Positions 1-64,000 of a DNA stretch of 64,000 nt are shown piece by piece (the first letter of the stretch is position 1; each line of letters starts with the position of its first letter). Source of the stretch: Rufibacter sp. LB8 (GTDB taxonomy: Bacteria; Bacteroidota; Bacteroidia; Cytophagales; Hymenobacteraceae); the NCBI RefSeq assembly GCF_014876185.1, contig NZ_JADALJ010000001.1:558001-622000 (forward strand), written 5' to 3'. The notes beneath the pieces are model-generated. The model saw nothing but the letters and a program-made list of their open reading frames with translations. It was not told where the DNA came from and did not search any database. The position numbers and the translations under genes are program-made.

Positions 1-848
1 CGGCCACCCATTTCATTGTCTGCGCCAACACGCTGGGCGGTTGCTACGGCTCTACGGGTCCGCTTAGTTTGAACCCAGACACCGGCAAACCTTATTACCA
101 CACGTTTCCGCAGCTTACTAATAGAGATGTAGCGCGGGCCTTTGATTACCTGCGCGAAGAACTGGGCATTGACCAGATTGATGTCTTGCTGGGTGGCTCT
201 TTGGGCGGGCAACATGCCTTGGAATGGTCCATCATTCGGCCGGAGGCGGTGAGGCGCCTGGTGCAGGTGGCCTCTAACGCGCAGCAAACGCCCTGGGGCA
301 TTGCCCTGAATGAAAGCCAGCGCATGGCCATTGAGCAAGACGTAACCTGGCAATTGAACACCGATGACGCCGGTCTGAACGGCATGAAAACGGCGCGTTC
401 CATCGCCTTACTTTCTTACCGCAACTACCAGGCTTACAACGGTGGCCAACAGGAGAACAGCCTTGAAAAGCTGAACCACTTCAGGGCGGCTACTTACCAG
501 CAATACCAGGGCGAAAAACTGGCCAACCGCTTTAATGCCTTTACCTACTGGCACCTCACCAAAATGATGGACAGCCACCACGTGGGCCGGGGCCGGGGCG
601 GCGTGGAAAATGCCCTGCGCCAGGTACTAGCCGAAACGTTGGTGATTGGCGTGGATTCTGATTTGCTGTTCCCCCTACCAGAGCAGCGGTTGGTGGCACG
701 GCACATTCCCAATGCCACGTTCCAGGTAATCAGGTCAGGTTTTGGGCACGACGGTTTTCTTTTGGAGGCTGGTCAGTTGCAGGAGGCACTAGAAACTTTT
801 TTAAAGAAAAAACCACAGAGAAAGACATGGATTCCAACCGTATTCTAA
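1..848 (+). CDS. metX: homoserine O-acetyltransferase MetX, 5' end cut by window
   Basis: Acylates homoserine with acetyl-CoA, the first committed step to methionine. The reading frame is open from base 3 and reads NTLGGCYGSTGP upstream of the first possible start codon (a TTG at 69), a family-typical stretch, so the real start lies before the window. An alpha/beta-hydrolase core follows: nucleophile elbow GGSLGG (Ser), a later GVDSDLLFP segment with the catalytic Asp, and GHDGFL with the catalytic His near the C-terminus. The last 22 bases overlap the start of hom, so the two genes are probably translationally coupled. Acetyl versus succinyl specificity cannot be settled from sequence alone; the family name is secure. 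Confidence 0.95.
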   Translation, partial: ATHFIVCANTLGGCYGSTGPLSLNPDTGKPYYHTFPQLTNRDVARAFDYLREELGIDQIDVLLGGSLGGQHALEWSIIRPEAVRRLVQVASNAQQTPWGIALNESQRMAIEQDVTWQLNTDDAGLNGMKTARSIALLSYRNYQAYNGGQQENSLEKLNHFRAATYQQYQGEKLANRFNAFTYWHLTKMMDSHHVGRGRGGVENALRQVLAETLVIGVDSDLLFPLPEQRLVARHIPNATFQVIRSGFGHDGFLLEAGQLQEALETFLKKKPQRKTWIPTVF

Positions 849-2077
849 AAATAGGCTTGTTCGGGTTTGGCTGCGTAGGGCAGGGGCTGTATGATATTCT
901 GGAGCGCGAAACCCAGTTGCCGTTTCAGATTGAGAAAATCTGCGTGAAAGACCCCACCAAGGTGCGTCCGCTAAGCCCGGAATATTTTACCTATGACGCC
1001 GAGGAAGTCTTGCAAGATGACCGGTTGGATCTGCTGGTGGAAGCCATTAGTGATGCCCAAGAAGCTTACCAGATTGTGACTGCCGCGCTCCGGAAAGGCA
1101 AACGCGTGGTCACCGCCAACAAAAAACTGGTGGCGTTCCATCTGCCCGAGTTGTTGGCGCTGCAGCAGGAATTTGGCGGCGTGCTGTTGTATGAAGCAGC
1201 AGTGGCCGGCGGCATTCCCATCATTAGAGCCGTGGAAGAATATTTCGCGAATGAACCTTTGGTGCGCGTACACGGCATTCTGAACGGTTCATCCAATTAC
1301 ATCCTGAGCCAGATTTTCCAGCAACAGAAGCCGTACCATGAAGCCCTGAAAGAAGCCCAGGACAAAGGCTTCGCCGAACTGGACCCGTGGCTGGACGTGG
1401 CCGGCGCCGATTCCCGGCACAAACTATGCATCTTAACGGCCCACGCCTTCGGGAGAACGCTGGCGCCGGAGGAAGTCGCTTTCTTCGGGATTGATTTCCT
1501 GGGCCAGCGCGACCTTGACTTCGCGAAGCACAACAATAGCAGCATTAAATTAATAGCCTCGGTGCACGTGACGCCAGAAGGAGAATTGGTGCCGTTGGTG
1601 CTGCCCAGCCTGGTAAAAGCCACTGATGACCTTAACGTTGTAGAGCAGGAATTCAACGGTGTGGTAGTGCAGGGAGCCTATTCTGGGCCGCAATTGTTCA
1701 AAGGCCGCGGCGCGGGCGGGCACCCCACGGGTGCGGCGGTGTTGTCTGATGTGATTTCCATCAGTAAAGACTACCAGTACGGGTACCGAAAATTAAACCA
1801 GACGCTAAGAATACCTGCCTTGGCGCTGGACCATACCCTTGAAGTGTACCTCAGAACATCAGACCCAGCTTTGTTTGACACTCTGGAATTAGAGCACCAG
1901 CAGATTATTGAGTGCGCGCCAGATGCCGAGGCCGTTGTGGGGACTGTTACCCTGGGGAATTTAGTGCAGCACCAGGACAAAATTCGCGAAGCCGGTGCTT
2001 TCATCCTGGCTCTTTCCTCAGATTTTACCAAAACAAAAGTGCAGAAACAGGAGAAGGCCGAAGCTGTTTTGTCATAA
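827..2077 (+). CDS. hom: homoserine dehydrogenase
   Basis: Reduces aspartate semialdehyde to homoserine with NAD(P)H, supplying threonine and methionine. 416 residues, the monofunctional length. Residues 10-22 hold the Rossmann motif GLFGFGCVGQGLY. The catalytic region has AAVAGGIPIIRA and HGILNGSSNYIL, followed by the substrate/metal segment ELDPWLDVAGADSRHK with the invariant Asp and Lys. KGRGAGGHPTGAAVLSD is the conserved loop before the C-terminal regulatory-type region. It overlaps metX by 22 bases and is followed by two hairpins. The metX-hom pairing makes methionine the likely main product of this operon. No lysine or threonine enzyme domain is fused to it. Confidence 0.95.
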   Translation: MDSNRILKIGLFGFGCVGQGLYDILERETQLPFQIEKICVKDPTKVRPLSPEYFTYDAEEVLQDDRLDLLVEAISDAQEAYQIVTAALRKGKRVVTANKKLVAFHLPELLALQQEFGGVLLYEAAVAGGIPIIRAVEEYFANEPLVRVHGILNGSSNYILSQIFQQQKPYHEALKEAQDKGFAELDPWLDVAGADSRHKLCILTAHAFGRTLAPEEVAFFGIDFLGQRDLDFAKHNNSSIKLIASVHVTPEGELVPLVLPSLVKATDDLNVVEQEFNGVVVQGAYSGPQLFKGRGAGGHPTGAAVLSDVISISKDYQYGYRKLNQTLRIPALALDHTLEVYLRTSDPALFDTLELEHQQIIECAPDAEAVVGTVTLGNLVQHQDKIREAGAFILALSSDFTKTKVQKQEKAEAVLS

Positions 2078-2080
2078 TTA

Positions 2081-2106
2081 AAAAGGTCATGCTTTCGGCC
2101 TTTTAA
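2081..2106 (+). terminator. putative intrinsic terminator after hom
   Basis: A short inverted repeat (AAAAGGTC / GGCCTTTT with one G-T pair) starts 4 bases past the hom stop and ends in a T/A-rich run. It is modest in strength, and a second hairpin follows about 35 bases later. Confidence 0.45.
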
Positions 2107-2137
2107 AGAAGCTTGTTTATAGGTTGGTTCGTTAGGC

Positions 2138-2176
2138 AAACGTCCGGTACCAGTTGGCACCGGGCGTTTTGTTTTT
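2138..2176 (+). terminator. second hairpin with T-run after hom
   Basis: AACGTCCGGT pairs with ACCGGGCGTT (one G-T pair) around an 8-base loop and runs straight into TTTTGTTTTT. This is the better intrinsic terminator for metX-hom. Confidence 0.6.
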
Positions 2177-2208
2177 AGGCTCATTTTCAGAAATGAAGCC
2201 AAAAACGG
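2171..2208. repeat. 40-bp palindrome family (P40), degenerate copy
   Basis: Related to the family consensus (left arm CCGTTTTCGGGCTCATTT, 4-nt centre, right arm AAATGAGCCCGAAAACGG), with the left end eroded and an AAGCC right-arm variant. It abuts the terminator above. The rest of the 2209-2340 gap has a short CCCCTTAAGGGG palindrome and no gene. Confidence 0.6.
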
Positions 2209-2345
2209 AAAGATAATTACGAAAAGATATAACCTGTCTAACGCAGGTTCCCCCCTTAAGGGGAGAATCCCCGTGTGGCAGGCGGGATACGGTCTGAGGT
2301 AGAAAGTTATTATTTGAAATGCTATTTAGGCTAGAAACAAAAAAT

Positions 2346-2385
2346 CCGTTTTCGGCCTCATTTCTGGAAATGAGGCCGAAAACGG
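2346..2385. repeat. P40 palindrome copy
   Basis: Perfect arms with a paired variant (GGCCTC on the left, GAGGCC on the right), centre CTGG. It lies between the convergent 3' ends of hom and lysA, 21 bases from the lysA stop. Confidence 0.9.
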
Positions 2386-2406
2386 AAATCTTGAAAAAGT
2401 AAAACC

Positions 2407-3552
2407 CTAGTCTACATACACGGCCTGCACGCGGTCACGCAAATTATACGCGGAGGCCATCACTTCGCCGTAGGCGCCGGCGGTTTTAATGGCTACCAAA
2501 TCGCCACGGTGGGTTTCTGGGAGTTCAATGCCTTTGGCGAAACAGTCAGAAGACTCGCAGATGGGGCCCACCACGTCATAGGTTTTGGCCGGGAGATTGC
2601 TGGTGAGGTTCTCAATTTTATGGTAAGCCTGGTACAGCGCCGGACGCATCAACTCGGTCATGCCCGCATCCAGAATCACGAAATTGGTTTTCTGCCCGTG
2701 CTTGAGGTACAAAACTTTGGAGATCAAACTTCCGCACTGCGCCACCAACGCCCGGCCCAATTCAAAATGGACTTGCTGGCCTGGCCTTTTGGTGAGCAAG
2801 CGGTTGAAAATGCCGAAGTATTCCTTGAAATCTGCGATGGGATGTTCTTCGGGCTGCTGGTAGTTCACGCCCAGGCCGCCGCCCACGTTCAGGTGCGGAA
2901 ACGTGTAGCCGCGGGCCTCAAACCAATCCTGCAGTTCATTCACGCGCCCGCACAGGTTCTCAAACGCCCGCAAATCTGTAATCTGCGACCCAATGTGGAA
3001 GTGCAAACCAATCAGTTTGATATTTGGCCAATGTGAGAAATTCGGCAACAGGTTTTCCAGTTCCCAGGTATTGATCCCGAATTTATTTTCCTCCAGGCCG
3101 GTGGTGATGTATTTGTGCGTATAGGCGTCAACGTTGGGGTTAATGCGCAGCGCCACCTGGGCAGTTTTGCCCTGGGCGGCCGCCAGTTCCTGAATCACCT
3201 CCAGTTCCTGCACAGACTCACAGTTAAAGCAGAAAATACCGGACTGCAAGGCCAGGTTGATTTCCGCGTCTGACTTGCCCACGCCCGCGAATACAATATT
3301 TTCCGGCGTAAAACCGGCTTCCAGGGCACGCTTCACTTCGTTGCCGCTCACGCAGTCCGCGCCAAAACCTCTTTCCAGAATCTCGGCCAGAATAGGGGCG
3401 TTGGCGTTGGCTTTGAGCGCATAATGCACGTGGTAGCCGTATTGCTGGGCCTCGGTTTTGGCTTGGTCTAAAGTAGTTCTGAGCAAACCCAGATCATAGA
3501 GATAAAACGGCGTGGCGTGTTTGGCTAGCACCGGTAAATGTTGCTTACTCAT
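2407..3552 (-). CDS. lysA: diaminopimelate decarboxylase
   Basis: PLP enzyme converting meso-diaminopimelate to L-lysine, the last step of lysine synthesis. I start it at the ATG whose first bases overlap the lysC stop (ATGAGTAA, 8-base overlap), preceded by AAAGGGG, which could serve as a ribosome site; an upstream in-frame ATG at 3585 is less likely. 381 residues. The PLP lysine is in HYALKANANAP, the phosphate-binding glycines in NVGGGLGVNY, and the active-site Cys in CESSDCFAKG. The usual EPGR is ELGR here, a mild deviation. It is second in a lysC-lysA operon, so aspartokinase activity is tied to lysine output. Confidence 0.95.
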   Translation of the reverse strand: MSKQHLPVLAKHATPFYLYDLGLLRTTLDQAKTEAQQYGYHVHYALKANANAPILAEILERGFGADCVSGNEVKRALEAGFTPENIVFAGVGKSDAEINLALQSGIFCFNCESVQELEVIQELAAAQGKTAQVALRINPNVDAYTHKYITTGLEENKFGINTWELENLLPNFSHWPNIKLIGLHFHIGSQITDLRAFENLCGRVNELQDWFEARGYTFPHLNVGGGLGVNYQQPEEHPIADFKEYFGIFNRLLTKRPGQQVHFELGRALVAQCGSLISKVLYLKHGQKTNFVILDAGMTELMRPALYQAYHKIENLTSNLPAKTYDVVGPICESSDCFAKGIELPETHRGDLVAIKTAGAYGEVMASAYNLRDRVQAVYVD

Positions 3553-4879
3553 GGCTTTTTCCCCTTTCTGAAAACACGCCTTCATTGATAGAAATCAGGG
3601 CTTTCTCTTTGTGTATAGTATTGACCAGCAAGCTGATGTTGTTTTTGCTTCCGCCATAAGAAATCATGCGCAACGGGATCTGGCTCAATGACTGCACCAC
3701 TTTTAAGGCGGCGCCAGGCTTGTCTTCCATAAAGTCACCCACCACGCAGACAATGGTCAACTCTGAGTCAATCTCCACGGTGCCAAAACGCTGTAAAGCC
3801 TCGGTGATTTCTGGCAAATACGTGGCATTGTCAATGGTCAAAGAAACGGCTACCTCAGAGGTGGTGATCATGTCAATGGGCGTCTTGAAACGTTCAAACA
3901 CCTCAAACACGCTGCGCAGGAAACCGTAGGCCAACAACATGCGGCTGGACTTTATCTTGATGGCGTAAATACCGTCTTTGGCCGCCACTGCCTTAATTTC
4001 CTTGCCCGTTCTTTTAGACGAAATAATGGTACCCGCCGCCTGGGGCTGCATGGTGTTCAACAAACGCACCGGAATGTTGTGCTGCTGCGCGGGCAAAATG
4101 CTGGACGGGTGCAGAATCTTCGCGCCAAAGTAAGCCAACTCCGCCGCCTCGTCAAACGACAGTTCGGCAATAGGGTAGGTGTTCTTGACCACGCGCGGGT
4201 CATTGTTGTGCATGCCGTCAATGTCGGTCCAGATCTGGATTTCCTGGGCGCGCACCGCCGCCCCCATCAAAGACGCCGAATAGTCACTGCCGCCCCGCTT
4301 GAGGTTGTCAATCTCGTTTCGGTGGTTTCGGCAGATGTAGCCTTGCGTGATGAACAAGTGGTGGTCTGGGTACTTGGCCAATTGTTTCTGCAGGTTCTCC
4401 CTGATGTAAGCTTGGTCGGGCTCGTCCTCGTCGGTGATTTTCATGAATTCCAACGCCGGCAACAGCACAGACGTCACCCCTTTCTCTTCCTGGAAAATCT
4501 GGAAAAGTTGGGTAGACAATAATTCGCCCTGCGCTAAAATGATTTTCTCAATGGCCGCGGAAAACGGTTTGTGCAGACACGCTCTTATATCTGCGAACAC
4601 CGTTTGCAGCACTTGGTGGCCTTTTTCTTTGGAATCGTCCTGTTTATATAATTCGGCAACCACCTGTTTATAGCGTTGCTCCAATTGGTCTGTGAGAACT
4701 AGAGCCTGCGCCACGTTTGCCTGCGCCAGCTGCTGCCCAATCTGCACCAGGTGGTTGGTAGTGCCCGACATAGCAGACAACACCACCAGCACCGGTTCCT
4801 GGGCCGGAATCAATTGCGAGACAGCCCCCATGCGCTCTGCTGAGCCAACAGAGGTGCCCCCGAATTTCATGATTTTCAT
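3545..4879 (-). CDS. lysC: aspartate kinase, monofunctional
   Basis: Phosphorylates aspartate, the entry step to lysine, threonine and methionine. The N-terminal catalytic motif KFGGTSVGS lies at residues 5-13, then the aspartate-binding region GGSDYSASLMGAAV and GAKILHPSS. The C-terminal third carries tandem ACT-type regulatory segments (around FLRSVFEVFERFKTPIDMI and a final VVGDFMEDKPGAALKVV), which usually give lysine feedback. The open frame extends upstream to 5020, but homology begins at MKIMKFGG, so I start at the ATG at 4879. That start has no Shine-Dalgarno sequence. About 444 residues, normal for a single-function enzyme. It overlaps lysA. Confidence 0.95.
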   Translation of the reverse strand: MKIMKFGGTSVGSAERMGAVSQLIPAQEPVLVVLSAMSGTTNHLVQIGQQLAQANVAQALVLTDQLEQRYKQVVAELYKQDDSKEKGHQVLQTVFADIRACLHKPFSAAIEKIILAQGELLSTQLFQIFQEEKGVTSVLLPALEFMKITDEDEPDQAYIRENLQKQLAKYPDHHLFITQGYICRNHRNEIDNLKRGGSDYSASLMGAAVRAQEIQIWTDIDGMHNNDPRVVKNTYPIAELSFDEAAELAYFGAKILHPSSILPAQQHNIPVRLLNTMQPQAAGTIISSKRTGKEIKAVAAKDGIYAIKIKSSRMLLAYGFLRSVFEVFERFKTPIDMITTSEVAVSLTIDNATYLPEITEALQRFGTVEIDSELTIVCVVGDFMEDKPGAALKVVQSLSQIPLRMISYGGSKNNISLLVNTIHKEKALISINEGVFSERGKSHE

Positions 4880-5068
4880 AGAAATAAAATAAACCTGCGA
4901 ATTTACAAAAGGAACCGGTACCAGCCTTGCAAATACGCCTTTCATTTCAAGAGATTTTCTCACAAAACCCCAAAGAAATTTCCCCTGATCTAAAAATGGT
5001 TTTGGCTGGCAACAAGGCATTTATAAAATAGAATTTGCCCTCACTTATTTGACCAAATCTTATCATTC

Positions 5069-5108
5069 CTGTTTTCGGCTTCAATTCCCAAAACGAGGCC
5101 AAAAACGG
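5069..5108. repeat. P40 palindrome, degenerate copy
   Basis: Starts CTGTTTTCGGCTTC and ends GAGGCCAAAAACGG; several arm mismatches. It lies in the 569-bp gap upstream of lysC, which otherwise holds only repeats. Confidence 0.65.
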
Positions 5109-5160
5109 AATCTCATCTCCCTCAAATTCCTAATTCTTAATTCCCAATTCTCAATTAAAA

Positions 5161-5243
5161 GTTGGGCGTGCCCCTGCGGGTCGGGCTATGCGCTGCAAGT
5201 CCTCGCTGGCGCTGCGGGCTTTCCGCTGCTATCCCTCACGCGG
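5161..5243. repeat. GC-rich dispersed repeat of Bacteroidota type
   Basis: A GC-rich block starting GTTGGGCGTGCCCCTGCGGG and ending GCTATCCCTCACGCGG, sharply unlike its AT-rich flanks. From memory, blocks of this form recur in intergenic regions of many Bacteroidota genomes. No open frame of note. Confidence 0.45.
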
Positions 5244-5269
5244 TGAAGATAAAACCAGATGGGTGAGTA

Positions 5270-5309
5270 CCGTTTTCGGGCTCATTTCCAGAAATGAGCC
5301 CGAAAACGG
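5270..5309. repeat. P40 palindrome copy
   Basis: Perfect consensus arms, centre CCAG, no arm extension. It lies 140 bases beyond the ketosynthase stop. The remaining 5310-5448 stretch holds only a weak hairpin (GGTTTAACTCCAGGGGTAAACC-like, near 5372). Confidence 0.9.
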
Positions 5310-5448
5310 GAAATGAAATCCTGTCTGCCGGAACAGGACCAAGACTCTTAATTTAGGAGTGCGCAGTTTGGGTTTAACTCCAGGGGTAAACCAAAGAAGT
5401 AAGGTAATTGCCCAAGCAAAGTTTAGACAGGGAAATGCATAAAAGTAC

Positions 5449-6648
5449 CTATTCAGATACCAAATGGCTTAACAAGATGCTGGCACAATTTCCCCCGAAA
5501 CCAGCCGCGTTCACCAAGAAATGTTGTTTGCTTTTGGCGCGACCAGAATTAGAAGTAAGATTTTCTACACCCAACAAATGACAAGCCGCCATTACCGACA
5601 AAGCCCCGGAAGCTCCTAAAGTGTGGCCAATCTGATTTTTAACAGTGTGCAAGGTGGGAAGAGAGTTCCCAAAAACCTGGTGCAACGCTTCCATTTCTGC
5701 GGCATCTCCGGCCTTGGTACCGGGCGCATGCACTAGAATTCCCTGTATGTGTTGGGGGCCTAGGTTTGCTTGGGCTAAAGCAGCCTGCATGGCCTTCTGA
5801 AAATGCTGTCCGTCTGGGGTAAGTCCAGTTTTGGAGGGCACTTTCTCAAATCCCAAACCCACGGCAGATACTACCAGCACCTGTGGTTGATTTAAGGTTT
5901 TCATCTCAGAGAGCGTCATGCGCTCCAGCGCGAACACAGCGGCACCTTCACCCAGCACAAAGGTGTTAAGGCCTTCTGAGTTCAAGGGGCGGCATGGATT
6001 ATTATCTGCGGAAAGCGTGGAATAAATGCCGATGGCTTTCATCTGGGCCACCGTGAACGGCGTCAAAGGTGCCTCGGTCCCGCCCACCATAAAGCGTTTT
6101 GCCAGGCCGCTCTTCAGCCAGGCCACGCCGTTGGCGAACGCCTGAATGGCGGTGCTGCAGGTCACCGAATGACTAATCACCGGGCCCGCCGCCTGTAAAT
6201 CCTGGGCTACCCAACTGGCAACATTCCCCAAAGTAGTGTTAGGAGAGGCGGCGGGAGACAATCTGCCGGTGGGATTTAAAAGATATTCCTGGTGGTACTG
6301 CTCAAACATACCCGTAGCGCCGCGCGAAGATCCTATGTTCACGCCCATGTCTTCCAGGTCTGCAGAAGTCCAGTTGGTTTCTTGCAGGGCTTGACGGGCC
6401 GCCACCATGGCGAGTTGCACCGATCGGTCAAGCGTGCCGTACACTGGGTTTTCTTGGACAAGAGCATGGATAGATGCTTCTCCAGAACTGGAAATTCTAC
6501 TGACTGGCGAAGGATCAGTGGCAGAAAAAGGGGAGAAAGTAGTTTTGCCCGAAGCCAACGTTTCCTTGACTTCTGAACTGGAACAGCCCAAACCCGAGAC
6601 CGACCCCATGCCTCTGATCACAATAAACTCCTGCTCGCTAGTACGCAT
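5449..6648 (-). CDS. FabF-like beta-ketoacyl synthase at end of biotin operon
   Basis: Thiolase-fold condensing enzyme related to KAS I/II, 399 residues from the ATG at 6648. The open frame extends 49 residues further upstream, but that part is translated repeat DNA. The nucleophile is Cys164 (SVTCSTA). The second active-site His is His342, with Lys337 (KNQIGHTLGASG). The first His of the family motif NAHGT is absent: the sequence reads VHAPGT (residues 306-311), putting Pro309 at the catalytic His position with a His two residues earlier. FGGNCAS near the C-terminus is the usual FGG loop. It follows bioA in the same direction, so a role in supplying the pimeloyl chain is plausible but inferred. 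Altered catalysis or a chain-length-factor-like role are alternatives. Confidence 0.85.
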   Translation of the reverse strand: MRTSEQEFIVIRGMGSVSGLGCSSSEVKETLASGKTTFSPFSATDPSPVSRISSSGEASIHALVQENPVYGTLDRSVQLAMVAARQALQETNWTSADLEDMGVNIGSSRGATGMFEQYHQEYLLNPTGRLSPAASPNTTLGNVASWVAQDLQAAGPVISHSVTCSTAIQAFANGVAWLKSGLAKRFMVGGTEAPLTPFTVAQMKAIGIYSTLSADNNPCRPLNSEGLNTFVLGEGAAVFALERMTLSEMKTLNQPQVLVVSAVGLGFEKVPSKTGLTPDGQHFQKAMQAALAQANLGPQHIQGILVHAPGTKAGDAAEMEALHQVFGNSLPTLHTVKNQIGHTLGASGALSVMAACHLLGVENLTSNSGRAKSKQHFLVNAAGFGGNCASILLSHLVSE

Positions 6649-6656
6649 CTGTTTTA

Positions 6657-6816
6657 GAGCTTGTTTAAATTTTGATTTAGCCAGCGAAAACAGGGAGCGA
6701 AAGGTTCTGGCGAAGCGTTTTTTGAGTAGCGTAGCAGCGCTACGGTGAGAGAAAAAGGCGATGCCAGGTTCTTTTGATGCCAGTTTGCAGTGCAAAAGGC
6801 AAATTTAAACATGCTC
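6657..6816. mobile_element. 160-bp MITE-like element with 17-bp terminal inverted repeats
   Basis: The ends read GAGCTTGTTTAAATTTT and, inverted, GAGCATGTTTAAATTTG (15 of 17 matching, with a perfect 10-bp GTTTAAATTT core). The inside holds GCGTAGCAGCGCTACG, another palindrome, and no gene. It sits between bioA and the ketosynthase, separating the last cistron from the rest. It adds an artificial N-terminal extension to the ketosynthase frame. Size and terminal repeats fit a non-autonomous miniature element; no transposase is nearby. Confidence 0.7.
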
Positions 6817-6854
6817 ATAGGGCTTATTTCCAATTTGGAGGTCAAAAACGCTCA

Positions 6855-8138
6855 TTATTGCACCAGTTTGCGCATGCCTTCCAGCGTGGAATACACTTTT
6901 TCTAACTGATTTTCTGTGATGCAGTAGGGCGGCAAGACATACACAATGTTGCCCAGCGGCCGCAAAAGAACCCCATTCTCTAAGGCGAAATTATAGAGTT
7001 TATCACGCAAAGAATGAAAATAGGACGTCTGCTCCACCGCGAACTCCACTGCCAGGATAGTACCCGTCTGCCGACACTCTTTTATGCCTGGCTGGTGCTC
7101 AAATTCTGTTTTGAAATTGGCGTGTGATGTTGAAATTCTATCCAAGTTTTTCTGAAATTCCAGATTTTCCACCAAGTCCAAACTGGCTAAAGCGGCGGCG
7201 CAGGCTACGGGGTTGGCCGTGTACGAATGCCCATGGAACAGGGCGCGGGTTTTGTCTTCGCTTAAAAAGGCATTGAAAATCTGTTGGGAAACGGTGGTCA
7301 CGCCCAAGGCCATGGTGCCGCCGGTAATGCCTTTTGAAAAGCACATCAAATCTGGTTGCTGCGTTAAGTAATCGGCGGCAAAGCGTTTTCCTGTGCGGCC
7401 GAAGCCTGTCATCACTTCGTCTTGAATACACAACACCTGGTGCTGGTGGCAAAGCGAAATAATCTGATCTAGGATTTCCGGTGCATACATGACCATACCG
7501 GCCGTGCCCAACACCAGAGGTTCATAGATAAAAGCGGCGCTGTCGCTTTGGGTTAAAAGTGCAGTAAGGGCATCTAGGGTTTCCATTTCACGGCCGGGCA
7601 CAGGCACGGGCAAAAAGGCCACGTCAAAAAGGTACTGCTGAAAAGGCTGCGTAAAAACGGAACGCTCGCTCACCGCCATCGCCCCGAACGTGTCGCCGTG
7701 GTAACTTCCTTCAAAGGCGATGATTTTGGTTTTGGGAATGCCTTGGTTGTACCAGAACTGCAGCGCCATTTTCAGGGCGACTTCCACCGCGGTGGAGCCA
7801 TTGTCTGTGTAAAAGACTTTCTTCTGGTTTTGGGGCAGCAGACAAAGCAACCGCTCGCTTAATTCCACGGCCGGTTCATGCGTGAACCCCGCAAAAATCA
7901 CGTGTTCCAGGGTTTGCAACTGCTGGGCCACGCGTTGCGCAATGTGTGGGTGCGCGTGCCCGTGCAGGTTCACCCACCACGAACTCACGGCGTCAATGTA
8001 TTCCTTTCCGTCTTCCGAATATAAAATCGCCCCTTCGCCCCGCACAATGCCTATGGGCGGCGGCGCGGTCTGCATCTGCGTGTAGGGGTGCCAGTTCACG
8101 GCCAAATCCCGCTCTGACAGATATTTAGTTTGGCTCAC
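6855..8138 (-). CDS. bioA: adenosylmethionine-8-amino-7-oxononanoate aminotransferase
   Basis: PLP aminotransferase making diaminopelargonate (DAPA) from KAPA with S-adenosylmethionine as amino donor. Motifs: WHPYTQM near the N-terminus, SSWWVNLHGHAHP (substrate-site aromatics), the cofactor Asp in QDEVMTGFGRTG, and the PLP lysine in CFSKGITGG. Start choice: a GTG at 8138 overlaps the bioD stop by 14 bases and gives 427 residues, the usual BioA length. An upstream ATG at 8192 would add 18 residues and a longer overlap. Fourth gene of the leftward biotin operon. Confidence 0.93.
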   Translation of the reverse strand: MSQTKYLSERDLAVNWHPYTQMQTAPPPIGIVRGEGAILYSEDGKEYIDAVSSWWVNLHGHAHPHIAQRVAQQLQTLEHVIFAGFTHEPAVELSERLLCLLPQNQKKVFYTDNGSTAVEVALKMALQFWYNQGIPKTKIIAFEGSYHGDTFGAMAVSERSVFTQPFQQYLFDVAFLPVPVPGREMETLDALTALLTQSDSAAFIYEPLVLGTAGMVMYAPEILDQIISLCHQHQVLCIQDEVMTGFGRTGKRFAADYLTQQPDLMCFSKGITGGTMALGVTTVSQQIFNAFLSEDKTRALFHGHSYTANPVACAAALASLDLVENLEFQKNLDRISTSHANFKTEFEHQPGIKECRQTGTILAVEFAVEQTSYFHSLRDKLYNFALENGVLLRPLGNIVYVLPPYCITENQLEKVYSTLEGMRKLVQ

Positions 8139-8778
8139 CCGCAAAGTAGTCTTTAAAGGTTTTGGCGTACCGCCGAATAGTGTACTGGTCAAACTCGTCT
8201 TCCCAGAGAATGGTGGGCAGGCGCTTCAACTTGGTGTAATACAGCACAAAATCCTCGGTAGAATCATTGGGTACGCCGTTGAAGATTATGCCCGCAATGG
8301 GAATTTTGCGGTAGCGCAGCACCTCCACCGTAGACAGCGTGTGGTTAATGCTGCCCAGGTAATTACGGGAAATCAAGATCACCTCCAGTTTCAGGCGTTG
8401 GATCAGGTCAATGATCAAATCGTTTTCGTTCAGGGGCACCATCACGCCGCCCGCGCCTTCCACAATTAAATGGTTCTGGGTCTCAGGGGCCTGAATTTTA
8501 TCTAAGGAAAGTCTGATCCCTTCAGCGGCGGCGGCAGTGTGCGGCGAGGCGGGCATCTTCAGGCGGTAGGCCTCAGGGTGAAACACGCTTTTGGAATTGG
8601 AGACCAGCCGCTGCACGGTGTGGGTGTCTGAATCATCAAGACTTCCGGCTTGTACAGGCTTCCAGTAATCTGCTTCCAGGGCCTGGGTAAGTACCGAGGC
8701 GGCCACGGTCTTCCCTACGTCTGTGCCAATGCCGGTGATGAAGTAGCGTTTGGGGTGCGTAGGGTAAGCAAATTCCAT
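8125..8778 (-). CDS. bioD: dethiobiotin synthetase
   Basis: ATP-dependent carboxylation and ring closure of DAPA to dethiobiotin. 217 residues. The P-loop GIGTDVGKT is at residues 16-24, the substrate/Mg segment is KPVQAGSLDDSDT, and VEGAGGVMVPL is the conserved Glu-Gly-Ala-Gly-Gly loop. The start overlaps the bioF 3' end by about 64 bases and its end overlaps bioA, so bioF, bioD and bioA are tightly packed. Confidence 0.95.
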   Translation of the reverse strand: MEFAYPTHPKRYFITGIGTDVGKTVAASVLTQALEADYWKPVQAGSLDDSDTHTVQRLVSNSKSVFHPEAYRLKMPASPHTAAAAEGIRLSLDKIQAPETQNHLIVEGAGGVMVPLNENDLIIDLIQRLKLEVILISRNYLGSINHTLSTVEVLRYRKIPIAGIIFNGVPNDSTEDFVLYYTKLKRLPTILWEDEFDQYTIRRYAKTFKDYFAGEPN

Positions 8779-9884
8779 AGTTCTTGTACTTGTTCTGTGG
8801 TGTTGTAAGCGTGCAGCACTAATCGTAATCTCTCTTTGCCGGCGGGCACCGCGGGGCTGAACACCGGCCTGACGTCAAACCCCGCGTGCTGCAATTGGCT
8901 GGAGACGTCTTTTAAGGCAACAGGGTCAGGCAAATGCCAGGCCTGTATGGGGCTGTTTTCGGGCTCATTTTCAGAAATGAGCCCGAAAACGGAAGTCATT
9001 TTTAACCGCTGGTAAAACCCAGCCAAAGCATGCACCTTTTTTCTTTCTTTCTCCACGGTTGGCAACAGCGCGTACGCCATTTTGATAGCCGCCAACGAAG
9101 TCAATGGCAGGGCCGTGGTGTAGATAAACGGCCGACTGAAGTTGAGCAAAAACTGCTGCAACTGCTTAGACCCTACCATCGCCGCGCCATGGCAACCCAA
9201 CGCTTTGCCAAAGGTCATGATTCTGGCAAACACTTGGTCTTCTAAACCTAAACTGCTGACCAAACCTGCACCATGCGGGCCATACAAGCCGTTGGAGTGC
9301 GCCTCATCTACTACCAGGTACAAGCCTTTCTCCTGGCAAAAAACAGCCAATTCTTGCAGCGGCGCGAAGTCCCCATCCATGGAATACAGTGACTCAACCG
9401 CCACGTACACATCGCCTTGGGCGCGGGTCAGTTTGGCTTTCAGGTCTTCCAAATCATTGTGCCGAAACGCAAAACTCTGCGCAAAACTCAGCCTGATGCC
9501 ATCTTTGATAGACGCGTGACTGGCCTCGTCATAGAAAATGGTATCACCGCGCTGCGGAACCGACGAGAAAAATCCCGTATTAGCCGCGTAGCCGGAATTA
9601 AAGAGCAAAGCCGCCTCTGCGTGGTGAAAGGCCGCAATACTTCCCTCTAATTCCTGGGCGTATTGAGAGTTTCCGCTTAATAGCCGGGAACCAGTGGCGC
9701 CATGGGCCGGAAAACCTGCTACTTCCTCTAAAACCAGATTTGCCAGTTTTTCAGAACGGGCCAGGCCTAAATAATCATTGGAACTGAAATCCACCAGGTC
9801 TGGGGCCACGGTTTTAAGGCTGCGCTGCGTGCCGTTTTGGGCGCGCGCCTCCAATTGCCGTTGCAGCCGATGGGGGAATTTCAT
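8715..9884 (-). CDS. bioF: 8-amino-7-oxononanoate synthase with palindrome insertion
   Basis: PLP enzyme condensing pimeloyl-thioester with L-alanine to KAPA. 389 residues. It has SSNDYLGLA near the N-terminus, the cofactor His/Asp region (DEASHASIKDG and VVDEAHSNGLYG), and the PLP lysine in TFGKALGCHGA. Odd feature: bases 8953-8992 are a full P40 palindrome inside the gene, translated in frame as about 14 residues (SVFGLISENEPEN) just before SPIQAW. That position corresponds to a loop in the C-terminal small domain. The frame is intact through the insertion, so the enzyme is probably functional. Confidence 0.95.
   Translation of the reverse strand: MKFPHRLQRQLEARAQNGTQRSLKTVAPDLVDFSSNDYLGLARSEKLANLVLEEVAGFPAHGATGSRLLSGNSQYAQELEGSIAAFHHAEAALLFNSGYAANTGFFSSVPQRGDTIFYDEASHASIKDGIRLSFAQSFAFRHNDLEDLKAKLTRAQGDVYVAVESLYSMDGDFAPLQELAVFCQEKGLYLVVDEAHSNGLYGPHGAGLVSSLGLEDQVFARIMTFGKALGCHGAAMVGSKQLQQFLLNFSRPFIYTTALPLTSLAAIKMAYALLPTVEKERKKVHALAGFYQRLKMTSVFGLISENEPENSPIQAWHLPDPVALKDVSSQLQHAGFDVRPVFSPAVPAGKERLRLVLHAYNTTEQVQELWNLLTLRTPNATSSPALAQT
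8953..8992. repeat. P40 palindrome inside bioF coding sequence
   Basis: Forty bases with a CTG left end and CGG right end (one mismatched pair), centre TCAG. It is the only clear family copy inside a recognisable gene in this window. Confidence 0.92.
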
Positions 9885-9893
9885 GGGTTAGGC

Positions 9894-10940
9894 TTAGTTG
9901 GCGCTCAGTTGGGCGGTGATGGCTTCTGCCGTGGCAGGCATGGTGCCACCGCAGGCCGTCTCGGTTTTAAACGATTTGCGCGGTGTGAGGCCCAGTAATT
10001 CAAACATGGCTTTATCATCGGCGAAGCCGGGATTTGGCGTGGTCAAGAGTTTGTCACCGGAGAAGATGGAGTTGGCCCCGGCCAAGAAGCAAAGCGCCTG
10101 CTCGGCCACGGTCATCTCTTGCCGCCCAGCCGATAAACGGACCATGGTCTGTGGCATGAGAATACGGGCGGTGGCAATCATGCGCACCATTTCCCAGACG
10201 TTCACGCGCGGCTGCTCGGCCAGCGGAGTGCCTTCTACGGGCACCAGTGCGTTCACCGGTACAGACTCAGGGTGTTGGGTTAAGTTGCTGAGCACGTGCA
10301 GCATGGCAATTCTATCGTCATCGGTTTCGCCCAGGCCAATAATGCCGCCGCTGCAGACAGAGATGCCGGCTTTGCGCACGTTCTCAATGGTGTCCAGGCG
10401 GTCGCCGTACGTACGGGTGGTGATGATGTTGCTATAGTTTTCCTCGGAGGTGTCCAGGTTGTGGTTGTAGGCGTAAAGGCCGGCTTGCTTCAGGCGTTCG
10501 GCCTGGTATTCGTTGACCATGCCCAGGGTGCAGCAGACTTCCAGCCCCATTTCGTTCACGCCTTCCACCATCTCTAATACACGGTCGAAGTCGCGGTTGT
10601 CGCGCACCTCGCGCCAGGCGGCGCCCATGCAGAAACGAGTTGAACCGCCGTCTTTGGCTTCCTGGGCCGCTTTTAAGACGCTTTCATTGCTGAGCAGTTT
10701 GTGCACGGGCACGTCTGTGTGGTAACGCGCGGCCTGCGGACAATAGGCGCAGTCTTCGGGGCAGCCGCCGGTTTTCACGCTGAGCAAGGTGCAGACCTGC
10801 ACTTCGCCGGTGGCCTGAAAATTCTTGTGTACTTGGCTGGCTTCCACAATGAGTTCTAAGACAGGCTTATAGTAAATGGCGCGAATCTCATCCATGGTCC
10901 AGTCCGTGCGGATTGGGGTAGTCAACGTGGCGTCCGTCAT
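9894..10940 (-). CDS. bioB: biotin synthase
   Basis: Radical SAM enzyme inserting sulfur into dethiobiotin. 348 residues. The [4Fe-4S] motif is [11 protein letters not shown] (CxxxCxxC), with conserved [18 protein letters not shown] and GGIIGLGET segments. It is the first gene of the leftward operon, 9 bases upstream of bioF. Its promoter should lie in 10941-11030, where I see no clear BirA or BioR operator. There is no bioC or bioH in this cluster. Confidence 0.96.
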
Positions 10941-11029
10941 AGGAATGCGTTTCTAGTTTGGGCTACTAAAGTACGCGGTTACACGCAAGGAAGGAAATTT
11001 TTAACCTTTTTTAGAACGGCCTTTTTCTG

Positions 11030-11067
11030 CGTTTTGGGCTTTGTTTCTGGAAATGAGCCCGAAAACG
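11030..11067. repeat. P40 palindrome, degenerate copy
   Basis: Right arm AAATGAGCCCGAAAAC intact, left arm GTTTTGGGCTTTG eroded. It lies in the bioB upstream gap (10941-11337), which holds three repeats and no gene. Confidence 0.65.
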
Positions 11068-11121
11068 AAAAATTGCTTATGGCTAATGGCTGATTGTTTT
11101 TTCTGAAGGAGAGAATTCTCC

Positions 11122-11277
11122 GTAGCGTTACGGCCCTGACACGACGCGGTGCTACGAAGCAGCAAAGTTTCAACCCTGGAAAAACTGTGCTTGCCACCAT
11201 GCCCAGGATTTAGATTAGTTGCGAGTTTAGGCGTTCGCGTTTCCTATAGACACGTCGTGTCAGGGCCACGACGCTAC
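11122..11277. mobile_element. 156-bp inverted-repeat element
   Basis: The ends carry GTAGCGT-NNN-GGCCCTGACACGACG in inverted orientation (22 of 25 matching). The interior has no gene. Structure and size suggest a non-autonomous miniature element; a fragment with similar ACGACGCTACA ending is seen near 14195. Confidence 0.6.
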
Positions 11278-11282
11278 ACTTT

Positions 11283-11322
11283 CCGTTTTGGGGCTCATTT
11301 CTGAAAATGAGCCCCAAAACGG
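11283..11322. repeat. P40 palindrome copy, GGGG/CCCC variant
   Basis: Both arms carry the matched change TTTTGGGG / CCCCAAAA, centre CTGA. Pairing extends 3 more bases each side (TTT/AAA). It lies 16 bases beyond the stop of the MORN-like gene. Confidence 0.9.
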
Positions 11323-11337
11323 AAACTGACTAGCAAC

Positions 11338-12663
11338 TTATTTTTTGTCTGCCACAACTTGCCCATTGCGATATTCTACTTTTTTCACGGGTTTGCCGGT
11401 CTCGTCAAAATAGGTCCAGGTGCCGGTTTCGCGGTTGTTCCGGAAGGTACCGGCCATCTCCGTTTTGCCGTTTTCATAGAGCTGCTTGAACGTCCCGAAC
11501 TTAAGGCCGTCTTTGTAGAACGTCTCAGACTTCACCTTGCCCGACGGGTAAAAAGTAATTTCGGCGGAGATGATTTTGTTGTTGAGGTACGTGGCTTTGG
11601 AGGCGAGCTGCCCATTCTCATGGTAGGTGAGGCGGTCACCGGTAATTTTGCCGTTTTTATAGGGCTCGGTGGCTTTCAACTGTTTGTTTTCAAAGAACTG
11701 CTGCCAGGTGCCAAACCGTTTGTTGTCTTTGATCTCTTCCTGGCCGGCCACGGCGCCGTTGGCATGGTACCGGGTGATTTTCTTGTCGCGCTCACCATTG
11801 CTGTAGCGAATTTCCTGCACCAGGTTGCCTTGTTCATTCCAGGTTTGGGCCAGGCCCATGCGCGCGCCTTTGCTGTAGGTCACGGCCGTCTGCTTTTTAC
11901 CGTTCTCATGGTAAGAGGTGGAAGGGCCTTCGGGTTTGCCGGCCAACACGCCGCCTTCGGTCATGAGTTGGCCGGAGCGATAATAGCTTTTGAATTTGGC
12001 AGGTTTGGACGGGCCGTTGCTGGTGGTTTCGGTTTCCAGCTGGCCGTTGTCATAATAGGTTTTGATGTCGCCTAAGATCATCCCGTTTCTGTAGGTGGTC
12101 TCGGTTTCCACCTTGCCGTTTTTATGGAAGGTGCGGGCCGGGCCGCTCTGGGTTTTCTGGGCGTAGGTGATGTCAGATTTCAGGGTGCCATCCACAAAAT
12201 ATTCCTTTACAGACCCTTCTGGGAAGCCGTCTTTAAAGGTGGTTTCCTGCTTGAGCTGGCCATTGGGGTGATAGCTTTTGAACACGCCGGTTTGCTGGTC
12301 ATTGGCGTAGAAGCCTTCCTGCAATTTCTGACCGTTGGGATACACTGCCCAGAAAGGGCCGTTTTTCTTGCCGTCTTTGTAGGGCACGGTCAGTTTGGGT
12401 TTTCCGTCGGTGAAGAACTCGGTGTAAAGGCTGTCGCGTTTGCCTTCAATCACTTTCACCAGGGCCTCCAGTTCGCCGGTGGGGTAGTATTTTTTGTAAT
12501 ACCCGTGAATGACCGTGTCTGGCTTGGTTTTGATGAAATAGACTTCCTTAATGGCAGACTGCAATGAATCATAATACGTGACCACGCGCGTCTGGGCTTG
12601 CGTTTTGGGGCTCCAAATCGTAAATAAGACCAAAAACGCCACGCAATACAGAAATCTATTCAT
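11338..12663 (-). CDS. secreted MORN-like/YwqK-type repeat protein
   Basis: 441 residues with a signal peptide (hydrophobic residues 4-17, cleavage near TQAQT). The mature part is almost wholly about 14 tandem repeats of 22-24 residues built on YxNGQxxxExxYxxGxxxG (for example YPNGQKLQEGFYANDQQTG and YHPNGQLKQETTFKDG). These form beta-hairpin MORN-type repeats, as in the YwqK antitoxin-like family. In Bacteroidota such proteins are common and mostly of unknown role; no toxin partner is adjacent. It is transcribed alone, with the thiolase terminator upstream. Confidence 0.8.
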   Translation of the reverse strand: MNRFLYCVAFLVLFTIWSPKTQAQTRVVTYYDSLQSAIKEVYFIKTKPDTVIHGYYKKYYPTGELEALVKVIEGKRDSLYTEFFTDGKPKLTVPYKDGKKNGPFWAVYPNGQKLQEGFYANDQQTGVFKSYHPNGQLKQETTFKDGFPEGSVKEYFVDGTLKSDITYAQKTQSGPARTFHKNGKVETETTYRNGMILGDIKTYYDNGQLETETTSNGPSKPAKFKSYYRSGQLMTEGGVLAGKPEGPSTSYHENGKKQTAVTYSKGARMGLAQTWNEQGNLVQEIRYSNGERDKKITRYHANGAVAGQEEIKDNKRFGTWQQFFENKQLKATEPYKNGKITGDRLTYHENGQLASKATYLNNKIISAEITFYPSGKVKSETFYKDGLKFGTFKQLYENGKTEMAGTFRNNRETGTWTYFDETGKPVKKVEYRNGQVVADKK

Positions 12664-12678
12664 GGGTGCAAAACAAAC

Positions 12679-12712
12679 AAAAAAGCCTTACATTAGAACG
12701 CAAGGCTTTTTT
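12679..12712 (-). terminator. intrinsic terminator after thiolase
   Basis: A perfect stem AAAAAGCCTT / AAGGCTTTTT with a 12-base loop and T-runs on both strands. It lies 23 bases past the thiolase stop and could also work from the other side. Confidence 0.85.
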
Positions 12713-12734
12713 GTTTAGTATGAAATTTGGAGGA

Positions 12735-13919
12735 TTACATGCGCTCCACCACAATGGCAGAGGCCCCGCCGCCGCCGTTGCAAATACCGGTCACGCCAAT
12801 CTTGCCATCTCTTTTGTGCAGCACATTGATCAAGGTGGTCACAATTCTGGCACCCGAAGCGCCCAGCGGATGGCCCAAGGAAACAGCGCCGCCGTACACG
12901 TTCACGTTGCCGCCTTCTAAGCCCAGTTTCTGGTTGTTGGCCAATGAAACCACGGAGAACGCTTCATTAATTTCGTAGAAATCTACCTCAGACGCGTCAA
13001 CGCCCGCGGCTTTAAGAGCTTTAGGAATGGCCAGGGCCGGCGTGGTGGTGAACCATTTCGGGTCCTGCTCGGCATCGGCGAAGCCTCTGATTTTAGCGAT
13101 TGGTTTCAAGCCAAGTTCTTCGGCTTTCTCCTTGCTCATTAACAGAATGGCGGCAGCGCCGTCGTTCAAAGTAGAGGCGTTGGCGGCGGTTACCGTTCCG
13201 GCTTTGTCAAACACCGGGCGCAGGCCTGGTATTTTATCGAAGTTCACTTTGCTGTATTCCTCGTCTTCGGTGACAAAAATAGAGTCTTTGCCGCGCTGCG
13301 GAATCTCCACGGGTACAATCTCGTCTTTCAGGAAACCGCCTTTGGCAGCCTCAGAAGCTTTTTTGTAAGAGTTGATGGCGTATTCGTCCTGCATCTCGCG
13401 GGTAATGCCCATTTCCTTGGCGGTGTTCTCGGCGGCGCTGCCCATGTGGTAGTCATTGTACACATCCCACAAGCCGTCTTTAATCAAACCGTCGGTCATC
13501 TGTCCGTGGCCCATCTTCGCCCCGAAACGCGCTTTCTCCAAATAATACGGCACGTTGCTCATGCTTTCCATGCCGCCGGCAATAATCACGTCTTTATGAC
13601 CCAGCATAATGGCCTGCGAGGCGAACATGATGGCCTTGGAACCCGAGGCGCACACTTTATTGATAGTGGTACATTCCACTTCATAGCCCAAGCCTGCCTT
13701 TACGGCGGCCTGACGGGCCGGTGCCTGGCCCACGTTGGCCGACAACACGTTGCCCATGATCACTTCCTGCACCAGACTTTTGTCAATTCCGGCTTTCTCC
13801 ACGGCGCCTTTAATGGCAATAGCGCCCAACTCCGTGGCAGACAAGCTGGCCAAGGCGCCCCCGAAACTCCCAATGGGAGTACGAACCGCCGAAATCACAT
13901 ATACTTCTTTGATCTGCAT
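12735..13919 (-). CDS. acetyl-CoA C-acetyltransferase (thiolase)
   Basis: Biosynthetic-type thiolase joining two acetyl-CoA to acetoacetyl-CoA, or the reverse. 394 residues, the usual length. Acyl-accepting Cys90 in NKVCASGSKA; the NEAFS motif; His in GGAVSLGHPLGASGARI; and the second Cys in GICNGGGGASA close to the C-terminus. It stands alone between two terminator-like structures, so the pathway (fatty-acid breakdown, acetoacetate, isoprenoid) cannot be read from context. Confidence 0.93.
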   Translation of the reverse strand: MQIKEVYVISAVRTPIGSFGGALASLSATELGAIAIKGAVEKAGIDKSLVQEVIMGNVLSANVGQAPARQAAVKAGLGYEVECTTINKVCASGSKAIMFASQAIMLGHKDVIIAGGMESMSNVPYYLEKARFGAKMGHGQMTDGLIKDGLWDVYNDYHMGSAAENTAKEMGITREMQDEYAINSYKKASEAAKGGFLKDEIVPVEIPQRGKDSIFVTEDEEYSKVNFDKIPGLRPVFDKAGTVTAANASTLNDGAAAILLMSKEKAEELGLKPIAKIRGFADAEQDPKWFTTTPALAIPKALKAAGVDASEVDFYEINEAFSVVSLANNQKLGLEGGNVNVYGGAVSLGHPLGASGARIVTTLINVLHKRDGKIGVTGICNGGGGASAIVVERM

Positions 13920-14096
13920 GTTAGTTTTGTTCTAGTTTGAGGCCCTGAAATTACCTGAATAGGTTGTAAAAAGCAAACGCTTGTTAGGCTACGAAAGTTT
14001 GCCTTTGCCCCAAGTATACTCAGGAATTTGGAAAGTCAGATTTTTCAGGAAAGTTTTATGGATGGAAGATTCCCCTGCCTTTGAGAATGAGGTCTT

Positions 14097-14136
14097 CTGT
14101 TTTCGGGCTCATTTCTGGAAATGAAGCCAAAAACAG
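14097..14136. repeat. P40 palindrome copy, CTG/CAG ends
   Basis: Matched end variant CTG...CAG, with pairing extended 3 bases (CTT/AAG). The right arm has AAGCC in place of GAGCC. It lies upstream of the thiolase start in a 340-bp gap with no gene. Confidence 0.85.
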
Positions 14137-14209
14137 AAGTTGTATTAGTCTTCAGAAGATCAGTTGAATCAGTTTCCATTAGTATCATGCCGCGGAACGA
14201 CGCTACATT

Positions 14210-14267
14210 ACTGGTAAGCTGTTTTCGGGCTCATTTCCAGAAATGAGGCCGAAAACAGCTTACCAGT
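14210..14267. repeat. P40 palindrome with 9-bp locus-specific arm extension
   Basis: Core 14219-14258 with CTG/CAG ends. The flanks ACTGGTAAG and CTTACCAGT continue the palindrome perfectly for 9 bases each side, and the right flank is the last codons and stop of batC. The total structure is 58 nt. Confidence 0.9.
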
Positions 14268-15168
14268 CTGGTCCGGTTGGGTTTTGCTTTTTGGTGCGCC
14301 GCCGCGGGATTTGCTGAATGTACTGCGTTTCTTCCTGGCGCATGGCGTCTAAGAGTTGGCGGGCTTTCTCGGGGCTCAGCTTCAGTTTTTGCAGGCGCTC
14401 ATAGCGGGTCTGCAGAAACGCATCGTTTTGGTTGGCTTCCTGGTTGCCGCGGTTTCCGGAACCTGGGTTGTTGGGGTTTTGACCATTCCTATCGGTGCCT
14501 TGCGCGTTCCCCGGGCTATTTCCCTGGTTTTGGTTTTGAGAGTTGCCCTGGTTTGCAGGCTGCGGGGCGGTGCCAGAAGGTTGACTGCCGGGCCCGCCCA
14601 GTCCGTTTGCCCCAGCCGTATTGGCCTGCGAAGTGCCGCTACCGGGGCTAGTCTGAGGCGCGCCACCAGTTTGCCCGGCCTGCGGGTTGCGTTGACGGTT
14701 GGGCGGCGGGAGTTTGTTTTTCTCTGGGTGCAGAATGAGGTATTTCTGCAGCAATTCATAATTGTAGCGGGCCTGCTGGTTTAATTCGTCATAGACCAGG
14801 GCTTGCTTGCTGAGGGCCAAGGCTTTAGTATAGTTTCCTTCTTCAGCTTCAATCACGCTTAGCTGCCCCGCAATCACAGATTTAATCTGAAAGTCTGAGG
14901 TGGATTTTAGAAGCGCCCGATAAATAGGGGAGGCCTGGCTGAACTGGCGCACATGAAAATAGGAGTGGGCCAGGTTCAGTTGAATGGAGGGCCCCACGTC
15001 TTTGCCTTCAAAATTCCGGACTTTTTCATAGAGCGCGGCGGCCTGCTGGTACTTCTTTTGGTCATAGGCTTGCTGGGCTTGCACGGCGTACTGGTTGCGC
15101 AGGGCAATGCGCTGCAGCCCGTCTAGCGGGGCGAAGGTGAGCAGCAGAAAAACCAAGAAAATCCTCAT
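14260..15168 (-). CDS. batC: BatC-like TPR protein
   Basis: 302 residues from an ATG that overlaps the batB stop (ATGA). An N-terminal signal/anchor (MRIFLVFLLLTFAPLDG), then TPR repeats over about residues 25-145 (AYDQKKYQQAAALYEKV and similar). A long Gln/Asn/Gly/Pro-rich linker (about 150-245) leads to a conserved C-terminal block LSPEKARQLLDAMRQEE, typical of BatC in Bacteroidota. Bat proteins are periplasmic/membrane factors linked to oxygen and stress tolerance. The 3' end lies inside a 58-nt palindrome. Confidence 0.85.
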   Translation of the reverse strand: MRIFLVFLLLTFAPLDGLQRIALRNQYAVQAQQAYDQKKYQQAAALYEKVRNFEGKDVGPSIQLNLAHSYFHVRQFSQASPIYRALLKSTSDFQIKSVIAGQLSVIEAEEGNYTKALALSKQALVYDELNQQARYNYELLQKYLILHPEKNKLPPPNRQRNPQAGQTGGAPQTSPGSGTSQANTAGANGLGGPGSQPSGTAPQPANQGNSQNQNQGNSPGNAQGTDRNGQNPNNPGSGNRGNQEANQNDAFLQTRYERLQKLKLSPEKARQLLDAMRQEETQYIQQIPRRRTKKQNPTGPDW

Positions 15169-16133
15169 ATTTTCAAGACTTGCAGGGTCCACAACACGTC
15201 CAGGGCAATCAAGACCAAGGCCAGCAGTAAAGGGTAAATGAATTTGTTGGCCGCTACCTCCACCACTTTGGTTTGCCGCACTTCGCTTTTCACTGCTTTC
15301 ACGGCGTTGAGGAGTTTGGGCATTTCACTGATGTTCTGGTTGATTTCCACGTACTCGCCGCCGGTGGCCTGGGCTATCTCTTTTAAAGCGGTGGGGTCCA
15401 GGGCTGTGAGCACGGTTTGGCCCTCTTCGTCTTTCTTGAAGCTGCGCCCTTCCGGGATTTTGCCGCCCGCGTAGGTGCCCACGCCCACGCAAAACACCCG
15501 TATGTTCTGTTTTTGCAGTTCCTTGATGGCCGCCTGCGTGTTTTCCCCGAAGTTCTCTCCGTCTGAGAAGATAAGCAAGATGCGGGAGCGCTCCAGGTCG
15601 CGGGCGGTTTCACTCTCACTGAATTTCTGGCGGGCCAGTTCCAGCACGGGGCTTAGTTGGGCAGCCTCGCGGGGCGCCAGTTCTGGTTTCAAGGACTGCA
15701 CAAACAGATCCAGGGCGCTTTTGTCAAAAGTGAGCGGGCTGAGCACAAAGGCTTCAGACGAAAACCCCAGCAAGCCCACCCGGTCAGCGTCTGAGCGCGA
15801 AATGAAATCCTGCAGTTCCAGCTTTACCTTGGCCAGCCGGTTGGGCGGCACATCTGTGGCGTTCATGGACTGTGACAAATCCACGGCGATGAACACGTCT
15901 TTGCCGTTGGTTCTTATTTCCTTGGTCATGGCCCCGAAGGACGGCCCCAGCAAAGCCACAATCAATAAGCCCATGTACGCCGTCCGGATGCCCGCCTTGA
16001 TCCAGAGCGTATTGGCGGTCTGCCCGAACTGGTGCGCCAGCCGCTTGATTCTATAGAGGTAACCGCCGTACAGCACCAGAAACAGCAGGCACAGCAGGAA
16101 CTCAATAGTTGTAAAGGGCAAATACCACGTCAT
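15165..16133 (-). CDS. batB: BatB-like VWA domain membrane protein
   Basis: 322 residues. Transmembrane helices at about 6-24 and 50-64, a VWA domain at about 78-275, and a final helix (FIYPLLLALVLIALDVLWTL). The MIDAS metal site DLSQS (Asp85, Ser87, Ser89) is complete, and FSDGENFGEN supplies a later MIDAS/loop segment. Paired with batC by an ATGA overlap. The full Bat locus (MoxR ATPase, DUF58, BatA, BatD) is not here: tRNA genes lie directly upstream. BatA is an alternative name, but adjacency to batC favours BatB. Confidence 0.85.
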   Translation of the reverse strand: MTWYLPFTTIEFLLCLLFLVLYGGYLYRIKRLAHQFGQTANTLWIKAGIRTAYMGLLIVALLGPSFGAMTKEIRTNGKDVFIAVDLSQSMNATDVPPNRLAKVKLELQDFISRSDADRVGLLGFSSEAFVLSPLTFDKSALDLFVQSLKPELAPREAAQLSPVLELARQKFSESETARDLERSRILLIFSDGENFGENTQAAIKELQKQNIRVFCVGVGTYAGGKIPEGRSFKKDEEGQTVLTALDPTALKEIAQATGGEYVEINQNISEMPKLLNAVKAVKSEVRQTKVVEVAANKFIYPLLLALVLIALDVLWTLQVLKI

Positions 16134-16351
16134 AGGCAGCTTAAAAAAGAAATTTTATCAGCGGGCTGGGCAAAGATACAAAAGCGAACGCAGACGCAGC
16201 GGGGTGTTTCTGTTGCCAAAAGAAGGCCCAGGTGTGGGGTAAAACGAAGTTTCTGGAAAATAATTTCAGTTTTTAGCGCAGGTAATCCGCTGTAATTGAA
16301 CCAGGTGAGCACGAGCGGGCAACGGGCTTCATAATTTTTTTACCGGTGGCC

Positions 16352-16383
16352 TTGGGAATCTGCTTTTGGTTCGCCTATATTTG
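16352..16383 (+). promoter_or_regulatory. Bacteroidota-type promoter of the tRNA cluster
   Basis: TTG at 16352-16354, 21-base spacing, then TATATTTG at 16376-16383, matching the TTTG / TAnnTTTG pattern of the Bacteroidota primary sigma factor. It ends 27 bases before tRNA-Ser. The 16134-16351 stretch holds nothing else I can support. Confidence 0.65.
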
Positions 16384-16410
16384 CACACTCTTTGACCGGA
16401 AGAGCAGCCC

Positions 16411-16499
<89 letters not shown>

Positions 16500-16610
16500 G
16501 AAATATTCTTGAAAATTTGTTTTGACAAGAAGATTTCAATCAGTATCTTTGCACCGCGATTACCAGGAAAGGTTGGTTTGAGAAGAAGGTTTCTTTGTAA
16601 TCGCAAGACT

Positions 16611-16684
16611 CGGGGTGTAGCGTAGCCCGGTATCGCGCCACATTTGGGATGTGGAGGTCGTAGGTTCGAATCCTGCCACCCCGA
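16611..16684 (+). tRNA. tRNA-Pro (TGG)
   Basis: Acceptor CGGGGTG pairs with CACCCCG, discriminator A. Anticodon stem CCACA/TGTGG with loop TTTGGGA gives TGG at 16645-16647. T-loop GGTTCGAATCC. Short variable arm. 74 nt without CCA. Confidence 0.95.
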
Positions 16685-16693
16685 CGAAAAAAG

Positions 16694-16738
16694 ATGAGTA
16701 ATGTTGGATGTACAGACATTCTCCATTACTCATTTTTG
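16694..16738 (+). terminator. hairpin with T-run between tRNA-Pro and tRNA-Arg
   Basis: ATGAGTAATG pairs perfectly with CATTACTCAT around a 21-base loop, then TTTTTG. It may terminate or process the upstream tRNA transcript. Confidence 0.55.
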
Positions 16739-16745
16739 TTTCGAT

Positions 16746-16819
16746 GGTCTCATAGCTCAGCTGGATAGAGCAACTGCCTTCTAAGCAGTAGGTCTTTGGT
16801 TCGAATCCAAATGGGATCA
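16746..16819 (+). tRNA. tRNA-Arg (TCT)
   Basis: Acceptor GGTCTCA pairs with TGGGATC through two G-T pairs, discriminator A. Anticodon stem ACTGC/GCAGT with loop CTTCTAA gives TCT at 16780-16782. D-arm AGCTCAGCTGGATAGAGC and T-arm TTTGGTTCGAATCCAAA are regular. Confidence 0.95.
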
Positions 16820-16830
16820 CATTGAAAATC

Positions 16831-16867
16831 AGCCACTTATAAGATAAAACTTATAAGTGGCTTTTTT
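16831..16867 (+). terminator. intrinsic terminator of tRNA cluster
   Basis: AGCCACTTATAAG pairs perfectly with CTTATAAGTGGCT around a 6-base loop, followed by TTTTTG. Confidence 0.9.
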
Positions 16868-16918
16868 GTGTCTTCACTATTCGAGGGTAATTTCTTATCC
16901 AGGTCGGGCAAGGCAATT

Positions 16919-16958
16919 CCGTTTTAGGGCTCATTTCCAGATTTGAGCCCGAAAACGG
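16919..16958. repeat. P40 palindrome copy
   Basis: Left arm CCGTTTTAGGGCTC, right arm GAGCCCGAAAACGG, altered centre (AGATTT). It lies between the tRNA terminator and the nested palindrome element. Confidence 0.8.
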
Positions 16959-17046
16959 AAAATGGGCCACTTCATTTTGACATGGAAGTGTAACATTCCC
17001 GAGTCTAGAATTTCCATTTACTATTTCACATACCTAAATCCTTGCT

Positions 17047-17130
17047 GCCTGCCCTTGTTGGTGTTATCACCAACAAGCAGAGTAGCCAATGTTCCAGGAT
17101 TTGTTGGTGATAACACCAACAAAGGCAGGC
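17047..17130. repeat. inverted repeat made of two 22-bp palindromes
   Basis: Two palindromes of the form TTGTTGGTG-4-CACCAACAA (17055-17076 and 17101-17122) face each other, bounded by GCCTGCCC and AGGCAGGC. The whole 84-bp element is therefore palindromic at two scales. Nothing codes here; the rest of the 16868-17278 gap holds two P40 copies. Confidence 0.8.
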
Positions 17131-17177
17131 TTATCAGATATAATTATTTTATAAGCGATGGAGCGAACTATTCAAAT

Positions 17178-17217
17178 CCGTTTTGGGGCTCATTTCCAGA
17201 AATGAGCCCCAAAACGG
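17178..17217. repeat. P40 palindrome copy, GGGG/CCCC variant
   Basis: Perfect arms with the matched change TTTTGGGG / CCCCAAAA, centre CCAG. Sixty bases past the thioesterase stop. Confidence 0.92.
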
Positions 17218-17278
17218 AATATTGACAAGCAACCAACTCAAGTAAGAAGTTTCCCTTTTCCTGAGTTATAATTCCAGC

Positions 17279-17722
17279 CTAGTTCTTCGCCTGCTCCAAT
17301 ACAAAATCCTCGCTTTTGGGAAGGTCCAGGAATTGCTGGGAGAAGTCAGCGGGCAGGGCGGTGAGTTTGCGTTGGGCCAGGTCCATCCAGGCGCCGTCTA
17401 CCAGAATGATGCAGGCTTTTATGCCGTCCTGGCGGTAGAGTTCATGTTTGATGGACCAGCGCGAACCGTCTTCGCGGGCCTTGGTCATCATGGTTTTTAC
17501 CTGTATGTTCTCGTTTAGGCCCACTTCGCGCAGGTAGTGCAGTTCCTCTTTGAACAGAATGGGGCCCAGCCGCAACTTCTGGAACATCTTGAAATTCAGG
17601 CCCAGGCTGTCCAGCAGCGCAATACGGGCCTGGGCCGCAAAATCGGCGTAAGCCGAGTGGCGCAAATGCATGTTGGCGTCTACCTGCGCCCAAATCACGT
17701 GACCTTCATAAATGGCACTCAT
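17279..17722 (-). CDS. acyl-CoA thioesterase, hotdog fold
   Basis: 147 residues, single 4HBT-type domain. The family signature near the N-terminus is IWAQVDANMHLRHSAYADFAAQAR, here quoted only by its key residues: the catalytic Asp15 (in VDANMHL) and the following helix ending AR. It would hydrolyse acyl-CoA thioesters in the cytosol; substrate unknown. A single gene with no operon partner. Confidence 0.8.
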   Translation of the reverse strand: MSAIYEGHVIWAQVDANMHLRHSAYADFAAQARIALLDSLGLNFKMFQKLRLGPILFKEELHYLREVGLNENIQVKTMMTKAREDGSRWSIKHELYRQDGIKACIILVDGAWMDLAQRKLTALPADFSQQFLDLPKSEDFVLEQAKN

Positions 17723-17733
17723 GTATTTCTAGT

Positions 17734-17748
17734 TAAATAGGTAAAACT
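17734..17748. promoter_or_regulatory. 15-bp motif shared with the GT3 leader
   Basis: TAAATAGGTAAAACT occurs here, 12 bases upstream of the thioesterase start, and again at 18997-19011, 13 bases upstream of the glycogen synthase start. Orientation relative to the gene is opposite at the two sites. Confidence 0.35.
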
Positions 17749-17853
17749 TAATATTTAAGAGAAAAAAGTATCTTTCGGCGGAAATCAACAAGATAAACGT
17801 GAGGTTTTCAAAGGCAACATTTCAAAGAGTTAGGCCAGCGAAACTAGCAACTC

Positions 17854-17893
17854 CCGTTTTCGGCCTCATTTTCAGAAACGAGGCCAAAAACGG
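17854..17893. repeat. P40 palindrome copy
   Basis: GGCCTC left arm with GAGGCC on the right, but the right arm then reads AAAAACGG against TTTTCGG. It lies between the divergent thioesterase and DUF4440-like genes, one of few copies at a 5' end. Confidence 0.82.
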
Positions 17894-18006
17894 AAATGAA
17901 AACGCACCCACTTCAATCTGAAAAGCAAGATCAAATTGACACTGAGTTGAATCATATAAATGTCCACCAAAACAAATCTGCATACGCGAAGAAACGCAAT
18001 CAAGTC

Positions 18007-18864
18007 ATGAAAACCACCCTTCTCTTTCTCATCTGCCTTTTCAGTTTTTTACAGGTAAAAGGCCAAACGGCTGTGCAGCAGGTGGTACAGGCCGAACGGG
18101 CCTTCGCGCAGATGGCGCTGGACCAGGACACCCGGGCGGCGTTTCTGCAGCACATGAACGAAGCTTCTTTGCTGGCTGGCAAAGGGAAACTGGTGAAAGG
18201 CCGCGACCTCTACCTGAACTTGCCGCCTGACACGGTGGGAAAACTTCACTGGGAACCAACGTTTGCGACGGTGTCAGTGTCTGGGGAGTTGGGTTATACC
18301 TCGGGCCCGTTTACCTACAAGGTCAAAGGAAAAGCTGTGGCTTTCGGGCATTTCGCCACGGTGTGGCTGCGGCAGTCAGACGGGCAATGGAAATTTGTGA
18401 TTGACCTGGGCGGCCCGCACGGTCCGCACAGCACCGCCGTGAAAGATGATACCCTGCTGTATGTGTTGCCAGACAAAACCGCTAAGACTCAACAAAAAAC
18501 CACCAATTTACTGGCGCATGACGCAGCGTTCAGCAAGGCGGCGGCGGGTTCTTTGGCGGCGTACAGCAAGGTTTTGCACCCAGAAGCCAGACTGTTCCGG
18601 GCCAACCGCCTTCCCAGCGTGACCGCCGCCCAGCGCGATGACCTTTTGAAAGAAACCACGCATCTTTCGTTTAGGCCAGAAGGATCTCAGATAGCGGCTT
18701 CCGGTGATTTGGGCGTGGTGTATGGCCTCTGTGAACTACGGTTGCGCAAAGACGGAAAAGAAATAAAACAGGCAGGCCCGTACATGCGCGTCTGGCGGAA
18801 AGATGAAGTTAAAGGGTGGCAGATTCTACATGAAAGCCTTATTGCCGAACTGGTAAAAGAATAA
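18007..18864 (+). CDS. secreted protein with two SnoaL/DUF4440-like domains
   Basis: 285 residues from the ATG at 18007, which directly precedes a signal peptide (KTTLLFLICLFSFLQVKGQ); an upstream in-frame ATG at 17896 lies in repeat-derived sequence. The mature part looks like two tandem NTF2-like domains (about 22-150 and 160-285). Each starts with a helix (AERAFAQMALDQDTRAAFL; AHDAAFSKAAAGSLAAY) and ends in a strand pair (GQWKFVIDLGGPHG; VKGWQILHESL). NTF2-like folds include ketosteroid isomerases and many non-enzymatic proteins; no function is assigned. Confidence 0.7.
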   Translation: MKTTLLFLICLFSFLQVKGQTAVQQVVQAERAFAQMALDQDTRAAFLQHMNEASLLAGKGKLVKGRDLYLNLPPDTVGKLHWEPTFATVSVSGELGYTSGPFTYKVKGKAVAFGHFATVWLRQSDGQWKFVIDLGGPHGPHSTAVKDDTLLYVLPDKTAKTQQKTTNLLAHDAAFSKAAAGSLAAYSKVLHPEARLFRANRLPSVTAAQRDDLLKETTHLSFRPEGSQIAASGDLGVVYGLCELRLRKDGKEIKQAGPYMRVWRKDEVKGWQILHESLIAELVKE

Positions 18865-18996
18865 CCCTGCCATGGCCTGAAATAAAGGCCTATCTTGGGC
18901 GGGTATTAACGCAGCCCTTCGGGCTAGAAAATAGAGCGGCGTTTAAACTTTTTATAAAACGTGGCCGCTACTATATCCGTTATGCGCTATTTTAAG

Positions 18997-19011
18997 TAAA
19001 TAGGTAAAACT
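18997..19011. promoter_or_regulatory. 15-bp motif shared with the thioesterase leader
   Basis: Second exact copy of TAAATAGGTAAAACT, just upstream of the GT3 glycogen synthase start. Confidence 0.35.
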
Positions 19012-19023
19012 GCACCCTTTTCT

Positions 19024-20820
19024 ATGCCGAATACCACATCTGCCTCGCCGTACTTGTTAGAAATTGCCTGGGAAGCCTGTAATCAGGTGGGAGGAATCTA
19101 TACCGTCATTAGATCAAAAGTCCCCGCCATGATGGAATACTGGGGCGACCAATATTGCCTCATTGGCCCCTACTTCCCGCAGCAGGCCGCCGCCGAGTTT
19201 GAACCAACTGATGATTATTCTGATGTATTCGGAAGAGCAGTCCTAAAACTGCGCGAGCAGGGCGTGGAGGCGCATTATGGCACGTGGCTGGTGACCGGTA
19301 GGCCCCGCATTATTTTGATTAACCCGTTCAGTGCGTACGGCGACCTGGACAGCATCAAGCAACAACTCTGGGAGAAGCATTACATTCCCACTTCCAATGA
19401 AGATCTCTTGAACCAGGTCTTGGCCTTCGGGAGTTTGGTGAAGCGGTACGTGTCTGAGTTGGCGCAGAAAACCAAGGTGGTGGCGCATTTCCATGAATGG
19501 ATGGTGGGTTCTGCCATACCAGACCTGCGCCGCGAACAGGTGCCCGTGAAAATTGTCTTCACCACGCACGCCACGCTGCTGGGCCGCTACCTGGCCATGA
19601 ACGACCCCAATTTCTATGACCAGCTCACGGCGGTGGACTGGCGCAAGGAAGCGCGCAATTTCAATATTGAACCAGCGGTTTCTATTGAGCGGGCAGCGGC
19701 GCACGGGTCCCACGTGTTCACCACCGTGAGCGAAGTCACCGTGCGGGAATGCATTTACCTTCTGGACCGTATTCCGGATACGGTGTTGCCCAACGGTTTG
19801 AACATACGTCGGTTCACGGCCATGCACGAGTTCCAGAACCTGCACCTTACCTACAAGAAGAAAATTCACCGGTTTGTGATGGGGCATTTCTTCCAGAGCT
19901 TTCCGTTTGATCTGGAGAAAACGCTGTACTTCTTCACTTCCGGCCGTTTTGAATACAGGAACAAAGGCTTCGATTTAACCTTGGAAGCCCTGGCCCGCCT
20001 AAACCACCGCATGAAAGTGGCCAAGTCTGACATGACCGTGGTGATGTTCTTCATTACCAAGCAGCCGTTCCATTCCATTAACCCAGACGTGCTGCACTCC
20101 AAGGCGCTAATGGAAGAGATACAGGGCACGTGTCAGGCCATTCAGGAGCAGGTAGGGGAGCGCTTGTTCTATGAGGCCGCCTCCAGCACCGACCACAAAT
20201 TGCCTGAACTCTCAAATTTTGTGGATGACTATTGGCGCCTGCGCTACCGTCGCACCGTGCAATCCTGGAAAACGCACATGTTGCCGCCGGTGGTCACGCA
20301 CAATCTGGTCAATGACAAGACAGACGAAATCCTGCATTTCCTGCGGGAGTCTAACCTGGTGAATAACGCCGATGACCGTGTGAAAATAGTCTACCACCCA
20401 GATTTTGTGTCGCCCACCAACCCGTTGTTCGGCATGGAATACGGGCAGTTTGTGCGGGGCTGTCACTTGGGCGTGTTCCCGAGCTACTATGAGCCTTGGG
20501 GCTATACGCCATTGGAGTGTGTGGCCAGCGGCATTCCGGCCGTGACCAGTGACCTCTCCGGGTTTGGCGATTACGTGAAGAAGCACGTGAAAAAATACAC
20601 CGAGAAAGGCATCTACGTGATCAACCGCCATGAGAAAGGCTTTGACGAATCAGCTGAGCAACTCACCCAGCACCTCATGGATTACGTGGAACTCAGCCGC
20701 CGCGAGCGCATTGCCCAACGCAACAAAGTAGAGAGTTCCTCTGAGATGTTTGACTGGAAAAAACTGCTGGTGCATTATGAACGCGCCTACCAACTGGCTT
20801 TGACTTCGCCGCAGGAGTAA
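19024..20820 (+). CDS. eukaryotic-type glycogen synthase (GT3)
   Basis: 598 residues. Elongates alpha-1,4-glucan, in this family from UDP-glucose. The N-terminus reads LEIAWEACNQVGGIYTVIRSK, quoted in parts: EIAWE and the nucleotide-binding GGIYTVIRSK, characteristic of GT3 rather than bacterial GlgA (GT5). Further GT3 marks are HFHEWMVG, TTHATLLGRYL and the catalytic double-Glu region YYEPWGYTPLECVASG. GT3 is the animal/fungal glycogen synthase family and also occurs in Bacteroidota. It lies in an alpha-glucan block with a eukaryotic-type branching enzyme 7 kb away. Ends in a strong terminator. Confidence 0.92.
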   Translation: MPNTTSASPYLLEIAWEACNQVGGIYTVIRSKVPAMMEYWGDQYCLIGPYFPQQAAAEFEPTDDYSDVFGRAVLKLREQGVEAHYGTWLVTGRPRIILINPFSAYGDLDSIKQQLWEKHYIPTSNEDLLNQVLAFGSLVKRYVSELAQKTKVVAHFHEWMVGSAIPDLRREQVPVKIVFTTHATLLGRYLAMNDPNFYDQLTAVDWRKEARNFNIEPAVSIERAAAHGSHVFTTVSEVTVRECIYLLDRIPDTVLPNGLNIRRFTAMHEFQNLHLTYKKKIHRFVMGHFFQSFPFDLEKTLYFFTSGRFEYRNKGFDLTLEALARLNHRMKVAKSDMTVVMFFITKQPFHSINPDVLHSKALMEEIQGTCQAIQEQVGERLFYEAASSTDHKLPELSNFVDDYWRLRYRRTVQSWKTHMLPPVVTHNLVNDKTDEILHFLRESNLVNNADDRVKIVYHPDFVSPTNPLFGMEYGQFVRGCHLGVFPSYYEPWGYTPLECVASGIPAVTSDLSGFGDYVKKHVKKYTEKGIYVINRHEKGFDESAEQLTQHLMDYVELSRRERIAQRNKVESSSEMFDWKKLLVHYERAYQLALTSPQE

Positions 20821-20837
20821 ATTATGATTATTGATAA

Positions 20838-20869
20838 AAGAAAAAGAGGCTGAAAGGCCTCTTTTTTTG
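20838..20869 (+). terminator. intrinsic terminator after glycogen synthase
   Basis: AAAAAGAGGC pairs with GCCTCTTTTT (short TGAAAG loop) followed by T-run. Confidence 0.88.
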
Positions 20870-20881
20870 TGGGCGTGTTTT

Positions 20882-20921
20882 TCGTTTTTGGGCTCGTTTT
20901 AGAAAATGAGGCTCAAAACGG
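20882..20921. repeat. P40 palindrome, divergent copy
   Basis: TCGTTTTTGGGCTC left and GAGGCTCAAAACGG right; several unmatched differences. Confidence 0.7.
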
Positions 20922-21002
20922 AAAATCATAGAATTCTTATTTTGGAACTCTATACTTGTTAACTATGCTAAAAGCCAATTTATTACGGCCAGAGAAGCAT
21001 TG

Positions 21003-21752
21003 TTACTTCCTGAAAATATAAATGCGATATGAAGCATTAACCTGCAGACCATGCGATTTTATGGTTCCGGTGGAGGGAAAGGCTCCCGGTTCTGGGTTCT
21101 CCTCGCCGGTTAGTTTTTTGAATGGCAAGGCATACGCGGAAGATAAAGCGAATTGCTTGTACTTTAAGCCAATTTCCGGCAGAATGCCCAACCCGCTGGC
21201 TTTATAATCGGGGAATAACTCACTTTCTACATTATTGGTTAATCTGAGCGGTATATCTCCCAACTCCAGTTCTGATTTAAAAAAGCCTACCCCTAGTTTA
21301 GCGTAGGGCTGCCACCCGTTCCCGGAAGGCGCATACGTGAGGTTCAGTAAGAAATTTGAGTTCTCCAACGCTCCCGCCTTCAAGTACCCGTTTATCTGTT
21401 CGCCGTTTAGGTTAGCGTTTTTTATGAAACGGGCTGTTGCATAGCTGCCATTAAAACCAACTCCCACAAATAAATCCTGCGTGAGCGCATAGTCCAGGGA
21501 AATAAAATAACTGATGCCCAACCCTATTTCTGGGCTGTATTCTGCATTCTGATATCCAACGTTTTTTTCTGATAAGAGCGGCAAATAATACCCAAACCCA
21601 GCAGAAATACTATATTTTTTGTGTTGCCCAAATTGCTCAGTGGGTGCAAGTTGATTGGGGTCTATACCGGTGGTTCTGCTGGTTCCTATTTGCGCCTGCA
21701 CAGCTAAGGCCAGCCATAACAAAATTCCGGTTAGAATATATTTTGACTTCAT
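21003..21752 (-). CDS. outer-membrane beta-barrel protein
   Basis: 249 residues with a signal peptide (KYILTGILLWLALAVQAQ). The rest alternates short hydrophobic strands and turns (YSISAGFGYYLPLL, IGLGISYFISLDYAL, LFVGVGFNGSY, LGILPEIGLKYKQFALSSAYALPF), and the protein ends in an aromatic-rich strand (YRIYIFRK). This is typical of small Bacteroidota outer-membrane barrels. Ligand unknown. It is a lone gene, with an AT-rich 5' region (21753-22108) in which I see no other gene. Confidence 0.75.
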   Translation of the reverse strand: MKSKYILTGILLWLALAVQAQIGTSRTTGIDPNQLAPTEQFGQHKKYSISAGFGYYLPLLSEKNVGYQNAEYSPEIGLGISYFISLDYALTQDLFVGVGFNGSYATARFIKNANLNGEQINGYLKAGALENSNFLLNLTYAPSGNGWQPYAKLGVGFFKSELELGDIPLRLTNNVESELFPDYKASGLGILPEIGLKYKQFALSSAYALPFKKLTGEENPEPGAFPSTGTIKSHGLQVNASYRIYIFRK

Positions 21753-22108
21753 ATTCCCATTTTAAATAAAAACTACCTCTTGTACTAGTACGCCTAAAAT
21801 TTGCAGACGGTGCTAATTCCTGCTTTCTAAATGATAAAAAGGAGAGGTAATGTTTATTTAAATAGGCTATGCAACCTGAAAAAGCATATTTCAGTGGGTG
21901 TCTTGCTGTTCTGGACCAGTAATATTTTTCTTTTTTAAACACCAGATTCTGTGGTCAGTAAAAGCAGATTTAATTGCTCTTTTCCATAAGCTTATTAAGT
22001 AAAGTTTTTACAGGGTTGTTATTGTGCCATACTACCGCTTTGATTTTCCTAAACCTTGTACTAAATTTCCTTACGTTTTAATAGAGTTGTTTGATTATTT
22101 AGCTTTAT

Positions 22109-22175
22109 TGACAACGGTTAGTATAAGCGGCGGCAGAGGCCGTCGGCCGATGCTGGCGTTTATACAATGTTGTGT
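22109..22175 (-). other. attC-like site of cassette E
   Basis: On the minus strand it runs from core ACACAAC (22175-22169) to core GTTGTCA (22115-22109). Inner arms TGTATAAACGCC and CGGCGGCAG-type sequence surround a CGGCCGACGGCC centre. 67 bp. Confidence 0.8.
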
Positions 22176-22187
22176 GAAGCCATTTTT

Positions 22188-22685
22188 TTAGTAATCTCTT
22201 CTAAAATTGTATTTTCCACCTTCATCCTCATCTTCTTCATCCTCATCTTCTTCCTCTTCTTCGTATTCTTCATCCTCATCCTCATCCTCATCCCATTCTT
22301 CTTCCTCTTCCTTAGCTCCAGGCATATTAGAGGTAACTAAAGAATAGAATTTTTTCCAATCCTGACTTAGGACTGAAGTTTTACATGTTTTTTCAAAATC
22401 TTGAGCACAATCGATGATTAGCATAACCATGTTTGTCAAAGGAACCCTTCTTGAATCGATGGTGATTGAAGATGAAACAAATTTGCCCATATCTTGTGAA
22501 TATAGAGACCATAATTCATCAAATCTTAATTTTAAAGACGCACTTAAGCTGTCCATACCGCGCATATTTCTAATACCAACTGTTGAGCGCATATTGTCCC
22601 ATTGCATTAAATCTTTATAAATGCTTGTGACTAAACTCTCAACTTTATATTGACTTGTCCCTAAAATTTTATCAAAAAAGCCCAT
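22188..22685 (-). CDS. cassette-encoded protein with acidic C-terminal tail
   Basis: 165 residues, not recognised. Residues 1-125 look globular and helical, with a predominantly polar N-terminus (GFFDKILGTSQYKVESLV). Residues 126-158 are almost pure Glu/Asp, ending GGKYNFRRDY. It is the only gene of cassette E and reads toward its attC-like site, the usual cassette orientation. It is AT-rich compared with flanking chromosomal genes, consistent with acquisition. No signal peptide or membrane segment. Confidence 0.7.
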   Translation of the reverse strand: MGFFDKILGTSQYKVESLVTSIYKDLMQWDNMRSTVGIRNMRGMDSLSASLKLRFDELWSLYSQDMGKFVSSSITIDSRRVPLTNMVMLIIDCAQDFEKTCKTSVLSQDWKKFYSLVTSNMPGAKEEEEEWDEDEDEDEEYEEEEEDEDEEDEDEGGKYNFRRDY

Positions 22686-22728
22686 GTAAATTGTTTTAAT
22701 GAATATCTATTTTTTTAATTATGGTTAC

Positions 22729-22795
22729 ACACAACGGACTTGTGTAAACGGCGGCGACGGCCGTCGGCCTAGCTGGCGTTTACACGTTGTTGTGC
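22729..22795 (-). other. attC-like site of cassette D
   Basis: Minus strand from GCACAAC (22795-22789) to GTTGTGT (22735-22729), with TGTAAACG / CGTTTACA inner arms. 67 bp. Confidence 0.82.
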
Positions 22796-22836
22796 GGAGG
22801 TGTTCTTTTCAAGTTTCCCCGCGCTTTTCTCTTTTT

Positions 22837-22876
22837 CTGTTTTTGACCTGATTTTAGAAAAACAGCATGAAAACAG
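22837..22876. repeat. P40-like palindrome inside cassette D
   Basis: CTGTTTTTGACCTGATTTTAG start and CATGAAAACAG end (quoted in parts); the distal arms pair (CTGTTTT/AAAACAG), the inner arms are poor. Confidence 0.55.
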
Positions 22877-22911
22877 GAAAGCGAAGCGTTTAGCTTGTTT
22901 CGTACGCAAGT

Positions 22912-22951
22912 CCAGTTTTGGCCTTATTTCCGAAAAACAGGCCGAAAACTC
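22912..22951. repeat. second P40-like palindrome inside cassette D
   Basis: AGTTTTGGCCT pairs with AGGCCGAAAACT around a longer loop. Confidence 0.55.
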
Positions 22952-23187
22952 AATCGTCCGACCGTACGCATTGCTGATAAATTCTTTTTGCTCAAACTTA
23001 ACGTCAATTCCTCTTTTGCTGGTCAAAGTCGGGCGGCGTTCCATTTCTTTTGCTAAGCTAATCTAAAAAATCCTACTGATTTTCTTGTGCGGCTTTTGCC
23101 ACGTTAGCTGATTTTTTTCTTGTACTTCTGCTTCTCTTGCTGATAATTTTTCTGCCGTGCCAGCTGGTAAAAAGTTCTTTCACTTAC

Positions 23188-23255
23188 GCACAACGTACTT
23201 GTGTAAACGGCGGCGAAGGCCGTCGGCTGATGCTGGCGTTTACACGTTGTTGTGC
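23188..23255 (-). other. attC-like site of cassette C
   Basis: Minus strand from GCACAAC (23255-23249) to GTTGTGC (23194-23188); 68 bp. Inner arms GTGTAAACG / CGTTTACAC, centre CAGCCGACGGCC. Confidence 0.82.
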
Positions 23256-23295
23256 GGAGGTGTTCTTTTACTTTTCCCCGCGCTTTATATTATTT

Positions 23296-23335
23296 CTGTT
23301 TTTGACCTGATTTTGGAAAAACAGCCCGAAAACAG
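23296..23335. repeat. P40-like palindrome inside cassette C
   Basis: CTGTTTT/AAAACAG outer arms; the inner arm GACCTGATTTTGG is poorly paired. Counterpart of the copy at 22837. Confidence 0.55.
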
Positions 23336-23369
23336 AAAATCGGAGCGTATGACTTTTTTATTTGTCCGT

Positions 23370-23409
23370 CCAGTTTTGGCCTAATTTCCGAAAAAGAGGC
23401 CGAAAACGC
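23370..23409. repeat. second P40-like palindrome inside cassette C
   Basis: GTTTTGGCCT pairs with AGGCCGAAAAC. Counterpart of the copy at 22912. Confidence 0.55.
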
Positions 23410-23668
23410 ATTTCACTCTGTCGGTTCTGCAAGCATTTTGCGTCCGTTCTTGCTCAAACGCAACGTCAATCCCTCTTCTGCTACTTTTGCGACATTCGTT
23501 GGTCAAAGTCGGGCGGCGTTCAATTTCTTTTGTAAAGCTAATTTAAAAAATCTTGCTGATTTTCTTTTGCGGCTTTTGCCACGCTAACCGATTTTATTTT
23601 TGAACTTCTGCTACTCTTGATGATAATTTTTTCTGCAGTTCAAGTTGTCAATTCATTATTTCACTTGC

Positions 23669-23708
23669 GCACAACTACTTAATAAACATACCAGGTATAC
23701 TTATCAGC
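23669..23708 (-). other. conserved array boundary (attI-like site or attC remnant)
   Basis: On the minus strand GCTGATAAGTATACCT, then G-GT-A-TGTTTATTAAGTA, then core GTTGTGC where cassette C begins. Nearly the same 33 bases precede the first cassette of array 2. The right half (GTTTAttaAGTA-GTT) also resembles the L'-R' half of the attC sites. The leader 23709-23813 has no gene. Confidence 0.65.
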
Positions 23709-23813
23709 ATTATGTGTTTACCTAAACCTACAATTAATTGTCGTTTTTGACAAAAAACCGTACCTGTACAACCGAGCATACTATATAGCCCACAAGCAAT
23801 ATCTTAATACTTT

Positions 23814-23853
23814 CCGTTTTTGGGCTCATTTCCAGAAACGAGCCCAAAAACGG
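23814..23853. repeat. P40 palindrome copy, TTTTTGGG/CCCAAAAA variant
   Basis: Matched change on both arms, centre CCAG, one GA-to-CG slip (AACGAG). It lies 10 bases beyond the GH31 stop. Confidence 0.88.
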
Positions 23854-23863
23854 GAAAATCTAG

Positions 23864-26296
23864 CTAAACACCTACCGGCTTTGAATGCAAACTCAATACC
23901 TTAAAAGTAGAAGGCACGGTCACCACAATCATGCTGAAATCTGGGGAAGCTTCCCAGGCGGTTTCCTGGTGGTCTACCAGCACAGAGGCCGTGAGGGCGG
24001 GCAGGCCGTGAATAACGACGCGGTAAGAACCATAATTATCCAGGCCGTTGCCTTCCTTGGATTGGGCCAAGGAGAAAGTAGTAGGAGTGGTGGCCGTCTG
24101 GAACGTTTTGATCAGAAAATTGCCTTCGGTGTAGCCGTAGCCTTCGCCGCCGTCTTCATACAGGGTGCTGGTATAGGGCTGGGCACTGTAGTACACGTGC
24201 AAAGTCACTTCGGTAATCTCCAACTCGCCTACATATTGCTGCACGGGGTACAATGGCAGCACGGCGCCAGCCCGCACAAACACCGGAATGCGGTCCAGCG
24301 GGGCCTCGGCCCATACTTCGGCTTTGCCGGTTACCCGTTCACTGGTCCAAAAGTTGTACCATTCGCCTTGTGGCAAGTACAGAATGCGGCCGTCTACGCC
24401 CGGTTGGGTGATGGGGCAGACCAAGAGGTGGTCGCCGACGCCAAATTCCGCCATGCGGTTGTAACACTCGGGGTCAAACTGATCCAGCAGCGCCAGCGGC
24501 CGTAGCATGGGCGTGCCTTGCGTGGTGTATTGCCAGAAAGTGGTGTAGAGGTAAGGCAGCAGTTTGTAGCGCAACTCAATGAACTTGCGGGCCAGCGTGG
24601 TGAACGGTTCGCCAAACGACCAAGGCTCCTGGTCGCCGTGATCCCCGGAGGAGTGCGTGCGGCAAAACGGATGGAAGATGCCCAACTGCAGCCACCTGAT
24701 GTATAACTCACCGTCTGGGGTCTCAATAAACCCGCCAATGTCTGAGCCCACAAAAGAAATCCCCGAAATACTCAGGCGCTGGCACTGGATGTTCGCCAAC
24801 CACAGATGGTCCCAAGAGGCAATGTTGTCGCCGGTCCAGGCAGAGGCATAGCGCTGCACGCCCGCGTACCCCGAACGCGTGATGGTGAAAGGCCGGTCTG
24901 GGTAAGAGAACTGCTTTACGCCTTCATAGGTGGCGCGGGCCATCTGCATGCCGTAGATGTTGTGGGCCTTGCGGTGGCTGCCCGGCTCGCCGTCATAATG
25001 GTGCCGTATGTCATTGGGGAAGGTGCCAATCTCAAACACTGCCGGTTCGTTCATGTCATTCCAGACGCCTTTCACGCCAATGTCGGCAATTAGTCCCTGA
25101 AACAGGCCAGACCACCAGGTACGCACATCGTCACGGGTGAAATCTGGGAAATGGCAGAGGCCCGGCCACACGGTACCTTTGTACAGCGGGCCATCGGCGC
25201 GGCGGCAGAAGAAATCGTTTTCCACGCCTTGCTGATACACCTCATAGTCGGGGTCAATCTTAATGCCGGGATCAATGATCACCACCGTTTTAAAGCCGTC
25301 TTCCTTGAGTTCCCGCACCATGCGCGCAGGCTCCGGAAAATGATTCTGGCTCCAGGTAAAGCACCGGAAACCTTCCATGTAATCAATGTCCAGGTACAGC
25401 GCGTCACAGGGAATTTTACGTTCCCGGAAACCGGCAGCCAGGTTTTTTACCACCGACTCTGGGTAATAACTCCATTTGCATTGGTGGTAGCCCAGGGCCC
25501 AGAGGGGCGGCAACTCGGGTGTGCCCGTCAAAAGCGTGTAGCGTTCCACTACCTGCGTGAGGGTAGGGCCGTAGATGAAATAATAGTCCATGCTGCCGCC
25601 CTGGGCCCAGAAACTCATGACCTCGTCCCGCTCTTTCCCGAAGTCAAAAAATGACCGGAACGTGTTGTCAAAGAAAATACCGTAGGCGTTGCGCTGGTGC
25701 AGGCCCAGAAAGAAATTAATGTTTTTGTAGAGCGGGTCAGAGCCTTTGGTGTAGCCATAGGTGTCGGCGCCCCAGTTCTCAAAGCGCTGGCTGCGAAGGT
25801 TCATATTGGCAGCTTTGTCGCCCAGGCCGTAGTAGCACTCGCGCGGTTGGGCGCGTTTGCTCATTTTTACAATCTCGCCGCCGTAGTCTTTGTGGTCTTC
25901 CCAGTGAAAGCCTTTCTCGTCTTCATTGAGCAGGTTACCGGACTTGTCCAGAATTCTGGTGATGAGGCCTTTCATGGAGACCGTGCAGATCAGTTCCTTG
26001 GTGGTGAGCCGGTAGTGGTCTGCCAGGGTTTTTACCTTGAATTTTACCGGGTCTTTGGAGCGTTGCCCATCTACGGCATAGGAAAAATCTCTACCAAAAG
26101 TGCCGTCTGGCGCAAACCTAAACCGGAGCACTGTGGGGGAGACCGCCTCTACCCGCAGGGCCACGCGGTTGTCACAGATAAACGTAACGTAGTTGTTTTC
26201 AGGCAGCAACTGGGTCACCGTTCCCGCGAAAAACTCCTCGCGTTGTTGGCCCAGGTCATTGATCATGTAATTGGTGTCCAGAATAGAATTATCCAT
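23864..26296 (-). CDS. glycoside hydrolase family 31 alpha-glucosidase
   Basis: 810 residues, no signal peptide, so probably cytosolic. The N-terminal beta-sandwich is at about 20-250. The catalytic barrel has the family signature GVWNDMNEP with nucleophile Asp414 and the acid/base region SAWTGDNIASWDHL, followed by C-terminal beta domains (DGRILYLPQGEWYNFWT). GH31 enzymes release glucose from the non-reducing end of alpha-glucans or related sugars. Divergent from the GT4 gene, across a 223-bp intergenic region. Confidence 0.92.
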   Translation of the reverse strand: MDNSILDTNYMINDLGQQREEFFAGTVTQLLPENNYVTFICDNRVALRVEAVSPTVLRFRFAPDGTFGRDFSYAVDGQRSKDPVKFKVKTLADHYRLTTKELICTVSMKGLITRILDKSGNLLNEDEKGFHWEDHKDYGGEIVKMSKRAQPRECYYGLGDKAANMNLRSQRFENWGADTYGYTKGSDPLYKNINFFLGLHQRNAYGIFFDNTFRSFFDFGKERDEVMSFWAQGGSMDYYFIYGPTLTQVVERYTLLTGTPELPPLWALGYHQCKWSYYPESVVKNLAAGFRERKIPCDALYLDIDYMEGFRCFTWSQNHFPEPARMVRELKEDGFKTVVIIDPGIKIDPDYEVYQQGVENDFFCRRADGPLYKGTVWPGLCHFPDFTRDDVRTWWSGLFQGLIADIGVKGVWNDMNEPAVFEIGTFPNDIRHHYDGEPGSHRKAHNIYGMQMARATYEGVKQFSYPDRPFTITRSGYAGVQRYASAWTGDNIASWDHLWLANIQCQRLSISGISFVGSDIGGFIETPDGELYIRWLQLGIFHPFCRTHSSGDHGDQEPWSFGEPFTTLARKFIELRYKLLPYLYTTFWQYTTQGTPMLRPLALLDQFDPECYNRMAEFGVGDHLLVCPITQPGVDGRILYLPQGEWYNFWTSERVTGKAEVWAEAPLDRIPVFVRAGAVLPLYPVQQYVGELEITEVTLHVYYSAQPYTSTLYEDGGEGYGYTEGNFLIKTFQTATTPTTFSLAQSKEGNGLDNYGSYRVVIHGLPALTASVLVDHQETAWEASPDFSMIVVTVPSTFKVLSLHSKPVGV

Positions 26297-26519
26297 GTAA
26301 AAGGAACAGGTTGGCGGTGGTTTGGTTTAGGCCTGAGACTAGGTATTTAAGCAAAAAGGCGGGCGCATAAATACGGAAAATACAGCCCTGTATACTTGTT
26401 ATTGACAAAGTAGCAAAAAAATAAATAGATATACTTAGACTATCTTCGCGGGGCATGCCCCTATATTTAATATATTCGCGCTTGCTTTGCCCGGCAAGAA
26501 AGTTGAATTGAAGTAAAAA

Positions 26520-27866
26520 ATGAAGAAACTGCGTGTACTAATGTTAGGCTGGGAAGACCAGCCGGTTCTGAACGGAGGAGTGGGAAAAGCCTGCTTTCAT
26601 TTAGCGGAGGCGTTGGCCACGGAAGTAGACCTGACCATGATTGTGCCCCAGGCCAATGAGCAGGCCCTACAGCACCAGGCCCAGGTGTTGGGTCTTTCTG
26701 ACATGGACCTGGCCACCATTTCCCAGGCGCCCGTTGAGAAATCATTAGAACGGTTTGGCACCATGCACCGCGTGCCGGCCAACCTTTTCCCCTATGATGA
26801 ACCGTACCAGCCACTATCAACCCAGCCAGCCGAAGAAGATTCTATCCTATACGCCAATACCCCAGACAGTAATTCGGCAAAGGCGCAGCCACAGATAGAA
26901 CAGCAGCAGGAGCGCCCCGCCGGTCAGCCGGAGATCACCTACGCTGCCGGTCCCAAAGGCACCCTCAATTTTGAAGTGATTCAGTTTGCCCGCTTTGCCG
27001 CGCGCCTGGCTTCCCATAAAGAATTTGACATTGTCTATGCCCATGACTGGATGACCTTTCTGGCGGGCATGGAAATAAAGAACCAGCGCAAAGTACCCTT
27101 GGTGCTGCACGTTCATAGCCTATCCTTTGACCGCCAGATTGGGCACCCCTGGGGCTGGATTTATGAACTGGAGGTAAAAGCCCTGGAACAGGCAGATTTG
27201 ATTTTGGCCGTGAGCGAGAGAACCGCGCAAATGATGGTGCGGCGCTATGGCGTGCCCGCCAGCAAGATCAAAGTGGTGTACAACGGAATCTCTGAAACCC
27301 CCGCCCAGACACCTATTGCCCAGCCTAAAAAACAAGTCACTTTCCTGGGAAGATTGGTGGCCCAAAAAGGAACCCTTCAATTCTTGAAAGTAGCCAGACA
27401 GGTGCTGGAAATGGACCCGGATGTGACCTTTGTGGTGGCCGGCCATGGCCCACAGCTGGAAGAAGCCAAAAAGCAGGTGCAGAAGTTAGGCATTGAGGAA
27501 GCCGTGACCTTTACTGGTTTCCTAGATGCGGAAGCGTCTGGAGCCTTACTGCGTACGTCTGGCGTGTTCTGTCTGCCCGCGGTGTCTGAGCCATTTGGGT
27601 TGGCCGCGCTGGAGGCCACGCAGGCCGGGTTGCCGGTGGTGCTCACCAACCAGACCGGCGCCGGCGAGGTATTGCCCCAGGCCCGCGTCTCTGACCCCCA
27701 TGACACCCTTGGCCTGGCCAACCATATTCTGCAGTTGCTCCATGACAGCGCCCTTCGCGAAAAAACAGTTGAAGCCAACCAGCAAGCCTTGAAAGAACTT
27801 ACCTGGACCGCCACCGCCGACCAAGTGTATGAAGCCCTCTCTTCGGCTTTGAGTCAAGATAAGTAA
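26520..27866 (+). CDS. GT4-type glycosyltransferase of the alpha-glucan block
   Basis: 448 residues, GT-B fold. The N-terminal GGVGKACFHLAEAL loop and HDWMTFLAGM segment resemble starch/glycogen synthase-like and trehalose-type GT4 enzymes. C-terminal domain: VTFLGRLVAQKGTLQFLKV, and the donor-binding double-Glu motif VSEPFGLAALEATQAGLPVV (Glu-x7-Glu). About 60 residues (100-155) form a Gln/Pro-rich insertion absent from the family core. Probable role: alpha-glucan or maltose-phosphate-type synthesis; the acceptor is not predictable. Ends in a strong terminator, convergent with glgB. Confidence 0.8.
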   Translation: MKKLRVLMLGWEDQPVLNGGVGKACFHLAEALATEVDLTMIVPQANEQALQHQAQVLGLSDMDLATISQAPVEKSLERFGTMHRVPANLFPYDEPYQPLSTQPAEEDSILYANTPDSNSAKAQPQIEQQQERPAGQPEITYAAGPKGTLNFEVIQFARFAARLASHKEFDIVYAHDWMTFLAGMEIKNQRKVPLVLHVHSLSFDRQIGHPWGWIYELEVKALEQADLILAVSERTAQMMVRRYGVPASKIKVVYNGISETPAQTPIAQPKKQVTFLGRLVAQKGTLQFLKVARQVLEMDPDVTFVVAGHGPQLEEAKKQVQKLGIEEAVTFTGFLDAEASGALLRTSGVFCLPAVSEPFGLAALEATQAGLPVVLTNQTGAGEVLPQARVSDPHDTLGLANHILQLLHDSALREKTVEANQQALKELTWTATADQVYEALSSALSQDK

Positions 27867-27891
27867 TACTAAGAACGTAAGTTGAATTTCA

Positions 27892-27938
27892 AAAAAAAAG
27901 AGAGGCTTGCCGTGGAAACAGGCAAGCCTCTCTTTTTT
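27892..27938 (+). terminator. strong bidirectional terminator
   Basis: AAAAAGAGAGGCTTGCC pairs perfectly with GGCAAGCCTCTCTTTTT around a 9-base loop. It lies between the convergent GT4 and glgB genes. Confidence 0.93.
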
Positions 27939-27962
27939 ATAGGTAACTCCAGTGAAGATTTT

Positions 27963-28002
27963 CCGTTTTCGGCCTCATTTCCAGAAATGAGCCCGAAAAC
28001 GG
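27963..28002. repeat. P40 palindrome copy
   Basis: Left arm GGCCTC, right arm GAGCCC (one mismatch), centre CCAG. Five bases beyond the glgB stop. Confidence 0.9.
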
Positions 28003-28007
28003 GAATT

Positions 28008-30029
28008 CTATTCTATTCGGCGCATGACCAGGGCGGTGCGGTTGGGTAAATAGACGCTCAGCCGTGGGCCATATTCTGTGGGCAAAGAGAAATACGTGAG
28101 GGAAGTGTCCACCCTGTCATGCCCACCAGTTTCCGGGGTATCAGACGAAAGTAGGATGTGGTAGCTACCCGCCTCGCGCACCGGGAACCGGTAATCTGGC
28201 ACCGAGTGGCTGGTGTGGAAGTTGAAAAGGAAAATCAAATCGCCACGCTCAAAGATCAGCACCTTATTGAAGTTGTCCTGGTGCAGTTTGTGCGCATTGC
28301 CATGCCCCAGCAAGTGGTACGTCTGGGCCAGGTGCAGCATCTCTTTTTCAAACTGCCACATGTGCCGGTACCGCAGATCTGGGTTGTCTACCAGTGACCA
28401 CTGACGGCGGGCATATTGGTGGCTCCAGTTGTTTCCTTCCCTTGGGAAATCCACCCATTCCGGGTGACCGAACTCATTGCCCATGAACGTCAGGAAAGCC
28501 TCGCCGCCCAAAGCCAGGGTAATTAACCTGATCATTTTGTGCAGGGCCACGCCCCGGTCAATGACAGGGTGCTGGTCCACGGTGCGCATGTGGGTGTACA
28601 TTTCCTTGTCCATGAGCCAGAAGGCCAGCGTTTTGTCGCCTACCAGAGATTGGTCATGAGATTCTGCGTAAGCCACGGTTTTTTCCTGAGCCCGTCGGTT
28701 GGTGAGTTCGTGCCAGATTTCGTCCAGGTTCCAGTCTTCGTCTTTCTTGTGCTTGAGTGTTTTGATCCAGTAATCTGGAATGCCCATGCCCAGGCGGAAA
28801 TCAAAACCTATGCCGCCTTCCTTCACCGGACGACAAAGGCCGGGCATGCCACTCATGTCCTCGGCAATAAGCAGGGAACCGGGTTTGAGTTTATGGCTGA
28901 GCTCGGTGGCCAACTGCAAGTACAAAATGGCGTCTTCATCCACCCAAGAGTCAAAATAACGGCTGTAGTTGTCAAATGCCACTCCTTCGCCGTGGTGGTG
29001 GTAGAGCATAGACGTGACCCCGTCAAACCGGAAGCCGTCTATATGGAATTCCTCCAGCCAATAGCGCACGTTGGAAAGCAAAAACCGCCGCACCTCGGGC
29101 ACGCCATAGTTGAAAAGTTTGGAATCCCAGCCAGGGTGGTGCCCGCGTTTGCCCTGGTGAAAGTACTGCCCCCCAGAGCCGTCAAAATCAGCTAAGCCTT
29201 CGGCCACGTTCTTCACGGCATGGGCATGAATCAAATCCATGATGACCGCAATGCCCCGCTTATGGGCCTCGTTCACCAAGTATTTCAAATCTTCAGGCGT
29301 GCCAAAGCGAGAGGAAGGCGCGAAGAAATTAGAGACATGGTAGCCAAACGAGCCGTAATACGGATGCTCAGCCAGGGCCATGAGCTGAATGCAGTTGTAT
29401 CCGGTCTCTTCAATGCGCGGCAGAATATGGTCTGCGAACTCTCTGTAGGTGCCCACCCCGTGTTTTTCCTGCGCCATGCCCACGTGGCATTCATAGATGA
29501 GCGGCGCTGTGATGGCGGTGGGTTTAAAGGCTTTGTCGGTCCATTTGAAATTTTTCTCCGGTTGCCAGACCTGGCCGGCGTAATCATAGGTCTCCGGGTC
29601 TTGCACCGCCCTGAACGTGAATGGCGAAACCCGGTCCAGGGCCTTGCCGTCTGCGCCCACCACATGCACTTTGTAACGTTGGCCGTGTTCTATGGTACAT
29701 TCTGCTGCGGGGATAAAGATTTCCCAGAGTCCGTTTTCCTGCTTTTGCAAAGGGTGCCGCTGCCGGTCCCAGTGATTGAAATCCCCAATCAGGTAAAGCG
29801 CCAGGGCGGCAGGGGCCCACTCCCGGTAGCGCCAGCCCTGGTTTTCTTTTTCATAGTGAAGCCCCATCTCCTGGTGCCAGTTGGCATAGGCTGGCAAAGA
29901 AGTGTTTTCGTCTTTCAACGAGGCCAGGGCGGAAGTAAAACGGGAGAGCCGTTGTTCCAGCTGCGGGGAAAAGGGCTGGAGCCAGGAATCTGACGTGACG
30001 AGGGGTAATACAGGTTTAACCTTGGGCAT
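28008..30029 (-). CDS. glgB: 1,4-alpha-glucan branching enzyme, eukaryotic type (GH13_8)
   Basis: 673 residues. CBM48 at about 65-150 (YLIGDFNHWDRQRHPL) and a GH13 barrel with nucleophile Asp336 (DGFRFDGVTSM), acid/base Glu390 (LLIAEDMSG) and stabiliser Asp459 (YAESHDQSLVGDK). The runs IHAHAVKNVAEGL, FLLSNVRYWLEE and GVTSMLYHHHG are hallmarks of the animal/plant branching enzymes rather than bacterial GlgB (GH13_9). It introduces alpha-1,6 branches in glycogen, partnering the GT3 synthase upstream. Divergent from the secreted amylase. Confidence 0.93.
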   Translation of the reverse strand: MPKVKPVLPLVTSDSWLQPFSPQLEQRLSRFTSALASLKDENTSLPAYANWHQEMGLHYEKENQGWRYREWAPAALALYLIGDFNHWDRQRHPLQKQENGLWEIFIPAAECTIEHGQRYKVHVVGADGKALDRVSPFTFRAVQDPETYDYAGQVWQPEKNFKWTDKAFKPTAITAPLIYECHVGMAQEKHGVGTYREFADHILPRIEETGYNCIQLMALAEHPYYGSFGYHVSNFFAPSSRFGTPEDLKYLVNEAHKRGIAVIMDLIHAHAVKNVAEGLADFDGSGGQYFHQGKRGHHPGWDSKLFNYGVPEVRRFLLSNVRYWLEEFHIDGFRFDGVTSMLYHHHGEGVAFDNYSRYFDSWVDEDAILYLQLATELSHKLKPGSLLIAEDMSGMPGLCRPVKEGGIGFDFRLGMGIPDYWIKTLKHKKDEDWNLDEIWHELTNRRAQEKTVAYAESHDQSLVGDKTLAFWLMDKEMYTHMRTVDQHPVIDRGVALHKMIRLITLALGGEAFLTFMGNEFGHPEWVDFPREGNNWSHQYARRQWSLVDNPDLRYRHMWQFEKEMLHLAQTYHLLGHGNAHKLHQDNFNKVLIFERGDLIFLFNFHTSHSVPDYRFPVREAGSYHILLSSDTPETGGHDRVDTSLTYFSLPTEYGPRLSVYLPNRTALVMRRIE

Positions 30030-30166
30030 AATGGCGGAGCTTAAGCAACAGGAAAAGGTACAGGTTCACCAGAGAAGGAGCAACTTTTCAAGTGGTTGAT
30101 TCTGAAGTGATGAAATAATATCAAAGCTATTGTGTTAATGGAAGGTTTATTTGATAAATTCGCAAG

Positions 30167-30178
30167 GAAATCGATTTC
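30167..30178. promoter_or_regulatory. candidate LacI-family operator upstream of amylase
   Basis: Perfect palindrome GAAATCGATTTC with the central CG step typical of LacI-family sites, 57 bases before the amylase start. The same palindrome occurs once more in the window, between the LacI gene and susC. The 205-bp gap between glgB and the amylase holds nothing else I recognise. Confidence 0.6.
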
Positions 30179-30234
30179 GTAAAACTTGATTTCTGGTCTT
30201 ACATCATTCCCTCACTTAACGGTCTATCTATAGC

Positions 30235-33057
30235 ATGAAACGTACGAATCTACTTCTTGGCTTGTTGCTGTTGCTGGGCAGCTATATGGCCAAGGCCCAG
30301 GTGGTGACCTGGTCGCCGGCATTTCCTACGGCCAATGAACCCGTCACCATCACCTTTGATGCCACCAAGGGCACGGGCGGTCTGGCCAACGTAACGCATC
30401 CCATTTACGCGCACACGGGCGTATTGACCAACCTGAGCACCTCAGACAATGACTGGAAATACGTGAAAGCCGGCTGGGCCACCAATACCCCACAAGCCAT
30501 GATGGTGGCCCTGGGCAATAACCGGTACCAAATCACGCTCACGCCCAGAACCTTTTACAATGTGCCGGCCAGTGAACAGATCACGGCGCTTATGTTTGTG
30601 TTCCGGAATTCTGATGGATCCAAGGAAGGGAAAGATGTAGGTGGCAAAGACATTAAAGTGTCCCTGTTTAGCAGCGGTAGTTTCAATGCATCCATCACCC
30701 AGCCTGGCGTGGGCATGAACGGCCTGTTTGTGGACCAGAACCAAATCCTCCAGGTGAGAAGTACTTCCTCGGTGCCCGCCAACCTGAAACTCTTTGTCAA
30801 TGGCGTAAAAGTAAGTGAGCAGGCCAATGTCTCTAGTTTAGAAGCCACGGTAACCGCCACCACGCCAGGGGCCAACAAAGTAAAACTGACCGCTGAGCTG
30901 AACAACACCACCGTGGCAGATTCTTTCACGTTTGTGGTACGCGCCCCCATGGCGGTGCAGGCCTTGCCCAACAACGCCAAAGACGGCATTACTTATGTAA
31001 GCGGCACCAGCATTTTACTGAACCTGTTTGCGCCTTACAAGCAGAGCGTGTACGTGGTAGGCGATTTCAACAACTGGCAGGTGGGGGCTACCCCCATGAA
31101 CAAAACTCCAGACGGCAGCCGCTACTGGGTGCAACTCAACAACCTCACGCCCGGCCAGGAATATGCCTACCAGTATGTGGTAGACGAAACCCTGAGAATA
31201 GGGGACCCTTACACCGAGAAAGTGCTGGACCCCAATGAAGACCGTTATATCTCACCGGCTACTTACCCAAACCTCAAAGCGTACCCCACGGGCAAAGCCA
31301 CCGGCATGGTCTCTGTTTTTCAGACAAACCAGGCGGCCTACAACTGGCAGGTGACCAACTTCGCCAAACCCAAGAAAACAGACCTGGTGGTGTATGAACT
31401 GCTGGTGCGCGATTTCATTGAAAAGCATGATTACCAAACCCTCTCTGATACCCTGGATTACCTGAGCCGCCTGGGCGTGAATGCCATTGAGCTTATGCCT
31501 ATCATGGAGTATGAAGGAAACCTGAGCTGGGGCTACAATTCTGTGTATTACTTCGCGCCAGACAAGTACTACGGCTCCAAAGACAAGTTAAAGCAGTTCA
31601 TTGACGAAGCCCACAAGCGCGGCATGGCCGTTATTCTGGACATCGCGCTCAACCATTCCTACGGGCAGTCACCCATGGTGCAATTGTATTACAACAGCGC
31701 CACCGGCAAGACCGCGCCCAACAACCCCTGGTTTAACCCAGATCCAAAGCATGATTTCAACGTGGGCCATGACTTTAACCATGACAGTGATGCCACCAAA
31801 TATTTTGTAGACCGCGTGACCGAATTCTGGCTTCAGGAATACAAAGTAGACGGTTACCGTTTTGACCTTTCCAAAGGATTCACGCAGAAGCAGACGCTGG
31901 GCAACGTGGGTGCCTGGGGGCAGTATGACCAAACGCGCATTGACATTCTGCGGCGCATGGCCAACCATATCAAGAACGTGCAGAACGATGCCTATATCAT
32001 TCTGGAGCACTTCGCGGATAACAATGAAGAAACCGTGTTATCCAGCTACGGCATGATGCTGTGGGGCAACCTGCACACCAATTACAAGCAGGCTATTCTG
32101 GGCTTTACCAACAACTCCAACTTCAATTGGATTTCCTACAAACAACGCGGTTGGGCAGACCCGCACGTGGTGGGCTACATGGAAAGCCATGATGAGGAAA
32201 GACAGATGGTAGAGGCCTTGAACTATGGCAACAGCGCTGGTTCTTACAATGTCAAAAACCTGAACACGGCCCTGCAGCGCATGGAGCTGGCCGCCGCTTT
32301 TTTCTTCACCATTCCGGGGCCTAAAATGATCTGGCAATTTGGCGAAGTGGGCTATGACATTTCTATCAACCAGAACGGGCGCACCGGCAATAAACCCATT
32401 CTATGGGATTACTATACCAACCCCGCGCGCCGAAAGCTCTATGACACTTACGCCAGCCTCATCAAACTGAAAATCAACCAGCCGGTCTTTGAAACCGCTA
32501 ACTACACCCTTGATTTAGGCAGCGATCTCAAGGCCATTCATCTCCAGGATGCCAGCATGAAAGTGGCGGTGCTCGGGAATTTCGGGGTGACGGCGGGCAG
32601 CATTGACCCCAAGTTCCAGAATACCGGTACCTGGTACGAGTACGGCACCGGCCAAACCCTGAGCGTCACCAACTTAAACCAACCCATCACGCTGCAGCCC
32701 GGCGAATACCGCTTGTACACCAGCGTGAAAGTGAATGACAAAGGAGTAGTGACCAGCGTGAAAGAAAACGTGAACAGCTTAACGGAGCAATTGGCGGTCT
32801 ATCCTAACCCAGCAACTGCTGGCGGTGAGGTGCAGGTGAGCTTCCAGCTGAAAGCCGCTTCTGAGGTGAGCATTCAGGTATATGACCAGATTGGGAGATT
32901 GGTGACGCAGACCAACCACGGTAAATTGACTGCCGGTAAGCAACTGCTGGCCCAACCACTCAAAACGCAAGGCGGCGGAAAGCTGGCGCCCGGCCTGTAC
33001 TTCTGCAAAGTGGTGACCGGCACCAATGCCCAAATGGTGCAGGTGGTGGTGATGTAA
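30235..33057 (+). CDS. secreted multidomain alpha-amylase (GH13) with T9SS tail
   Basis: 940 residues. Signal peptide 1-22. An N-terminal beta-sandwich (about 24-145) of the kind seen in starch-binding outer-membrane proteins, a second Ig-like stretch (about 165-240), a CBM48-like module (about 255-340, VYVVGDFNNWQ), then the GH13 barrel with nucleophile Asp544 (DGYRFDLSKG), acid/base Glu591 (IILEHFAD) and Asp653 (MESHDEERQ). The last about 85 residues (LAVYPNPATAGGEVQ ... GLYFCKVVTG) form a type A type IX secretion sorting domain, so it is exported to the surface or medium. It breaks down external alpha-glucan; the operator upstream suggests co-control with the susC locus. Confidence 0.93.
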   Translation: MKRTNLLLGLLLLLGSYMAKAQVVTWSPAFPTANEPVTITFDATKGTGGLANVTHPIYAHTGVLTNLSTSDNDWKYVKAGWATNTPQAMMVALGNNRYQITLTPRTFYNVPASEQITALMFVFRNSDGSKEGKDVGGKDIKVSLFSSGSFNASITQPGVGMNGLFVDQNQILQVRSTSSVPANLKLFVNGVKVSEQANVSSLEATVTATTPGANKVKLTAELNNTTVADSFTFVVRAPMAVQALPNNAKDGITYVSGTSILLNLFAPYKQSVYVVGDFNNWQVGATPMNKTPDGSRYWVQLNNLTPGQEYAYQYVVDETLRIGDPYTEKVLDPNEDRYISPATYPNLKAYPTGKATGMVSVFQTNQAAYNWQVTNFAKPKKTDLVVYELLVRDFIEKHDYQTLSDTLDYLSRLGVNAIELMPIMEYEGNLSWGYNSVYYFAPDKYYGSKDKLKQFIDEAHKRGMAVILDIALNHSYGQSPMVQLYYNSATGKTAPNNPWFNPDPKHDFNVGHDFNHDSDATKYFVDRVTEFWLQEYKVDGYRFDLSKGFTQKQTLGNVGAWGQYDQTRIDILRRMANHIKNVQNDAYIILEHFADNNEETVLSSYGMMLWGNLHTNYKQAILGFTNNSNFNWISYKQRGWADPHVVGYMESHDEERQMVEALNYGNSAGSYNVKNLNTALQRMELAAAFFFTIPGPKMIWQFGEVGYDISINQNGRTGNKPILWDYYTNPARRKLYDTYASLIKLKINQPVFETANYTLDLGSDLKAIHLQDASMKVAVLGNFGVTAGSIDPKFQNTGTWYEYGTGQTLSVTNLNQPITLQPGEYRLYTSVKVNDKGVVTSVKENVNSLTEQLAVYPNPATAGGEVQVSFQLKAASEVSIQVYDQIGRLVTQTNHGKLTAGKQLLAQPLKTQGGGKLAPGLYFCKVVTGTNAQMVQVVVM

Positions 33058-33089
33058 TCTCTATTTATGTAGCATTTGCTTACCAAAAC

Positions 33090-33139
33090 AAATCCCGTTT
33101 TCGGGTTCATTTCCAGAAATGAACCCGAAAACGGGATTT
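33090..33139. repeat. P40 palindrome with 5-bp locus-specific arm extension
   Basis: Core 33095-33134 with matched GGTTC/GAACC variant. The flanks AAATC and GATTT extend the pairing by 5 bases. It follows the amylase stop by 33 bases. Confidence 0.92.
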
Positions 33140-33335
33140 TCCTTTTGACTGCTATTATGGTGCGCTCGGGTTTTGCTATTTTTTCCTTCGTGCTAAACTG
33201 GTTTCATGTTAAACCAAGAAAGTTCTGTCTGCAAAGAAGAGGCGAAAGAGTGATGAAAGGCTTCGCAAAAAAATGTACATCCGCTTGAAATCTCTTTTAA
33301 CTTGCACCCGTTTTTAAGGTTAAAAATCTCAAGCT

Positions 33336-33941
33336 ATGAAAAAATTAGGTTTACTATTGGTGCTGCTCCTGACCGGTGGCATGGCGGCCCAGGCGCAACT
33401 TTTCACCCTCGGCCTCAAAGGTGGCGTGAGTTCCTCCAGCGTTAATGTGAAAAACCCCAAAGGCACGGCCATGGCGTTCAAAGAGGGCGACAACATCACG
33501 GGTTTCCATGCGGGGGCCTTCGCGCGGGTGAGCGTGGCCGGATTTATGGTGCAGCCAGAAGCAGTGTTCTCCACGTCTGGGGGCAAGCTGGAAATGCCTT
33601 CTGGGTCAGGCTCAGCAGGCACGCAAGTGCGGGAAGTGGGCTTCTCCCATCTAGACGTGCCCATTTTGCTGGGCTATAATTTCCTGAGCATTGCGCGGGT
33701 GTATGCCGGCCCGGTGGCCTCTATTTTGATCAACAGTGAATTTGGCGAAGAGAAAGTCAGCAAGTACCTGGATTCCGCCGACTGGGGTTTTCAAGTAGGC
33801 GCCGGCGTGGATATTTCACGGATCACCCTTGATGCGCGCTATGAACGCCTCACCCGCACCTTCTCAGACGGCGGCAACAGCTTTGACATGGCCGGCCAGC
33901 AAGTGATGGTCAGTTTGGGCTATAAATTCATTGGTAAGTAA
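33336..33941 (+). CDS. small outer-membrane beta-barrel protein (PorT/OMP_b-brl type)
   Basis: 201 residues with a signal peptide (KKLGLLLVLLLTGGMAAQAQ). An eight-strand-like pattern follows: FTLGLKGGVSSSS, HAGAFARVSVAGFMVQPEAVFS, VPILLGYNFLSIARVYAGPVAS, WGFQVGAGVDISRITLDARYER, and a last strand QQVMVSLGYKFIGK. This is the common Bacteroidota outer-membrane barrel domain; function unknown. Single gene with its own terminator. Confidence 0.8.
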   Translation: MKKLGLLLVLLLTGGMAAQAQLFTLGLKGGVSSSSVNVKNPKGTAMAFKEGDNITGFHAGAFARVSVAGFMVQPEAVFSTSGGKLEMPSGSGSAGTQVREVGFSHLDVPILLGYNFLSIARVYAGPVASILINSEFGEEKVSKYLDSADWGFQVGAGVDISRITLDARYERLTRTFSDGGNSFDMAGQQVMVSLGYKFIGK

Positions 33942-33979
33942 TTTCTTCAGAAATAATTAATCCCGTTATTATTTCTTTC

Positions 33980-34023
33980 AAAAAAGCGGCAGTCCGTCTA
34001 CCAAAGACCGGCTGCCGCTTTTT
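33980..34023 (+). terminator. intrinsic terminator after barrel gene
   Basis: AAAAAGCGGCAG pairs with CTGCCGCTTTTT, inner GTC/GAC pairing, T-run present. Confidence 0.9.
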
Positions 34024-34193
34024 GTATTTCTTGATTTTATGCGTTGTGCGAAAAGCAAAACTGTACTTTAGATTTTTGTAGAAGTAGTACCTGCAATGTC
34101 CTAGCTAGTTACCTAGCTACTCTTACAATTCTAACTGCCTTCACCGTAATTATAACTTGATAGTCAAATAGTTGTTTAAAGATTTTGCCGTTT

Positions 34194-34243
34194 AATTTCC
34201 GTTTTCGGGCTCATTTCTGGAAATGAGCCCGAAAACGGAAATT
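34194..34243. repeat. P40 palindrome with 5-bp extension
   Basis: Consensus core 34199-34238, centre CTGG, flanks AATTT / AAATT continue the pairing. It lies in a 490-bp gap (34024-34517) that is otherwise AT-rich and featureless. Confidence 0.92.
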
Positions 34244-34517
34244 TTTATGACCCACAAGAAACTATATGGCCCGCCAACTATGTATGGTTAGTACTTATAA
34301 AACTTTATTATTAACTTAGAACCCACTTTTATACTATTTTTTAAGGTCGGCTTTCTATTAAAGTGTCTGAAGGTTTCCCCCCACCTCTTCAGTAGCCGCC
34401 TTTACGCAGAGTTTTCTGCCTGTACACTTTCCAAAAGATCTGATTTTTTCTTTTTGCCGTGGGTTTTCTGGCAAGGCTTTTTATCGCTTTCTATACACAT
34501 ATTCCAACCAATATCTC

Positions 34518-35603
34518 ATGATGAAACATTTGACACTGCTGCTGTGCTTTCTGCTGGTTTGTCTTTCTGGGGTGGCCCAGGAAACGCAGGTGCCTGCGCC
34601 CGTCCCCGTTGACAGCGCGGCCTTGGCTAAAGCCAAAGAACTGGACCTGCTGGCTGAGCAATTGCTGAAAAGCGGACAAGCCTATGCGTCCCAGAAGGAA
34701 TTTCGGCAGGCCTTGCTGGACCTTGACTCGGCTATTGCCTTAAAACCAACCTTTGAGCAGGCTTGGTTTAGCCGCGGCAACACCTACCTGGAAATGAAAG
34801 AACCCCAGAAGGCCATTGACAGCTACAGCAAAGTGCTTGACCTGAACGCCACCAACGCCCAGGCGTTCTTCAGCAGAGGCCGGGCCCGCGTGCAACTCAA
34901 AGACAACGCCGGCGCCCTGGATGATTTCAGCAAAGCCGTCGCCGCTGACCCTACACATTACCCAGCCTTGTACCAGCGGGCCGGGCTGCATTTTGTGAAC
35001 GGTGATTACAAGAGTGCCGTGGAAGATTATTCTGGAGTGCTGAAAATAAACCCCAGAAACGGCTACGCTTACCATGACCGCGGCAGCGCCAAACGCCAGC
35101 TCAAAGACTTGGACGGTGCCCAGGCAGATTTCAGGAAAGCCATTGAGAACAACCCAGACATTGCCATCGCCTATGTGAGTTTGGGCAGCCTGAAACAAGC
35201 CAAAGGCGACGTGAACGGGGCCATTGAAGAATACACCCGGGCCATTGAGCGCAACAAAGACTACTATTTGGCTTACAACAACCGGGGAAAAGCCCGGTTT
35301 GAGGCCGGAGATTTTGCTGGGGCCATTGAGGATTTCTCAAGAAGCCTGCAGCTGAACCCGCAATATGCGCTGGCCTTCAACAACCGCGCCGCCGCCAAAT
35401 ACAAACTTCATGATTTTAAAGGAGCCCTGGAAGACTGCAACCTGGCCATTCAGATTGACAAAGACTACGGGTACGCCTACCTCAACCGCGGCAACGCCAA
35501 AGAAATGCTGCGTGACGCGTCTGCCTGCCAGGACTGGGAGCGCGCCGTGGCCCTGGATGTGAAAGTAGCCCGTAATTTTTTAGGCAACTGCAATGAGAAA
35601 TAA
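34518..35603 (+). CDS. secreted tetratricopeptide-repeat protein
   Basis: 361 residues: signal peptide (MKHLTLLLCFLLVCLSGVAQ), then about nine TPR units from residue 45 to 350, each with the A-x-x-x-RG / A-x-x-D-x-x-x-A pattern (AWFSRGNTYLEMKEPQKAIDSYSKVL, split over helices). No enzymatic domain. TPR arrays of this type scaffold protein complexes in the periplasm. It lies 19 bases upstream of the PorE-like gene, so the two likely form an operon and may work in one envelope complex. Confidence 0.85.
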   Translation: MMKHLTLLLCFLLVCLSGVAQETQVPAPVPVDSAALAKAKELDLLAEQLLKSGQAYASQKEFRQALLDLDSAIALKPTFEQAWFSRGNTYLEMKEPQKAIDSYSKVLDLNATNAQAFFSRGRARVQLKDNAGALDDFSKAVAADPTHYPALYQRAGLHFVNGDYKSAVEDYSGVLKINPRNGYAYHDRGSAKRQLKDLDGAQADFRKAIENNPDIAIAYVSLGSLKQAKGDVNGAIEEYTRAIERNKDYYLAYNNRGKARFEAGDFAGAIEDFSRSLQLNPQYALAFNNRAAAKYKLHDFKGALEDCNLAIQIDKDYGYAYLNRGNAKEMLRDASACQDWERAVALDVKVARNFLGNCNEK

Positions 35604-35622
35604 GTCAACCGCCTGTACAGCC

Positions 35623-37674
35623 ATGATGAAACACACCGCACTTACCCTTTTTTGTCTTTTCACGTTGCAGACCGCCTTTGGGCAGACCAACCTGGAGTTT
35701 GACAAGAAGAACTTTGAAGCCAACAAAGACGGGTTTAGAGAAGCCAAAAAGAAGCTGGATGCCGGCGACGAGATCTTCGCGGCTACGTCTAAGAAAACCG
35801 ATGACGCTTACCGCAAGACCAACTACAAAAACGCCATTGAGCCTTACAAAGCCGCCTACGCGTTCAATCCCAACAGCGCATTATTGAACTACCGCCTGGG
35901 CGTGAGTTACCTGTTTGCCGGCGACGCTACCAATGCCGCCACGCATTTGGAAAACGCGCGCAAGCTCAACCCAGCCGTGGACCCAGAAGTCGGTTTTTAT
36001 TTAGGCCGGACTTACCATCTTCTGCTGGACTGGAAAAAAGCCACCACTGAGTACAAGAAATACCTGACCACGCTGCCCACGGAGAAAAACAAGGAAAAAA
36101 TTGAGCGCGTGAACAAGCACGTGCGCGAATGTCTTTCTGGGCAGGAGTTGCAGAAAAAACCGTTGCGCGTGTTCGTAGACCCACTGGGCCAGGACATCAA
36201 TTCCCAGTATAATGAAATGTTTGCTGTGATTGCCGCCGATGAAAGCCGCATGGTGTTTTCTTCTAATCGGCCTGCCAACCAGGAAACCAAAGCCAAGCTT
36301 GACAAGCAGCTGAACCTGGACCTGTACATCAGCAACAAAATAAGCGGCCAATGGTCGGTGCCGCAGCAGATGGGCGAGGCCCTGAACACAGAGAAAGACG
36401 AAACCGCGCTGGCCTTGTCCACTGACGGGCAACGTTTGATTTTCCTGCGCGAAGAAAACGAGGGCGACCTGTTTGAAACCGTGCTCAAAGGCGACCAATG
36501 GTCCAAGCCGGAAGACCTGGGCAAGGAAATCAACTCCAATGCGCGCGAGTCATCGGCTACGTATTCCTATGATGGTAAAACCCTGTATTTCATCAGCAAC
36601 CGCCCCAACGGCATTGGCCAGCAGGACATTTATTTCTCAGTGAAAGACAGCAAAGGCAATTGGGGAAAAGCCGTAAACGCCGGGCCTAACCTGAACACGC
36701 CTTACAATGAAGGCAACCTCTTTTTAATGCCCGATGGCAAAACCTTGTACTTCACCTCAGAAGGCCACAATTCCATGGGCGGGCATGACATTTTCAAGAG
36801 CGTGTTAGAGAACGGCCAATGGTCAAAACCAGAAAACCTGGGCTTTCCGTTGAATTCGCCAGATGATGACCAGTTCCTGGCCATGGAAGCCAGCGGCAGG
36901 TTTGGGTACATGGCGGGGTTTAAATTGGAAGCCGGCAAGCCACAGGCAGACTTGTTCAGAGTCACGTTCCTGGGGCCGGAGAAACCGGTTTTACTGAGTT
37001 CAGAAGATGATTTAATTGCCAGCACGGCCCTTTATACCGCCCAGCCCACCAAACAGCCCACCGTGGAAACTCGCGGCCCGCAGGCGGTGCTCCTCACCGG
37101 TGTGGTCACCGACGGCAAAACCCAGAAGCCCATGGAAGCCAAGATTGACCTGGTAGACAACGCCAAAAAAGAAGTGATTGCCACTTTTACGTCCAATGCG
37201 GTGACCGGCAAATATGTGGTTTCTTTGCCCGCCGGGAAAAACTATGGCGTGGTGCTGCATGCCAATGATATGCTGTTTTCGTCGCACAACGTAGACTTAA
37301 GCGCCGGCACAGCCTTCAAGAAAACAGAGGTGAATGTGAAACTGCAACCGGTAGATGGGGTCAACGTGCTGGCCCTGCACAATGTGTTTTTTGAGGCCAA
37401 CGCAGCCAGCGTGAAACCAGAATCACTTTCTGAACTGGACCGCGTGGTAGAACTCATGAAAGACAAGCGCAGCCTCAAAGCCGAAGTGGTCGCCTATGCT
37501 GCCACCACCGAGGAGGAAGCCAAAGACCAAGCCTTGGCCCAGAGCCGCGCCAAAACCGTGCTGGACTACCTGGTGACCAAAGGCATTAACGTGAAGCGCC
37601 TGCAAGCCAAAGGAAACGGCGTAAAGCCATCGGTCAACGCACCGTTGGTGGAACTGCAGTTGACTACCAAATAG
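35623..37674 (+). CDS. PorE-like OmpA-family protein (TPR, WD40-like, CRD, OmpA)
   Basis: 683 residues from the ATG at 35623, which starts a signal peptide (KHTALTLFCLFTLQTAFGQ). Domains in order: TPR-like helices (about 45-150), a WD40/PD40-like propeller with repeated SSNRP, LYFISNRPNGIGQQDI and LYFTSEGHNSMGGHDI blades (about 190-430), a carboxypeptidase-regulatory-like beta domain (about 485-570), and an OmpA-like peptidoglycan-binding domain (about 580-680). The same four-domain order is described for PorE of the type IX secretion system. That it is PorE itself, rather than one of several paralogues, is not certain. The OmpA domain ends early, with a weak NGVKPSVN in place of the usual arginine-bearing motif. 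Confidence 0.82.
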   Translation: MMKHTALTLFCLFTLQTAFGQTNLEFDKKNFEANKDGFREAKKKLDAGDEIFAATSKKTDDAYRKTNYKNAIEPYKAAYAFNPNSALLNYRLGVSYLFAGDATNAATHLENARKLNPAVDPEVGFYLGRTYHLLLDWKKATTEYKKYLTTLPTEKNKEKIERVNKHVRECLSGQELQKKPLRVFVDPLGQDINSQYNEMFAVIAADESRMVFSSNRPANQETKAKLDKQLNLDLYISNKISGQWSVPQQMGEALNTEKDETALALSTDGQRLIFLREENEGDLFETVLKGDQWSKPEDLGKEINSNARESSATYSYDGKTLYFISNRPNGIGQQDIYFSVKDSKGNWGKAVNAGPNLNTPYNEGNLFLMPDGKTLYFTSEGHNSMGGHDIFKSVLENGQWSKPENLGFPLNSPDDDQFLAMEASGRFGYMAGFKLEAGKPQADLFRVTFLGPEKPVLLSSEDDLIASTALYTAQPTKQPTVETRGPQAVLLTGVVTDGKTQKPMEAKIDLVDNAKKEVIATFTSNAVTGKYVVSLPAGKNYGVVLHANDMLFSSHNVDLSAGTAFKKTEVNVKLQPVDGVNVLALHNVFFEANAASVKPESLSELDRVVELMKDKRSLKAEVVAYAATTEEEAKDQALAQSRAKTVLDYLVTKGINVKRLQAKGNGVKPSVNAPLVELQLTTK

Positions 37675-37744
37675 CACTGCGCCAGCCAATAGGAGAGAGG
37701 TAACATTCAGGCTCGCTTTGGTTGGTTAACTTACTAATACCAGG

Positions 37745-37792
37745 AATTCCGTTTTAGGCTTCGTTTTCAGAAATGAGGCCTAAAACGGAATT
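37745..37792. repeat. P40 palindrome copy, TTTTAGGC/GCCTAAAA variant
   Basis: Core 37749-37788 with matched arm changes; AATT/AATT extension, then T-run. Seventy bases past the PorE-like stop. Confidence 0.88.
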
Positions 37793-37823
37793 TTTTTTAT
37801 GCTTTGGTTTAGGATAGAATTTC

Positions 37824-37863
37824 CTGTTTTCAGGCTCATTTCCAAAATAGGGCCCTAAAACGG
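37824..37863. repeat. P40 palindrome, degenerate copy
   Basis: CTGTTTTCAGGCTC left, GGGCCCTAAAACGG right; imperfect. The remaining 37864-38188 stretch holds no feature I can support. Confidence 0.7.
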
Positions 37864-38188
37864 AAATGTTGAGTGGCAAAGTTTCAAGCGGTGGGCAGCG
37901 CCAAGGTTGGGCAAAGTGGGCTTGATTCTATTTCCAAATTGGCACTTGCGCCTTTAGGCCAGCAGGTCGGTTCCATCTAGTTAAGCCTCAGGAAGAACTA
38001 TGGGTTTTATAGAGAATTGGCAGGGGAGTAGATTTGATTTAATTCATTTTTTCCTTGGCCTTTTTCCAGAAGTAAGATAACTTGGGGTCAGCTTTGCCCC
38101 CCAAAGCTTGGCGCAGGTGGCTGTCTCAGTCATTTTCTTTTAAGTAGCTGCACTGATTTTTGGGTTCTTCCGCTTAAAAGATTCAACT

Positions 38189-38488
38189 ATGTTTATTGCG
38201 CTGAGTACCTTCACCATTGCCAATGACATGGCGCCCGCCGTGAAAGAAGCCTTCCAGAACAGGCCCGGCTTTGTTAACAACGCCCCCGGTTTCATCAAGC
38301 TTCAGGTGATTTCGCCCACAGACAACCCGCAGGAAATCTGGCTGATCACGCAATGGAACAATGAGGAAAGCTACAAAACCTGGCACCACAGCCACATGTA
38401 CCATGAATCGCACAGCGGCATCCCGAAGGGCCTGAAACTGGTTCCGCGTTCTGCCAAAATCCGTTTTTTTGAGCACATCTGTGAATAG
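38189..38488 (+). CDS. antibiotic biosynthesis monooxygenase-like (ABM/HmoA) protein
   Basis: 99 residues, a single ABM ferredoxin-like fold: FIALSTFTIANDMAPAVKEAF, PGFIKLQVISP, EIWLITQWNNEESYKTWHHS. The W-N-x-E-x-x-x-x-W helix and a following His-rich stretch (HHSHMYHESHSG) match heme-degrading HmoA/IsdG-like members, but heme activity is inferred only. It lies 11 bases before the B12-binding gene, and the three genes to 40083 are probably one operon. Confidence 0.8.
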   Translation: MFIALSTFTIANDMAPAVKEAFQNRPGFVNNAPGFIKLQVISPTDNPQEIWLITQWNNEESYKTWHHSHMYHESHSGIPKGLKLVPRSAKIRFFEHICE

Positions 38489-38499
38489 CCGGGCCACGC

Positions 38500-39558
38500 A
38501 TGGGAGAAATCAGGAAAAAAGCCGCCGCCACCCTTAAGCGCCTATCCACCAGGTTAGCCGCAGACACCACCAAGCTGGTCTACCAACGGCACCCAGACCT
38601 GGAAGCCCGCTACGGCGCCATTGGCCGCGAAAAATGCCACGAAGACGCGCTTTATCACCTTTCGTTTTTGATAGAAGCCGTGAGCGCTAACAGCATGGTG
38701 CTCTTCAGTGATTATGTCACTTGGGCGCAGCAGGTGCTGGAGTCACGGCAAATAGCGGTGCAGGATTTGCACCACCATCTGGTGATTCTCAAGGAAGTGG
38801 TGGCGCAGCATCTGCCCATTGACCAGTACGTGTTGGTGGCCAACCACCTCAATGCCGCCGTGCAGCAACTGGCCGAGAAAAACAACCTGCCCGTAGAAGA
38901 ACCCGCTCCTTTGACCCCGCTGGCCGAGACCTACCTGGAACTTCTGCTTTCCGGTTCCCGCAAAAAAGCGACCGACCACATTCTGGACCAGATTTCGGCG
39001 GGCGTAGACATCAAACAGATTTACCTGGACATCTTTGAGCCGGTGCAGCACCGCGTAGGGCACTTGTGGCAAACCAACAAAATCAGCGTGGCCCAGGAAC
39101 ATTTCTGCACCGCCGTGACCCAGAGCGTTATGTCGCAGCTATATCCGTACATCTTTGGTAATGAGCGCAATGGGTACCGATTGATTGCCACCTGTGTGTC
39201 TGGTGATCTGCACGAAGTGGGCATTAGAATGGTAAGCGATTTCTTTGAGATGGAAGGTTGGGATACGTATTACCTGGGTGCCAACGTTCCTGTTGCAAGC
39301 CTGTTGCAAACCGTGCGCCAGCAAAAGCCAGATTTGCTTTTGCTGTCGGCTACCATGACGTTTCACATACAGCTGGTGGCCAGGATGATTGCCGCCCTGC
39401 GCGAGACGGAGGAGTTCAGTTATCTAAAAATCATGGTGGGAGGAAGGCCCTTCAACGTGGTGCCCGACCTCTGGAAAGAAATTGGCGCCGATGGGTACAG
39501 CCAGAACGCCCAGGAAGCTCTGGCCATGGCTTTGCACTTGGTGACAAAAAAAGAATAA
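38500..39558 (+). CDS. cobalamin (B12)-binding sensor-like protein
   Basis: 352 residues, no DNA-binding domain. An N-terminal helical region (about 1-140) precedes a B12-binding helical cap (about 145-220: HILDQISAGVDIKQIYLDIF ... VAQEHFCTAVTQSVMSQL) and a B12-binding Rossmann domain (about 225-350) with the base-off motif GDLHEVGIRM (Asp-x-His-x-x-Gly) and later SATMTFHIQ and VGGRPFN. The Trp/EH arrangement of the cap (HLWQ ... VAQEH) recalls the light-sensing CarH family. This one lacks the MerR-like DNA-binding part, so it probably signals by protein contact, perhaps with the PAS gene 21 bases downstream. Confidence 0.88.
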   Translation: MGEIRKKAAATLKRLSTRLAADTTKLVYQRHPDLEARYGAIGREKCHEDALYHLSFLIEAVSANSMVLFSDYVTWAQQVLESRQIAVQDLHHHLVILKEVVAQHLPIDQYVLVANHLNAAVQQLAEKNNLPVEEPAPLTPLAETYLELLLSGSRKKATDHILDQISAGVDIKQIYLDIFEPVQHRVGHLWQTNKISVAQEHFCTAVTQSVMSQLYPYIFGNERNGYRLIATCVSGDLHEVGIRMVSDFFEMEGWDTYYLGANVPVASLLQTVRQQKPDLLLLSATMTFHIQLVARMIAALRETEEFSYLKIMVGGRPFNVVPDLWKEIGADGYSQNAQEALAMALHLVTKKE

Positions 39559-39579
39559 AACTACTGGGGAGGACAACGG

Positions 39580-40083
39580 ATGGAAAGGAAGACAGGAGGC
39601 ATGGTCTGGCGGTGCACACAGGCAGGCAAGGTGTTGGAAGTGGTACGCACTGATTTTCCCAGCCTGCCTCAGGCTACCGTTGTTGGCGAAAGCTTTTTTA
39701 ACCTTCTGCCGCGCTCCTCCAGAGAACTGGCCGAACAGTGGTGGCAAGACCTGTCAGACAATACGAGGCTTCTTCCTGAGATCATGTTAGGCGAAGGGCC
39801 TGACCAGCAATCCTTCACGGTAGGCGCCACCGTAAGCCAGCAGGAAGTGTGGCTTTTCTGGAACACCGCGCCGCTGTTACCCAACGCAGAAAATGCACCT
39901 TCTTCTGCATCACAGGATCAGCAAAAACAAGAATGGGAACCAGACTCGCAGCACGTGGAATTGTTGGAGGAACTCAGCCGGGTAAACAATGAATTGGTGA
40001 ACGCCCGCCGCGAATTGATCAGGCAAAACATTGAACTCCACCGCGCCCACAAGAAAGCCTCTCCACCCAAGGAGATGCCATAG
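39580..40083 (+). CDS. PAS-like domain protein with C-terminal coiled coil, no kinase
   Basis: 167 residues. Residues 8-105 resemble a degenerate PAS domain (GMVWRCTQAGKVLEVVRTDF ... QEVWLFWNTAPLL). Residues 125-160 form a coiled coil (LLEELSRVNNELVNARRELIRQNIELHRAHK) of the type that links PAS domains to histidine kinase dimerisation helices. The protein then stops, with no kinase, cyclase or output domain downstream. It may be a stand-alone sensor partner of the B12 protein; a truncated kinase is less likely, since no kinase remnant follows. Confidence 0.65.
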   Translation: MERKTGGMVWRCTQAGKVLEVVRTDFPSLPQATVVGESFFNLLPRSSRELAEQWWQDLSDNTRLLPEIMLGEGPDQQSFTVGATVSQQEVWLFWNTAPLLPNAENAPSSASQDQQKQEWEPDSQHVELLEELSRVNNELVNARRELIRQNIELHRAHKKASPPKEMP

Positions 40084-40158
40084 GTTGCTTATTTTGAATA
40101 AATCCCTTTACCTAAACGGCGCTCTTGTAAGCTTTTAACTTCGCAAGGTGATACCGCC

Positions 40159-40220
40159 AAAAAGTCTTTCTGTTTTCGGGCTCATTTCTGGAAATGAGCC
40201 CGAAAACAGAAAGACTTTTT
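40159..40220. repeat. P40 palindrome with 11-bp locus-specific arm extension
   Basis: Core 40170-40209 with CTG/CAG ends. Flanks AAAAAGTCTTT and AAAGACTTTTT continue the pairing without a mismatch, making a 62-nt perfect palindrome apart from the centre CTGG. It lies between the convergent PAS and serine hydrolase genes and could terminate both. Confidence 0.95.
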
Positions 40221-40238
40221 CATAAGTTAAAGTTAGTG

Positions 40239-41954
40239 TTAACGACTTGCGGAAATAGCGCCAGCCTTAGAGAATTTGATGTTCCTGACCACCGGATTGC
40301 TGTAATGGAGCTCTATTATTTTGCCGGCCTTGTCGCGCAGAAACTTGAGCAGTACCCCGCCCATTTGGTAAGTATCTTTGTCCACTGCGTTTAATTTGAA
40401 ACCAGGTCCGGCGGCGTCATTCGCCCTGACCATGAGGCCGTCTTTTCCGGGGGCAATGTCAAAGAAGCCTCCAATTTCGTCGCTGGTGTAACGTCCGGCC
40501 AAAGCTTGTTGATCAGGGGCGGTCGTAGAAACCGGCTTTGCTCTCTGGTACAGGGCCTTCTTGCCTTCCATGGAGATAAATTCCACCTGATCTGTAGACA
40601 GAAAGTTGAGTTCAAATTCATCTTGTGACATATACTGCACGTTGGCGCCCACCCGCTTAAACCTACCTTTGCCCGTTGGTACCAATGCCGGTCCATTGAC
40701 TACTCTTAAGCGGTCACGGTCTACGGCCAGGCGCAGCGGTTCGCCGTTTTGGGCATTGAAATAAAGACCCGCGTATGTTTTGGCGTCAGTCAGTGCATCA
40801 CCGGTTAAAGCTGGCGGCGGACCAATGGGGGCTGGTATGTCTTGGGAATAGGTAACATACAGATCAGCAATTTTTTCAGCCATACCAGAGGCTGGCATGG
40901 CGTTGGAGTTGCACAGCACGGCAATAGAGACGCCTTGCTCCAGGAAACGGCCTGCCCAGGCATGGTAGCCGGCCGCGCCGCCCGTGTGGTAAACTTCTTG
41001 CACGCCTCTGTAGGTTTCCAGAAACAAGCCGCGTCCGTAACCCAGCTTGCGTCCGTTGTTCAGTTTGGCTGGTTCCTGCAATTTCCCGGTGACAAACGCA
41101 CTCAGCTTTTGAGATGATAAGGCATTGTTCCAGACCAGCATGTCCTCGGCGGTGCTATAAATGGCGCCACCGCCCCGGTCATTGCCCCAGTACATGTCAT
41201 GGCGCCAGCCGTCTTTCTGTTTTTCATAGGCCAGTGCCCGGTGCTTGAGTACCTCAGTCATGGTGACCACATATTTGGTGGAAGTCATGCCCAAAGGGCC
41301 AAACAACCGTTCCTGGGCAAAGGTAGAGAAGGGCATGCCGCTCACCCGTTCCAAAATCTCCACCAACAACACATAACCGCTGTTGGAATAGGAGAACTCA
41401 TTGCCGGGTGTAAAGTTCAGGCCCCGCTGTCGCAGGATAAGGGAGAGCGCCTCTGGTTTTCCATTGGCCAGGGGTAGGAGTCCGGTCCAGTCGCGGAGGC
41501 CGCTGGTATGGGTGAGCAGGTGGTTCAACGTGATTTTGTGGCCATAATCAGGCAGTTCCGGCACGTACTTTCTGATGTCCTCGGTCAAGGATAATTTGTT
41601 TTCCTCCACCAAAAGCAGCGCAGCCGCCGCAATGAATTGCTTCCGAACCGAACCAATGTCAAAGAGCGAGGCGGTGGTAAGCGGTGCTTCGCGCTCCAGG
41701 TCTGCAGACCCATACGCCCGTGAGAATAGAACTTGTCCATTCTTTGACACGGCGCAGGCGCAGCCCGGGGTAGCAGCAGAGGCCCATTGAAACACTTTTT
41801 CAACGTCGACGGTTTTGTCCTGCGCGGCTGCCTTGCCAGAACCCAGGAAGAAGGCAATCAGAAACAAAACCAGGAAATGGAATAGCCCAATGCAGGCGAA
41901 ACCTTTAAAAGTCTGCCCTTCGGGGATTCTAAAACTTCTTTTTTCAAGTGTCAT
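40239..41954 (-). CDS. beta-lactamase-family serine hydrolase, exported
   Basis: 571 residues from the ATG at 41954 (an open frame continues to 42002). A hydrophobic export segment (about 22-42, LFHFLVLFLIAFFLGSGKAAA) is followed by a class C beta-lactamase/esterase domain: nucleophile Ser and Lys in IGSVRKQF, Tyr in YSNSGY, and the third motif YHTGGAAGYH (HTG). Two C-terminal beta domains (about 400-570, lipocalin-like, GRYTSDEIGGFFDIAPG) are usual for the wider family of peptidases and esterases, so antibiotic resistance is not implied. An ACTTTG-N5-CAAAGT site lies 30 bases upstream. Confidence 0.88.
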   Translation of the reverse strand: MTLEKRSFRIPEGQTFKGFACIGLFHFLVLFLIAFFLGSGKAAAQDKTVDVEKVFQWASAATPGCACAVSKNGQVLFSRAYGSADLEREAPLTTASLFDIGSVRKQFIAAAALLLVEENKLSLTEDIRKYVPELPDYGHKITLNHLLTHTSGLRDWTGLLPLANGKPEALSLILRQRGLNFTPGNEFSYSNSGYVLLVEILERVSGMPFSTFAQERLFGPLGMTSTKYVVTMTEVLKHRALAYEKQKDGWRHDMYWGNDRGGGAIYSTAEDMLVWNNALSSQKLSAFVTGKLQEPAKLNNGRKLGYGRGLFLETYRGVQEVYHTGGAAGYHAWAGRFLEQGVSIAVLCNSNAMPASGMAEKIADLYVTYSQDIPAPIGPPPALTGDALTDAKTYAGLYFNAQNGEPLRLAVDRDRLRVVNGPALVPTGKGRFKRVGANVQYMSQDEFELNFLSTDQVEFISMEGKKALYQRAKPVSTTAPDQQALAGRYTSDEIGGFFDIAPGKDGLMVRANDAAGPGFKLNAVDKDTYQMGGVLLKFLRDKAGKIIELHYSNPVVRNIKFSKAGAISASR

Positions 41955-41983
41955 GATTGTTTTGTTTAAGAGGTGGTGTTGTG

Positions 41984-42005
41984 AAAGTACTTTGTAATTC
42001 AAAGT
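41984..42005. promoter_or_regulatory. operator candidate 1 (ACTTTG-N5-CAAAGT)
   Basis: AAAGTACTTTG-TAATT-CAAAGT, perfect dyad, upstream of the serine hydrolase. Confidence 0.6.
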
Positions 42006-42080
42006 TAATAATGCCCTTGTTTCCTGTTTGCCTATCTCAGCTTACAAAGAGGTTTTGCTTTTTTCTAAAAGGAAAGATGG

Positions 42081-42797
42081 TTAGTTTCTGGGCGCTTGGT
42101 TGTAAGTTTCCAGGCATTTGCCCAACGGTTGGCCTTGCGTATGGATGCAATCACAGAAAGTAATACAGGCCGCTGGGTTAGCACTGTCCTCACACTGGGT
42201 TTTGCATTCTTTTCTGGTGTTGCGTGGCATCATTTCAAACCCAAAGGACAATCCCAGCCCTACCGCAACAACAGTGGTCATTGTTCCCAGGAAAAAGAAG
42301 GTCGGGCATTTCCTGTTCAGATTTTTATAGGTAGGCAAGGTTGCTTGCTCTGGGTTATGGTTAAAGGGCAGCAGGTATTTCCAATGCTGGTAATACCAAC
42401 AGAGCAGGTACAAATTAGCCAGCACCATCAGAGGCGAGGAAACCAGAGACCCTTCAAACCGCACCGAGATGGAAAGCAGGCAGATGTTGAGGATGATAGG
42501 GAAGTACACCACCGCCCCAAGCACCGCCGTTCTTGGAATCAGCAGCAACAGGGCCGCCAATACCTGAAACACGCCGATGAGGGTGTAATAAAACCCCGTG
42601 TGGAAGATTGCCTCAAGATAATTACCCATGGGATGGTTCACCGAAAGAACCGTGAACCGCTCGCCCATAATCTTTACATAGCCAGAAGGTAAAAATCCAG
42701 CCGCCAGGGCCACCCGGCAAAAAATAGCGAAAACCCAGAGCCACCAATTACTCCGCGCCTGCGCATGGAGTCTTTCTAAGGTTGAGGATAAGGACAT
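42081..42797 (-). CDS. DoxX-like membrane protein with Cys-rich tail
   Basis: 238 residues, about four to five transmembrane helices (residues 20-38, 65-88, 90-112, 120-140, 170-190). The early GFLPSGYVKIMG segment resembles the DoxX/quinol-oxidase subunit family. After the last helix, a soluble tail of about 45 residues holds six or more cysteines (KECKTQCEDSANPAACITFC, then DCIHTQGQPLGKC), which would suit disulfides or metal binding. Function unknown. Confidence 0.7.
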   Translation of the reverse strand: MSLSSTLERLHAQARSNWWLWVFAIFCRVALAAGFLPSGYVKIMGERFTVLSVNHPMGNYLEAIFHTGFYYTLIGVFQVLAALLLLIPRTAVLGAVVYFPIILNICLLSISVRFEGSLVSSPLMVLANLYLLCWYYQHWKYLLPFNHNPEQATLPTYKNLNRKCPTFFFLGTMTTVVAVGLGLSFGFEMMPRNTRKECKTQCEDSANPAACITFCDCIHTQGQPLGKCLETYNQAPRN

Positions 42798-42840
42798 GGA
42801 AGGGCAACTATTTAGGTAGGATATAAAACGAGGCCAAACC

Positions 42841-43116
42841 TCACCACTTGTCTATCATGTCGCCCAGGTCACTTACGCCCAGCGAGAAGAACACCAACAC
42901 AATCCCCAGAAGCACTTTCAAAATGCCCGGCACTGAAATGCCTGTTTTGTCTTTAAGCAGGTCGGTAAGCGGGGGGAAGTACAGCAGGGCAAGTAAGAAA
43001 TACATAATGCCGGGCACCGGATGGACCCACATCACATTCAGGACACCCACGGTAAGCAGCAAGAGGCCAAAAACCCAACTGATGCTATTCCAAATAGTTA
43101 AACTGCTGCTCATCAT
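42841..43116 (-). CDS. small three-helix membrane protein
   Basis: 91 residues with three predicted helices (SISWVFGLLLLTVGVLNVMW; PGIMYFLLALLYFPPL; GILKVLLGIVLVFFSLGV). Not recognised beyond a generic small membrane protein. It sits 43 bases upstream of the DoxX-like gene, same strand. Confidence 0.6.
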   Translation of the reverse strand: MMSSSLTIWNSISWVFGLLLLTVGVLNVMWVHPVPGIMYFLLALLYFPPLTDLLKDKTGISVPGILKVLLGIVLVFFSLGVSDLGDMIDKW

Positions 43117-43250
43117 TTTATAGGTTTAAAGGGTGATTTTCTGATTTAAAAAAGGGACGCTCTATAGTTGACTTGCTTTGAGTGTACCCGAGAGATGTTT
43201 TTTTTGAGTTTGTTTCGCCTTTTTTAAGTGTTATAGGCAATGACATAAGC

Positions 43251-44495
43251 TTATTTAAACCCAAACAGCACCGGGAATAGGAAAGTAACCAGTATGGCCC
43301 AAATCACATAGACCGGTAGGTAGTAGGCTATGGTTCTGCCCACCTGGGCAATTTCTGCTTTTTTAGAAATCACTTTGAAAAGCTGGGCCGTCACTAAAAA
43401 CAGGTGAATTAGGATCAAGACATTGCCTCCCAGGACGGCCAAGCGGTTAGGGGTGATTCCCCACTCTGAGATACGGAACAAGATAGCCGACAAGGCAATG
43501 GCGTTCACCAGAATTGTGACCGCCGAAAGCAAAAAGAGCACCCACAACTCAGCGCGGCTTTTCCCAGAGGAAGAAGACTCCGCCACCGAAAAGAAGATGA
43601 TGGCCAGCACGCCAAGCAAGAGCGCATTGAAAACCAGGAGGAATTCGCGGTCATTGTACGGGTCTTTGCCGGAGAACACCATGGCCACCAAATACACCAT
43701 CAACATCACCAACACCAACGGGCTGAAAATTCTGGCGATGACCGGCGATACTTTGCCCACCAGGTTCGGGTTGGTCTGGGTAAGGTACGTGCCCAGAATA
43801 GGGGCGGCCGGCAAACCAAACACCACCACGTTGTTAAAGTAAAACTCCTCAATCCGGAAGCCTATGAGTTGGAAGAGCCCAATGGTGATGCCAGTCATTA
43901 TTCCGCCGGCAATTAAAATAAGCGTAGTCATGACCACCAGGTCCCCGTTGTATTTGAGGTACCCAAGGCGTTTGCCCGTCACATCAGCGGAATCGCCTAC
44001 ATAAGCAAACCCTAAAATGGCCCATAGAAACAAGAGCAGGTGAATACAAGCCAGCACCAGCGTATCACTGTTCTGGTTGTCTGGCAAAAAGTTGATGTAC
44101 ACCAGGCCTACGGCAGTTGCAATCGCTGCCAAAAGGATTTTGCCTCTTGACACTTTGTACCGCCACGCGAAATAGGCCATCAGGACCGGAAATATGATAA
44201 ACCCAATGTTACGCGGGTAGAAAAATGCTGGGTCAAGGCCAGTGATGGCTGGGAATTTGGCGATGAGGCCCGCCACTACAGCTGCCACCAGCACAAAGAC
44301 CAGTTCCTTGCCGCTGCCCCATGAAAGGTCATCCTTTTCAAAGTGCAACCGTTCTTGCCAGAAATCAGCCAGGGAATTGCCTTGCAGTTCTGGATAAAGG
44401 GTGCTGAAATCCCGCTTAAAAGCCACCTTGTTGCTGCGGTACAGTTTTTCTAATTGCTGGGGATTCTGCAAATGGGTTTTGATCTCGTCTTTCAT
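43251..44495 (-). CDS. multi-pass membrane protein, DUF4153-like
   Basis: 414 residues; a soluble N-terminus of about 65 residues is followed by about ten transmembrane helices. The segment WGITPNRLAVLGGNVLILIH near the C-terminus is typical of the DUF4153 family. Biochemical role unknown. In this cluster it lies 42 bases downstream of a small membrane protein and under the shared operator sites, suggesting an envelope function controlled by the winged-helix regulator. Confidence 0.75.
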   Translation of the reverse strand: MKDEIKTHLQNPQQLEKLYRSNKVAFKRDFSTLYPELQGNSLADFWQERLHFEKDDLSWGSGKELVFVLVAAVVAGLIAKFPAITGLDPAFFYPRNIGFIIFPVLMAYFAWRYKVSRGKILLAAIATAVGLVYINFLPDNQNSDTLVLACIHLLLFLWAILGFAYVGDSADVTGKRLGYLKYNGDLVVMTTLILIAGGIMTGITIGLFQLIGFRIEEFYFNNVVVFGLPAAPILGTYLTQTNPNLVGKVSPVIARIFSPLVLVMLMVYLVAMVFSGKDPYNDREFLLVFNALLLGVLAIIFFSVAESSSSGKSRAELWVLFLLSAVTILVNAIALSAILFRISEWGITPNRLAVLGGNVLILIHLFLVTAQLFKVISKKAEIAQVGRTIAYYLPVYVIWAILVTFLFPVLFGFK

Positions 44496-44537
44496 GGCAG
44501 TTGCGTAGAAGCGTTGTTTTTATCTATTAAGCGCGTC

Positions 44538-44873
44538 TTAATTCCACATGGTGCCCGCCAGGCCCAGTACAATTCCCATCCAGAGACCCACCACATACAC
44601 CACAAAACTCAGCAAAACGGCTATGGTGCGGTTGAACCCTTTAGAGGTTTGGTAATCCATGAAGGCATAGAACGCTCCACCCACCGCGCCCGCCAGCGGC
44701 GTCACAATCAACGGTCTTATTTGCCAGAATTTACCCCAACCCGGGTGCGGATTATCCACCCCGAAGACGAAAAATGAAATGGCTAGCAAGGCGATACCGG
44801 CCCCTACCAAAATAGGAATGCCTACAGAATAAGGTTTGCGGGTGCTGGCGATTACGTTGTTTTCTACTGACAT
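44538..44873 (-). CDS. small membrane protein, first gene after operator pair
   Basis: 111 residues with three hydrophobic helices (VGAGIALLAISFFVFGV; PLIVTPLAGAVGGAFYAFM; TIAVLLSFVVYVVGLWMGIVLGL). Not recognised. Co-directional with the DUF4153-like gene (42-base gap), with two dyad sites within 220 bases upstream. Confidence 0.6.
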   Translation of the reverse strand: MSVENNVIASTRKPYSVGIPILVGAGIALLAISFFVFGVDNPHPGWGKFWQIRPLIVTPLAGAVGGAFYAFMDYQTSKGFNRTIAVLLSFVVYVVGLWMGIVLGLAGTMWN

Positions 44874-44913
44874 GGTTTTTGTTTTAAATGTTTAGAATTC
44901 TTTTGATTTTAAT

Positions 44914-44935
44914 AAAGTACTTTGATTTACAAAGT
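44914..44935. promoter_or_regulatory. operator candidate 2 (ACTTTG-N5-CAAAGT)
   Basis: AAAGTACTTTG-ATTTA-CAAAGT, perfect dyad, 40 bases before the small membrane gene. Confidence 0.6.
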
Positions 44936-45072
44936 GAAAAGATAAAAAAATTTAGCTTAGAATTTTGTTGCCTCTTTGCATTTAGTAGTTGCCGAGTAAA
45001 GGCCTGTTCCTTTGGTTGATGTTTTGAGAGCAGTCTTCATCTTTGGTAAGCGATTTAAACAGGTGGTTGGTA

Positions 45073-45094
45073 AAAGTACTTTGCGTTACAAAGC
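45073..45094. promoter_or_regulatory. operator candidate 3
   Basis: AAAGTACTTTG-CGTTA-CAAAGC, one base off the perfect dyad. It lies between the wHTH stop and the small membrane gene; no gene lies in this 296-bp gap. Confidence 0.55.
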
Positions 45095-45169
45095 TAATGA
45101 TTTTACTTTCAATCCACCAAAAGGTTGTGCATATTTTTTTTAGTTGGAAAGTAAGAAAGGCGGATTTGG

Positions 45170-45469
45170 CTACTTCTGGGCCTTAATGAGTTGTTCCAGC
45201 GCTTTGAGGTGGTCATCAAAAGCTTTTCGGCCTGCCTTGGTCATGACGTATTTGGTGTTGGGCTTTCGGCCCACAAATGTTTTCTCCACGCCAATGAACT
45301 CCTCCTTTTCCAGCCCTTTCAGGTGACTGGCCAGGTTGCCGTCGGTTACGTCCAGGTATTCTTTGAGGGCGTTGAAATCCAGCATGTCGTTCACGGCCAG
45401 GGCAGACATAATGCCCAACCTGATCCTGCTCTCAAATGCCTTGTGTAACCCATGTATTGAAACTTTCAC
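45170..45469 (-). CDS. winged-helix transcriptional regulator (HTH_34/MarR-like)
   Basis: 99 residues, a single winged-helix domain: helices HKAFESRIRLGIMSAL and FNALKEYLDVTDGNLASHLKGL (recognition helix TDGNLASHL), then a wing FVGRKPNTKYVMT. This is the compact family found beside membrane proteins in Bacteroidota. Start overlaps the upstream membrane gene stop (ATGA). Its own operon and neighbouring units share the ACTTTG dyad, so it is the likely binding protein (inference). Confidence 0.85.
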   Translation of the reverse strand: MKVSIHGLHKAFESRIRLGIMSALAVNDMLDFNALKEYLDVTDGNLASHLKGLEKEEFIGVEKTFVGRKPNTKYVMTKAGRKAFDDHLKALEQLIKAQK

Positions 45470-46092
45470 CGCTCGTACCTGTAATGAATAGAAATGCCGT
45501 AGAAGATATGGACAAACCCGAAGCCCAGGGCCCAGAAAAGGAGTCCGTACCCTACAAAATAGGCGCTCACCAACCCCAGCAGGATCTGAATGAGGCCCAG
45601 GCTTCTCACTTCTTCGTACGTGAACCGGCTGGCATTGAACAAAGCCAACCCGTAGAACAGCAGCGTAACCGGCGCCACAAACGCAATCAAACCCTTGGAG
45701 ATGAAGATGAGGGCCAGCAAGCCTCCCACCACTAACGGAACCGCCATGGTGATAAGCACGCGTTTGGCTGTGGCGTTCCAGATTTTCTCGCCTCTTTTCT
45801 GGGCTTTTCTATAAGAAAGAATAACCGCCGACCCAATAGCCAGCACCAGAATTGCCACTGCCACACCCACTACCTGCAGAAAGTCGGTTGGGTTGTTGCC
45901 GGGCTGGGCTTTGCCTTGCAACAAGTCAAAGGGAGTGAACCCCATCATTTTATACGCCACATAGGCACCAGCCAAGGCATAAACCCCCGCCATAATGCCC
46001 GCCCAGCCAGAAAGCGACAGAAACTTGGAGGAACGCTCCATCATGGTGCGTATCTCGGCAATGTCCCGAATGTAATCCTTTTCGTCTTTCAT
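45466..46092 (-). CDS. membrane protein co-transcribed with wHTH regulator
   Basis: 208 residues; N-terminal cytosolic helix (DEKDYIRDIAEIRTMMERSS) then about six transmembrane helices in pairs (SGWAGIMAGVYALAGAYVAY; VVGVAVAILVLAIGSAVIL; VLITMAVPLVVGGLLALIFI and more). Not assigned to a functional family. It is the first gene of the two-gene unit with the regulator and may be the signal-sensing half. Confidence 0.7.
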   Translation of the reverse strand: MKDEKDYIRDIAEIRTMMERSSKFLSLSGWAGIMAGVYALAGAYVAYKMMGFTPFDLLQGKAQPGNNPTDFLQVVGVAVAILVLAIGSAVILSYRKAQKRGEKIWNATAKRVLITMAVPLVVGGLLALIFISKGLIAFVAPVTLLFYGLALFNASRFTYEEVRSLGLIQILLGLVSAYFVGYGLLFWALGFGFVHIFYGISIHYRYER

Positions 46093-46095
46093 CTA

Positions 46096-46117
46096 AAAGT
46101 TCTTTGCTATCCAAAGC
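46096..46117. promoter_or_regulatory. operator candidate 4
   Basis: AAAGTTCTTTG-CTATC-CAAAGC, dyad CTTTG-N5-CAAAG, immediately before the membrane protein/wHTH unit. Confidence 0.55.
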
Positions 46118-46242
46118 TAGGCAAGATAACCCGTAACTACAACCTGCGGGCAGAGGAAAGGTGATAGAGGTGTCCTATGAACCCCTTTTTGGCCACATAC
46201 TTTTGAGGTGATTCCTTTATGTTAGGAGATTGATTTTTGGTG

Positions 46243-46292
46243 TTTTTCTGTTTTCGGGCTCATTTCTGGAAATGAGCCCGAAAACAGAAAAA
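46243..46292. repeat. P40 palindrome copy, CTG/CAG ends, 5-bp extension
   Basis: Core 46248-46287, TTTTT/AAAAA flanks, centre CTGG. It lies between the wHTH unit and cassette array 2. Confidence 0.9.
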
Positions 46293-46361
46293 TCTCTGCG
46301 TCATACTTTAGACGAGCACGTTGCTCAGGTTAGGATGAATGGCTGAGATAAAGTGAATTTA

Positions 46362-46428
46362 GGCTAACGGTTAGTATAAAAAAACGTGCGAGGCCGTCGG
46401 CCGAGATGCCGTTTAGCCGTTGTTGGGC
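46362..46428 (-). other. attC-like site of cassette B
   Basis: Minus strand from GCCCAAC (46428-46422) to GTTAGCC (46368-46362), 67 bp, centre CGGCCGACGGCC. The inner arms are more degenerate (run of T on one side). Confidence 0.78.
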
Positions 46429-46438
46429 GGAGTACTTT

Positions 46439-46867
46439 TTATTCTGTTTCTCCTTTTTTATACTTGTCAAATTCTTTGTAAAGCCAATCAACATGTTGTG
46501 CTAGTTGAGCTCTAACAGCATTTTCATCGATTTCCTCTTCGATTTTCAATCCGTTATTAGTGACTGAAACTCTCTGCTCTTGTTTAAGCTTCTCAATTGA
46601 ATCGTAAAAATTGTCAATGAGCCAGTCACGGCAAAACATATCATTATCAGGAATTTTCTTAGTTGGATTTAGTATATCTCCTCCGGTATTTATATAATCA
46701 AAATCGTACTGTAAGGTGTTGTCTCTTGGAAAGCCTATAATATCCAGGACTATATCCCTATTATTTACACAAATCTTGTCCATCTGAATTCCTCGTTTTT
46801 CCAATTCATCGAACAAGCATTGTTGTTTATATTCTTCTAGAAGTAAGTTAATTAGATGTTCTTTCAT
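46439..46867 (-). CDS. cassette-encoded hypothetical protein
   Basis: 142 residues from the ATG at 46867 (a TTG seven codons upstream lies in the attC core and is unlikely). Mixed helical protein: MKEHLINLLLEEYKQQCLFD, a central MDKICVNNRDIVLDIIGFP, a C-terminal charged coiled region, no signal peptide. Not recognised. It reads toward its attC-like site 11 bases beyond the stop. Confidence 0.7.
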   Translation of the reverse strand: MKEHLINLLLEEYKQQCLFDELEKRGIQMDKICVNNRDIVLDIIGFPRDNTLQYDFDYINTGGDILNPTKKIPDNDMFCRDWLIDNFYDSIEKLKQEQRVSVTNNGLKIEEEIDENAVRAQLAQHVDWLYKEFDKYKKGETE

Positions 46868-46882
46868 ATTTTTATGTATTAC

Positions 46883-46949
46883 GCCCAACGGTTTGGCTAA
46901 ACGACGGCGGAGGCCGTCGGCCGATGCTGGCGTTTAGCTCTTGTTAGCG
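46883..46949 (-). other. attC-like site of cassette A
   Basis: Minus strand from CGCTAAC (46949-46943) to GTTGGGC (46889-46883), 67 bp. GCTAAACG pairs with CGTTTAGC inside; centre CGGCCGACGGCC. GTTGGGC fits the integron R' consensus GTTRRRY exactly. Confidence 0.85.
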
Positions 46950-46961
46950 GTAGGGCTTTTT

Positions 46962-47369
46962 TTAATATTTTAGATAGTCTACTTTTTCTAAAGTCCCAGC
47001 GAATTGCATTAGATGACCTTTGCTTGCAGAATTCACCAGTCCGCGAACAATAACTTTTTTATTTTTCAGCTTTTCCAGCTCTTCTTCAGGCAATAATCCT
47101 TCTTCAAAGTCCGTCCAAAGAGCATTTTTTGAATCTTTCCTGTTTGCGTCCGCCCGAGTTTTATATAATCCAACATTCTCAAATTCATAGAGCAAGATTC
47201 CCGTTGCTTCTATATATTTTCCGTCAAATCGGCTGGGATTTTCAAGAAGCGTATTAATTTCCACGCTTATATACTTAGTCGATTCTTCTTTTGTCGTTTT
47301 GAATTCTTTGGATTCATTGCAACTAAAGAGAAAAAGCGGTAATAAGATTGTTAAGAGTCTATTCTTCAT
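46962..47369 (-). CDS. cassette-encoded lipoprotein with OB-like domain
   Basis: 135 residues. Lipoprotein signal KNRLLTILLPLFLFSC with Cys17 at the lipobox. The rest resembles a small OB-fold: LLENPSRFDGKYIEATGILLYEF, KKVIVRGLVNSASKGHL, GTLEKVDYL. Such folds occur in envelope lipoproteins of unknown role. Only gene of cassette A; begins 15 bases after the boundary core. Confidence 0.75.
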   Translation of the reverse strand: MKNRLLTILLPLFLFSCNESKEFKTTKEESTKYISVEINTLLENPSRFDGKYIEATGILLYEFENVGLYKTRADANRKDSKNALWTDFEEGLLPEEELEKLKNKKVIVRGLVNSASKGHLMQFAGTLEKVDYLKY

Positions 47370-47384
47370 TTTTCTATGCCTTAC

Positions 47385-47424
47385 CGCTAACTATTGTATA
47401 AACACACTAGGTATACTTATCAGC
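47385..47424 (-). other. conserved array boundary, second copy
   Basis: Minus strand GCTGATAAGTATACCT, A-GTGTGTTTATACAATA, then core GTTAGCG. Only about six of 33 bases before the core differ from the copy at 23669-23708. The 47425-47690 stretch beyond holds no gene; it shares short words (AGCAATAT...TTAATA) with the array 1 leader. Confidence 0.65.
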
Positions 47425-47690
47425 AATATATCTTAATATTTATGTTTACCAAATGGTGCATTTTATAAAAAAGCATTGCCCTTCTGTTGGCGCTTGGTTT
47501 TACAAGTTAGAATTAAATTCCAAAATACCGAAAATGGCGATAGAAAGTAGGGAATACTAGTGAAACGGCTTAAATTTCACTTCCAATCCTATTATATTTT
47601 TAACGCCCTAAGCGCTAATTGAACCAATTACCCGGATTATTACCCAAGTAACTGTCAAGAGGAAGACGCAATGGTTTGAAGTGTAGAAAC

Positions 47691-47730
47691 CCGTTTTCGG
47701 GCTCATTTCCCAAAATGAGCCCGAAAACGG
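47691..47730. repeat. P40 palindrome copy
   Basis: Consensus arms with changed centre (TTCCCAAA). Twenty-six bases beyond the TPR gene stop. Confidence 0.88.
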
Positions 47731-47756
47731 AAACTAGTATGCATGCCTAACTTTTG

Positions 47757-48095
47757 TTAGTCGTCTTCGTAATCTAAGCCCATCAACTTGTTGTACGCCT
47801 GCTGCAATTCTGAGAACGCGTGCTGTTGGCCCTGCTGCCGGCTCACGTGCATGCCTTTCTGGTAAGCAGCCTTGGCCAGGTCCGGTTCACCCAGTTCAAG
47901 GTAGAGGCTGGCCACATGGTAATACGTGCCCACATAGTCGGGGTGCTCGGTCAGCAGTTTCTCATAGAAAGAACGAGCTTTCTCCAGGTCGAAGGCGCGG
48001 TACTCAGTGGCGATGGCGTAAAGTGTGAACGGATCATGCGGGTCATCTTCCAGGAAGGCCAGGAGTTGGGCCAATCTGCTGTTATTCGTTTCCAT
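47757..48095 (-). CDS. small TPR protein
   Basis: 112 residues comprising about two to three TPR units (DPFTLYAIATEYRAFDLEKARSFYEKLL; VGTYYHVASLYLELGEPDLAKAAYQKGM). No signal peptide. A common single-gene family in Bacteroidota next to etfB; role unknown. Divergent from etfB across 61 bases. Confidence 0.8.
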   Translation of the reverse strand: METNNSRLAQLLAFLEDDPHDPFTLYAIATEYRAFDLEKARSFYEKLLTEHPDYVGTYYHVASLYLELGEPDLAKAAYQKGMHVSRQQGQQHAFSELQQAYNKLMGLDYEDD

Positions 48096-48156
48096 TTGAA
48101 TAATTATTCTTTAAATTGCCCTCAAAATTAACCTAAATTAGCTAACCCTAAGTCAC

Positions 48157-48894
48157 ATGAAGATCTTAGTTTGCATTAGCAACGTGCCAGATACCACCAC
48201 CAAGATAACCTTTTCCCCTGACGGCAAAGCGTTTAACACCGGTGGCGTGCAGTTTGTGATTAACCCATATGATGAATACGCCCTCACCCGCGCCATTGAG
48301 CTCAAAGAAGCCCAGGGCGGCACGGTCACGGTATTAAACGTGGGCGAGGCAGATACGGAGCCAAATATTAGAAAGGCCCTGGCCATTGGCGCCGATGATG
48401 CCATACGCGTGAATGTAAAACCCACTGATGCTTTCCTGGTGGCGCAGCAGATTGCGCACGTAGCCAAAGAAGGCGCCTATGACCTTATCTTAATGGGCCG
48501 CGAGTCTATTGACTACAATGGGTTCCAGGTACACGGCATGGTAGGCGAACTGTTAGGAATTCCTACCATTGCGCCGGCCATTAAGCTAGACGTGAACGGT
48601 TCAACCGCTACTCTGGAGCGCGAGATTGAAGGTGGAAAAGAAATCATAGAAGTTTCTTTGCCTTTAGTAGCCAGCGCCCAGCAGCCCATGACCGAGCCCC
48701 GCATCCCGAACATGCGCGGCATCATGACCGCTCGCACCAAGCCGTTGCAGGTGTTGGAACCGGTAGGGCAAGACGCCAAAACCAGCGTGCAGAAGTATGA
48801 ATTGCCTCCGGCCAAGTCTGGCGTGAAGATGATTGACGCAGAGAATGCCGGAGAGCTGATTAAATTATTACGTAACGAAGCTAAAGTTCTATAA
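48157..48894 (+). CDS. etfB: electron transfer flavoprotein subunit beta
   Basis: 245 residues. Takes electrons, with EtfA, from acyl-CoA dehydrogenases and related enzymes. Features: KILVCISNVPDTTTKI, VINPYDEYALTRAIELKE, the AMP/nucleotide segment ALAIGADDAIRV, and the signature LPLVASAQQPMTEPRIPNMRGIMTARTKP (in parts). The stop is 2 bases before etfA. Confidence 0.95.
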   Translation: MKILVCISNVPDTTTKITFSPDGKAFNTGGVQFVINPYDEYALTRAIELKEAQGGTVTVLNVGEADTEPNIRKALAIGADDAIRVNVKPTDAFLVAQQIAHVAKEGAYDLILMGRESIDYNGFQVHGMVGELLGIPTIAPAIKLDVNGSTATLEREIEGGKEIIEVSLPLVASAQQPMTEPRIPNMRGIMTARTKPLQVLEPVGQDAKTSVQKYELPPAKSGVKMIDAENAGELIKLLRNEAKVL

Positions 48895-48896
48895 GC

Positions 48897-49865
48897 ATGT
48901 CAGTATTAGTAGTGATAGAATGCGCGAACGGCGAAGTGAAGAAGTCTTCCCTGGAAGCAGCTTCGTACGGGAGCAAAGTAGCCACGTCTCTGGGCACCTC
49001 GGCCACCGCCGTAGCCATAGGTGATGTGCAAGCCGACGCCTTGACTTCTTTAGGGGAGCAGGGCATTACCAAAGTATTACTTGACAATGACAGCCGCCTG
49101 CACAATTTTGTACCGGCCGCTTACGTGAAAGTGATTGCCAAAGCCGCCGCGTCTGAGAACTCCAGCGTGATTGTGTTGTCCAACTCCAACATTGGGGCCG
49201 CCATTGGCTCCAGATTAGCCGTGCAGTTAAGCGCCAGCTTGGCTACCAACGTGGTGGCCTTGCCAGAAATTTCTGGTTCTGCCTTTACCGTGCGCCGCGG
49301 GGTATTCTCCGGCAAAGCGTTCTCAGACGTAGAACTCACCGCAGACAAGAAAATCATTGCCGTTAAGAAAAACGCTGTGGAGATTGAGACTGCCGCTGGC
49401 GCCACCGCCACGGTAGAGAATTTCTCGGCAGATTTAGCAGACGCAGATTTCACGGGCGCGCCCAAAGAAACCATCAAGCAGTCTGGCGATATTCTTTTAA
49501 CCGAAGCGGATCTGGTTGTGTCTGGCGGACGCGGCCTGAAAGGCCCTGAGAACTGGCACCTGATAGAGGAACTGGCCAAAACCTTAGGCGCCGCCACCGC
49601 CTGTTCCAAGCCCGTGGCCGACATTGGCTGGCGACCGCACCACGAGCACGTAGGCCAGACCGGTATCACCGTGAGCCCTAACTTGTACATTGCCGTTGGT
49701 ATCTCCGGAGCCATCCAGCATTTGGCCGGGGTCAACTCTTCTAAAGTAATTGTCGTTATCAATAAAGACCCGGAGGCCCCGTTCTTCAAAGCCGCAGATT
49801 ACGGCATTGTGGGCGACGCCTTGGAGGTAGTGCCAAAATTGATAGAGGCCGCCAAGGCTTTATAG
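48897..49865 (+). CDS. etfA: electron transfer flavoprotein subunit alpha
   Basis: 322 residues, FAD-binding subunit. The N-terminal domain begins SVLVVIECANGEVKKSSLEA. The C-terminal FAD domain has VVSGGRGLKGPENW, the signature SKPVADIGWRPHHEHVGQTG, YIAVGISGAIQHLAG and INKDPEAPFFKAADYG. Complete. Confidence 0.96.
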   Translation: MSVLVVIECANGEVKKSSLEAASYGSKVATSLGTSATAVAIGDVQADALTSLGEQGITKVLLDNDSRLHNFVPAAYVKVIAKAAASENSSVIVLSNSNIGAAIGSRLAVQLSASLATNVVALPEISGSAFTVRRGVFSGKAFSDVELTADKKIIAVKKNAVEIETAAGATATVENFSADLADADFTGAPKETIKQSGDILLTEADLVVSGGRGLKGPENWHLIEELAKTLGAATACSKPVADIGWRPHHEHVGQTGITVSPNLYIAVGISGAIQHLAGVNSSKVIVVINKDPEAPFFKAADYGIVGDALEVVPKLIEAAKAL

Positions 49866-49883
49866 ACATTTAGAAGAGAAAAA

Positions 49884-50510
49884 GTGAAGAAAATTGAGCT
49901 AGAGATTCTTGGTTTGTCGTCCAGTCAGTCGCAGTCTGGCTCTTTCGCCCTGGTATTGGGGGAGAAAGACGGGAGCCGCCGCCTGCCTATCATTATTGGT
50001 ATGTTTGAGGCCCAGTCCATTGCCATCCAGATTGAGAAGATAAACCCCACCCGCCCGCTCACCCATGACCTGTTCAAGTCGTTTGCGCAGCAAATGGCCG
50101 TGAACGTGCAGGAAATCATGATCTCAGATTTAAAGGAAGGCGTGTTTTTCTCCAAAATTGTCTGTTCAGACGGCGAGAAGGAATTTGAGCTGGACGCCAG
50201 ACCGTCAGATGCCATTGCCATCGGGCTTCGGTTTGGGGTTCCTATCTACACCGTGGAGTCTGTGCTCTCAGAGGCCGGCATCATCTTAAGCGACCTGGAC
50301 GAAGAAGAGGACGAAGACGAGGAAACCGATGAAATCCCCACCTCGGGCAAAGAAACCGGTAAGGCAGCTTCTGCCAGCGCTGGCAGCGGCAACAAAATCA
50401 CGGACGTGTCTGTGGAAGAGCTCAACACCATGTTGAACGAGGCCCTGGAAAAGGAAGATTACGAGAAGGCCGCCAAGATAAGAGATGAACTCAACAAGCG
50501 CGGCGAATAA
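49884..50510 (+). CDS. bifunctional nuclease family protein (DUF151) with UvrB/C motif
   Basis: 208 residues from a GTG start 18 bases after etfA. The BFN/DUF151 domain is at about 1-130 (LVLGEKDGSRRLPIIIGMFEAQSIAIQIE, LDARPSDAIAIGLRFGVPIY, quoted in parts). An acidic linker (EEDEDEETDE) leads to a C-terminal UvrB/UvrC helical motif (LNTMLNEALEKEDYEKAAKIRDELNKR). Nuclease activity is reported for plant relatives; bacterial roles are unclear. Confidence 0.88.
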   Translation: MKKIELEILGLSSSQSQSGSFALVLGEKDGSRRLPIIIGMFEAQSIAIQIEKINPTRPLTHDLFKSFAQQMAVNVQEIMISDLKEGVFFSKIVCSDGEKEFELDARPSDAIAIGLRFGVPIYTVESVLSEAGIILSDLDEEEDEDEETDEIPTSGKETGKAASASAGSGNKITDVSVEELNTMLNEALEKEDYEKAAKIRDELNKRGE

Positions 50511-50533
50511 ACTATTTACAAATTCGATAAAAG

Positions 50534-50567
50534 AAAGTCCTGGCCCCGGTCAGGACTTTTTCTTTTT
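50534..50567 (+). terminator. intrinsic terminator after BFN gene
   Basis: AAAGTCCTG pairs with CAGGACTTT around GCCCCGG-type loop, then TTTCTTTTT. Confidence 0.85.
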
Positions 50568-50582
50568 GCGTGAAATTTGGCT

Positions 50583-50590
50583 TACTTTTG
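50583..50590 (+). promoter_or_regulatory. TAnnTTTG element upstream of nucleoside transporter
   Basis: TACTTTTG, 17 bases before the ATG at 50607, fits the Bacteroidota -7 box; the matching TTTG further upstream is at a shorter than usual distance. Confidence 0.35.
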
Positions 50591-50606
50591 ACAAATTTGT
50601 TTCACT

Positions 50607-51908
50607 ATGACCAGTGTTTTTCAGGGAGCCATCGGCTATTTTGTCCTCATCGGGATTGCAATTCTCTTCTCCACCAACCGAAAGGCCATCAGTTGGCGCC
50701 TGGTAGGGGTAGGGGTCCTTATTCAAATCATCTTCGGTGTATTGGTCACCGAGGTAGGGTTTGTGAAAGCCGGATTTGAGACCGTGAGTGAGGGGTTTGT
50801 GAAGCTGTTGAGCTTTGCCGATGCTGGTGCCGAGTTTCTTTTTGGGGAATTGGCAAAACCAAATTCGCCGGCAGGCACGGGCTATATTTTTGCCTTTAAA
50901 GTACTTCCCACCATCATTTTCTTCTCTACGGTGACCGCCGGTCTGTATTACCTGGGCATTTTGCAGAAGATTGTGTACGGCATTGCCTGGGTGATGTCAA
51001 AAGGCATGCGTTTGTCTGGAGCTGAAAGTCTTTCGGCGGCAGGTAATATCTTCCTGGGCCAGACCGAGGCTCCTTTATTGGTAAGACCGTTCATCCAGAA
51101 CATGACGCGTTCTGAACTCATGTGTTTGATGACAGGTGGTATGGCAACCTTGGCGGGTGGTGTACTGGCCGCTTACGTTGCCTTTTTGGGTGGCGATGAC
51201 CCGGTTCAGAAAGCTATTTTCGCGGCGCACTTATTAACGGCTTCTATCATGAACGCCCCCGCGGGTATTGTGATGGCCAAAATTCTGGTACCTGAGACCG
51301 AGCCCGAAAAAATCAACACCCAATTAGAGGTAAACAAAGAATCTCTGGGGGTAAACGTGATTGACGCCATGTCTACCGGCGCCGCCGATGGTCTGAAACT
51401 GGCCCTGAACGTGGGCGGTATGCTCCTGGCCTTTATTGCCGTGATTGCCCTGTTGAACTCAATTCTGTTGTGGCTGGGCGGTTTCTCCGGGTTAAACGAA
51501 CTGATTGTTTCCAGCACCGGCGGTCGGTTTGAGGGCTTGAACTTCCAGTATATCCTGGGGCAGATTTTCAGGGGCTTTGCCTTCTTGATGGGCAGCCCGT
51601 GGCAAGACACTTTGCAGGTAGGTAGTTTGTTGGGCCAGAAAACCGCCGTGAATGAATTTGTGGCCTACATGGATTTGGCCAAGATGAAAAACGCCGGAAC
51701 CATCTCTGAGAAGTCCATTATTCTGGCCACGTATGCGCTCTGCGGTTTCTCTAACTTCAGCTCCATTGCCATCCAGATTGGCGGCATAGGCGGCATGGCA
51801 CCCAGTCAGCAAGGCAATCTATCCAAGCTTGGCTTGCGTGCGCTGTTGGGCGCCTCCATTGCCTGTATGATGACTGCTACCATTGCCGGTATCTTGTTTG
51901 AATTGTAA
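50607..51908 (+). CDS. concentrative nucleoside transporter (NupC/CNT family)
   Basis: 433 residues, about ten hydrophobic segments. Na+- or H+-coupled nucleoside uptake. Family marks: GLYYLGILQKIVYGIAWVM, GAESLSAAGNIFLGQTEAPLLVRP, LTGGMATLAGGVLAAYV-type stretch, NEFVAYMDLA, and ALCGFSNFSSIAIQIGGIGG. Own promoter after the terminator; substrate range not predictable. Confidence 0.92.
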   Translation: MTSVFQGAIGYFVLIGIAILFSTNRKAISWRLVGVGVLIQIIFGVLVTEVGFVKAGFETVSEGFVKLLSFADAGAEFLFGELAKPNSPAGTGYIFAFKVLPTIIFFSTVTAGLYYLGILQKIVYGIAWVMSKGMRLSGAESLSAAGNIFLGQTEAPLLVRPFIQNMTRSELMCLMTGGMATLAGGVLAAYVAFLGGDDPVQKAIFAAHLLTASIMNAPAGIVMAKILVPETEPEKINTQLEVNKESLGVNVIDAMSTGAADGLKLALNVGGMLLAFIAVIALLNSILLWLGGFSGLNELIVSSTGGRFEGLNFQYILGQIFRGFAFLMGSPWQDTLQVGSLLGQKTAVNEFVAYMDLAKMKNAGTISEKSIILATYALCGFSNFSSIAIQIGGIGGMAPSQQGNLSKLGLRALLGASIACMMTATIAGILFEL

Positions 51909-51933
51909 GCGTAATTTCGCTCTTAAGAAATTT

Positions 51934-51973
51934 CCGTTTTCGGGCTCATTTCTGAAAATGAGCCCGAAAACGG
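51934..51973. repeat. P40 palindrome copy
   Basis: Consensus arms, centre CTGA. Twenty-five bases past the transporter stop. Confidence 0.92.
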
Positions 51974-52027
51974 GAAAATGCCTCCCTTGTATTTCAAACA
52001 GGTGAGGCATTTTTAGTTGGTCTTTGG

Positions 52028-52358
52028 CGTAGACACTCGTAGGAGCTGCGCGCACTACGAGGTCTTTAGAGCCCACGGCTTAGGTTTTGAGAAATACACC
52101 TAAACAAGGTATTCCATGCCTATGAGCCAAAAGTTGTAAAAAGCAATATCCCTTCTCCCTCTGGGAGAAGGCTAGGATGAGGGAGCATTTTTCTCTCTAG
52201 TCTCTCCGACCTTTCTCTGGCGTGAAACATAAGCCGGAAATGCTGAAACTGGAGTCTGGAGACCCCACGCATCCCAAGTCACGAGTCTGGAGACGCGCGC
52301 CAGTCCTAAGTACTTTCCCAATGAAAATACATTTCCCTCTCCCAGCGGGAGAGGGGAT
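52028..52358. repeat. mosaic of short repeats
   Basis: No gene. Hairpin CTCGTAG/CTACGAG (52036-52061), a CCCTCTGGGAGAAGG...GATGAGGGA block (52149-52185), a direct repeat GAGTCTGGAGAC (about 52252 and 52283), and CCCTCTCCCAGCGGGAGAGGG (52335-52355). The last and second blocks are alike and inverted, suggesting one miniature element of about 205 bp. Confidence 0.45.
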
Positions 52359-52367
52359 TTTAGGAAT

Positions 52368-52407
52368 ACGTTTTTGGCCTCATTTCCGGAAATGAGCCCG
52401 AAAACGG
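52368..52407. repeat. P40 palindrome copy, imperfect
   Basis: Left arm ACGTTTTTGGCCTC, right arm GAGCCCGAAAACGG, centre CCGG. Twenty-two bases past the MlaF-like stop. Confidence 0.82.
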
Positions 52408-52428
52408 AAAAAAGAAGAAAGAAATCAG

Positions 52429-53247
52429 TTACAGATTTCGGTTCTTTTCTTCGTCTTGCTTTTGGTCTTCCTGGCGTTGTTCCTCTTCCTCAATCTGCTC
52501 CACTTTCTTGGCGTCGCGCATGAGGCGGTTAGAGAAGATAAAGTCGTTTAGTTCTTTTACGCGGGTGTCCATGATCTCAGAACTGTTGCCTTCCCAGAGT
52601 TTCTTGCCCTGGTAGAGGAACATTACGTTGTCGCCGTACTCCAGCACCGAGTTCATGTCATGCGTGACCACAATGGTGGTGATGTCATATTCCTCGGTGA
52701 TTTCTTTGATGAGTTCGTCAATCTTAATGGCGGTGAGCGGGTCCAGGCCGGAGTTGGGTTCGTCACAGAATAAATAGGTGCAGTGCGGGGCGATGGCGCG
52801 GGCAATGCCCACCCGTTTCTTCATGCCGCCGCTCAGTTCTGAGGGCATGAGTTTGCCGGCGTTTTCCAGGCCCACACGTTTGAGACAGAATTCCACCCGG
52901 GCTTTGCGGTCGGTGCGGTTCATATCGGTGAGCATTTTAAGCGGGAATTCAACGTTCTCGTTCACGTTCATGGAGTCAAACAAGGCGCTGCCCTGGAACA
53001 ACATGCCAATCTTCCGCCTGATTTCCTGCCTCAGGTCAAGCCGGTTGTTGGCGAACACGCGGCCATCATAAGTAATGTTGCCCACATCAGGCTTAACCAG
53101 GCCCACAATGCACTTGAGCAGCACGCTTTTGCCGGTGCCGCTGGCGCCCAGGAGCATGTTCATTTTACCGGACTCAAAAACACCGTCAATGCCGTCCAGC
53201 ACTTTTTTGTCATTGAAGGTTTTATGGATGTTGTGGATCTCAATCAT
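52429..53247 (-). CDS. MlaF-type ABC transporter ATPase
   Basis: 272 residues. Walker A GASGTGKS (about 35-42), Q-loop FQGSALFDSMNV, signature LSGGMKKRVGIARAIA, Walker B YLFCDEPNSGLDP, switch His in VVTHDMNS. The GSALFDSM-type Q-loop and ELSGGMKKR are typical of the Mla/TGD lipid transporters. A C-terminal tail of about 30 residues is strongly charged and Gln/Glu-rich. It follows the permease by 10 bases. Lipid transport across the envelope is inferred from family; no MCE-domain (MlaD) gene is adjacent. Confidence 0.9.
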   Translation of the reverse strand: MIEIHNIHKTFNDKKVLDGIDGVFESGKMNMLLGASGTGKSVLLKCIVGLVKPDVGNITYDGRVFANNRLDLRQEIRRKIGMLFQGSALFDSMNVNENVEFPLKMLTDMNRTDRKARVEFCLKRVGLENAGKLMPSELSGGMKKRVGIARAIAPHCTYLFCDEPNSGLDPLTAIKIDELIKEITEEYDITTIVVTHDMNSVLEYGDNVMFLYQGKKLWEGNSSEIMDTRVKELNDFIFSNRLMRDAKKVEQIEEEEQRQEDQKQDEEKNRNL

Positions 53248-53257
53248 GTCTGTACTT

Positions 53258-53986
53258 CTAAAGCAGCACCTGCGCGCAGATGAAATCGGCGATCAAAATG
53301 GCAATCACGCTGTTGGTCACAGCGTTGGTACTGGCCTTTCCTACTTCCAAGGCCCCGCCGCGAGTGTTGAACCCTTTGTACGAGGAGATGGTAGAAATAA
53401 GGAACGCGAACACAAAGGATTTGATAATAGCGAAGGTCACGTTGTAGGGAACAAAGCTGGAGCGCAGGCCAATCACGTATTCTTCGCCAGACAACGCGCC
53501 AGACAAAGAGCCGGCCAGATACCCGCCCAGAATGGAGAGGAACATGGCAATAATCACCAGCATAGGAAACACCAGCAGCGCGGCCAGAATCTTAGGCATG
53601 ACCAGGTATGAGTTGGCGTTAATGCCCATCACCTCCAGCGCGTCTACCTGCTCCGTGATCTGCATGGTGCCCAAACCGCCGGCAATGTTGGAGCCCACCT
53701 TACCCGCCAACACAATAGACGTAATGGTAGGGGCCAATTCCAGAATGGTCATCTCGCGCACCATGAACCCAATGGTGGACCTTGGAATCAAGGCACTGTT
53801 GAGGTTATAGGAAATCTGCACGCAGGTCACCGCGCCAATAAACGAAGACACCACCGCCACAATAAAGATGGAGTCAATGCCTATGAGAATGGCCTCGTCA
53901 ATGGTGCGTTTAAACAAAATACGCGGCGACTCGCTCCGCCGGACCGCGCTGAACAAAAAGAGAAGGTAAGAACCTAGGTTTTTCAT
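53258..53986 (-). CDS. MlaE-type ABC transporter permease
   Basis: 242 residues, five to six helices. Family marks: ILFKRTIDEAILIGIDSIFIVAV, ELAPTITSIVLAGKVGSNIAGGLGTMQITEQVDALEVMGI (parts), YLVMPKILAALLVFPML. First gene of the leftward mlaE-mlaF unit; divergent from the SDR gene. Confidence 0.92.
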   Translation of the reverse strand: MKNLGSYLLFLFSAVRRSESPRILFKRTIDEAILIGIDSIFIVAVVSSFIGAVTCVQISYNLNSALIPRSTIGFMVREMTILELAPTITSIVLAGKVGSNIAGGLGTMQITEQVDALEVMGINANSYLVMPKILAALLVFPMLVIIAMFLSILGGYLAGSLSGALSGEEYVIGLRSSFVPYNVTFAIIKSFVFAFLISTISSYKGFNTRGGALEVGKASTNAVTNSVIAILIADFICAQVLL

Positions 53987-54088
53987 GGGGATTTAGGGAG
54001 AACCAGCAGTATAGGCATGCGCAAAACGGCAAAGACTGGCCTTACATGGTTTCAAATGCCTATATTACGTTGAAAAAAGAAAAACAGC

Positions 54089-54802
54089 ATGGTCACTCAA
54101 AAATATATAGTGGTAACGGGCGGCACCAAAGGAATTGGGCGGGCTATCATTGACCGCTTCGCCGCTGAAGGTTTCCACATCATCACCTGCTCGCGCCACG
54201 AAAAGGACTTACAGCGCCTTAAGCTTGACATTGAGCAAACCTACACATTTTCAAAGGTCTTTTACCAGGTCATTGACGTAAGCCAGGAAGGGGAGGTGAA
54301 ACGCTTTGTGAACTACATCAAAGACCTAAAGGTGAAAATAGACGTGCTGGTGAACAACGCGGGCTTTTTCATACCGGGCACCATTCATGAGGAAAGCGAC
54401 ACCGTGCTCCGCGAGATGATCAACACCAACCTCTACAGCGCCTATGACCTCACCAAAGGCCTGGTACCCGATATGATTAAGCGAAAAGACGGCTACATCT
54501 TCACCATCTGCTCCACGGCCAGCATTACGGCTTACACCAACGGCGGCTCGTACTGCATTGCCAAACACGCGCTCTACGGCATGACCCGCGTACTCCGCGA
54601 AGAACTCAAACCCCACCACATACGCGTGACCGCCGTACTGCCCGGTGCCACCTACACGGCCAGCTGGGAAGGCGTGGACCTGCCCCAGGACCGTTTCATG
54701 AAATCAGAGGACGTGGCCGGCGCCATTTGGGGTGCCTTCGCGCTGTCTAAGCAGACAGTGATTGAAGAGTTGTTGCTCAGGCCACAGTTGGGTGATATTT
54801 AG
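54089..54802 (+). CDS. short-chain dehydrogenase/reductase
   Basis: 237 residues, classical SDR: cofactor loop TGGTKGIG (9-16), NNAG (VLVNNAGFF), catalytic Ser in TICSTASIT, and Tyr-x3-Lys in SYCIAKHALYG. The Arg in CSRHEK after strand 2 suggests NADPH. Substrate unknown. Transcribed alone. Confidence 0.88.
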   Translation: MVTQKYIVVTGGTKGIGRAIIDRFAAEGFHIITCSRHEKDLQRLKLDIEQTYTFSKVFYQVIDVSQEGEVKRFVNYIKDLKVKIDVLVNNAGFFIPGTIHEESDTVLREMINTNLYSAYDLTKGLVPDMIKRKDGYIFTICSTASITAYTNGGSYCIAKHALYGMTRVLREELKPHHIRVTAVLPGATYTASWEGVDLPQDRFMKSEDVAGAIWGAFALSKQTVIEELLLRPQLGDI

Positions 54803-54816
54803 GGGATAAAGTCTTT

Positions 54817-54856
54817 CCGTTTTCGGGCTCAATTTCTGAAATGAGCCCGAATACGG
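54817..54856. repeat. P40 palindrome copy
   Basis: Near-consensus with an A insertion-shift in the centre (TCAATTTCTGAAATGA) and one T in the right arm (GAATACGG). Fifteen bases past the SDR stop. Confidence 0.85.
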
Positions 54857-54910
54857 AAGATGAATGTTTAGTAGCGTATATGATTTAATCGGAATAAAAT
54901 TCTTGTGCTC

Positions 54911-55144
54911 ATGGAATCATTACTCAGTAGAATAACGCTTAACCCAGAGGTTTGCCATGGAAAACCTACGGTCAGAAACATGCGATACCCCGTGGAGATG
55001 GTGTTGGACTTGCTATCTTCCGGTATGACGTTTCAAGAAATACTGGAGGATTACCCTGCCATGGAAGAAGAGGATATAAGGGCTTGTTTGGCGTATGCCT
55101 CCAGAATTACCAGAGTGAAAGCCATGCATAAAGTGGTGGCATGA
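54911..55144 (+). CDS. DUF433 antitoxin
   Basis: 77 residues from the ATG at 54911 (a GTG two codons upstream is possible). DUF433 core: ITLNPEVCHGKPTVRNMRYPVEMVLDLL, quoted in parts, then LSSGMTFQEILEDYP and DIRACLAYA. Its stop overlaps the toxin start (ATGA). Such proteins neutralise PIN-like partners. Confidence 0.88.
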   Translation: MESLLSRITLNPEVCHGKPTVRNMRYPVEMVLDLLSSGMTFQEILEDYPAMEEEDIRACLAYASRITRVKAMHKVVA

Positions 55145-55494
55145 AATTCATAGTTGATGCTCAATTACCTTCCGGCATTGCCTGGATTCTAAATAATAGA
55201 GGGTTTGATGCGGTGCATACAGATGATCTTCCTGATAAAGAAAGAACCACAGACCAACAGATCAGGGAAATCTCTGTTACTCAAAACAGAATAGTTGTAA
55301 CCAAAGATGCTGATTTCCTGGATTCTTACTACATCAAAGGCATACCAAAACGGCTCCTCTTGATTTCTACGGGTAATATCAGAAATAAAGAATTGTATCA
55401 ATTATTTGCCAACAACCTAGGGCAAGTAATTCAAATGTTTGAGACTTGTAACTGTGTAGAAATGGATAACACTGATTTAATTGGCCATGAGTAA
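55141..55494 (+). CDS. DUF5615 PIN-like toxin
   Basis: 117 residues. It begins MKFIVDAQLP with the first PIN acidic residue (Asp6). GFDAVHTDDLP and IVVTKDADFLD carry the next acidic residues, matching DUF5615 (Mut7-C-like) RNases. Translationally coupled to the DUF433 gene. Activity is inferred from the family. Confidence 0.87.
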   Translation: MKFIVDAQLPSGIAWILNNRGFDAVHTDDLPDKERTTDQQIREISVTQNRIVVTKDADFLDSYYIKGIPKRLLLISTGNIRNKELYQLFANNLGQVIQMFETCNCVEMDNTDLIGHE

Positions 55495-55540
55495 TTTCCG
55501 TTTTCGGGCTCGTTTTCAGAAATGAGCCCGAAAACGGAAA
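55495..55540. repeat. P40 palindrome copy
   Basis: Core 55498-55537 with CTCGTTTTCAG centre; TTT/AAA extension. The first TTT lies 1 base beyond the toxin stop. Confidence 0.9.
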
Positions 55541-55654
55541 TGTCTTCAGTTTATCACAAGCAAGATTTTCAATCTTTAGGAATCACCGACAACTAATCAC
55601 GAACAACTAAACACTATACACGGCTTTTGATTAAATTTGAGCAAATTCTATGCT

Positions 55655-56368
55655 ATGGAACTAGAAGGAAAAGTAGTGGTGATCACCGGGGCGAGCAGCG
55701 GGATTGGGCTGGCAGCCGCTAAATTGTTGTTAGACCAGGGAGCTACCGTGGTGAGTTGGAGCCGGTCCAGACCCAAGATTTCGCACCCAGATTTCTATTT
55801 CTTTGAGTGCGACGTGCGCCATGAGCAGTCGGTGCTGTTTGCGTATGAACAGACGGTGGAGCGGCTAAGGCAGAACATCTCAGTGCTAATCAACAATGCC
55901 GGTTTGGGCATACAAGGCGCGCTGGACACCATGAGCCCGAAGGACTGGCACACCATGATGGACACCAACGTGAACGGTATTTTCTACTGTACGCGCCTGG
56001 TGATTCCGCAGATGAAAAAGCAGCTGGAAGGCCACATCATCAATATTTCCTCTATTGCGGGCCTCACCGGTATTGAGAACATGAGCGGCTATTGCGCCAC
56101 CAAATTCGCGGTGCGCGGCATCTCGCATTCCTTGTTCAAGGAAGTTCGGCCGCATGGCATTAAAGTAACGTGTATTTACCCGGGCTCCACCGCCACCCAG
56201 TTTTTTGATGGCTTTGAAGGCACGGGCACTAGCCCAGAGAATATGATGCAGCCCGAAGATATTGCTTCCACCATTCTGCACGTTCTGCAATCGCCGCCTA
56301 ACTACCACCACGTAGACATTGAGGTACGCCCGCTCATGCCGAAGGGACGGCCCGAGAAAAAGAAATAG
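55655..56368 (+). CDS. short-chain dehydrogenase/reductase
   Basis: 237 residues from the ATG at 55655 (a TTG six codons upstream is less likely). TGASSGIG, VLINNAGLG, Ser in NISSIAGL, and Tyr-x3-Lys in GYCATKFAV. SWSRSRPK after strand 2 suggests NADPH. It lies 6 bases before gldA, so it is probably co-transcribed. Substrate unknown. Confidence 0.9.
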   Translation: MELEGKVVVITGASSGIGLAAAKLLLDQGATVVSWSRSRPKISHPDFYFFECDVRHEQSVLFAYEQTVERLRQNISVLINNAGLGIQGALDTMSPKDWHTMMDTNVNGIFYCTRLVIPQMKKQLEGHIINISSIAGLTGIENMSGYCATKFAVRGISHSLFKEVRPHGIKVTCIYPGSTATQFFDGFEGTGTSPENMMQPEDIASTILHVLQSPPNYHHVDIEVRPLMPKGRPEKKK

Positions 56369-56374
56369 CCCCTG

Positions 56375-57295
56375 ATGGGAATCGAAATAAAAGACCTTAC
56401 CAAACTTTACGGGGCGCAGGCTGCCGTGGACCACGTTTCCTTCACGGTGGGCACCGGCGAAATCGTCGGGTTCCTGGGGCCGAATGGCGCGGGTAAGTCC
56501 ACGACCATGAAGATTGCCACCTGCTACTTGCCGCCCAGCAGCGGCACCGTGCTGGTAAACGGCCATGACGTTCTGGAGGAACCCAAGGAAGTGCGCAGGC
56601 AAGTTGGCTACCTGCCCGAACACAACCCGCTGTATCTGGATATGTACGTGCGCGAGTATCTTCATTTCGTGGGTAAGCTGCACGGCCTGGGCGGAAGTGA
56701 ACTCACGGCCCGCACCAATGAAATGATTCAGCTCTGCGGCCTTGACCGCGAGAAGCACAAGAAAATTGGCGCTTTGTCGAAAGGCTACCGGCAGCGCGTG
56801 GGTCTGGCGCAGGCCATGATCCATGACCCGGCCGTTTTAATTCTGGACGAGCCCACCACCGGTCTTGACCCTAACCAGATTGTAGAAATCAGAGCGTTGA
56901 TCAAGGAAGTAGGTCAGGCCAAAACAGTCTTGTTTTCCACGCACATCATGCAGGAAGTGAGCGCCCTCTGTGACCGCGTGCTGATCATCAACCAAGGAAA
57001 ACTGGTAGCCGACAGCCCGGTAGCAGAACTGAAGAACATGGGCCGAAAAGAAACCAGAATCCTGGCAGAATTTGAAGCCGACGCGGACACTTCTTCTTTA
57101 GCAACTTTGCCCGGCGTGCAGCGCGTGGAACCCGCCGGAAACCTCAAATACCGCATCATCGCTGAAGGGAAAACCGATCTGCGCTCCGCAATTTTCCGGT
57201 TGGCCGGAGAGAAGGGCTGGCCCTTGGTGGGATTGCAACAGGAAGAAAATTCACTGGAAAAACTGTTCCAGGATTTAACGAAGGCAGGCAAATAG
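56375..57295 (+). CDS. gldA: GldA gliding-motility ABC ATPase
   Basis: 306 residues: Walker A GPNGAGKST (about 35-43), signature LSKGYRQRVGLAQAM, Walker B VLILDEPTTGLDP, switch His in FSTHIMQEV. About 80 C-terminal residues are typical of the GldA/CcmA-type export group. GldA works with GldF and GldG, an ABC transporter needed for gliding in Flavobacterium. Here gldF is separated from it by 835 bases holding an AT-rich gene. Confidence 0.88.
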   Translation: MGIEIKDLTKLYGAQAAVDHVSFTVGTGEIVGFLGPNGAGKSTTMKIATCYLPPSSGTVLVNGHDVLEEPKEVRRQVGYLPEHNPLYLDMYVREYLHFVGKLHGLGGSELTARTNEMIQLCGLDREKHKKIGALSKGYRQRVGLAQAMIHDPAVLILDEPTTGLDPNQIVEIRALIKEVGQAKTVLFSTHIMQEVSALCDRVLIINQGKLVADSPVAELKNMGRKETRILAEFEADADTSSLATLPGVQRVEPAGNLKYRIIAEGKTDLRSAIFRLAGEKGWPLVGLQQEENSLEKLFQDLTKAGK

Positions 57296-57300
57296 AAAAG

Positions 57301-57340
57301 CCGTTTTCGGGCTCATTTCTGGAAACGAAGCCAAAAACGG
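57301..57340. repeat. P40 palindrome copy
   Basis: Consensus left arm, right arm AAGCCAAAAACGG. Five bases past the gldA stop. Confidence 0.87.
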
Positions 57341-57355
57341 AAACGCAGCCCACTT

Positions 57356-57444
57356 TGTCATCCTGAAAGGATCTCGGTGGCAAACTTTAATAGCGTTTAG
57401 TAAAAGCCTGACTAGTTTGCCCACAAGATCTTTCCAAGATGACA
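57356..57444. repeat. 89-bp inverted-repeat element
   Basis: The ends TGTCATCCTGAAAGGATCT and, inverted, TGTCATCTTGGAAAGATCT match at 16 of 19 positions. No gene. The form recalls a TGTCATCCTGAAAGGATC repeat widespread in Bacteroidota (from memory). Confidence 0.55.
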
Positions 57445-57498
57445 GAGTTTGAGAGTTGTTAGATATAAAGAAGGGTTAAATGAAGTAATTTTTGAATC

Positions 57499-58002
57499 AT
57501 GAAATACCTCTTATTTTTATTATTAAGTTGTTGTATTTCCTTCACTGCTCTAAGCCAAGGCAAATGTGACTTATCATCTTTGTCAAAAACAGATAAAACT
57601 CTTTTGCAAAATTTCTGGGCCGACTTAAAAGTTGCTATTAAAGAAAGGGACAAAGATAAATTGGCTGCCCTATGCGCTTTCCCTTTTACTTGCAGCTTTT
57701 GCCAAGAAATGGGCCCAACAAACGTTAATCAACCTTATGTCACTGTGACAAGAAAGGAATTTGACGTGTATTTCTATAAAATTTTTTCAGATAAGAAGCT
57801 TGAAAAGGAAGTTGCACAATATAAACTGCCCGAAGAGTTTATAATTATTACTCATTTCAATACTAAAGATAAGAGGTGTTCATATAGCTTTGCTTACACT
57901 GTTTTTGAAGAAACTGACAAGCACCCAGGCAAGCAGTATCTTTTCGATATTCAGAAGGTAAATGAAAATTTCAAGATAACAGCTGCTTGGGCTATTCCTT
58001 AA
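57499..58002 (+). CDS. AT-rich hypothetical exported protein inside the gld locus
   Basis: 167 residues with a signal peptide (KYLLFLLLSCCISFTALSQ). The mature part is a small mixed alpha/beta domain beginning KTDKTLLQNFWADLKVAIKERD, with three Cys near CAFPFTCSFC, ending NFKITAAWAIP. It may be a distant NTF2-like fold; function unknown. Much more AT-rich than gldA and gldF around it, and flanked by an inverted-repeat element and P40 copies, which points to an insertion. Confidence 0.7.
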   Translation: MKYLLFLLLSCCISFTALSQGKCDLSSLSKTDKTLLQNFWADLKVAIKERDKDKLAALCAFPFTCSFCQEMGPTNVNQPYVTVTRKEFDVYFYKIFSDKKLEKEVAQYKLPEEFIIITHFNTKDKRCSYSFAYTVFEETDKHPGKQYLFDIQKVNENFKITAAWAIP

Positions 58003-58025
58003 GAGTTAAATGTAGAATTTAAAAC

Positions 58026-58065
58026 CAGTTTTTGGCTTCATTTCCAGAATTGAAGCCAAAAACAG
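58026..58065. repeat. P40 palindrome copy, TTTTTGGCTTC/GAAGCCAAAAA variant
   Basis: Matched changes on both arms at several positions; distal ends CCAG/CAG do not pair. Twenty-three bases past the hypothetical gene. Confidence 0.82.
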
Positions 58066-58130
58066 AAAATTATCAATTTTTAAAATAGTCTTGATACCTG
58101 TGTCCTGATACTTGTATCGAATTTAAAAAT

Positions 58131-58859
58131 ATGTTTGCAATTTTAAGTAAAGAATTCAACTCGTACCTCAACTCGCTCATTGGCTACATAGTCATAGGCG
58201 TGTTTTTGGTGGCCACGGGCTTGTTCATGTGGGTGTTTCCAGACAGCAGCGTGCTGGACTACGGCTACGCCGATCTGCAGAGCGTGTTCACCTTGGCGCC
58301 TTGGCTGTTCCTGTTTCTGATTCCGGCCATTACCATGCGCACCTTCGCCGAGGAGCGGAAGGGCGGCACCATGGAATTGCTCTTGACCAAACCATTGTCA
58401 GACACGCAGTTGCTGCTGGGTAAGTATTTCGCATGCCTTTTGTTAGCTATTTTCGCGCTGCTGCCTACGTTGTTGTATTATGTGAGCGTGTACCAGCTAG
58501 GCGACCCGGTGGGGAACATTGACTCGGCGGCGGTGGCGGGTTCTTATCTGGGGCTGGTGTTTCTGGCGGCGGTGTTCGTGGCGATGGGCGTGTTTGCCTC
58601 TTCGCTCACCGAGAACCAGATTGTGGCCTTTATCTTGGCAGTTTTTCTGTGTTACATGGTCTATACCGGCTTTGATCTGCTGGCATCTATTGATGCCTGG
58701 GGCACGGCCAGCTATTACATCGCGCAGCTGGGCATCTCGTATCATTACAGTTCCATCAGCAAAGGCTTGATTGATTCCCGTGACGTGTTGTATTTCCTGA
58801 GCGTGATTACCGTGATGTTGTTGGGTACTAAACTGGTGTTGGAGAGCAGAAAATGGTAG
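58131..58859 (+). CDS. gldF: GldF gliding-motility ABC permease
   Basis: 242 residues, six helices: FAILSKEFNSYLNSLIGYIVIGVFLV at the N-terminus, FTLAPWLFLFLIPAITMRTFAEERKGGTMELLLTKPLSD (parts) and GLVFLAAVFVAMGVFASSLTENQIVAFILAVFLCYM. Typical ABC-2 export permease of the gld set. Its last codons overlap gldG (ATGGTAG, 7 bases). Confidence 0.92.
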   Translation: MFAILSKEFNSYLNSLIGYIVIGVFLVATGLFMWVFPDSSVLDYGYADLQSVFTLAPWLFLFLIPAITMRTFAEERKGGTMELLLTKPLSDTQLLLGKYFACLLLAIFALLPTLLYYVSVYQLGDPVGNIDSAAVAGSYLGLVFLAAVFVAMGVFASSLTENQIVAFILAVFLCYMVYTGFDLLASIDAWGTASYYIAQLGISYHYSSISKGLIDSRDVLYFLSVITVMLLGTKLVLESRKW

Positions 58860-60568
58860 ACGAGAAAAACTCAACCACAGTTGGGCCGCAACCCGTGGCA
58901 GACAGCCGAAGACGCCAGGACTGGACCTTTTTCTTGGTAGCCGTCGGGCTGCTGCTGGTGCTCAATTTCGTGGCCAACCGCTATTTTTTCCGGATAGATT
59001 TAACCCAGGACAAACGTTATTCCATTTCAGAACAAACCAAAAACTTGCTGGCTAATTTGCAAGGTCCGGTAGACGTAACTGTCTATTTGGAAGGCGAATT
59101 TCCGGCCGGTTTTAGAAGGTTGCAGAACAGTACCCGCGAGACGCTGGAGGAATTTAGGCTGTATTCAGATGGTAAAGTCCAGTACACTTTTGTAGACCCA
59201 AGCGCGAATACCAACGCAGAGGCCCGAAATCAATTCTACACGCAACTGGTACAGAAAGGCTTGCAACCTACCAATTTGTTTGCGCAGGAAGGCGATAAGA
59301 AAGTAGAGAAAATAGTATTCCCGGGCGCGGTGATTAAAGCCGGTGACCGTGAGACGTCGGCAACGCTTTTGAAAGGAAACCAGGCCTCGCCGCCCGATGT
59401 TCGCCTGAACCAAAGCATTGAAGGGCTGGAATATGAGCTGGCTTCGGCCATGAAGAAAGTAGCGGCTAACAGCGCCGGTAGAATTGGCGTATTGCAAGGC
59501 CACGGCGAACTGTGGCTTCCGCAAGGCGCTGACTTTCTGGGCACGCTCTCCGAGTACTACACCGTGAACAAAGTGGATTTGACAACCGCGCCCAACCTGG
59601 ACAACTTCAACCTGGTGGTCATGCTCAAGCCCACCAAGTCCTTTTCAGAAGCCGCCAAATACAAACTGGACCAATACATCATGCGCGGAGGAAAGATGCT
59701 GTTTTTACTGGACGGTGTGCGCGCCAGCTTAGATAGCATCAAGCCCGAAGGCTCGGTGGCCTTCCCCTATGATTTGAACCTGCAGGATTTGCTCTTCAAA
59801 TACGGGGTGCGCGTGAACCCAGACTTGGTGCAGGACTTGAACGCCAGCTTTATTCCCATGGTCACGGGCTACATGGGCAACCAACCGCAGACGCAGCTGG
59901 TGCCGTGGCGCTATTACCCGTTGATCAACAACTTCAGCACCTTGCCGCTTACTAAAAATCTGGACGCCGTACAGACCAAGTTTGTAAGTTCTATTGACAC
60001 TGTGAAAGCGGCTGGCATCAAAAAAACGCCGCTGATGTGGACCTCGCAGTATTCGCGCAAGCGCGATTCGCCGGTGTCCATTTCCTTGAACGACCCGCGC
60101 GTGGACCGCGACCCAAAACTTTTCAGCCAAAACGCCATTCCAGTGGGATACTTGCTGGAAGGTTCCTTTGGTTCTGTGTTTACCAACCGTCCCGTACCTG
60201 AAGGCGTGCAGATTCCGTTTCAGGCGAAAGGTAAGCCCACGCAACTGGTGATTTTCTCCGACGGTGATTTGGCCAGCAACGAGGTTGACCCGCGCTCCGG
60301 CCGACCTTTAGAACTGGGCTTCGACCGTTTTTCCCGCACGCGCTACGCGAATAAGGAACTACTCAAGAACGTGGTAGATTACCTGCTGGATGAAAAAGGT
60401 TTGATAGAACTCCGCGGCAAGGAAATCCAGCTTCGGCCATTGGACAAAGCAAAACTGCGCGATGAGCGCACCAAATGGCAAGCGGTCAACCTGGGCATTC
60501 CGTTGGTGTTGCTGCTGGTTTTTGGGGCCTTGAAATTCTGGCTGCGCAAGCGAAAATACGCTCGGTAA
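58853..60568 (+). CDS. gldG: GldG gliding-motility ABC auxiliary protein
   Basis: 571 residues. N-terminal helix (FFLVAVGLLLVLNFVANRYFF), a large extracytoplasmic domain (about 50-540) with NRYFFRIDLTQDKRYSISEQTK and VDVTVYLEGEFPAGF, then a C-terminal helix (GIPLVLLLVFGALKFWL) and a basic tail. This is the GldG architecture. Translationally coupled to gldF. Convergent with the LacI gene. Confidence 0.92.
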   Translation: MVDEKNSTTVGPQPVADSRRRQDWTFFLVAVGLLLVLNFVANRYFFRIDLTQDKRYSISEQTKNLLANLQGPVDVTVYLEGEFPAGFRRLQNSTRETLEEFRLYSDGKVQYTFVDPSANTNAEARNQFYTQLVQKGLQPTNLFAQEGDKKVEKIVFPGAVIKAGDRETSATLLKGNQASPPDVRLNQSIEGLEYELASAMKKVAANSAGRIGVLQGHGELWLPQGADFLGTLSEYYTVNKVDLTTAPNLDNFNLVVMLKPTKSFSEAAKYKLDQYIMRGGKMLFLLDGVRASLDSIKPEGSVAFPYDLNLQDLLFKYGVRVNPDLVQDLNASFIPMVTGYMGNQPQTQLVPWRYYPLINNFSTLPLTKNLDAVQTKFVSSIDTVKAAGIKKTPLMWTSQYSRKRDSPVSISLNDPRVDRDPKLFSQNAIPVGYLLEGSFGSVFTNRPVPEGVQIPFQAKGKPTQLVIFSDGDLASNEVDPRSGRPLELGFDRFSRTRYANKELLKNVVDYLLDEKGLIELRGKEIQLRPLDKAKLRDERTKWQAVNLGIPLVLLLVFGALKFWLRKRKYAR

Positions 60569-60650
60569 TTTTAAAGCGCTATTCCTTCCAATCTGTATTA
60601 TTTTGAAGAGGGTAGGGGCATATATAACTCGCTGAACACTTGTAAAGTAC

Positions 60651-60698
60651 AAACCTGTTTTCGGGCTCATTTCCAGAAATGAGCCCGAAAACAGGTTT
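60651..60698. repeat. P40 palindrome with 4-bp extension
   Basis: Core 60655-60694 with CTG/CAG ends, centre CCAG; flanks AAAC/GTTT continue the pairing. It lies between the convergent gldG and LacI genes. Confidence 0.92.
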
Positions 60699-60755
60699 TT
60701 TCTTTTGGTCGGTTTTGGGAATTTATCTCAGTTTAAGAAATTAAGATAGGCTTGG

Positions 60756-61802
60756 TTACACCATCGGCTTTCTGGCAGAAGATTCTCTGATCACCAACAA
60801 AGGGTCTAATATGATCTTTTTGGGCACGGACTCTTCTATAAGGTCAACAGGGGGTGCATTCTTTTGGGCCAGCGCCTCTAAAAACAGCTGAAACGTTTCT
60901 TCCCCCATTTTGGCCGCCTGTTGGTCAATGGTAGAAAGGGAAGGCGTCACGTACGGACTGAAAGATTCATTTCCGAAGCCAATTAAGCCTACCTGTTCTG
61001 GTATCTTTACCCCGCTTTCTTTTATATACTGCAGCGCACCCAAGGCGGTAAAGTCCACGGCGGCAAAAATAGCATCTGGCTTGCTGGCCCCATTCAACAA
61101 CTGCGCCGCCCCGGCCCGACCTGAGTCCAAAGAGTTTTTCCCGTACTGAATCAAATCATCGTTCACAGGCAGATTGTTAGCTCGTAGTGCCTCTACATAA
61201 CCACAGAGCCGGTCATTGAAGATCTTGGCGTGTTGGGGTCCTGAAATATGGGCAATACGCGTGTAGCCCTGTTGAATAAGATGTTCCGTGGCCATGTAGG
61301 CGCCTTTAAAGTCATCTATAACCACCGAGGGCACCTGAAGTTCCTCTCTAATTCTGTCAAACAAGACCAAGGGTACTTTGCGCTTTTTCACTTCCAGGAA
61401 GTGATCATAATTAGTGGTTTCCTTGGCAACTGAGGCAATGATGCCATCTACGCTGGACATGAGCAGGGTCTCAATTCCCTCCACTTCATATTCGCCCATT
61501 TCATTAGACTGGAACAACAGCACATTGTAGCCTTTGGTACGGGCCAGCCTTTCAATGCCGTGCACCACAGCCGCAAAAAAGCCTATCTCAGAGCTGGGAA
61601 TTAGAATACCAATGATATTGGTTTTGCCAGACCTAAGCGAGGAGGCCAGTCGGTTTTGCTTGTAATTAAGATTCTGGGCCGCGGTTATAATAAGTTCTTT
61701 GGTGGCGGCACTTATAGAAGGGTGGTCATTTAAGGCCTTTGAAACCGTGGAAGGCGAAGTGTTAAGTTGCTTGGCAATATCATGTATGGTAATTCTGGCC
61801 AT
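60756..61802 (-). CDS. LacI-family transcriptional regulator
   Basis: 348 residues. HTH at 4-23 (ITIHDIAKQLNTSPSTVSKA) and hinge helix (NRLASSLRSGKTNIIGILIP), followed by a periplasmic-binding-protein-like sugar sensor domain (DGIIASVAKETTNYDHF, VIDDFKGAYMATEHLIQQG, DAIFAAVDFTALGALQYIKE, GFGNESFSPYVTPSLSTID). Divergent from the susC-like gene, with a dyad operator in between. Likely controls this sugar-uptake locus and, from the shared site, the amylase. Confidence 0.93.
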   Translation of the reverse strand: MARITIHDIAKQLNTSPSTVSKALNDHPSISAATKELIITAAQNLNYKQNRLASSLRSGKTNIIGILIPSSEIGFFAAVVHGIERLARTKGYNVLLFQSNEMGEYEVEGIETLLMSSVDGIIASVAKETTNYDHFLEVKKRKVPLVLFDRIREELQVPSVVIDDFKGAYMATEHLIQQGYTRIAHISGPQHAKIFNDRLCGYVEALRANNLPVNDDLIQYGKNSLDSGRAGAAQLLNGASKPDAIFAAVDFTALGALQYIKESGVKIPEQVGLIGFGNESFSPYVTPSLSTIDQQAAKMGEETFQLFLEALAQKNAPPVDLIEESVPKKIILDPLLVIRESSARKPMV

Positions 61803-62113
61803 GGGCAGTAAACAATTTCAAGGCAAGTAACAAAAAGATTTGGTGAGAAGCCTAATTATCAAGATTTCAAAAATCCCGACATATTGACAACGATTTCCTT
61901 GCTAAAGTCTTAATCTAGGAACTTGGTAAAGATGCTCAGAGGCCATCTATCATTAAAGGTAATTATTAAAAAAATTAAAAAATGCCTTTTAGAGAGTATA
62001 AAATTCAAAAATGTCCCTTTAAAGGAAGGTAAGATTAAAAATATTTTAAAAAATCTTTACTTGTTAACGTCTTGATTGTTTTGACAATTGACGATATTTT
62101 CCTAACTAGCTAG

Positions 62114-62127
62114 CGAAATCGATTTCG
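62114..62127. promoter_or_regulatory. candidate LacI-family operator between lacI and susC
   Basis: CGAAATCGATTTCG, a perfect 14-bp palindrome containing the same GAAATCGATTTC as at 30167. The 420-bp gap is otherwise AT-rich with no gene. Confidence 0.65.
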
Positions 62128-62222
62128 TAACTTGAAAAAATTAGTAAGCTGCTGTATTTCAAGTCGTTGAAGGGTTGATAGTGTTTTGCCTTAATCCAAT
62201 AATTTTATCTAAACCTTGCTCT

Positions 62223-64000
62223 ATGTTAAAATCATTACTTCAAGATTTACTTCCTGGTGAAACCGGCAAGGCTAGCAAGCACTTCAGGAGATTTTCTTCT
62301 CTGCTGGTGATGGCAATAGCCATGCTTATGCTCACAGCGGGAGCTGCCTTTGCCCAACAGCGCACGGTGTCAGGGATGGTAAGGGACTCGGGCGGTAGCC
62401 CGCTGATAGGGGTGACCGTTCAGGTGAAAGGAACCACTACGGCCACGGCTACAGATGCTTCCGGTAGTTTTTCATTGCCAGTCACTGGGGCCAACGCCCG
62501 AATGGTGTTCACCTACATTGGCTACCTCTCACAAGAAGTAGCCGTAGGTAGTCAGAACGCTCTAACTGTTCTAATGGTCGCTGACCAAAAGGCCTTAGAC
62601 GAAGTGGTGGTAGTTGGGTACGGTACCCAGCAGCGCAGAGAAATCACTGGTTCTATTGCCAAAGTTGACGGTGCCGTGTTGGCGCAGCAACCCGCCCCCA
62701 GCTTTGAGGCGGCCTTGCAAGGAAGAGCCGCCGGTGTGCAGGTGATTCAAGGAAGTGGTTTGGCCGGTTCTGGTTCTGTCATCAGAATCAGGGGCATAGG
62801 CTCTTTAACTGCTGGTGGTGACCCTTTATATGTAGTGGATGGAATTCCCATCACGCAAGATCCGTTTTTGAACGGTGACCGTGGAGCCATGAACTACAAC
62901 CCATTGGCTACCATTAACCCCAATGATATAGAGTCGGTGGAAGTGTTGAAAGACGTTTCTGCCGCGGCTATTTACGGGTCCAGAGGTTCTAACGGCGTGA
63001 TTTTGATAACCACCAAGAGAGGGAAGAAAGGCGCAGCTTCTATTGACTTCTCGGCCCGCACGGGTATATCAAAGCCTACCAAACTGCCAGATTTCCTGAA
63101 TAACAGAGAGTGGTTAACACTTCGGCAGGAAGCATGGGAAAATGATGGCAATGTAGGCCGGGCGCCCCTTTTTGGCGGTGTTACCTGGGAAGATGCCTTG
63201 AACACCAATACAGATTGGTTAGGTGAAACCACCCAAACCGGCGTGAAGCAGGAATACTCCCTGGGCTTGAACAAAGGCACAGAAAAACTTTCACTGTATG
63301 CAGGCTTAGCTTATAACGACAATGAAAGCTACTTAAAAGGCAACAGCCTGCGCAGAATGAGCGGAAGGTTGAATGTGGACTACCTGCTCCTGCCTAAAGT
63401 CAAAGTTGGCTTCAATACCTCTTTGAGCCAAGGCTTGAATGACAGGGTGTTTGCCGCCTGGAGCGGTGGTTTGGGTGCTGCCATGTCTACGGCACTTCCC
63501 ATTTATCCGGTTTACAACCAAGACGGGTCTTATTTCAATGGGGCTGGTATCGGGAACAACCCAGTGGCCCAATTGGAGGCTACTGACTGGAAAACCAGGG
63601 AAATCAGAACCATCAACAACGCTTATGTAGAGTTTTCGCCCATTGAGAACCTTACCCTCACGGGCCGTGGCGGCTTGGACTACGGTGACATTAGAGATAG
63701 CCAATACAACCCACCGGCCCTGAACAACACCACAGGTTTTGGTTCCGCCGAAGAATGGAGAACCTACGTGACCAATTACAACTTGTCGGCTACCGCCAAC
63801 TACAACCTAAAGATGGGGGAAATGAACAGTTTAAGTTTCCTGCTTGGGTCTGAGTACCAACGGTCCAACACGCTTTCCATGAATGAAAGAGCCAGCAAGG
63901 CTAACGGATTGCTGTACACCAATCCAGAAGTTGATGAAACGTCTGTGGTGCTGGGTGCCCCTAACTACCAAGAATGGGCTTTTCTGAGCTATTTTGGTCG
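62223..64000 (+). CDS. SusC/RagA-family TonB-linked outer-membrane receptor, 3' end cut by window
   Basis: Open frame of 592 codons to the window end. A long signal region (hydrophobic LLVMAIAMLMLTAGAAFA, cut near AFAQQ) precedes a carboxypeptidase-regulatory-like domain (VSGMVRDSGGSPLIGVTVQV). Then come a TonB-box-like KALDEVVVVGYGTQ and the plug (ITGSIAKVDG, ALQGRAAGVQVIQGSG, PLYVVDGIPI, SVEVLKDVSAAAIYGSRGSNGVILITTK, quoted in parts), then the first strands of the barrel. SusC-like proteins import oligosaccharides with a SusD partner, expected just beyond the edge. An adjacent LacI regulator and shared operator suggest an alpha-glucan substrate (inference). Confidence 0.93.
   Translation, partial: MLKSLLQDLLPGETGKASKHFRRFSSLLVMAIAMLMLTAGAAFAQQRTVSGMVRDSGGSPLIGVTVQVKGTTTATATDASGSFSLPVTGANARMVFTYIGYLSQEVAVGSQNALTVLMVADQKALDEVVVVGYGTQQRREITGSIAKVDGAVLAQQPAPSFEAALQGRAAGVQVIQGSGLAGSGSVIRIRGIGSLTAGGDPLYVVDGIPITQDPFLNGDRGAMNYNPLATINPNDIESVEVLKDVSAAAIYGSRGSNGVILITTKRGKKGAASIDFSARTGISKPTKLPDFLNNREWLTLRQEAWENDGNVGRAPLFGGVTWEDALNTNTDWLGETTQTGVKQEYSLGLNKGTEKLSLYAGLAYNDNESYLKGNSLRRMSGRLNVDYLLLPKVKVGFNTSLSQGLNDRVFAAWSGGLGAAMSTALPIYPVYNQDGSYFNGAGIGNNPVAQLEATDWKTREIRTINNAYVEFSPIENLTLTGRGGLDYGDIRDSQYNPPALNNTTGFGSAEEWRTYVTNYNLSATANYNLKMGEMNSLSFLLGSEYQRSNTLSMNERASKANGLLYTNPEVDETSVVLGAPNYQEWAFLSYFG

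Follow-up and report, generated by a model that had tools for sequence, protein, structure and literature searches.

Integron-like cassette arrays of Rufibacter sp. LB8 as candidate satellite platforms of a patch-less tyrosine recombinase

The two arrays of the window

The DNA analysed here, called the window, is a stretch of 64,000 nucleotides (C1:558001-622000) of the 4.75-Mb genome of Rufibacter sp. LB8, and it holds two integron-like cassette arrays, both on the minus strand. Array 1 is composed of three cassettes (window 22109-23718), and array 2 of two, with a leader that starts at 47434, cassettes and sites at 46362-47391, and its last base at 46362. Their features are as follows:

23723..23754, minus strand: candidate Pc in the extended leader of array 1, a promoter-like TTTG-N20-TAGGTTTA kept in several satellite leaders (72-77% over 115-180 bp), with a presumed promoter function
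23676..23718, minus strand: attI-like leader of array 1, GCTGATAAGTATACCTGGTATGTTTATTAAGTA directly before GTT; the same leader stands at array 2 and 133 bp past the recombinase stop, with related ones at other satellites
23195..23675, minus strand: array 1 cassette 1, 481 bp, without a clear ORF, identical to main-array cassette L018:18249-18729
23188..23255, minus strand: attC of array 1 cassette 1, 68 bp
22736..23194, minus strand: array 1 cassette 2, 459 bp, without a clear ORF, 78% like cassette 1
22729..22795, minus strand: attC of array 1 cassette 2, 67 bp
22116..22735, minus strand: array 1 cassette 3, 620 bp
22188..22685, minus strand: ORF of array 1 cassette 3, 165 aa with an acidic tail, no family above cut-off
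22109..22175, minus strand: attC of array 1 cassette 3, 67 bp, final site of array 1
47392..47434, minus strand: attI-like leader of array 2, 83% to the array 1 leader, matching the attI pattern
46890..47391, minus strand: array 2 cassette 1, 502 bp, identical to main-array cassette L018:8453-8954
46962..47369, minus strand: ORF of array 2 cassette 1, 135 aa with a lipoprotein-like signal (LFSC), no Pfam match
46883..46949, minus strand: attC of array 2 cassette 1, cores CGCTAAC...GTTGGGC
46369..46889, minus strand: array 2 cassette 2, 521 bp
46439..46888, minus strand: ORF of array 2 cassette 2, up to 149 aa, no family found
46362..46428, minus strand: attC of array 2 cassette 2, cores GCCCAAC...GTTAGCC, final site of array 2

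The preliminary description of array 1 had reported three consecutive 67-68-bp palindromes ending units, and this is borne out: they occupy minus-strand positions 23255-23188 (68 bp), 22795-22729 (67 bp), and 22175-22109 (67 bp) and end units of 481, 459, and 620 bp. It had also proposed that each unit starts with a 7-bp core whose reverse complement lies in its own terminal palindrome, which holds at all three units (GTTGTGC/GCACAAC, GTTGTGC/GCACAAC, and GTTGTGT/ACACAAC, in order) and in every cassette of both arrays, each starting with GTTNNNN and having the exact reverse complement of that start at the opening of its terminal palindrome. Across six long arrays, all four variable core bases match in 69 of 83 neighbouring site pairs, against a mean of 3.5 and a maximum of 12 in shuffles, and the paired-core pattern of array 1 is far above chance. 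An exact match to the own cassette start was found at 110 of 165 sites (27 loci); since just five of these 110 match their own 3' core, the paired-core rule is not a by-product of the palindromes. The cores follow the consensus GTT-[A/G]-[G/T]-[C/G]-N and do not fit the relaxed GTTRRRY suggested earlier. The same palindrome recurring free of the rule had been named as a sign against an integron-like array; the arrays checked for the palindrome obey the rule.

The palindromes could also be read as dispersed REP-like repeats without a role in recombination, and many other intergenic palindromes do occur in this genome, but the paired-core rule, the leaders, and the exact cassette-bounded copies described below have no place in such repeats. 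This explanation, of vanishingly small probability, was rejected on the core rule (69/83 against 3.5) together with the exact cassette copies.

The ORF-less cassettes belong to a repeated family, approximately 70-78% alike across arrays and species (window 22736-23675, L018, L144, L113, and L098), which suggests a role other than coding. No defence families were found in the window cassettes, and an Rfam search of the window returned tRNAs only. An outer-membrane-protein-like gene (window 21003-21752, minus strand) lies beyond the last attC of array 1 in the same lineage-specific insert. An intergenic palindrome of approximately 41 bp (CGTTTTCGGGCTCATTTCTGGAAATGAGCCCGAAAACG), probably terminator-like, has at least 34 copies in the window (e.g., 34197-34237 and 51932-51972) and many more genome-wide, mostly between genes.

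Main array, leaders, and cassette copies

A covariance model built from 28 attC of this genome gave, at a threshold of E <= 0.01, 75 matches and, after opposite-strand duplicates were dropped, 69 distinct attC; such a scan had been recommended in the preliminary description. The main array, on the same chromosome and approximately 510 kb from the window arrays, accounts for 36 of them, and the others are found at the window arrays and about 15 further places. A recombinase gene of 515 aa (L008:8623-10170) heads the main array, which reaches C1:1068.2k, and the array 1 leader recurs at C1:1091468-1091529, 133 bp downstream of its stop codon. The reported lack of an integrase thus stands for the surroundings of array 1 and fails for the chromosome, where, at contig position 1.09 Mb, there is a recombinase gene with an array of its own and the shared leader. 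Nor is array 1 an orphan attC cluster as first described, its leader being common to the integrase-bearing main array of the same chromosome and one of its cassettes being identical to a main-array cassette.

Most satellites open with an attI-like leader related to that of the main array. The leader motif is an imperfect ATAA...TTTAT inverted pair that ends in G^TT, and a strict pattern of it has four matches genome-wide, each heading an array, with 0 in the reversed control; no leader could be defined at satellites L194, L197, L198, and L199. Several satellite leaders contain TTTG-N20-TANGTTTA, which we take to be a Bacteroidetes-type promoter pattern. The leaders of L186, L189, L191, L192, L021, and both window arrays lie approximately 150-320 bp past the stop of a co-directional host gene, so host-gene read-through could possibly express satellite cassettes. 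The first cassette of the main array (L008:8015-8473, minus strand) encodes an Imm26 immunity protein (PF15428, 5e-14), and another (L008:1772-2632, minus strand) encodes a DUF6602/PD-DExK protein with a NucC-like PADLOC match of 1e-22, so defence genes may be among the cassette cargo. A near-perfect long inverted repeat (CCGTGTTATTACCCGTGTATATCCGGATATACACGGGTAATAACACGG, L008:10127-10175), possibly a regulatory site, separates the recombinase gene from a divergent 152-aa ORF.

The first cassettes of arrays 1 and 2 (481 and 502 bp) are 100% identical to two separate main-array cassettes, and both occupy the first position behind the leader in the window arrays. Identity starts at the core GTT and extends beyond the cassette by 0 bases to the left and by 3 (GTT) to the right, so that the recent moves were of whole cassettes. 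First-position exact copies are what cassette insertion at attI would predict, and nothing else points as strongly to service in trans of the arrays that have no integrase; they further suggest that a copy of the cassette stays at the donor.

The expected variation in occupancy was found among relatives: array 1 is absent in all 11 in which glycogen synthase adjoins alpha-glucosidase (site occupied in 0/11). Two other satellites, leader and cassettes alike, are absent in 15/15 relatives each, a test limited by intergenic divergence. At the array 2 locus, relative G008 has, next to the same gene, a leader of its own and other cassettes. Between species, intergenic DNA is too diverged for such empty sites to date leaders relative to cassettes. 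These data bear on the proposal that the satellites, rather than being duplicated platforms, arose when the same recombinase inserted cassettes off-target at leaders already present as secondary genomic targets. Integrons are known to insert cassettes off-target (PMC10127599), and the leaders vary, sharing mainly ATAA...TTTAT...GTT; but several of them retain a likeness of 72-77% over 115-180 bp, which exceeds what a target motif would require, and leader plus cassettes occur in 0/15 relatives at each of the two tested loci, within the limit set by intergenic divergence. This origin carries a modest probability; it concerns how satellites arose, not the cassette mechanism, and is compatible with trans service by the recombinase.

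The recombinase and its relatives

The recombinase matches Phage_integrase (PF00589, 2.7e-42) and has the complete catalytic set R-K-H-R-H-Y, with R342, K367, H431, R434, H457, and Y466 invariant in the family alignment (A2). The IntI patch of roughly 42 residues is missing in 35/35 family members: catalytic boxes I and II are 91 residues apart in 34 members and 92 in the remaining one, as against 133 in the 16 measurable canonical Bacteroidota IntI and 96-98 in the XerC/D of this genome. The patch is likewise absent in the alignment to VchIntIA, which skips residues 204-248. The score stays below the TIGR02249 cut-off. The family forms one clade in the tree (97/97), apart from canonical IntI (100/100) and separate from XerC/D, in a topology whose deeper order is blurred by long branches, and by sequence its core is nearest XerA/XerD. 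Since the defining patch was tested for and is absent, the recombinase is not a member of the IntI family. The earlier suggestion of searching for an IntI-type recombinase with the extra domain would therefore miss the array-linked enzyme, which is without that domain.

The structure predicted for the P. indicus homologue (mean pLDDT 70) resembles XerA (5hxy, VIA-align Z 22) and IntI4 (Z 19) in its catalytic half, and its N-terminal half is predicted to be made up of two beta-beta-alpha-beta-beta-alpha modules (pLDDT 80). This N-terminal extension, approximately 200 residues in most family members, is absent from homologue G033, which has arrays, so the domain is not essential. The N-terminal modules bear a weak likeness to the damage-recognition-like domains of HARP (E 0.01, below the cut-off) and XPB (Z 5.8, within the background); the top Foldseek rows, reverse transcriptases at very low TM-score, were set aside.

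An orthologue is encoded in 15/15 same-genus genomes and in 27 of the 39 genomes searched (E <= 1e-60). In most loci with enough sequence, a leader lies 129-155 bp past the recombinase stop and is followed by a paired-core array, so that the place of an attI next to the integrase gene is taken by a putative, conserved leader. Paired-core links are 11/11 at L098, 12/12 at L109, and 12/14 at L116, the last from another family. Relative G017 has two recombinase copies (L094 and L101), each with its own leader and array; in the draft relatives L096, L099, L102, L104, L106, and L107, contigs end a few kb past the recombinase, as is expected if repeated attC break assemblies. The family profile matches 94 of 296 sampled Bacteroidota genomes (E <= 1e-55). 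Of the distant Bacteroidota homologues, 14 could be inspected over at least 10 kb; 7 of these have linked attC behind them, and the same detector found no array at the other 7; controls for this set gave one link on opposite strands and two when reversed.

The window arrays, with 3 and 2 sites and no nearby integrase, fall under the usual definition of CALIN (at least two attC, no nearby integrase) by our own attC calls rather than IntegronFinder's model. They could accordingly be ordinary CALIN, that is, remnant attC clusters of a canonical IntI integron, its integrase having been lost or being encoded elsewhere, and canonical IntI does occur in 84 of the 296 sampled Bacteroidota genomes. However, neither this genome nor those sampled from its order gave a match above the IntI cut-off, a different recombinase heads the main array here and in relatives, and leaders are shared and cassettes have moved recently, which makes this origin quite improbable. 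The likeness to CALIN as used by IntegronFinder lies in attC clusters without an adjoining integrase, but each of the present arrays is headed by an attI-like leader of its own, and cassettes of theirs recur in an integrase-bearing array on the same chromosome.

Hairpins, mechanism, and comparison with known integrons

The attC hairpins range from 52 to 132 bp. In the oriented set of 110 attC, many of which share descent and are thus not independent events, the bottom strand is more stable than the top in 104, with a mean difference of 3.2 kcal/mol (DNA parameters); a bulge-tolerant detector run on both strands showed no bias, as palindromes are then counted in both directions. Canonical attC carry extrahelical bases on one arm (PMC2727003), and such bases are missing here, since the stem pairs best without a one-arm bulge in 97/110. 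The few canonical Bacteroidota attC checked the same way mostly have the L'' bulge in the expected orientation, a control of 12 sites found by the bulge-tolerant detector with both strands counted, so that the extrahelical comparison leans on PMC2727003. An A.C mismatch at top-strand stem positions 9-13, equivalent to a bottom-strand G.T pair, is present in 106/110 attC, with the reverse orientation in 3, and was seen by inspection in very different stems as well, including 52-54-bp sites and those of G033.

Such hairpins also bear on the possibility that the cassettes are pdif-like, Xer-dependent modules mobilised by the XerC/XerD of the host. XerC/XerD-type recombinases are encoded in this genome, and the array-linked core is nearest XerA/XerD by sequence; but hairpins of this size, with a per-cassette core rule and strand-biased folding, differ from short double-stranded dif-like sites, and the array-linked recombinase falls in a clade apart from XerC/D. 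This possibility is extremely slight. XerA, XerC, and XerD share with the present enzyme the spacing and fold of the catalytic domain, but the latter is linked to cassette arrays, has the N-terminal extension in most members, and forms its own clade.

The window arrays are very probably satellite platforms of an integron-like cassette system, served in trans by the patch-less recombinase 510 kb away. The 515-aa XerA-like tyrosine recombinase, encoded beside the main array, would act in trans on the satellites by recognising attI-like leaders and single-stranded attC hairpins, most likely on the bottom strand, and circular cassettes would be inserted at the first position behind the leader, from which they may be expressed. 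As only one strand would be used, the donor could keep its copy of the cassette, and this would account for both exact duplicates. The reaction would dispense with both the IntI patch and the one-arm extrahelical bases of the hairpins, whose roles may fall to the conserved mismatch pattern and possibly to the N-terminal beta-beta-alpha-beta-beta-alpha modules. Shared leaders, paired cores, exact copies, the missing patch, the folding strand bias, and the association in relatives are the sequence-level grounds of this reading, and that the system works like an integron appears well supported by them, as does the circular-cassette logic first proposed for array 1.

As in IntI superintegrons, there is an integrase, an attI-like site, and a long array of mostly small-ORF cassettes, attC-type hairpins have the R''/L''/L'/R' layout with core complementarity fixed by the circular cassette, and the newest cassette adjoins attI. 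Unlike IntI superintegrons, the recombinase is without the additional domain and in another clade, the attC stems carry no one-arm extrahelical bases, the recombinase gene is followed by attI and by cassettes that run in its direction, and satellite platforms are many. Somewhat more likely than not is a separate, phylum-wide class of Bacteroidota integrons, in which a XerA-derived patch-less recombinase, often with an added N-terminal DNA-binding region, would capture single-stranded cassettes through other hairpin marks (the A.C/G.T mismatch) and serve more than 10 attI platforms on one chromosome.

The lineage was rightly called one in which such arrays are little described: in the IntegronFinder 2.0 survey, complete integrons of the Bacteroidetes/Chlorobi group were found only in Chlorobi, Ignavibacteriae, and Salinibacter (PMC9024848). 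In open-access full texts on integrons of Bacteroidia and Cytophagales, including Pontibacter, Hymenobacter, and Rufibacter, no description of such a system was found; preprints and most subscription papers lay outside this scope, and an earlier report is possible. The patch has been termed a defining characteristic of integron integrases (PMC9668308), and an intI survey retained only patch-containing matches (PMC2426708). Because surveys define integrons by the patch, patch-less systems would be missed or logged as orphan attC clusters, and integrons able to capture genes may be widespread in a form that has gone unrecognised.

If the system works as proposed, the patch would not be needed for folding-dependent cassette capture, and a natural patch-less test case would be at hand for how Xer-type enzymes became integron integrases. 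Integron gene-cassette arrays spread antibiotic-resistance genes in other settings; here, a phylum thought to be nearly empty of complete integrons would hold a large pool of cassette genes, arranged as one enzyme with many platforms.
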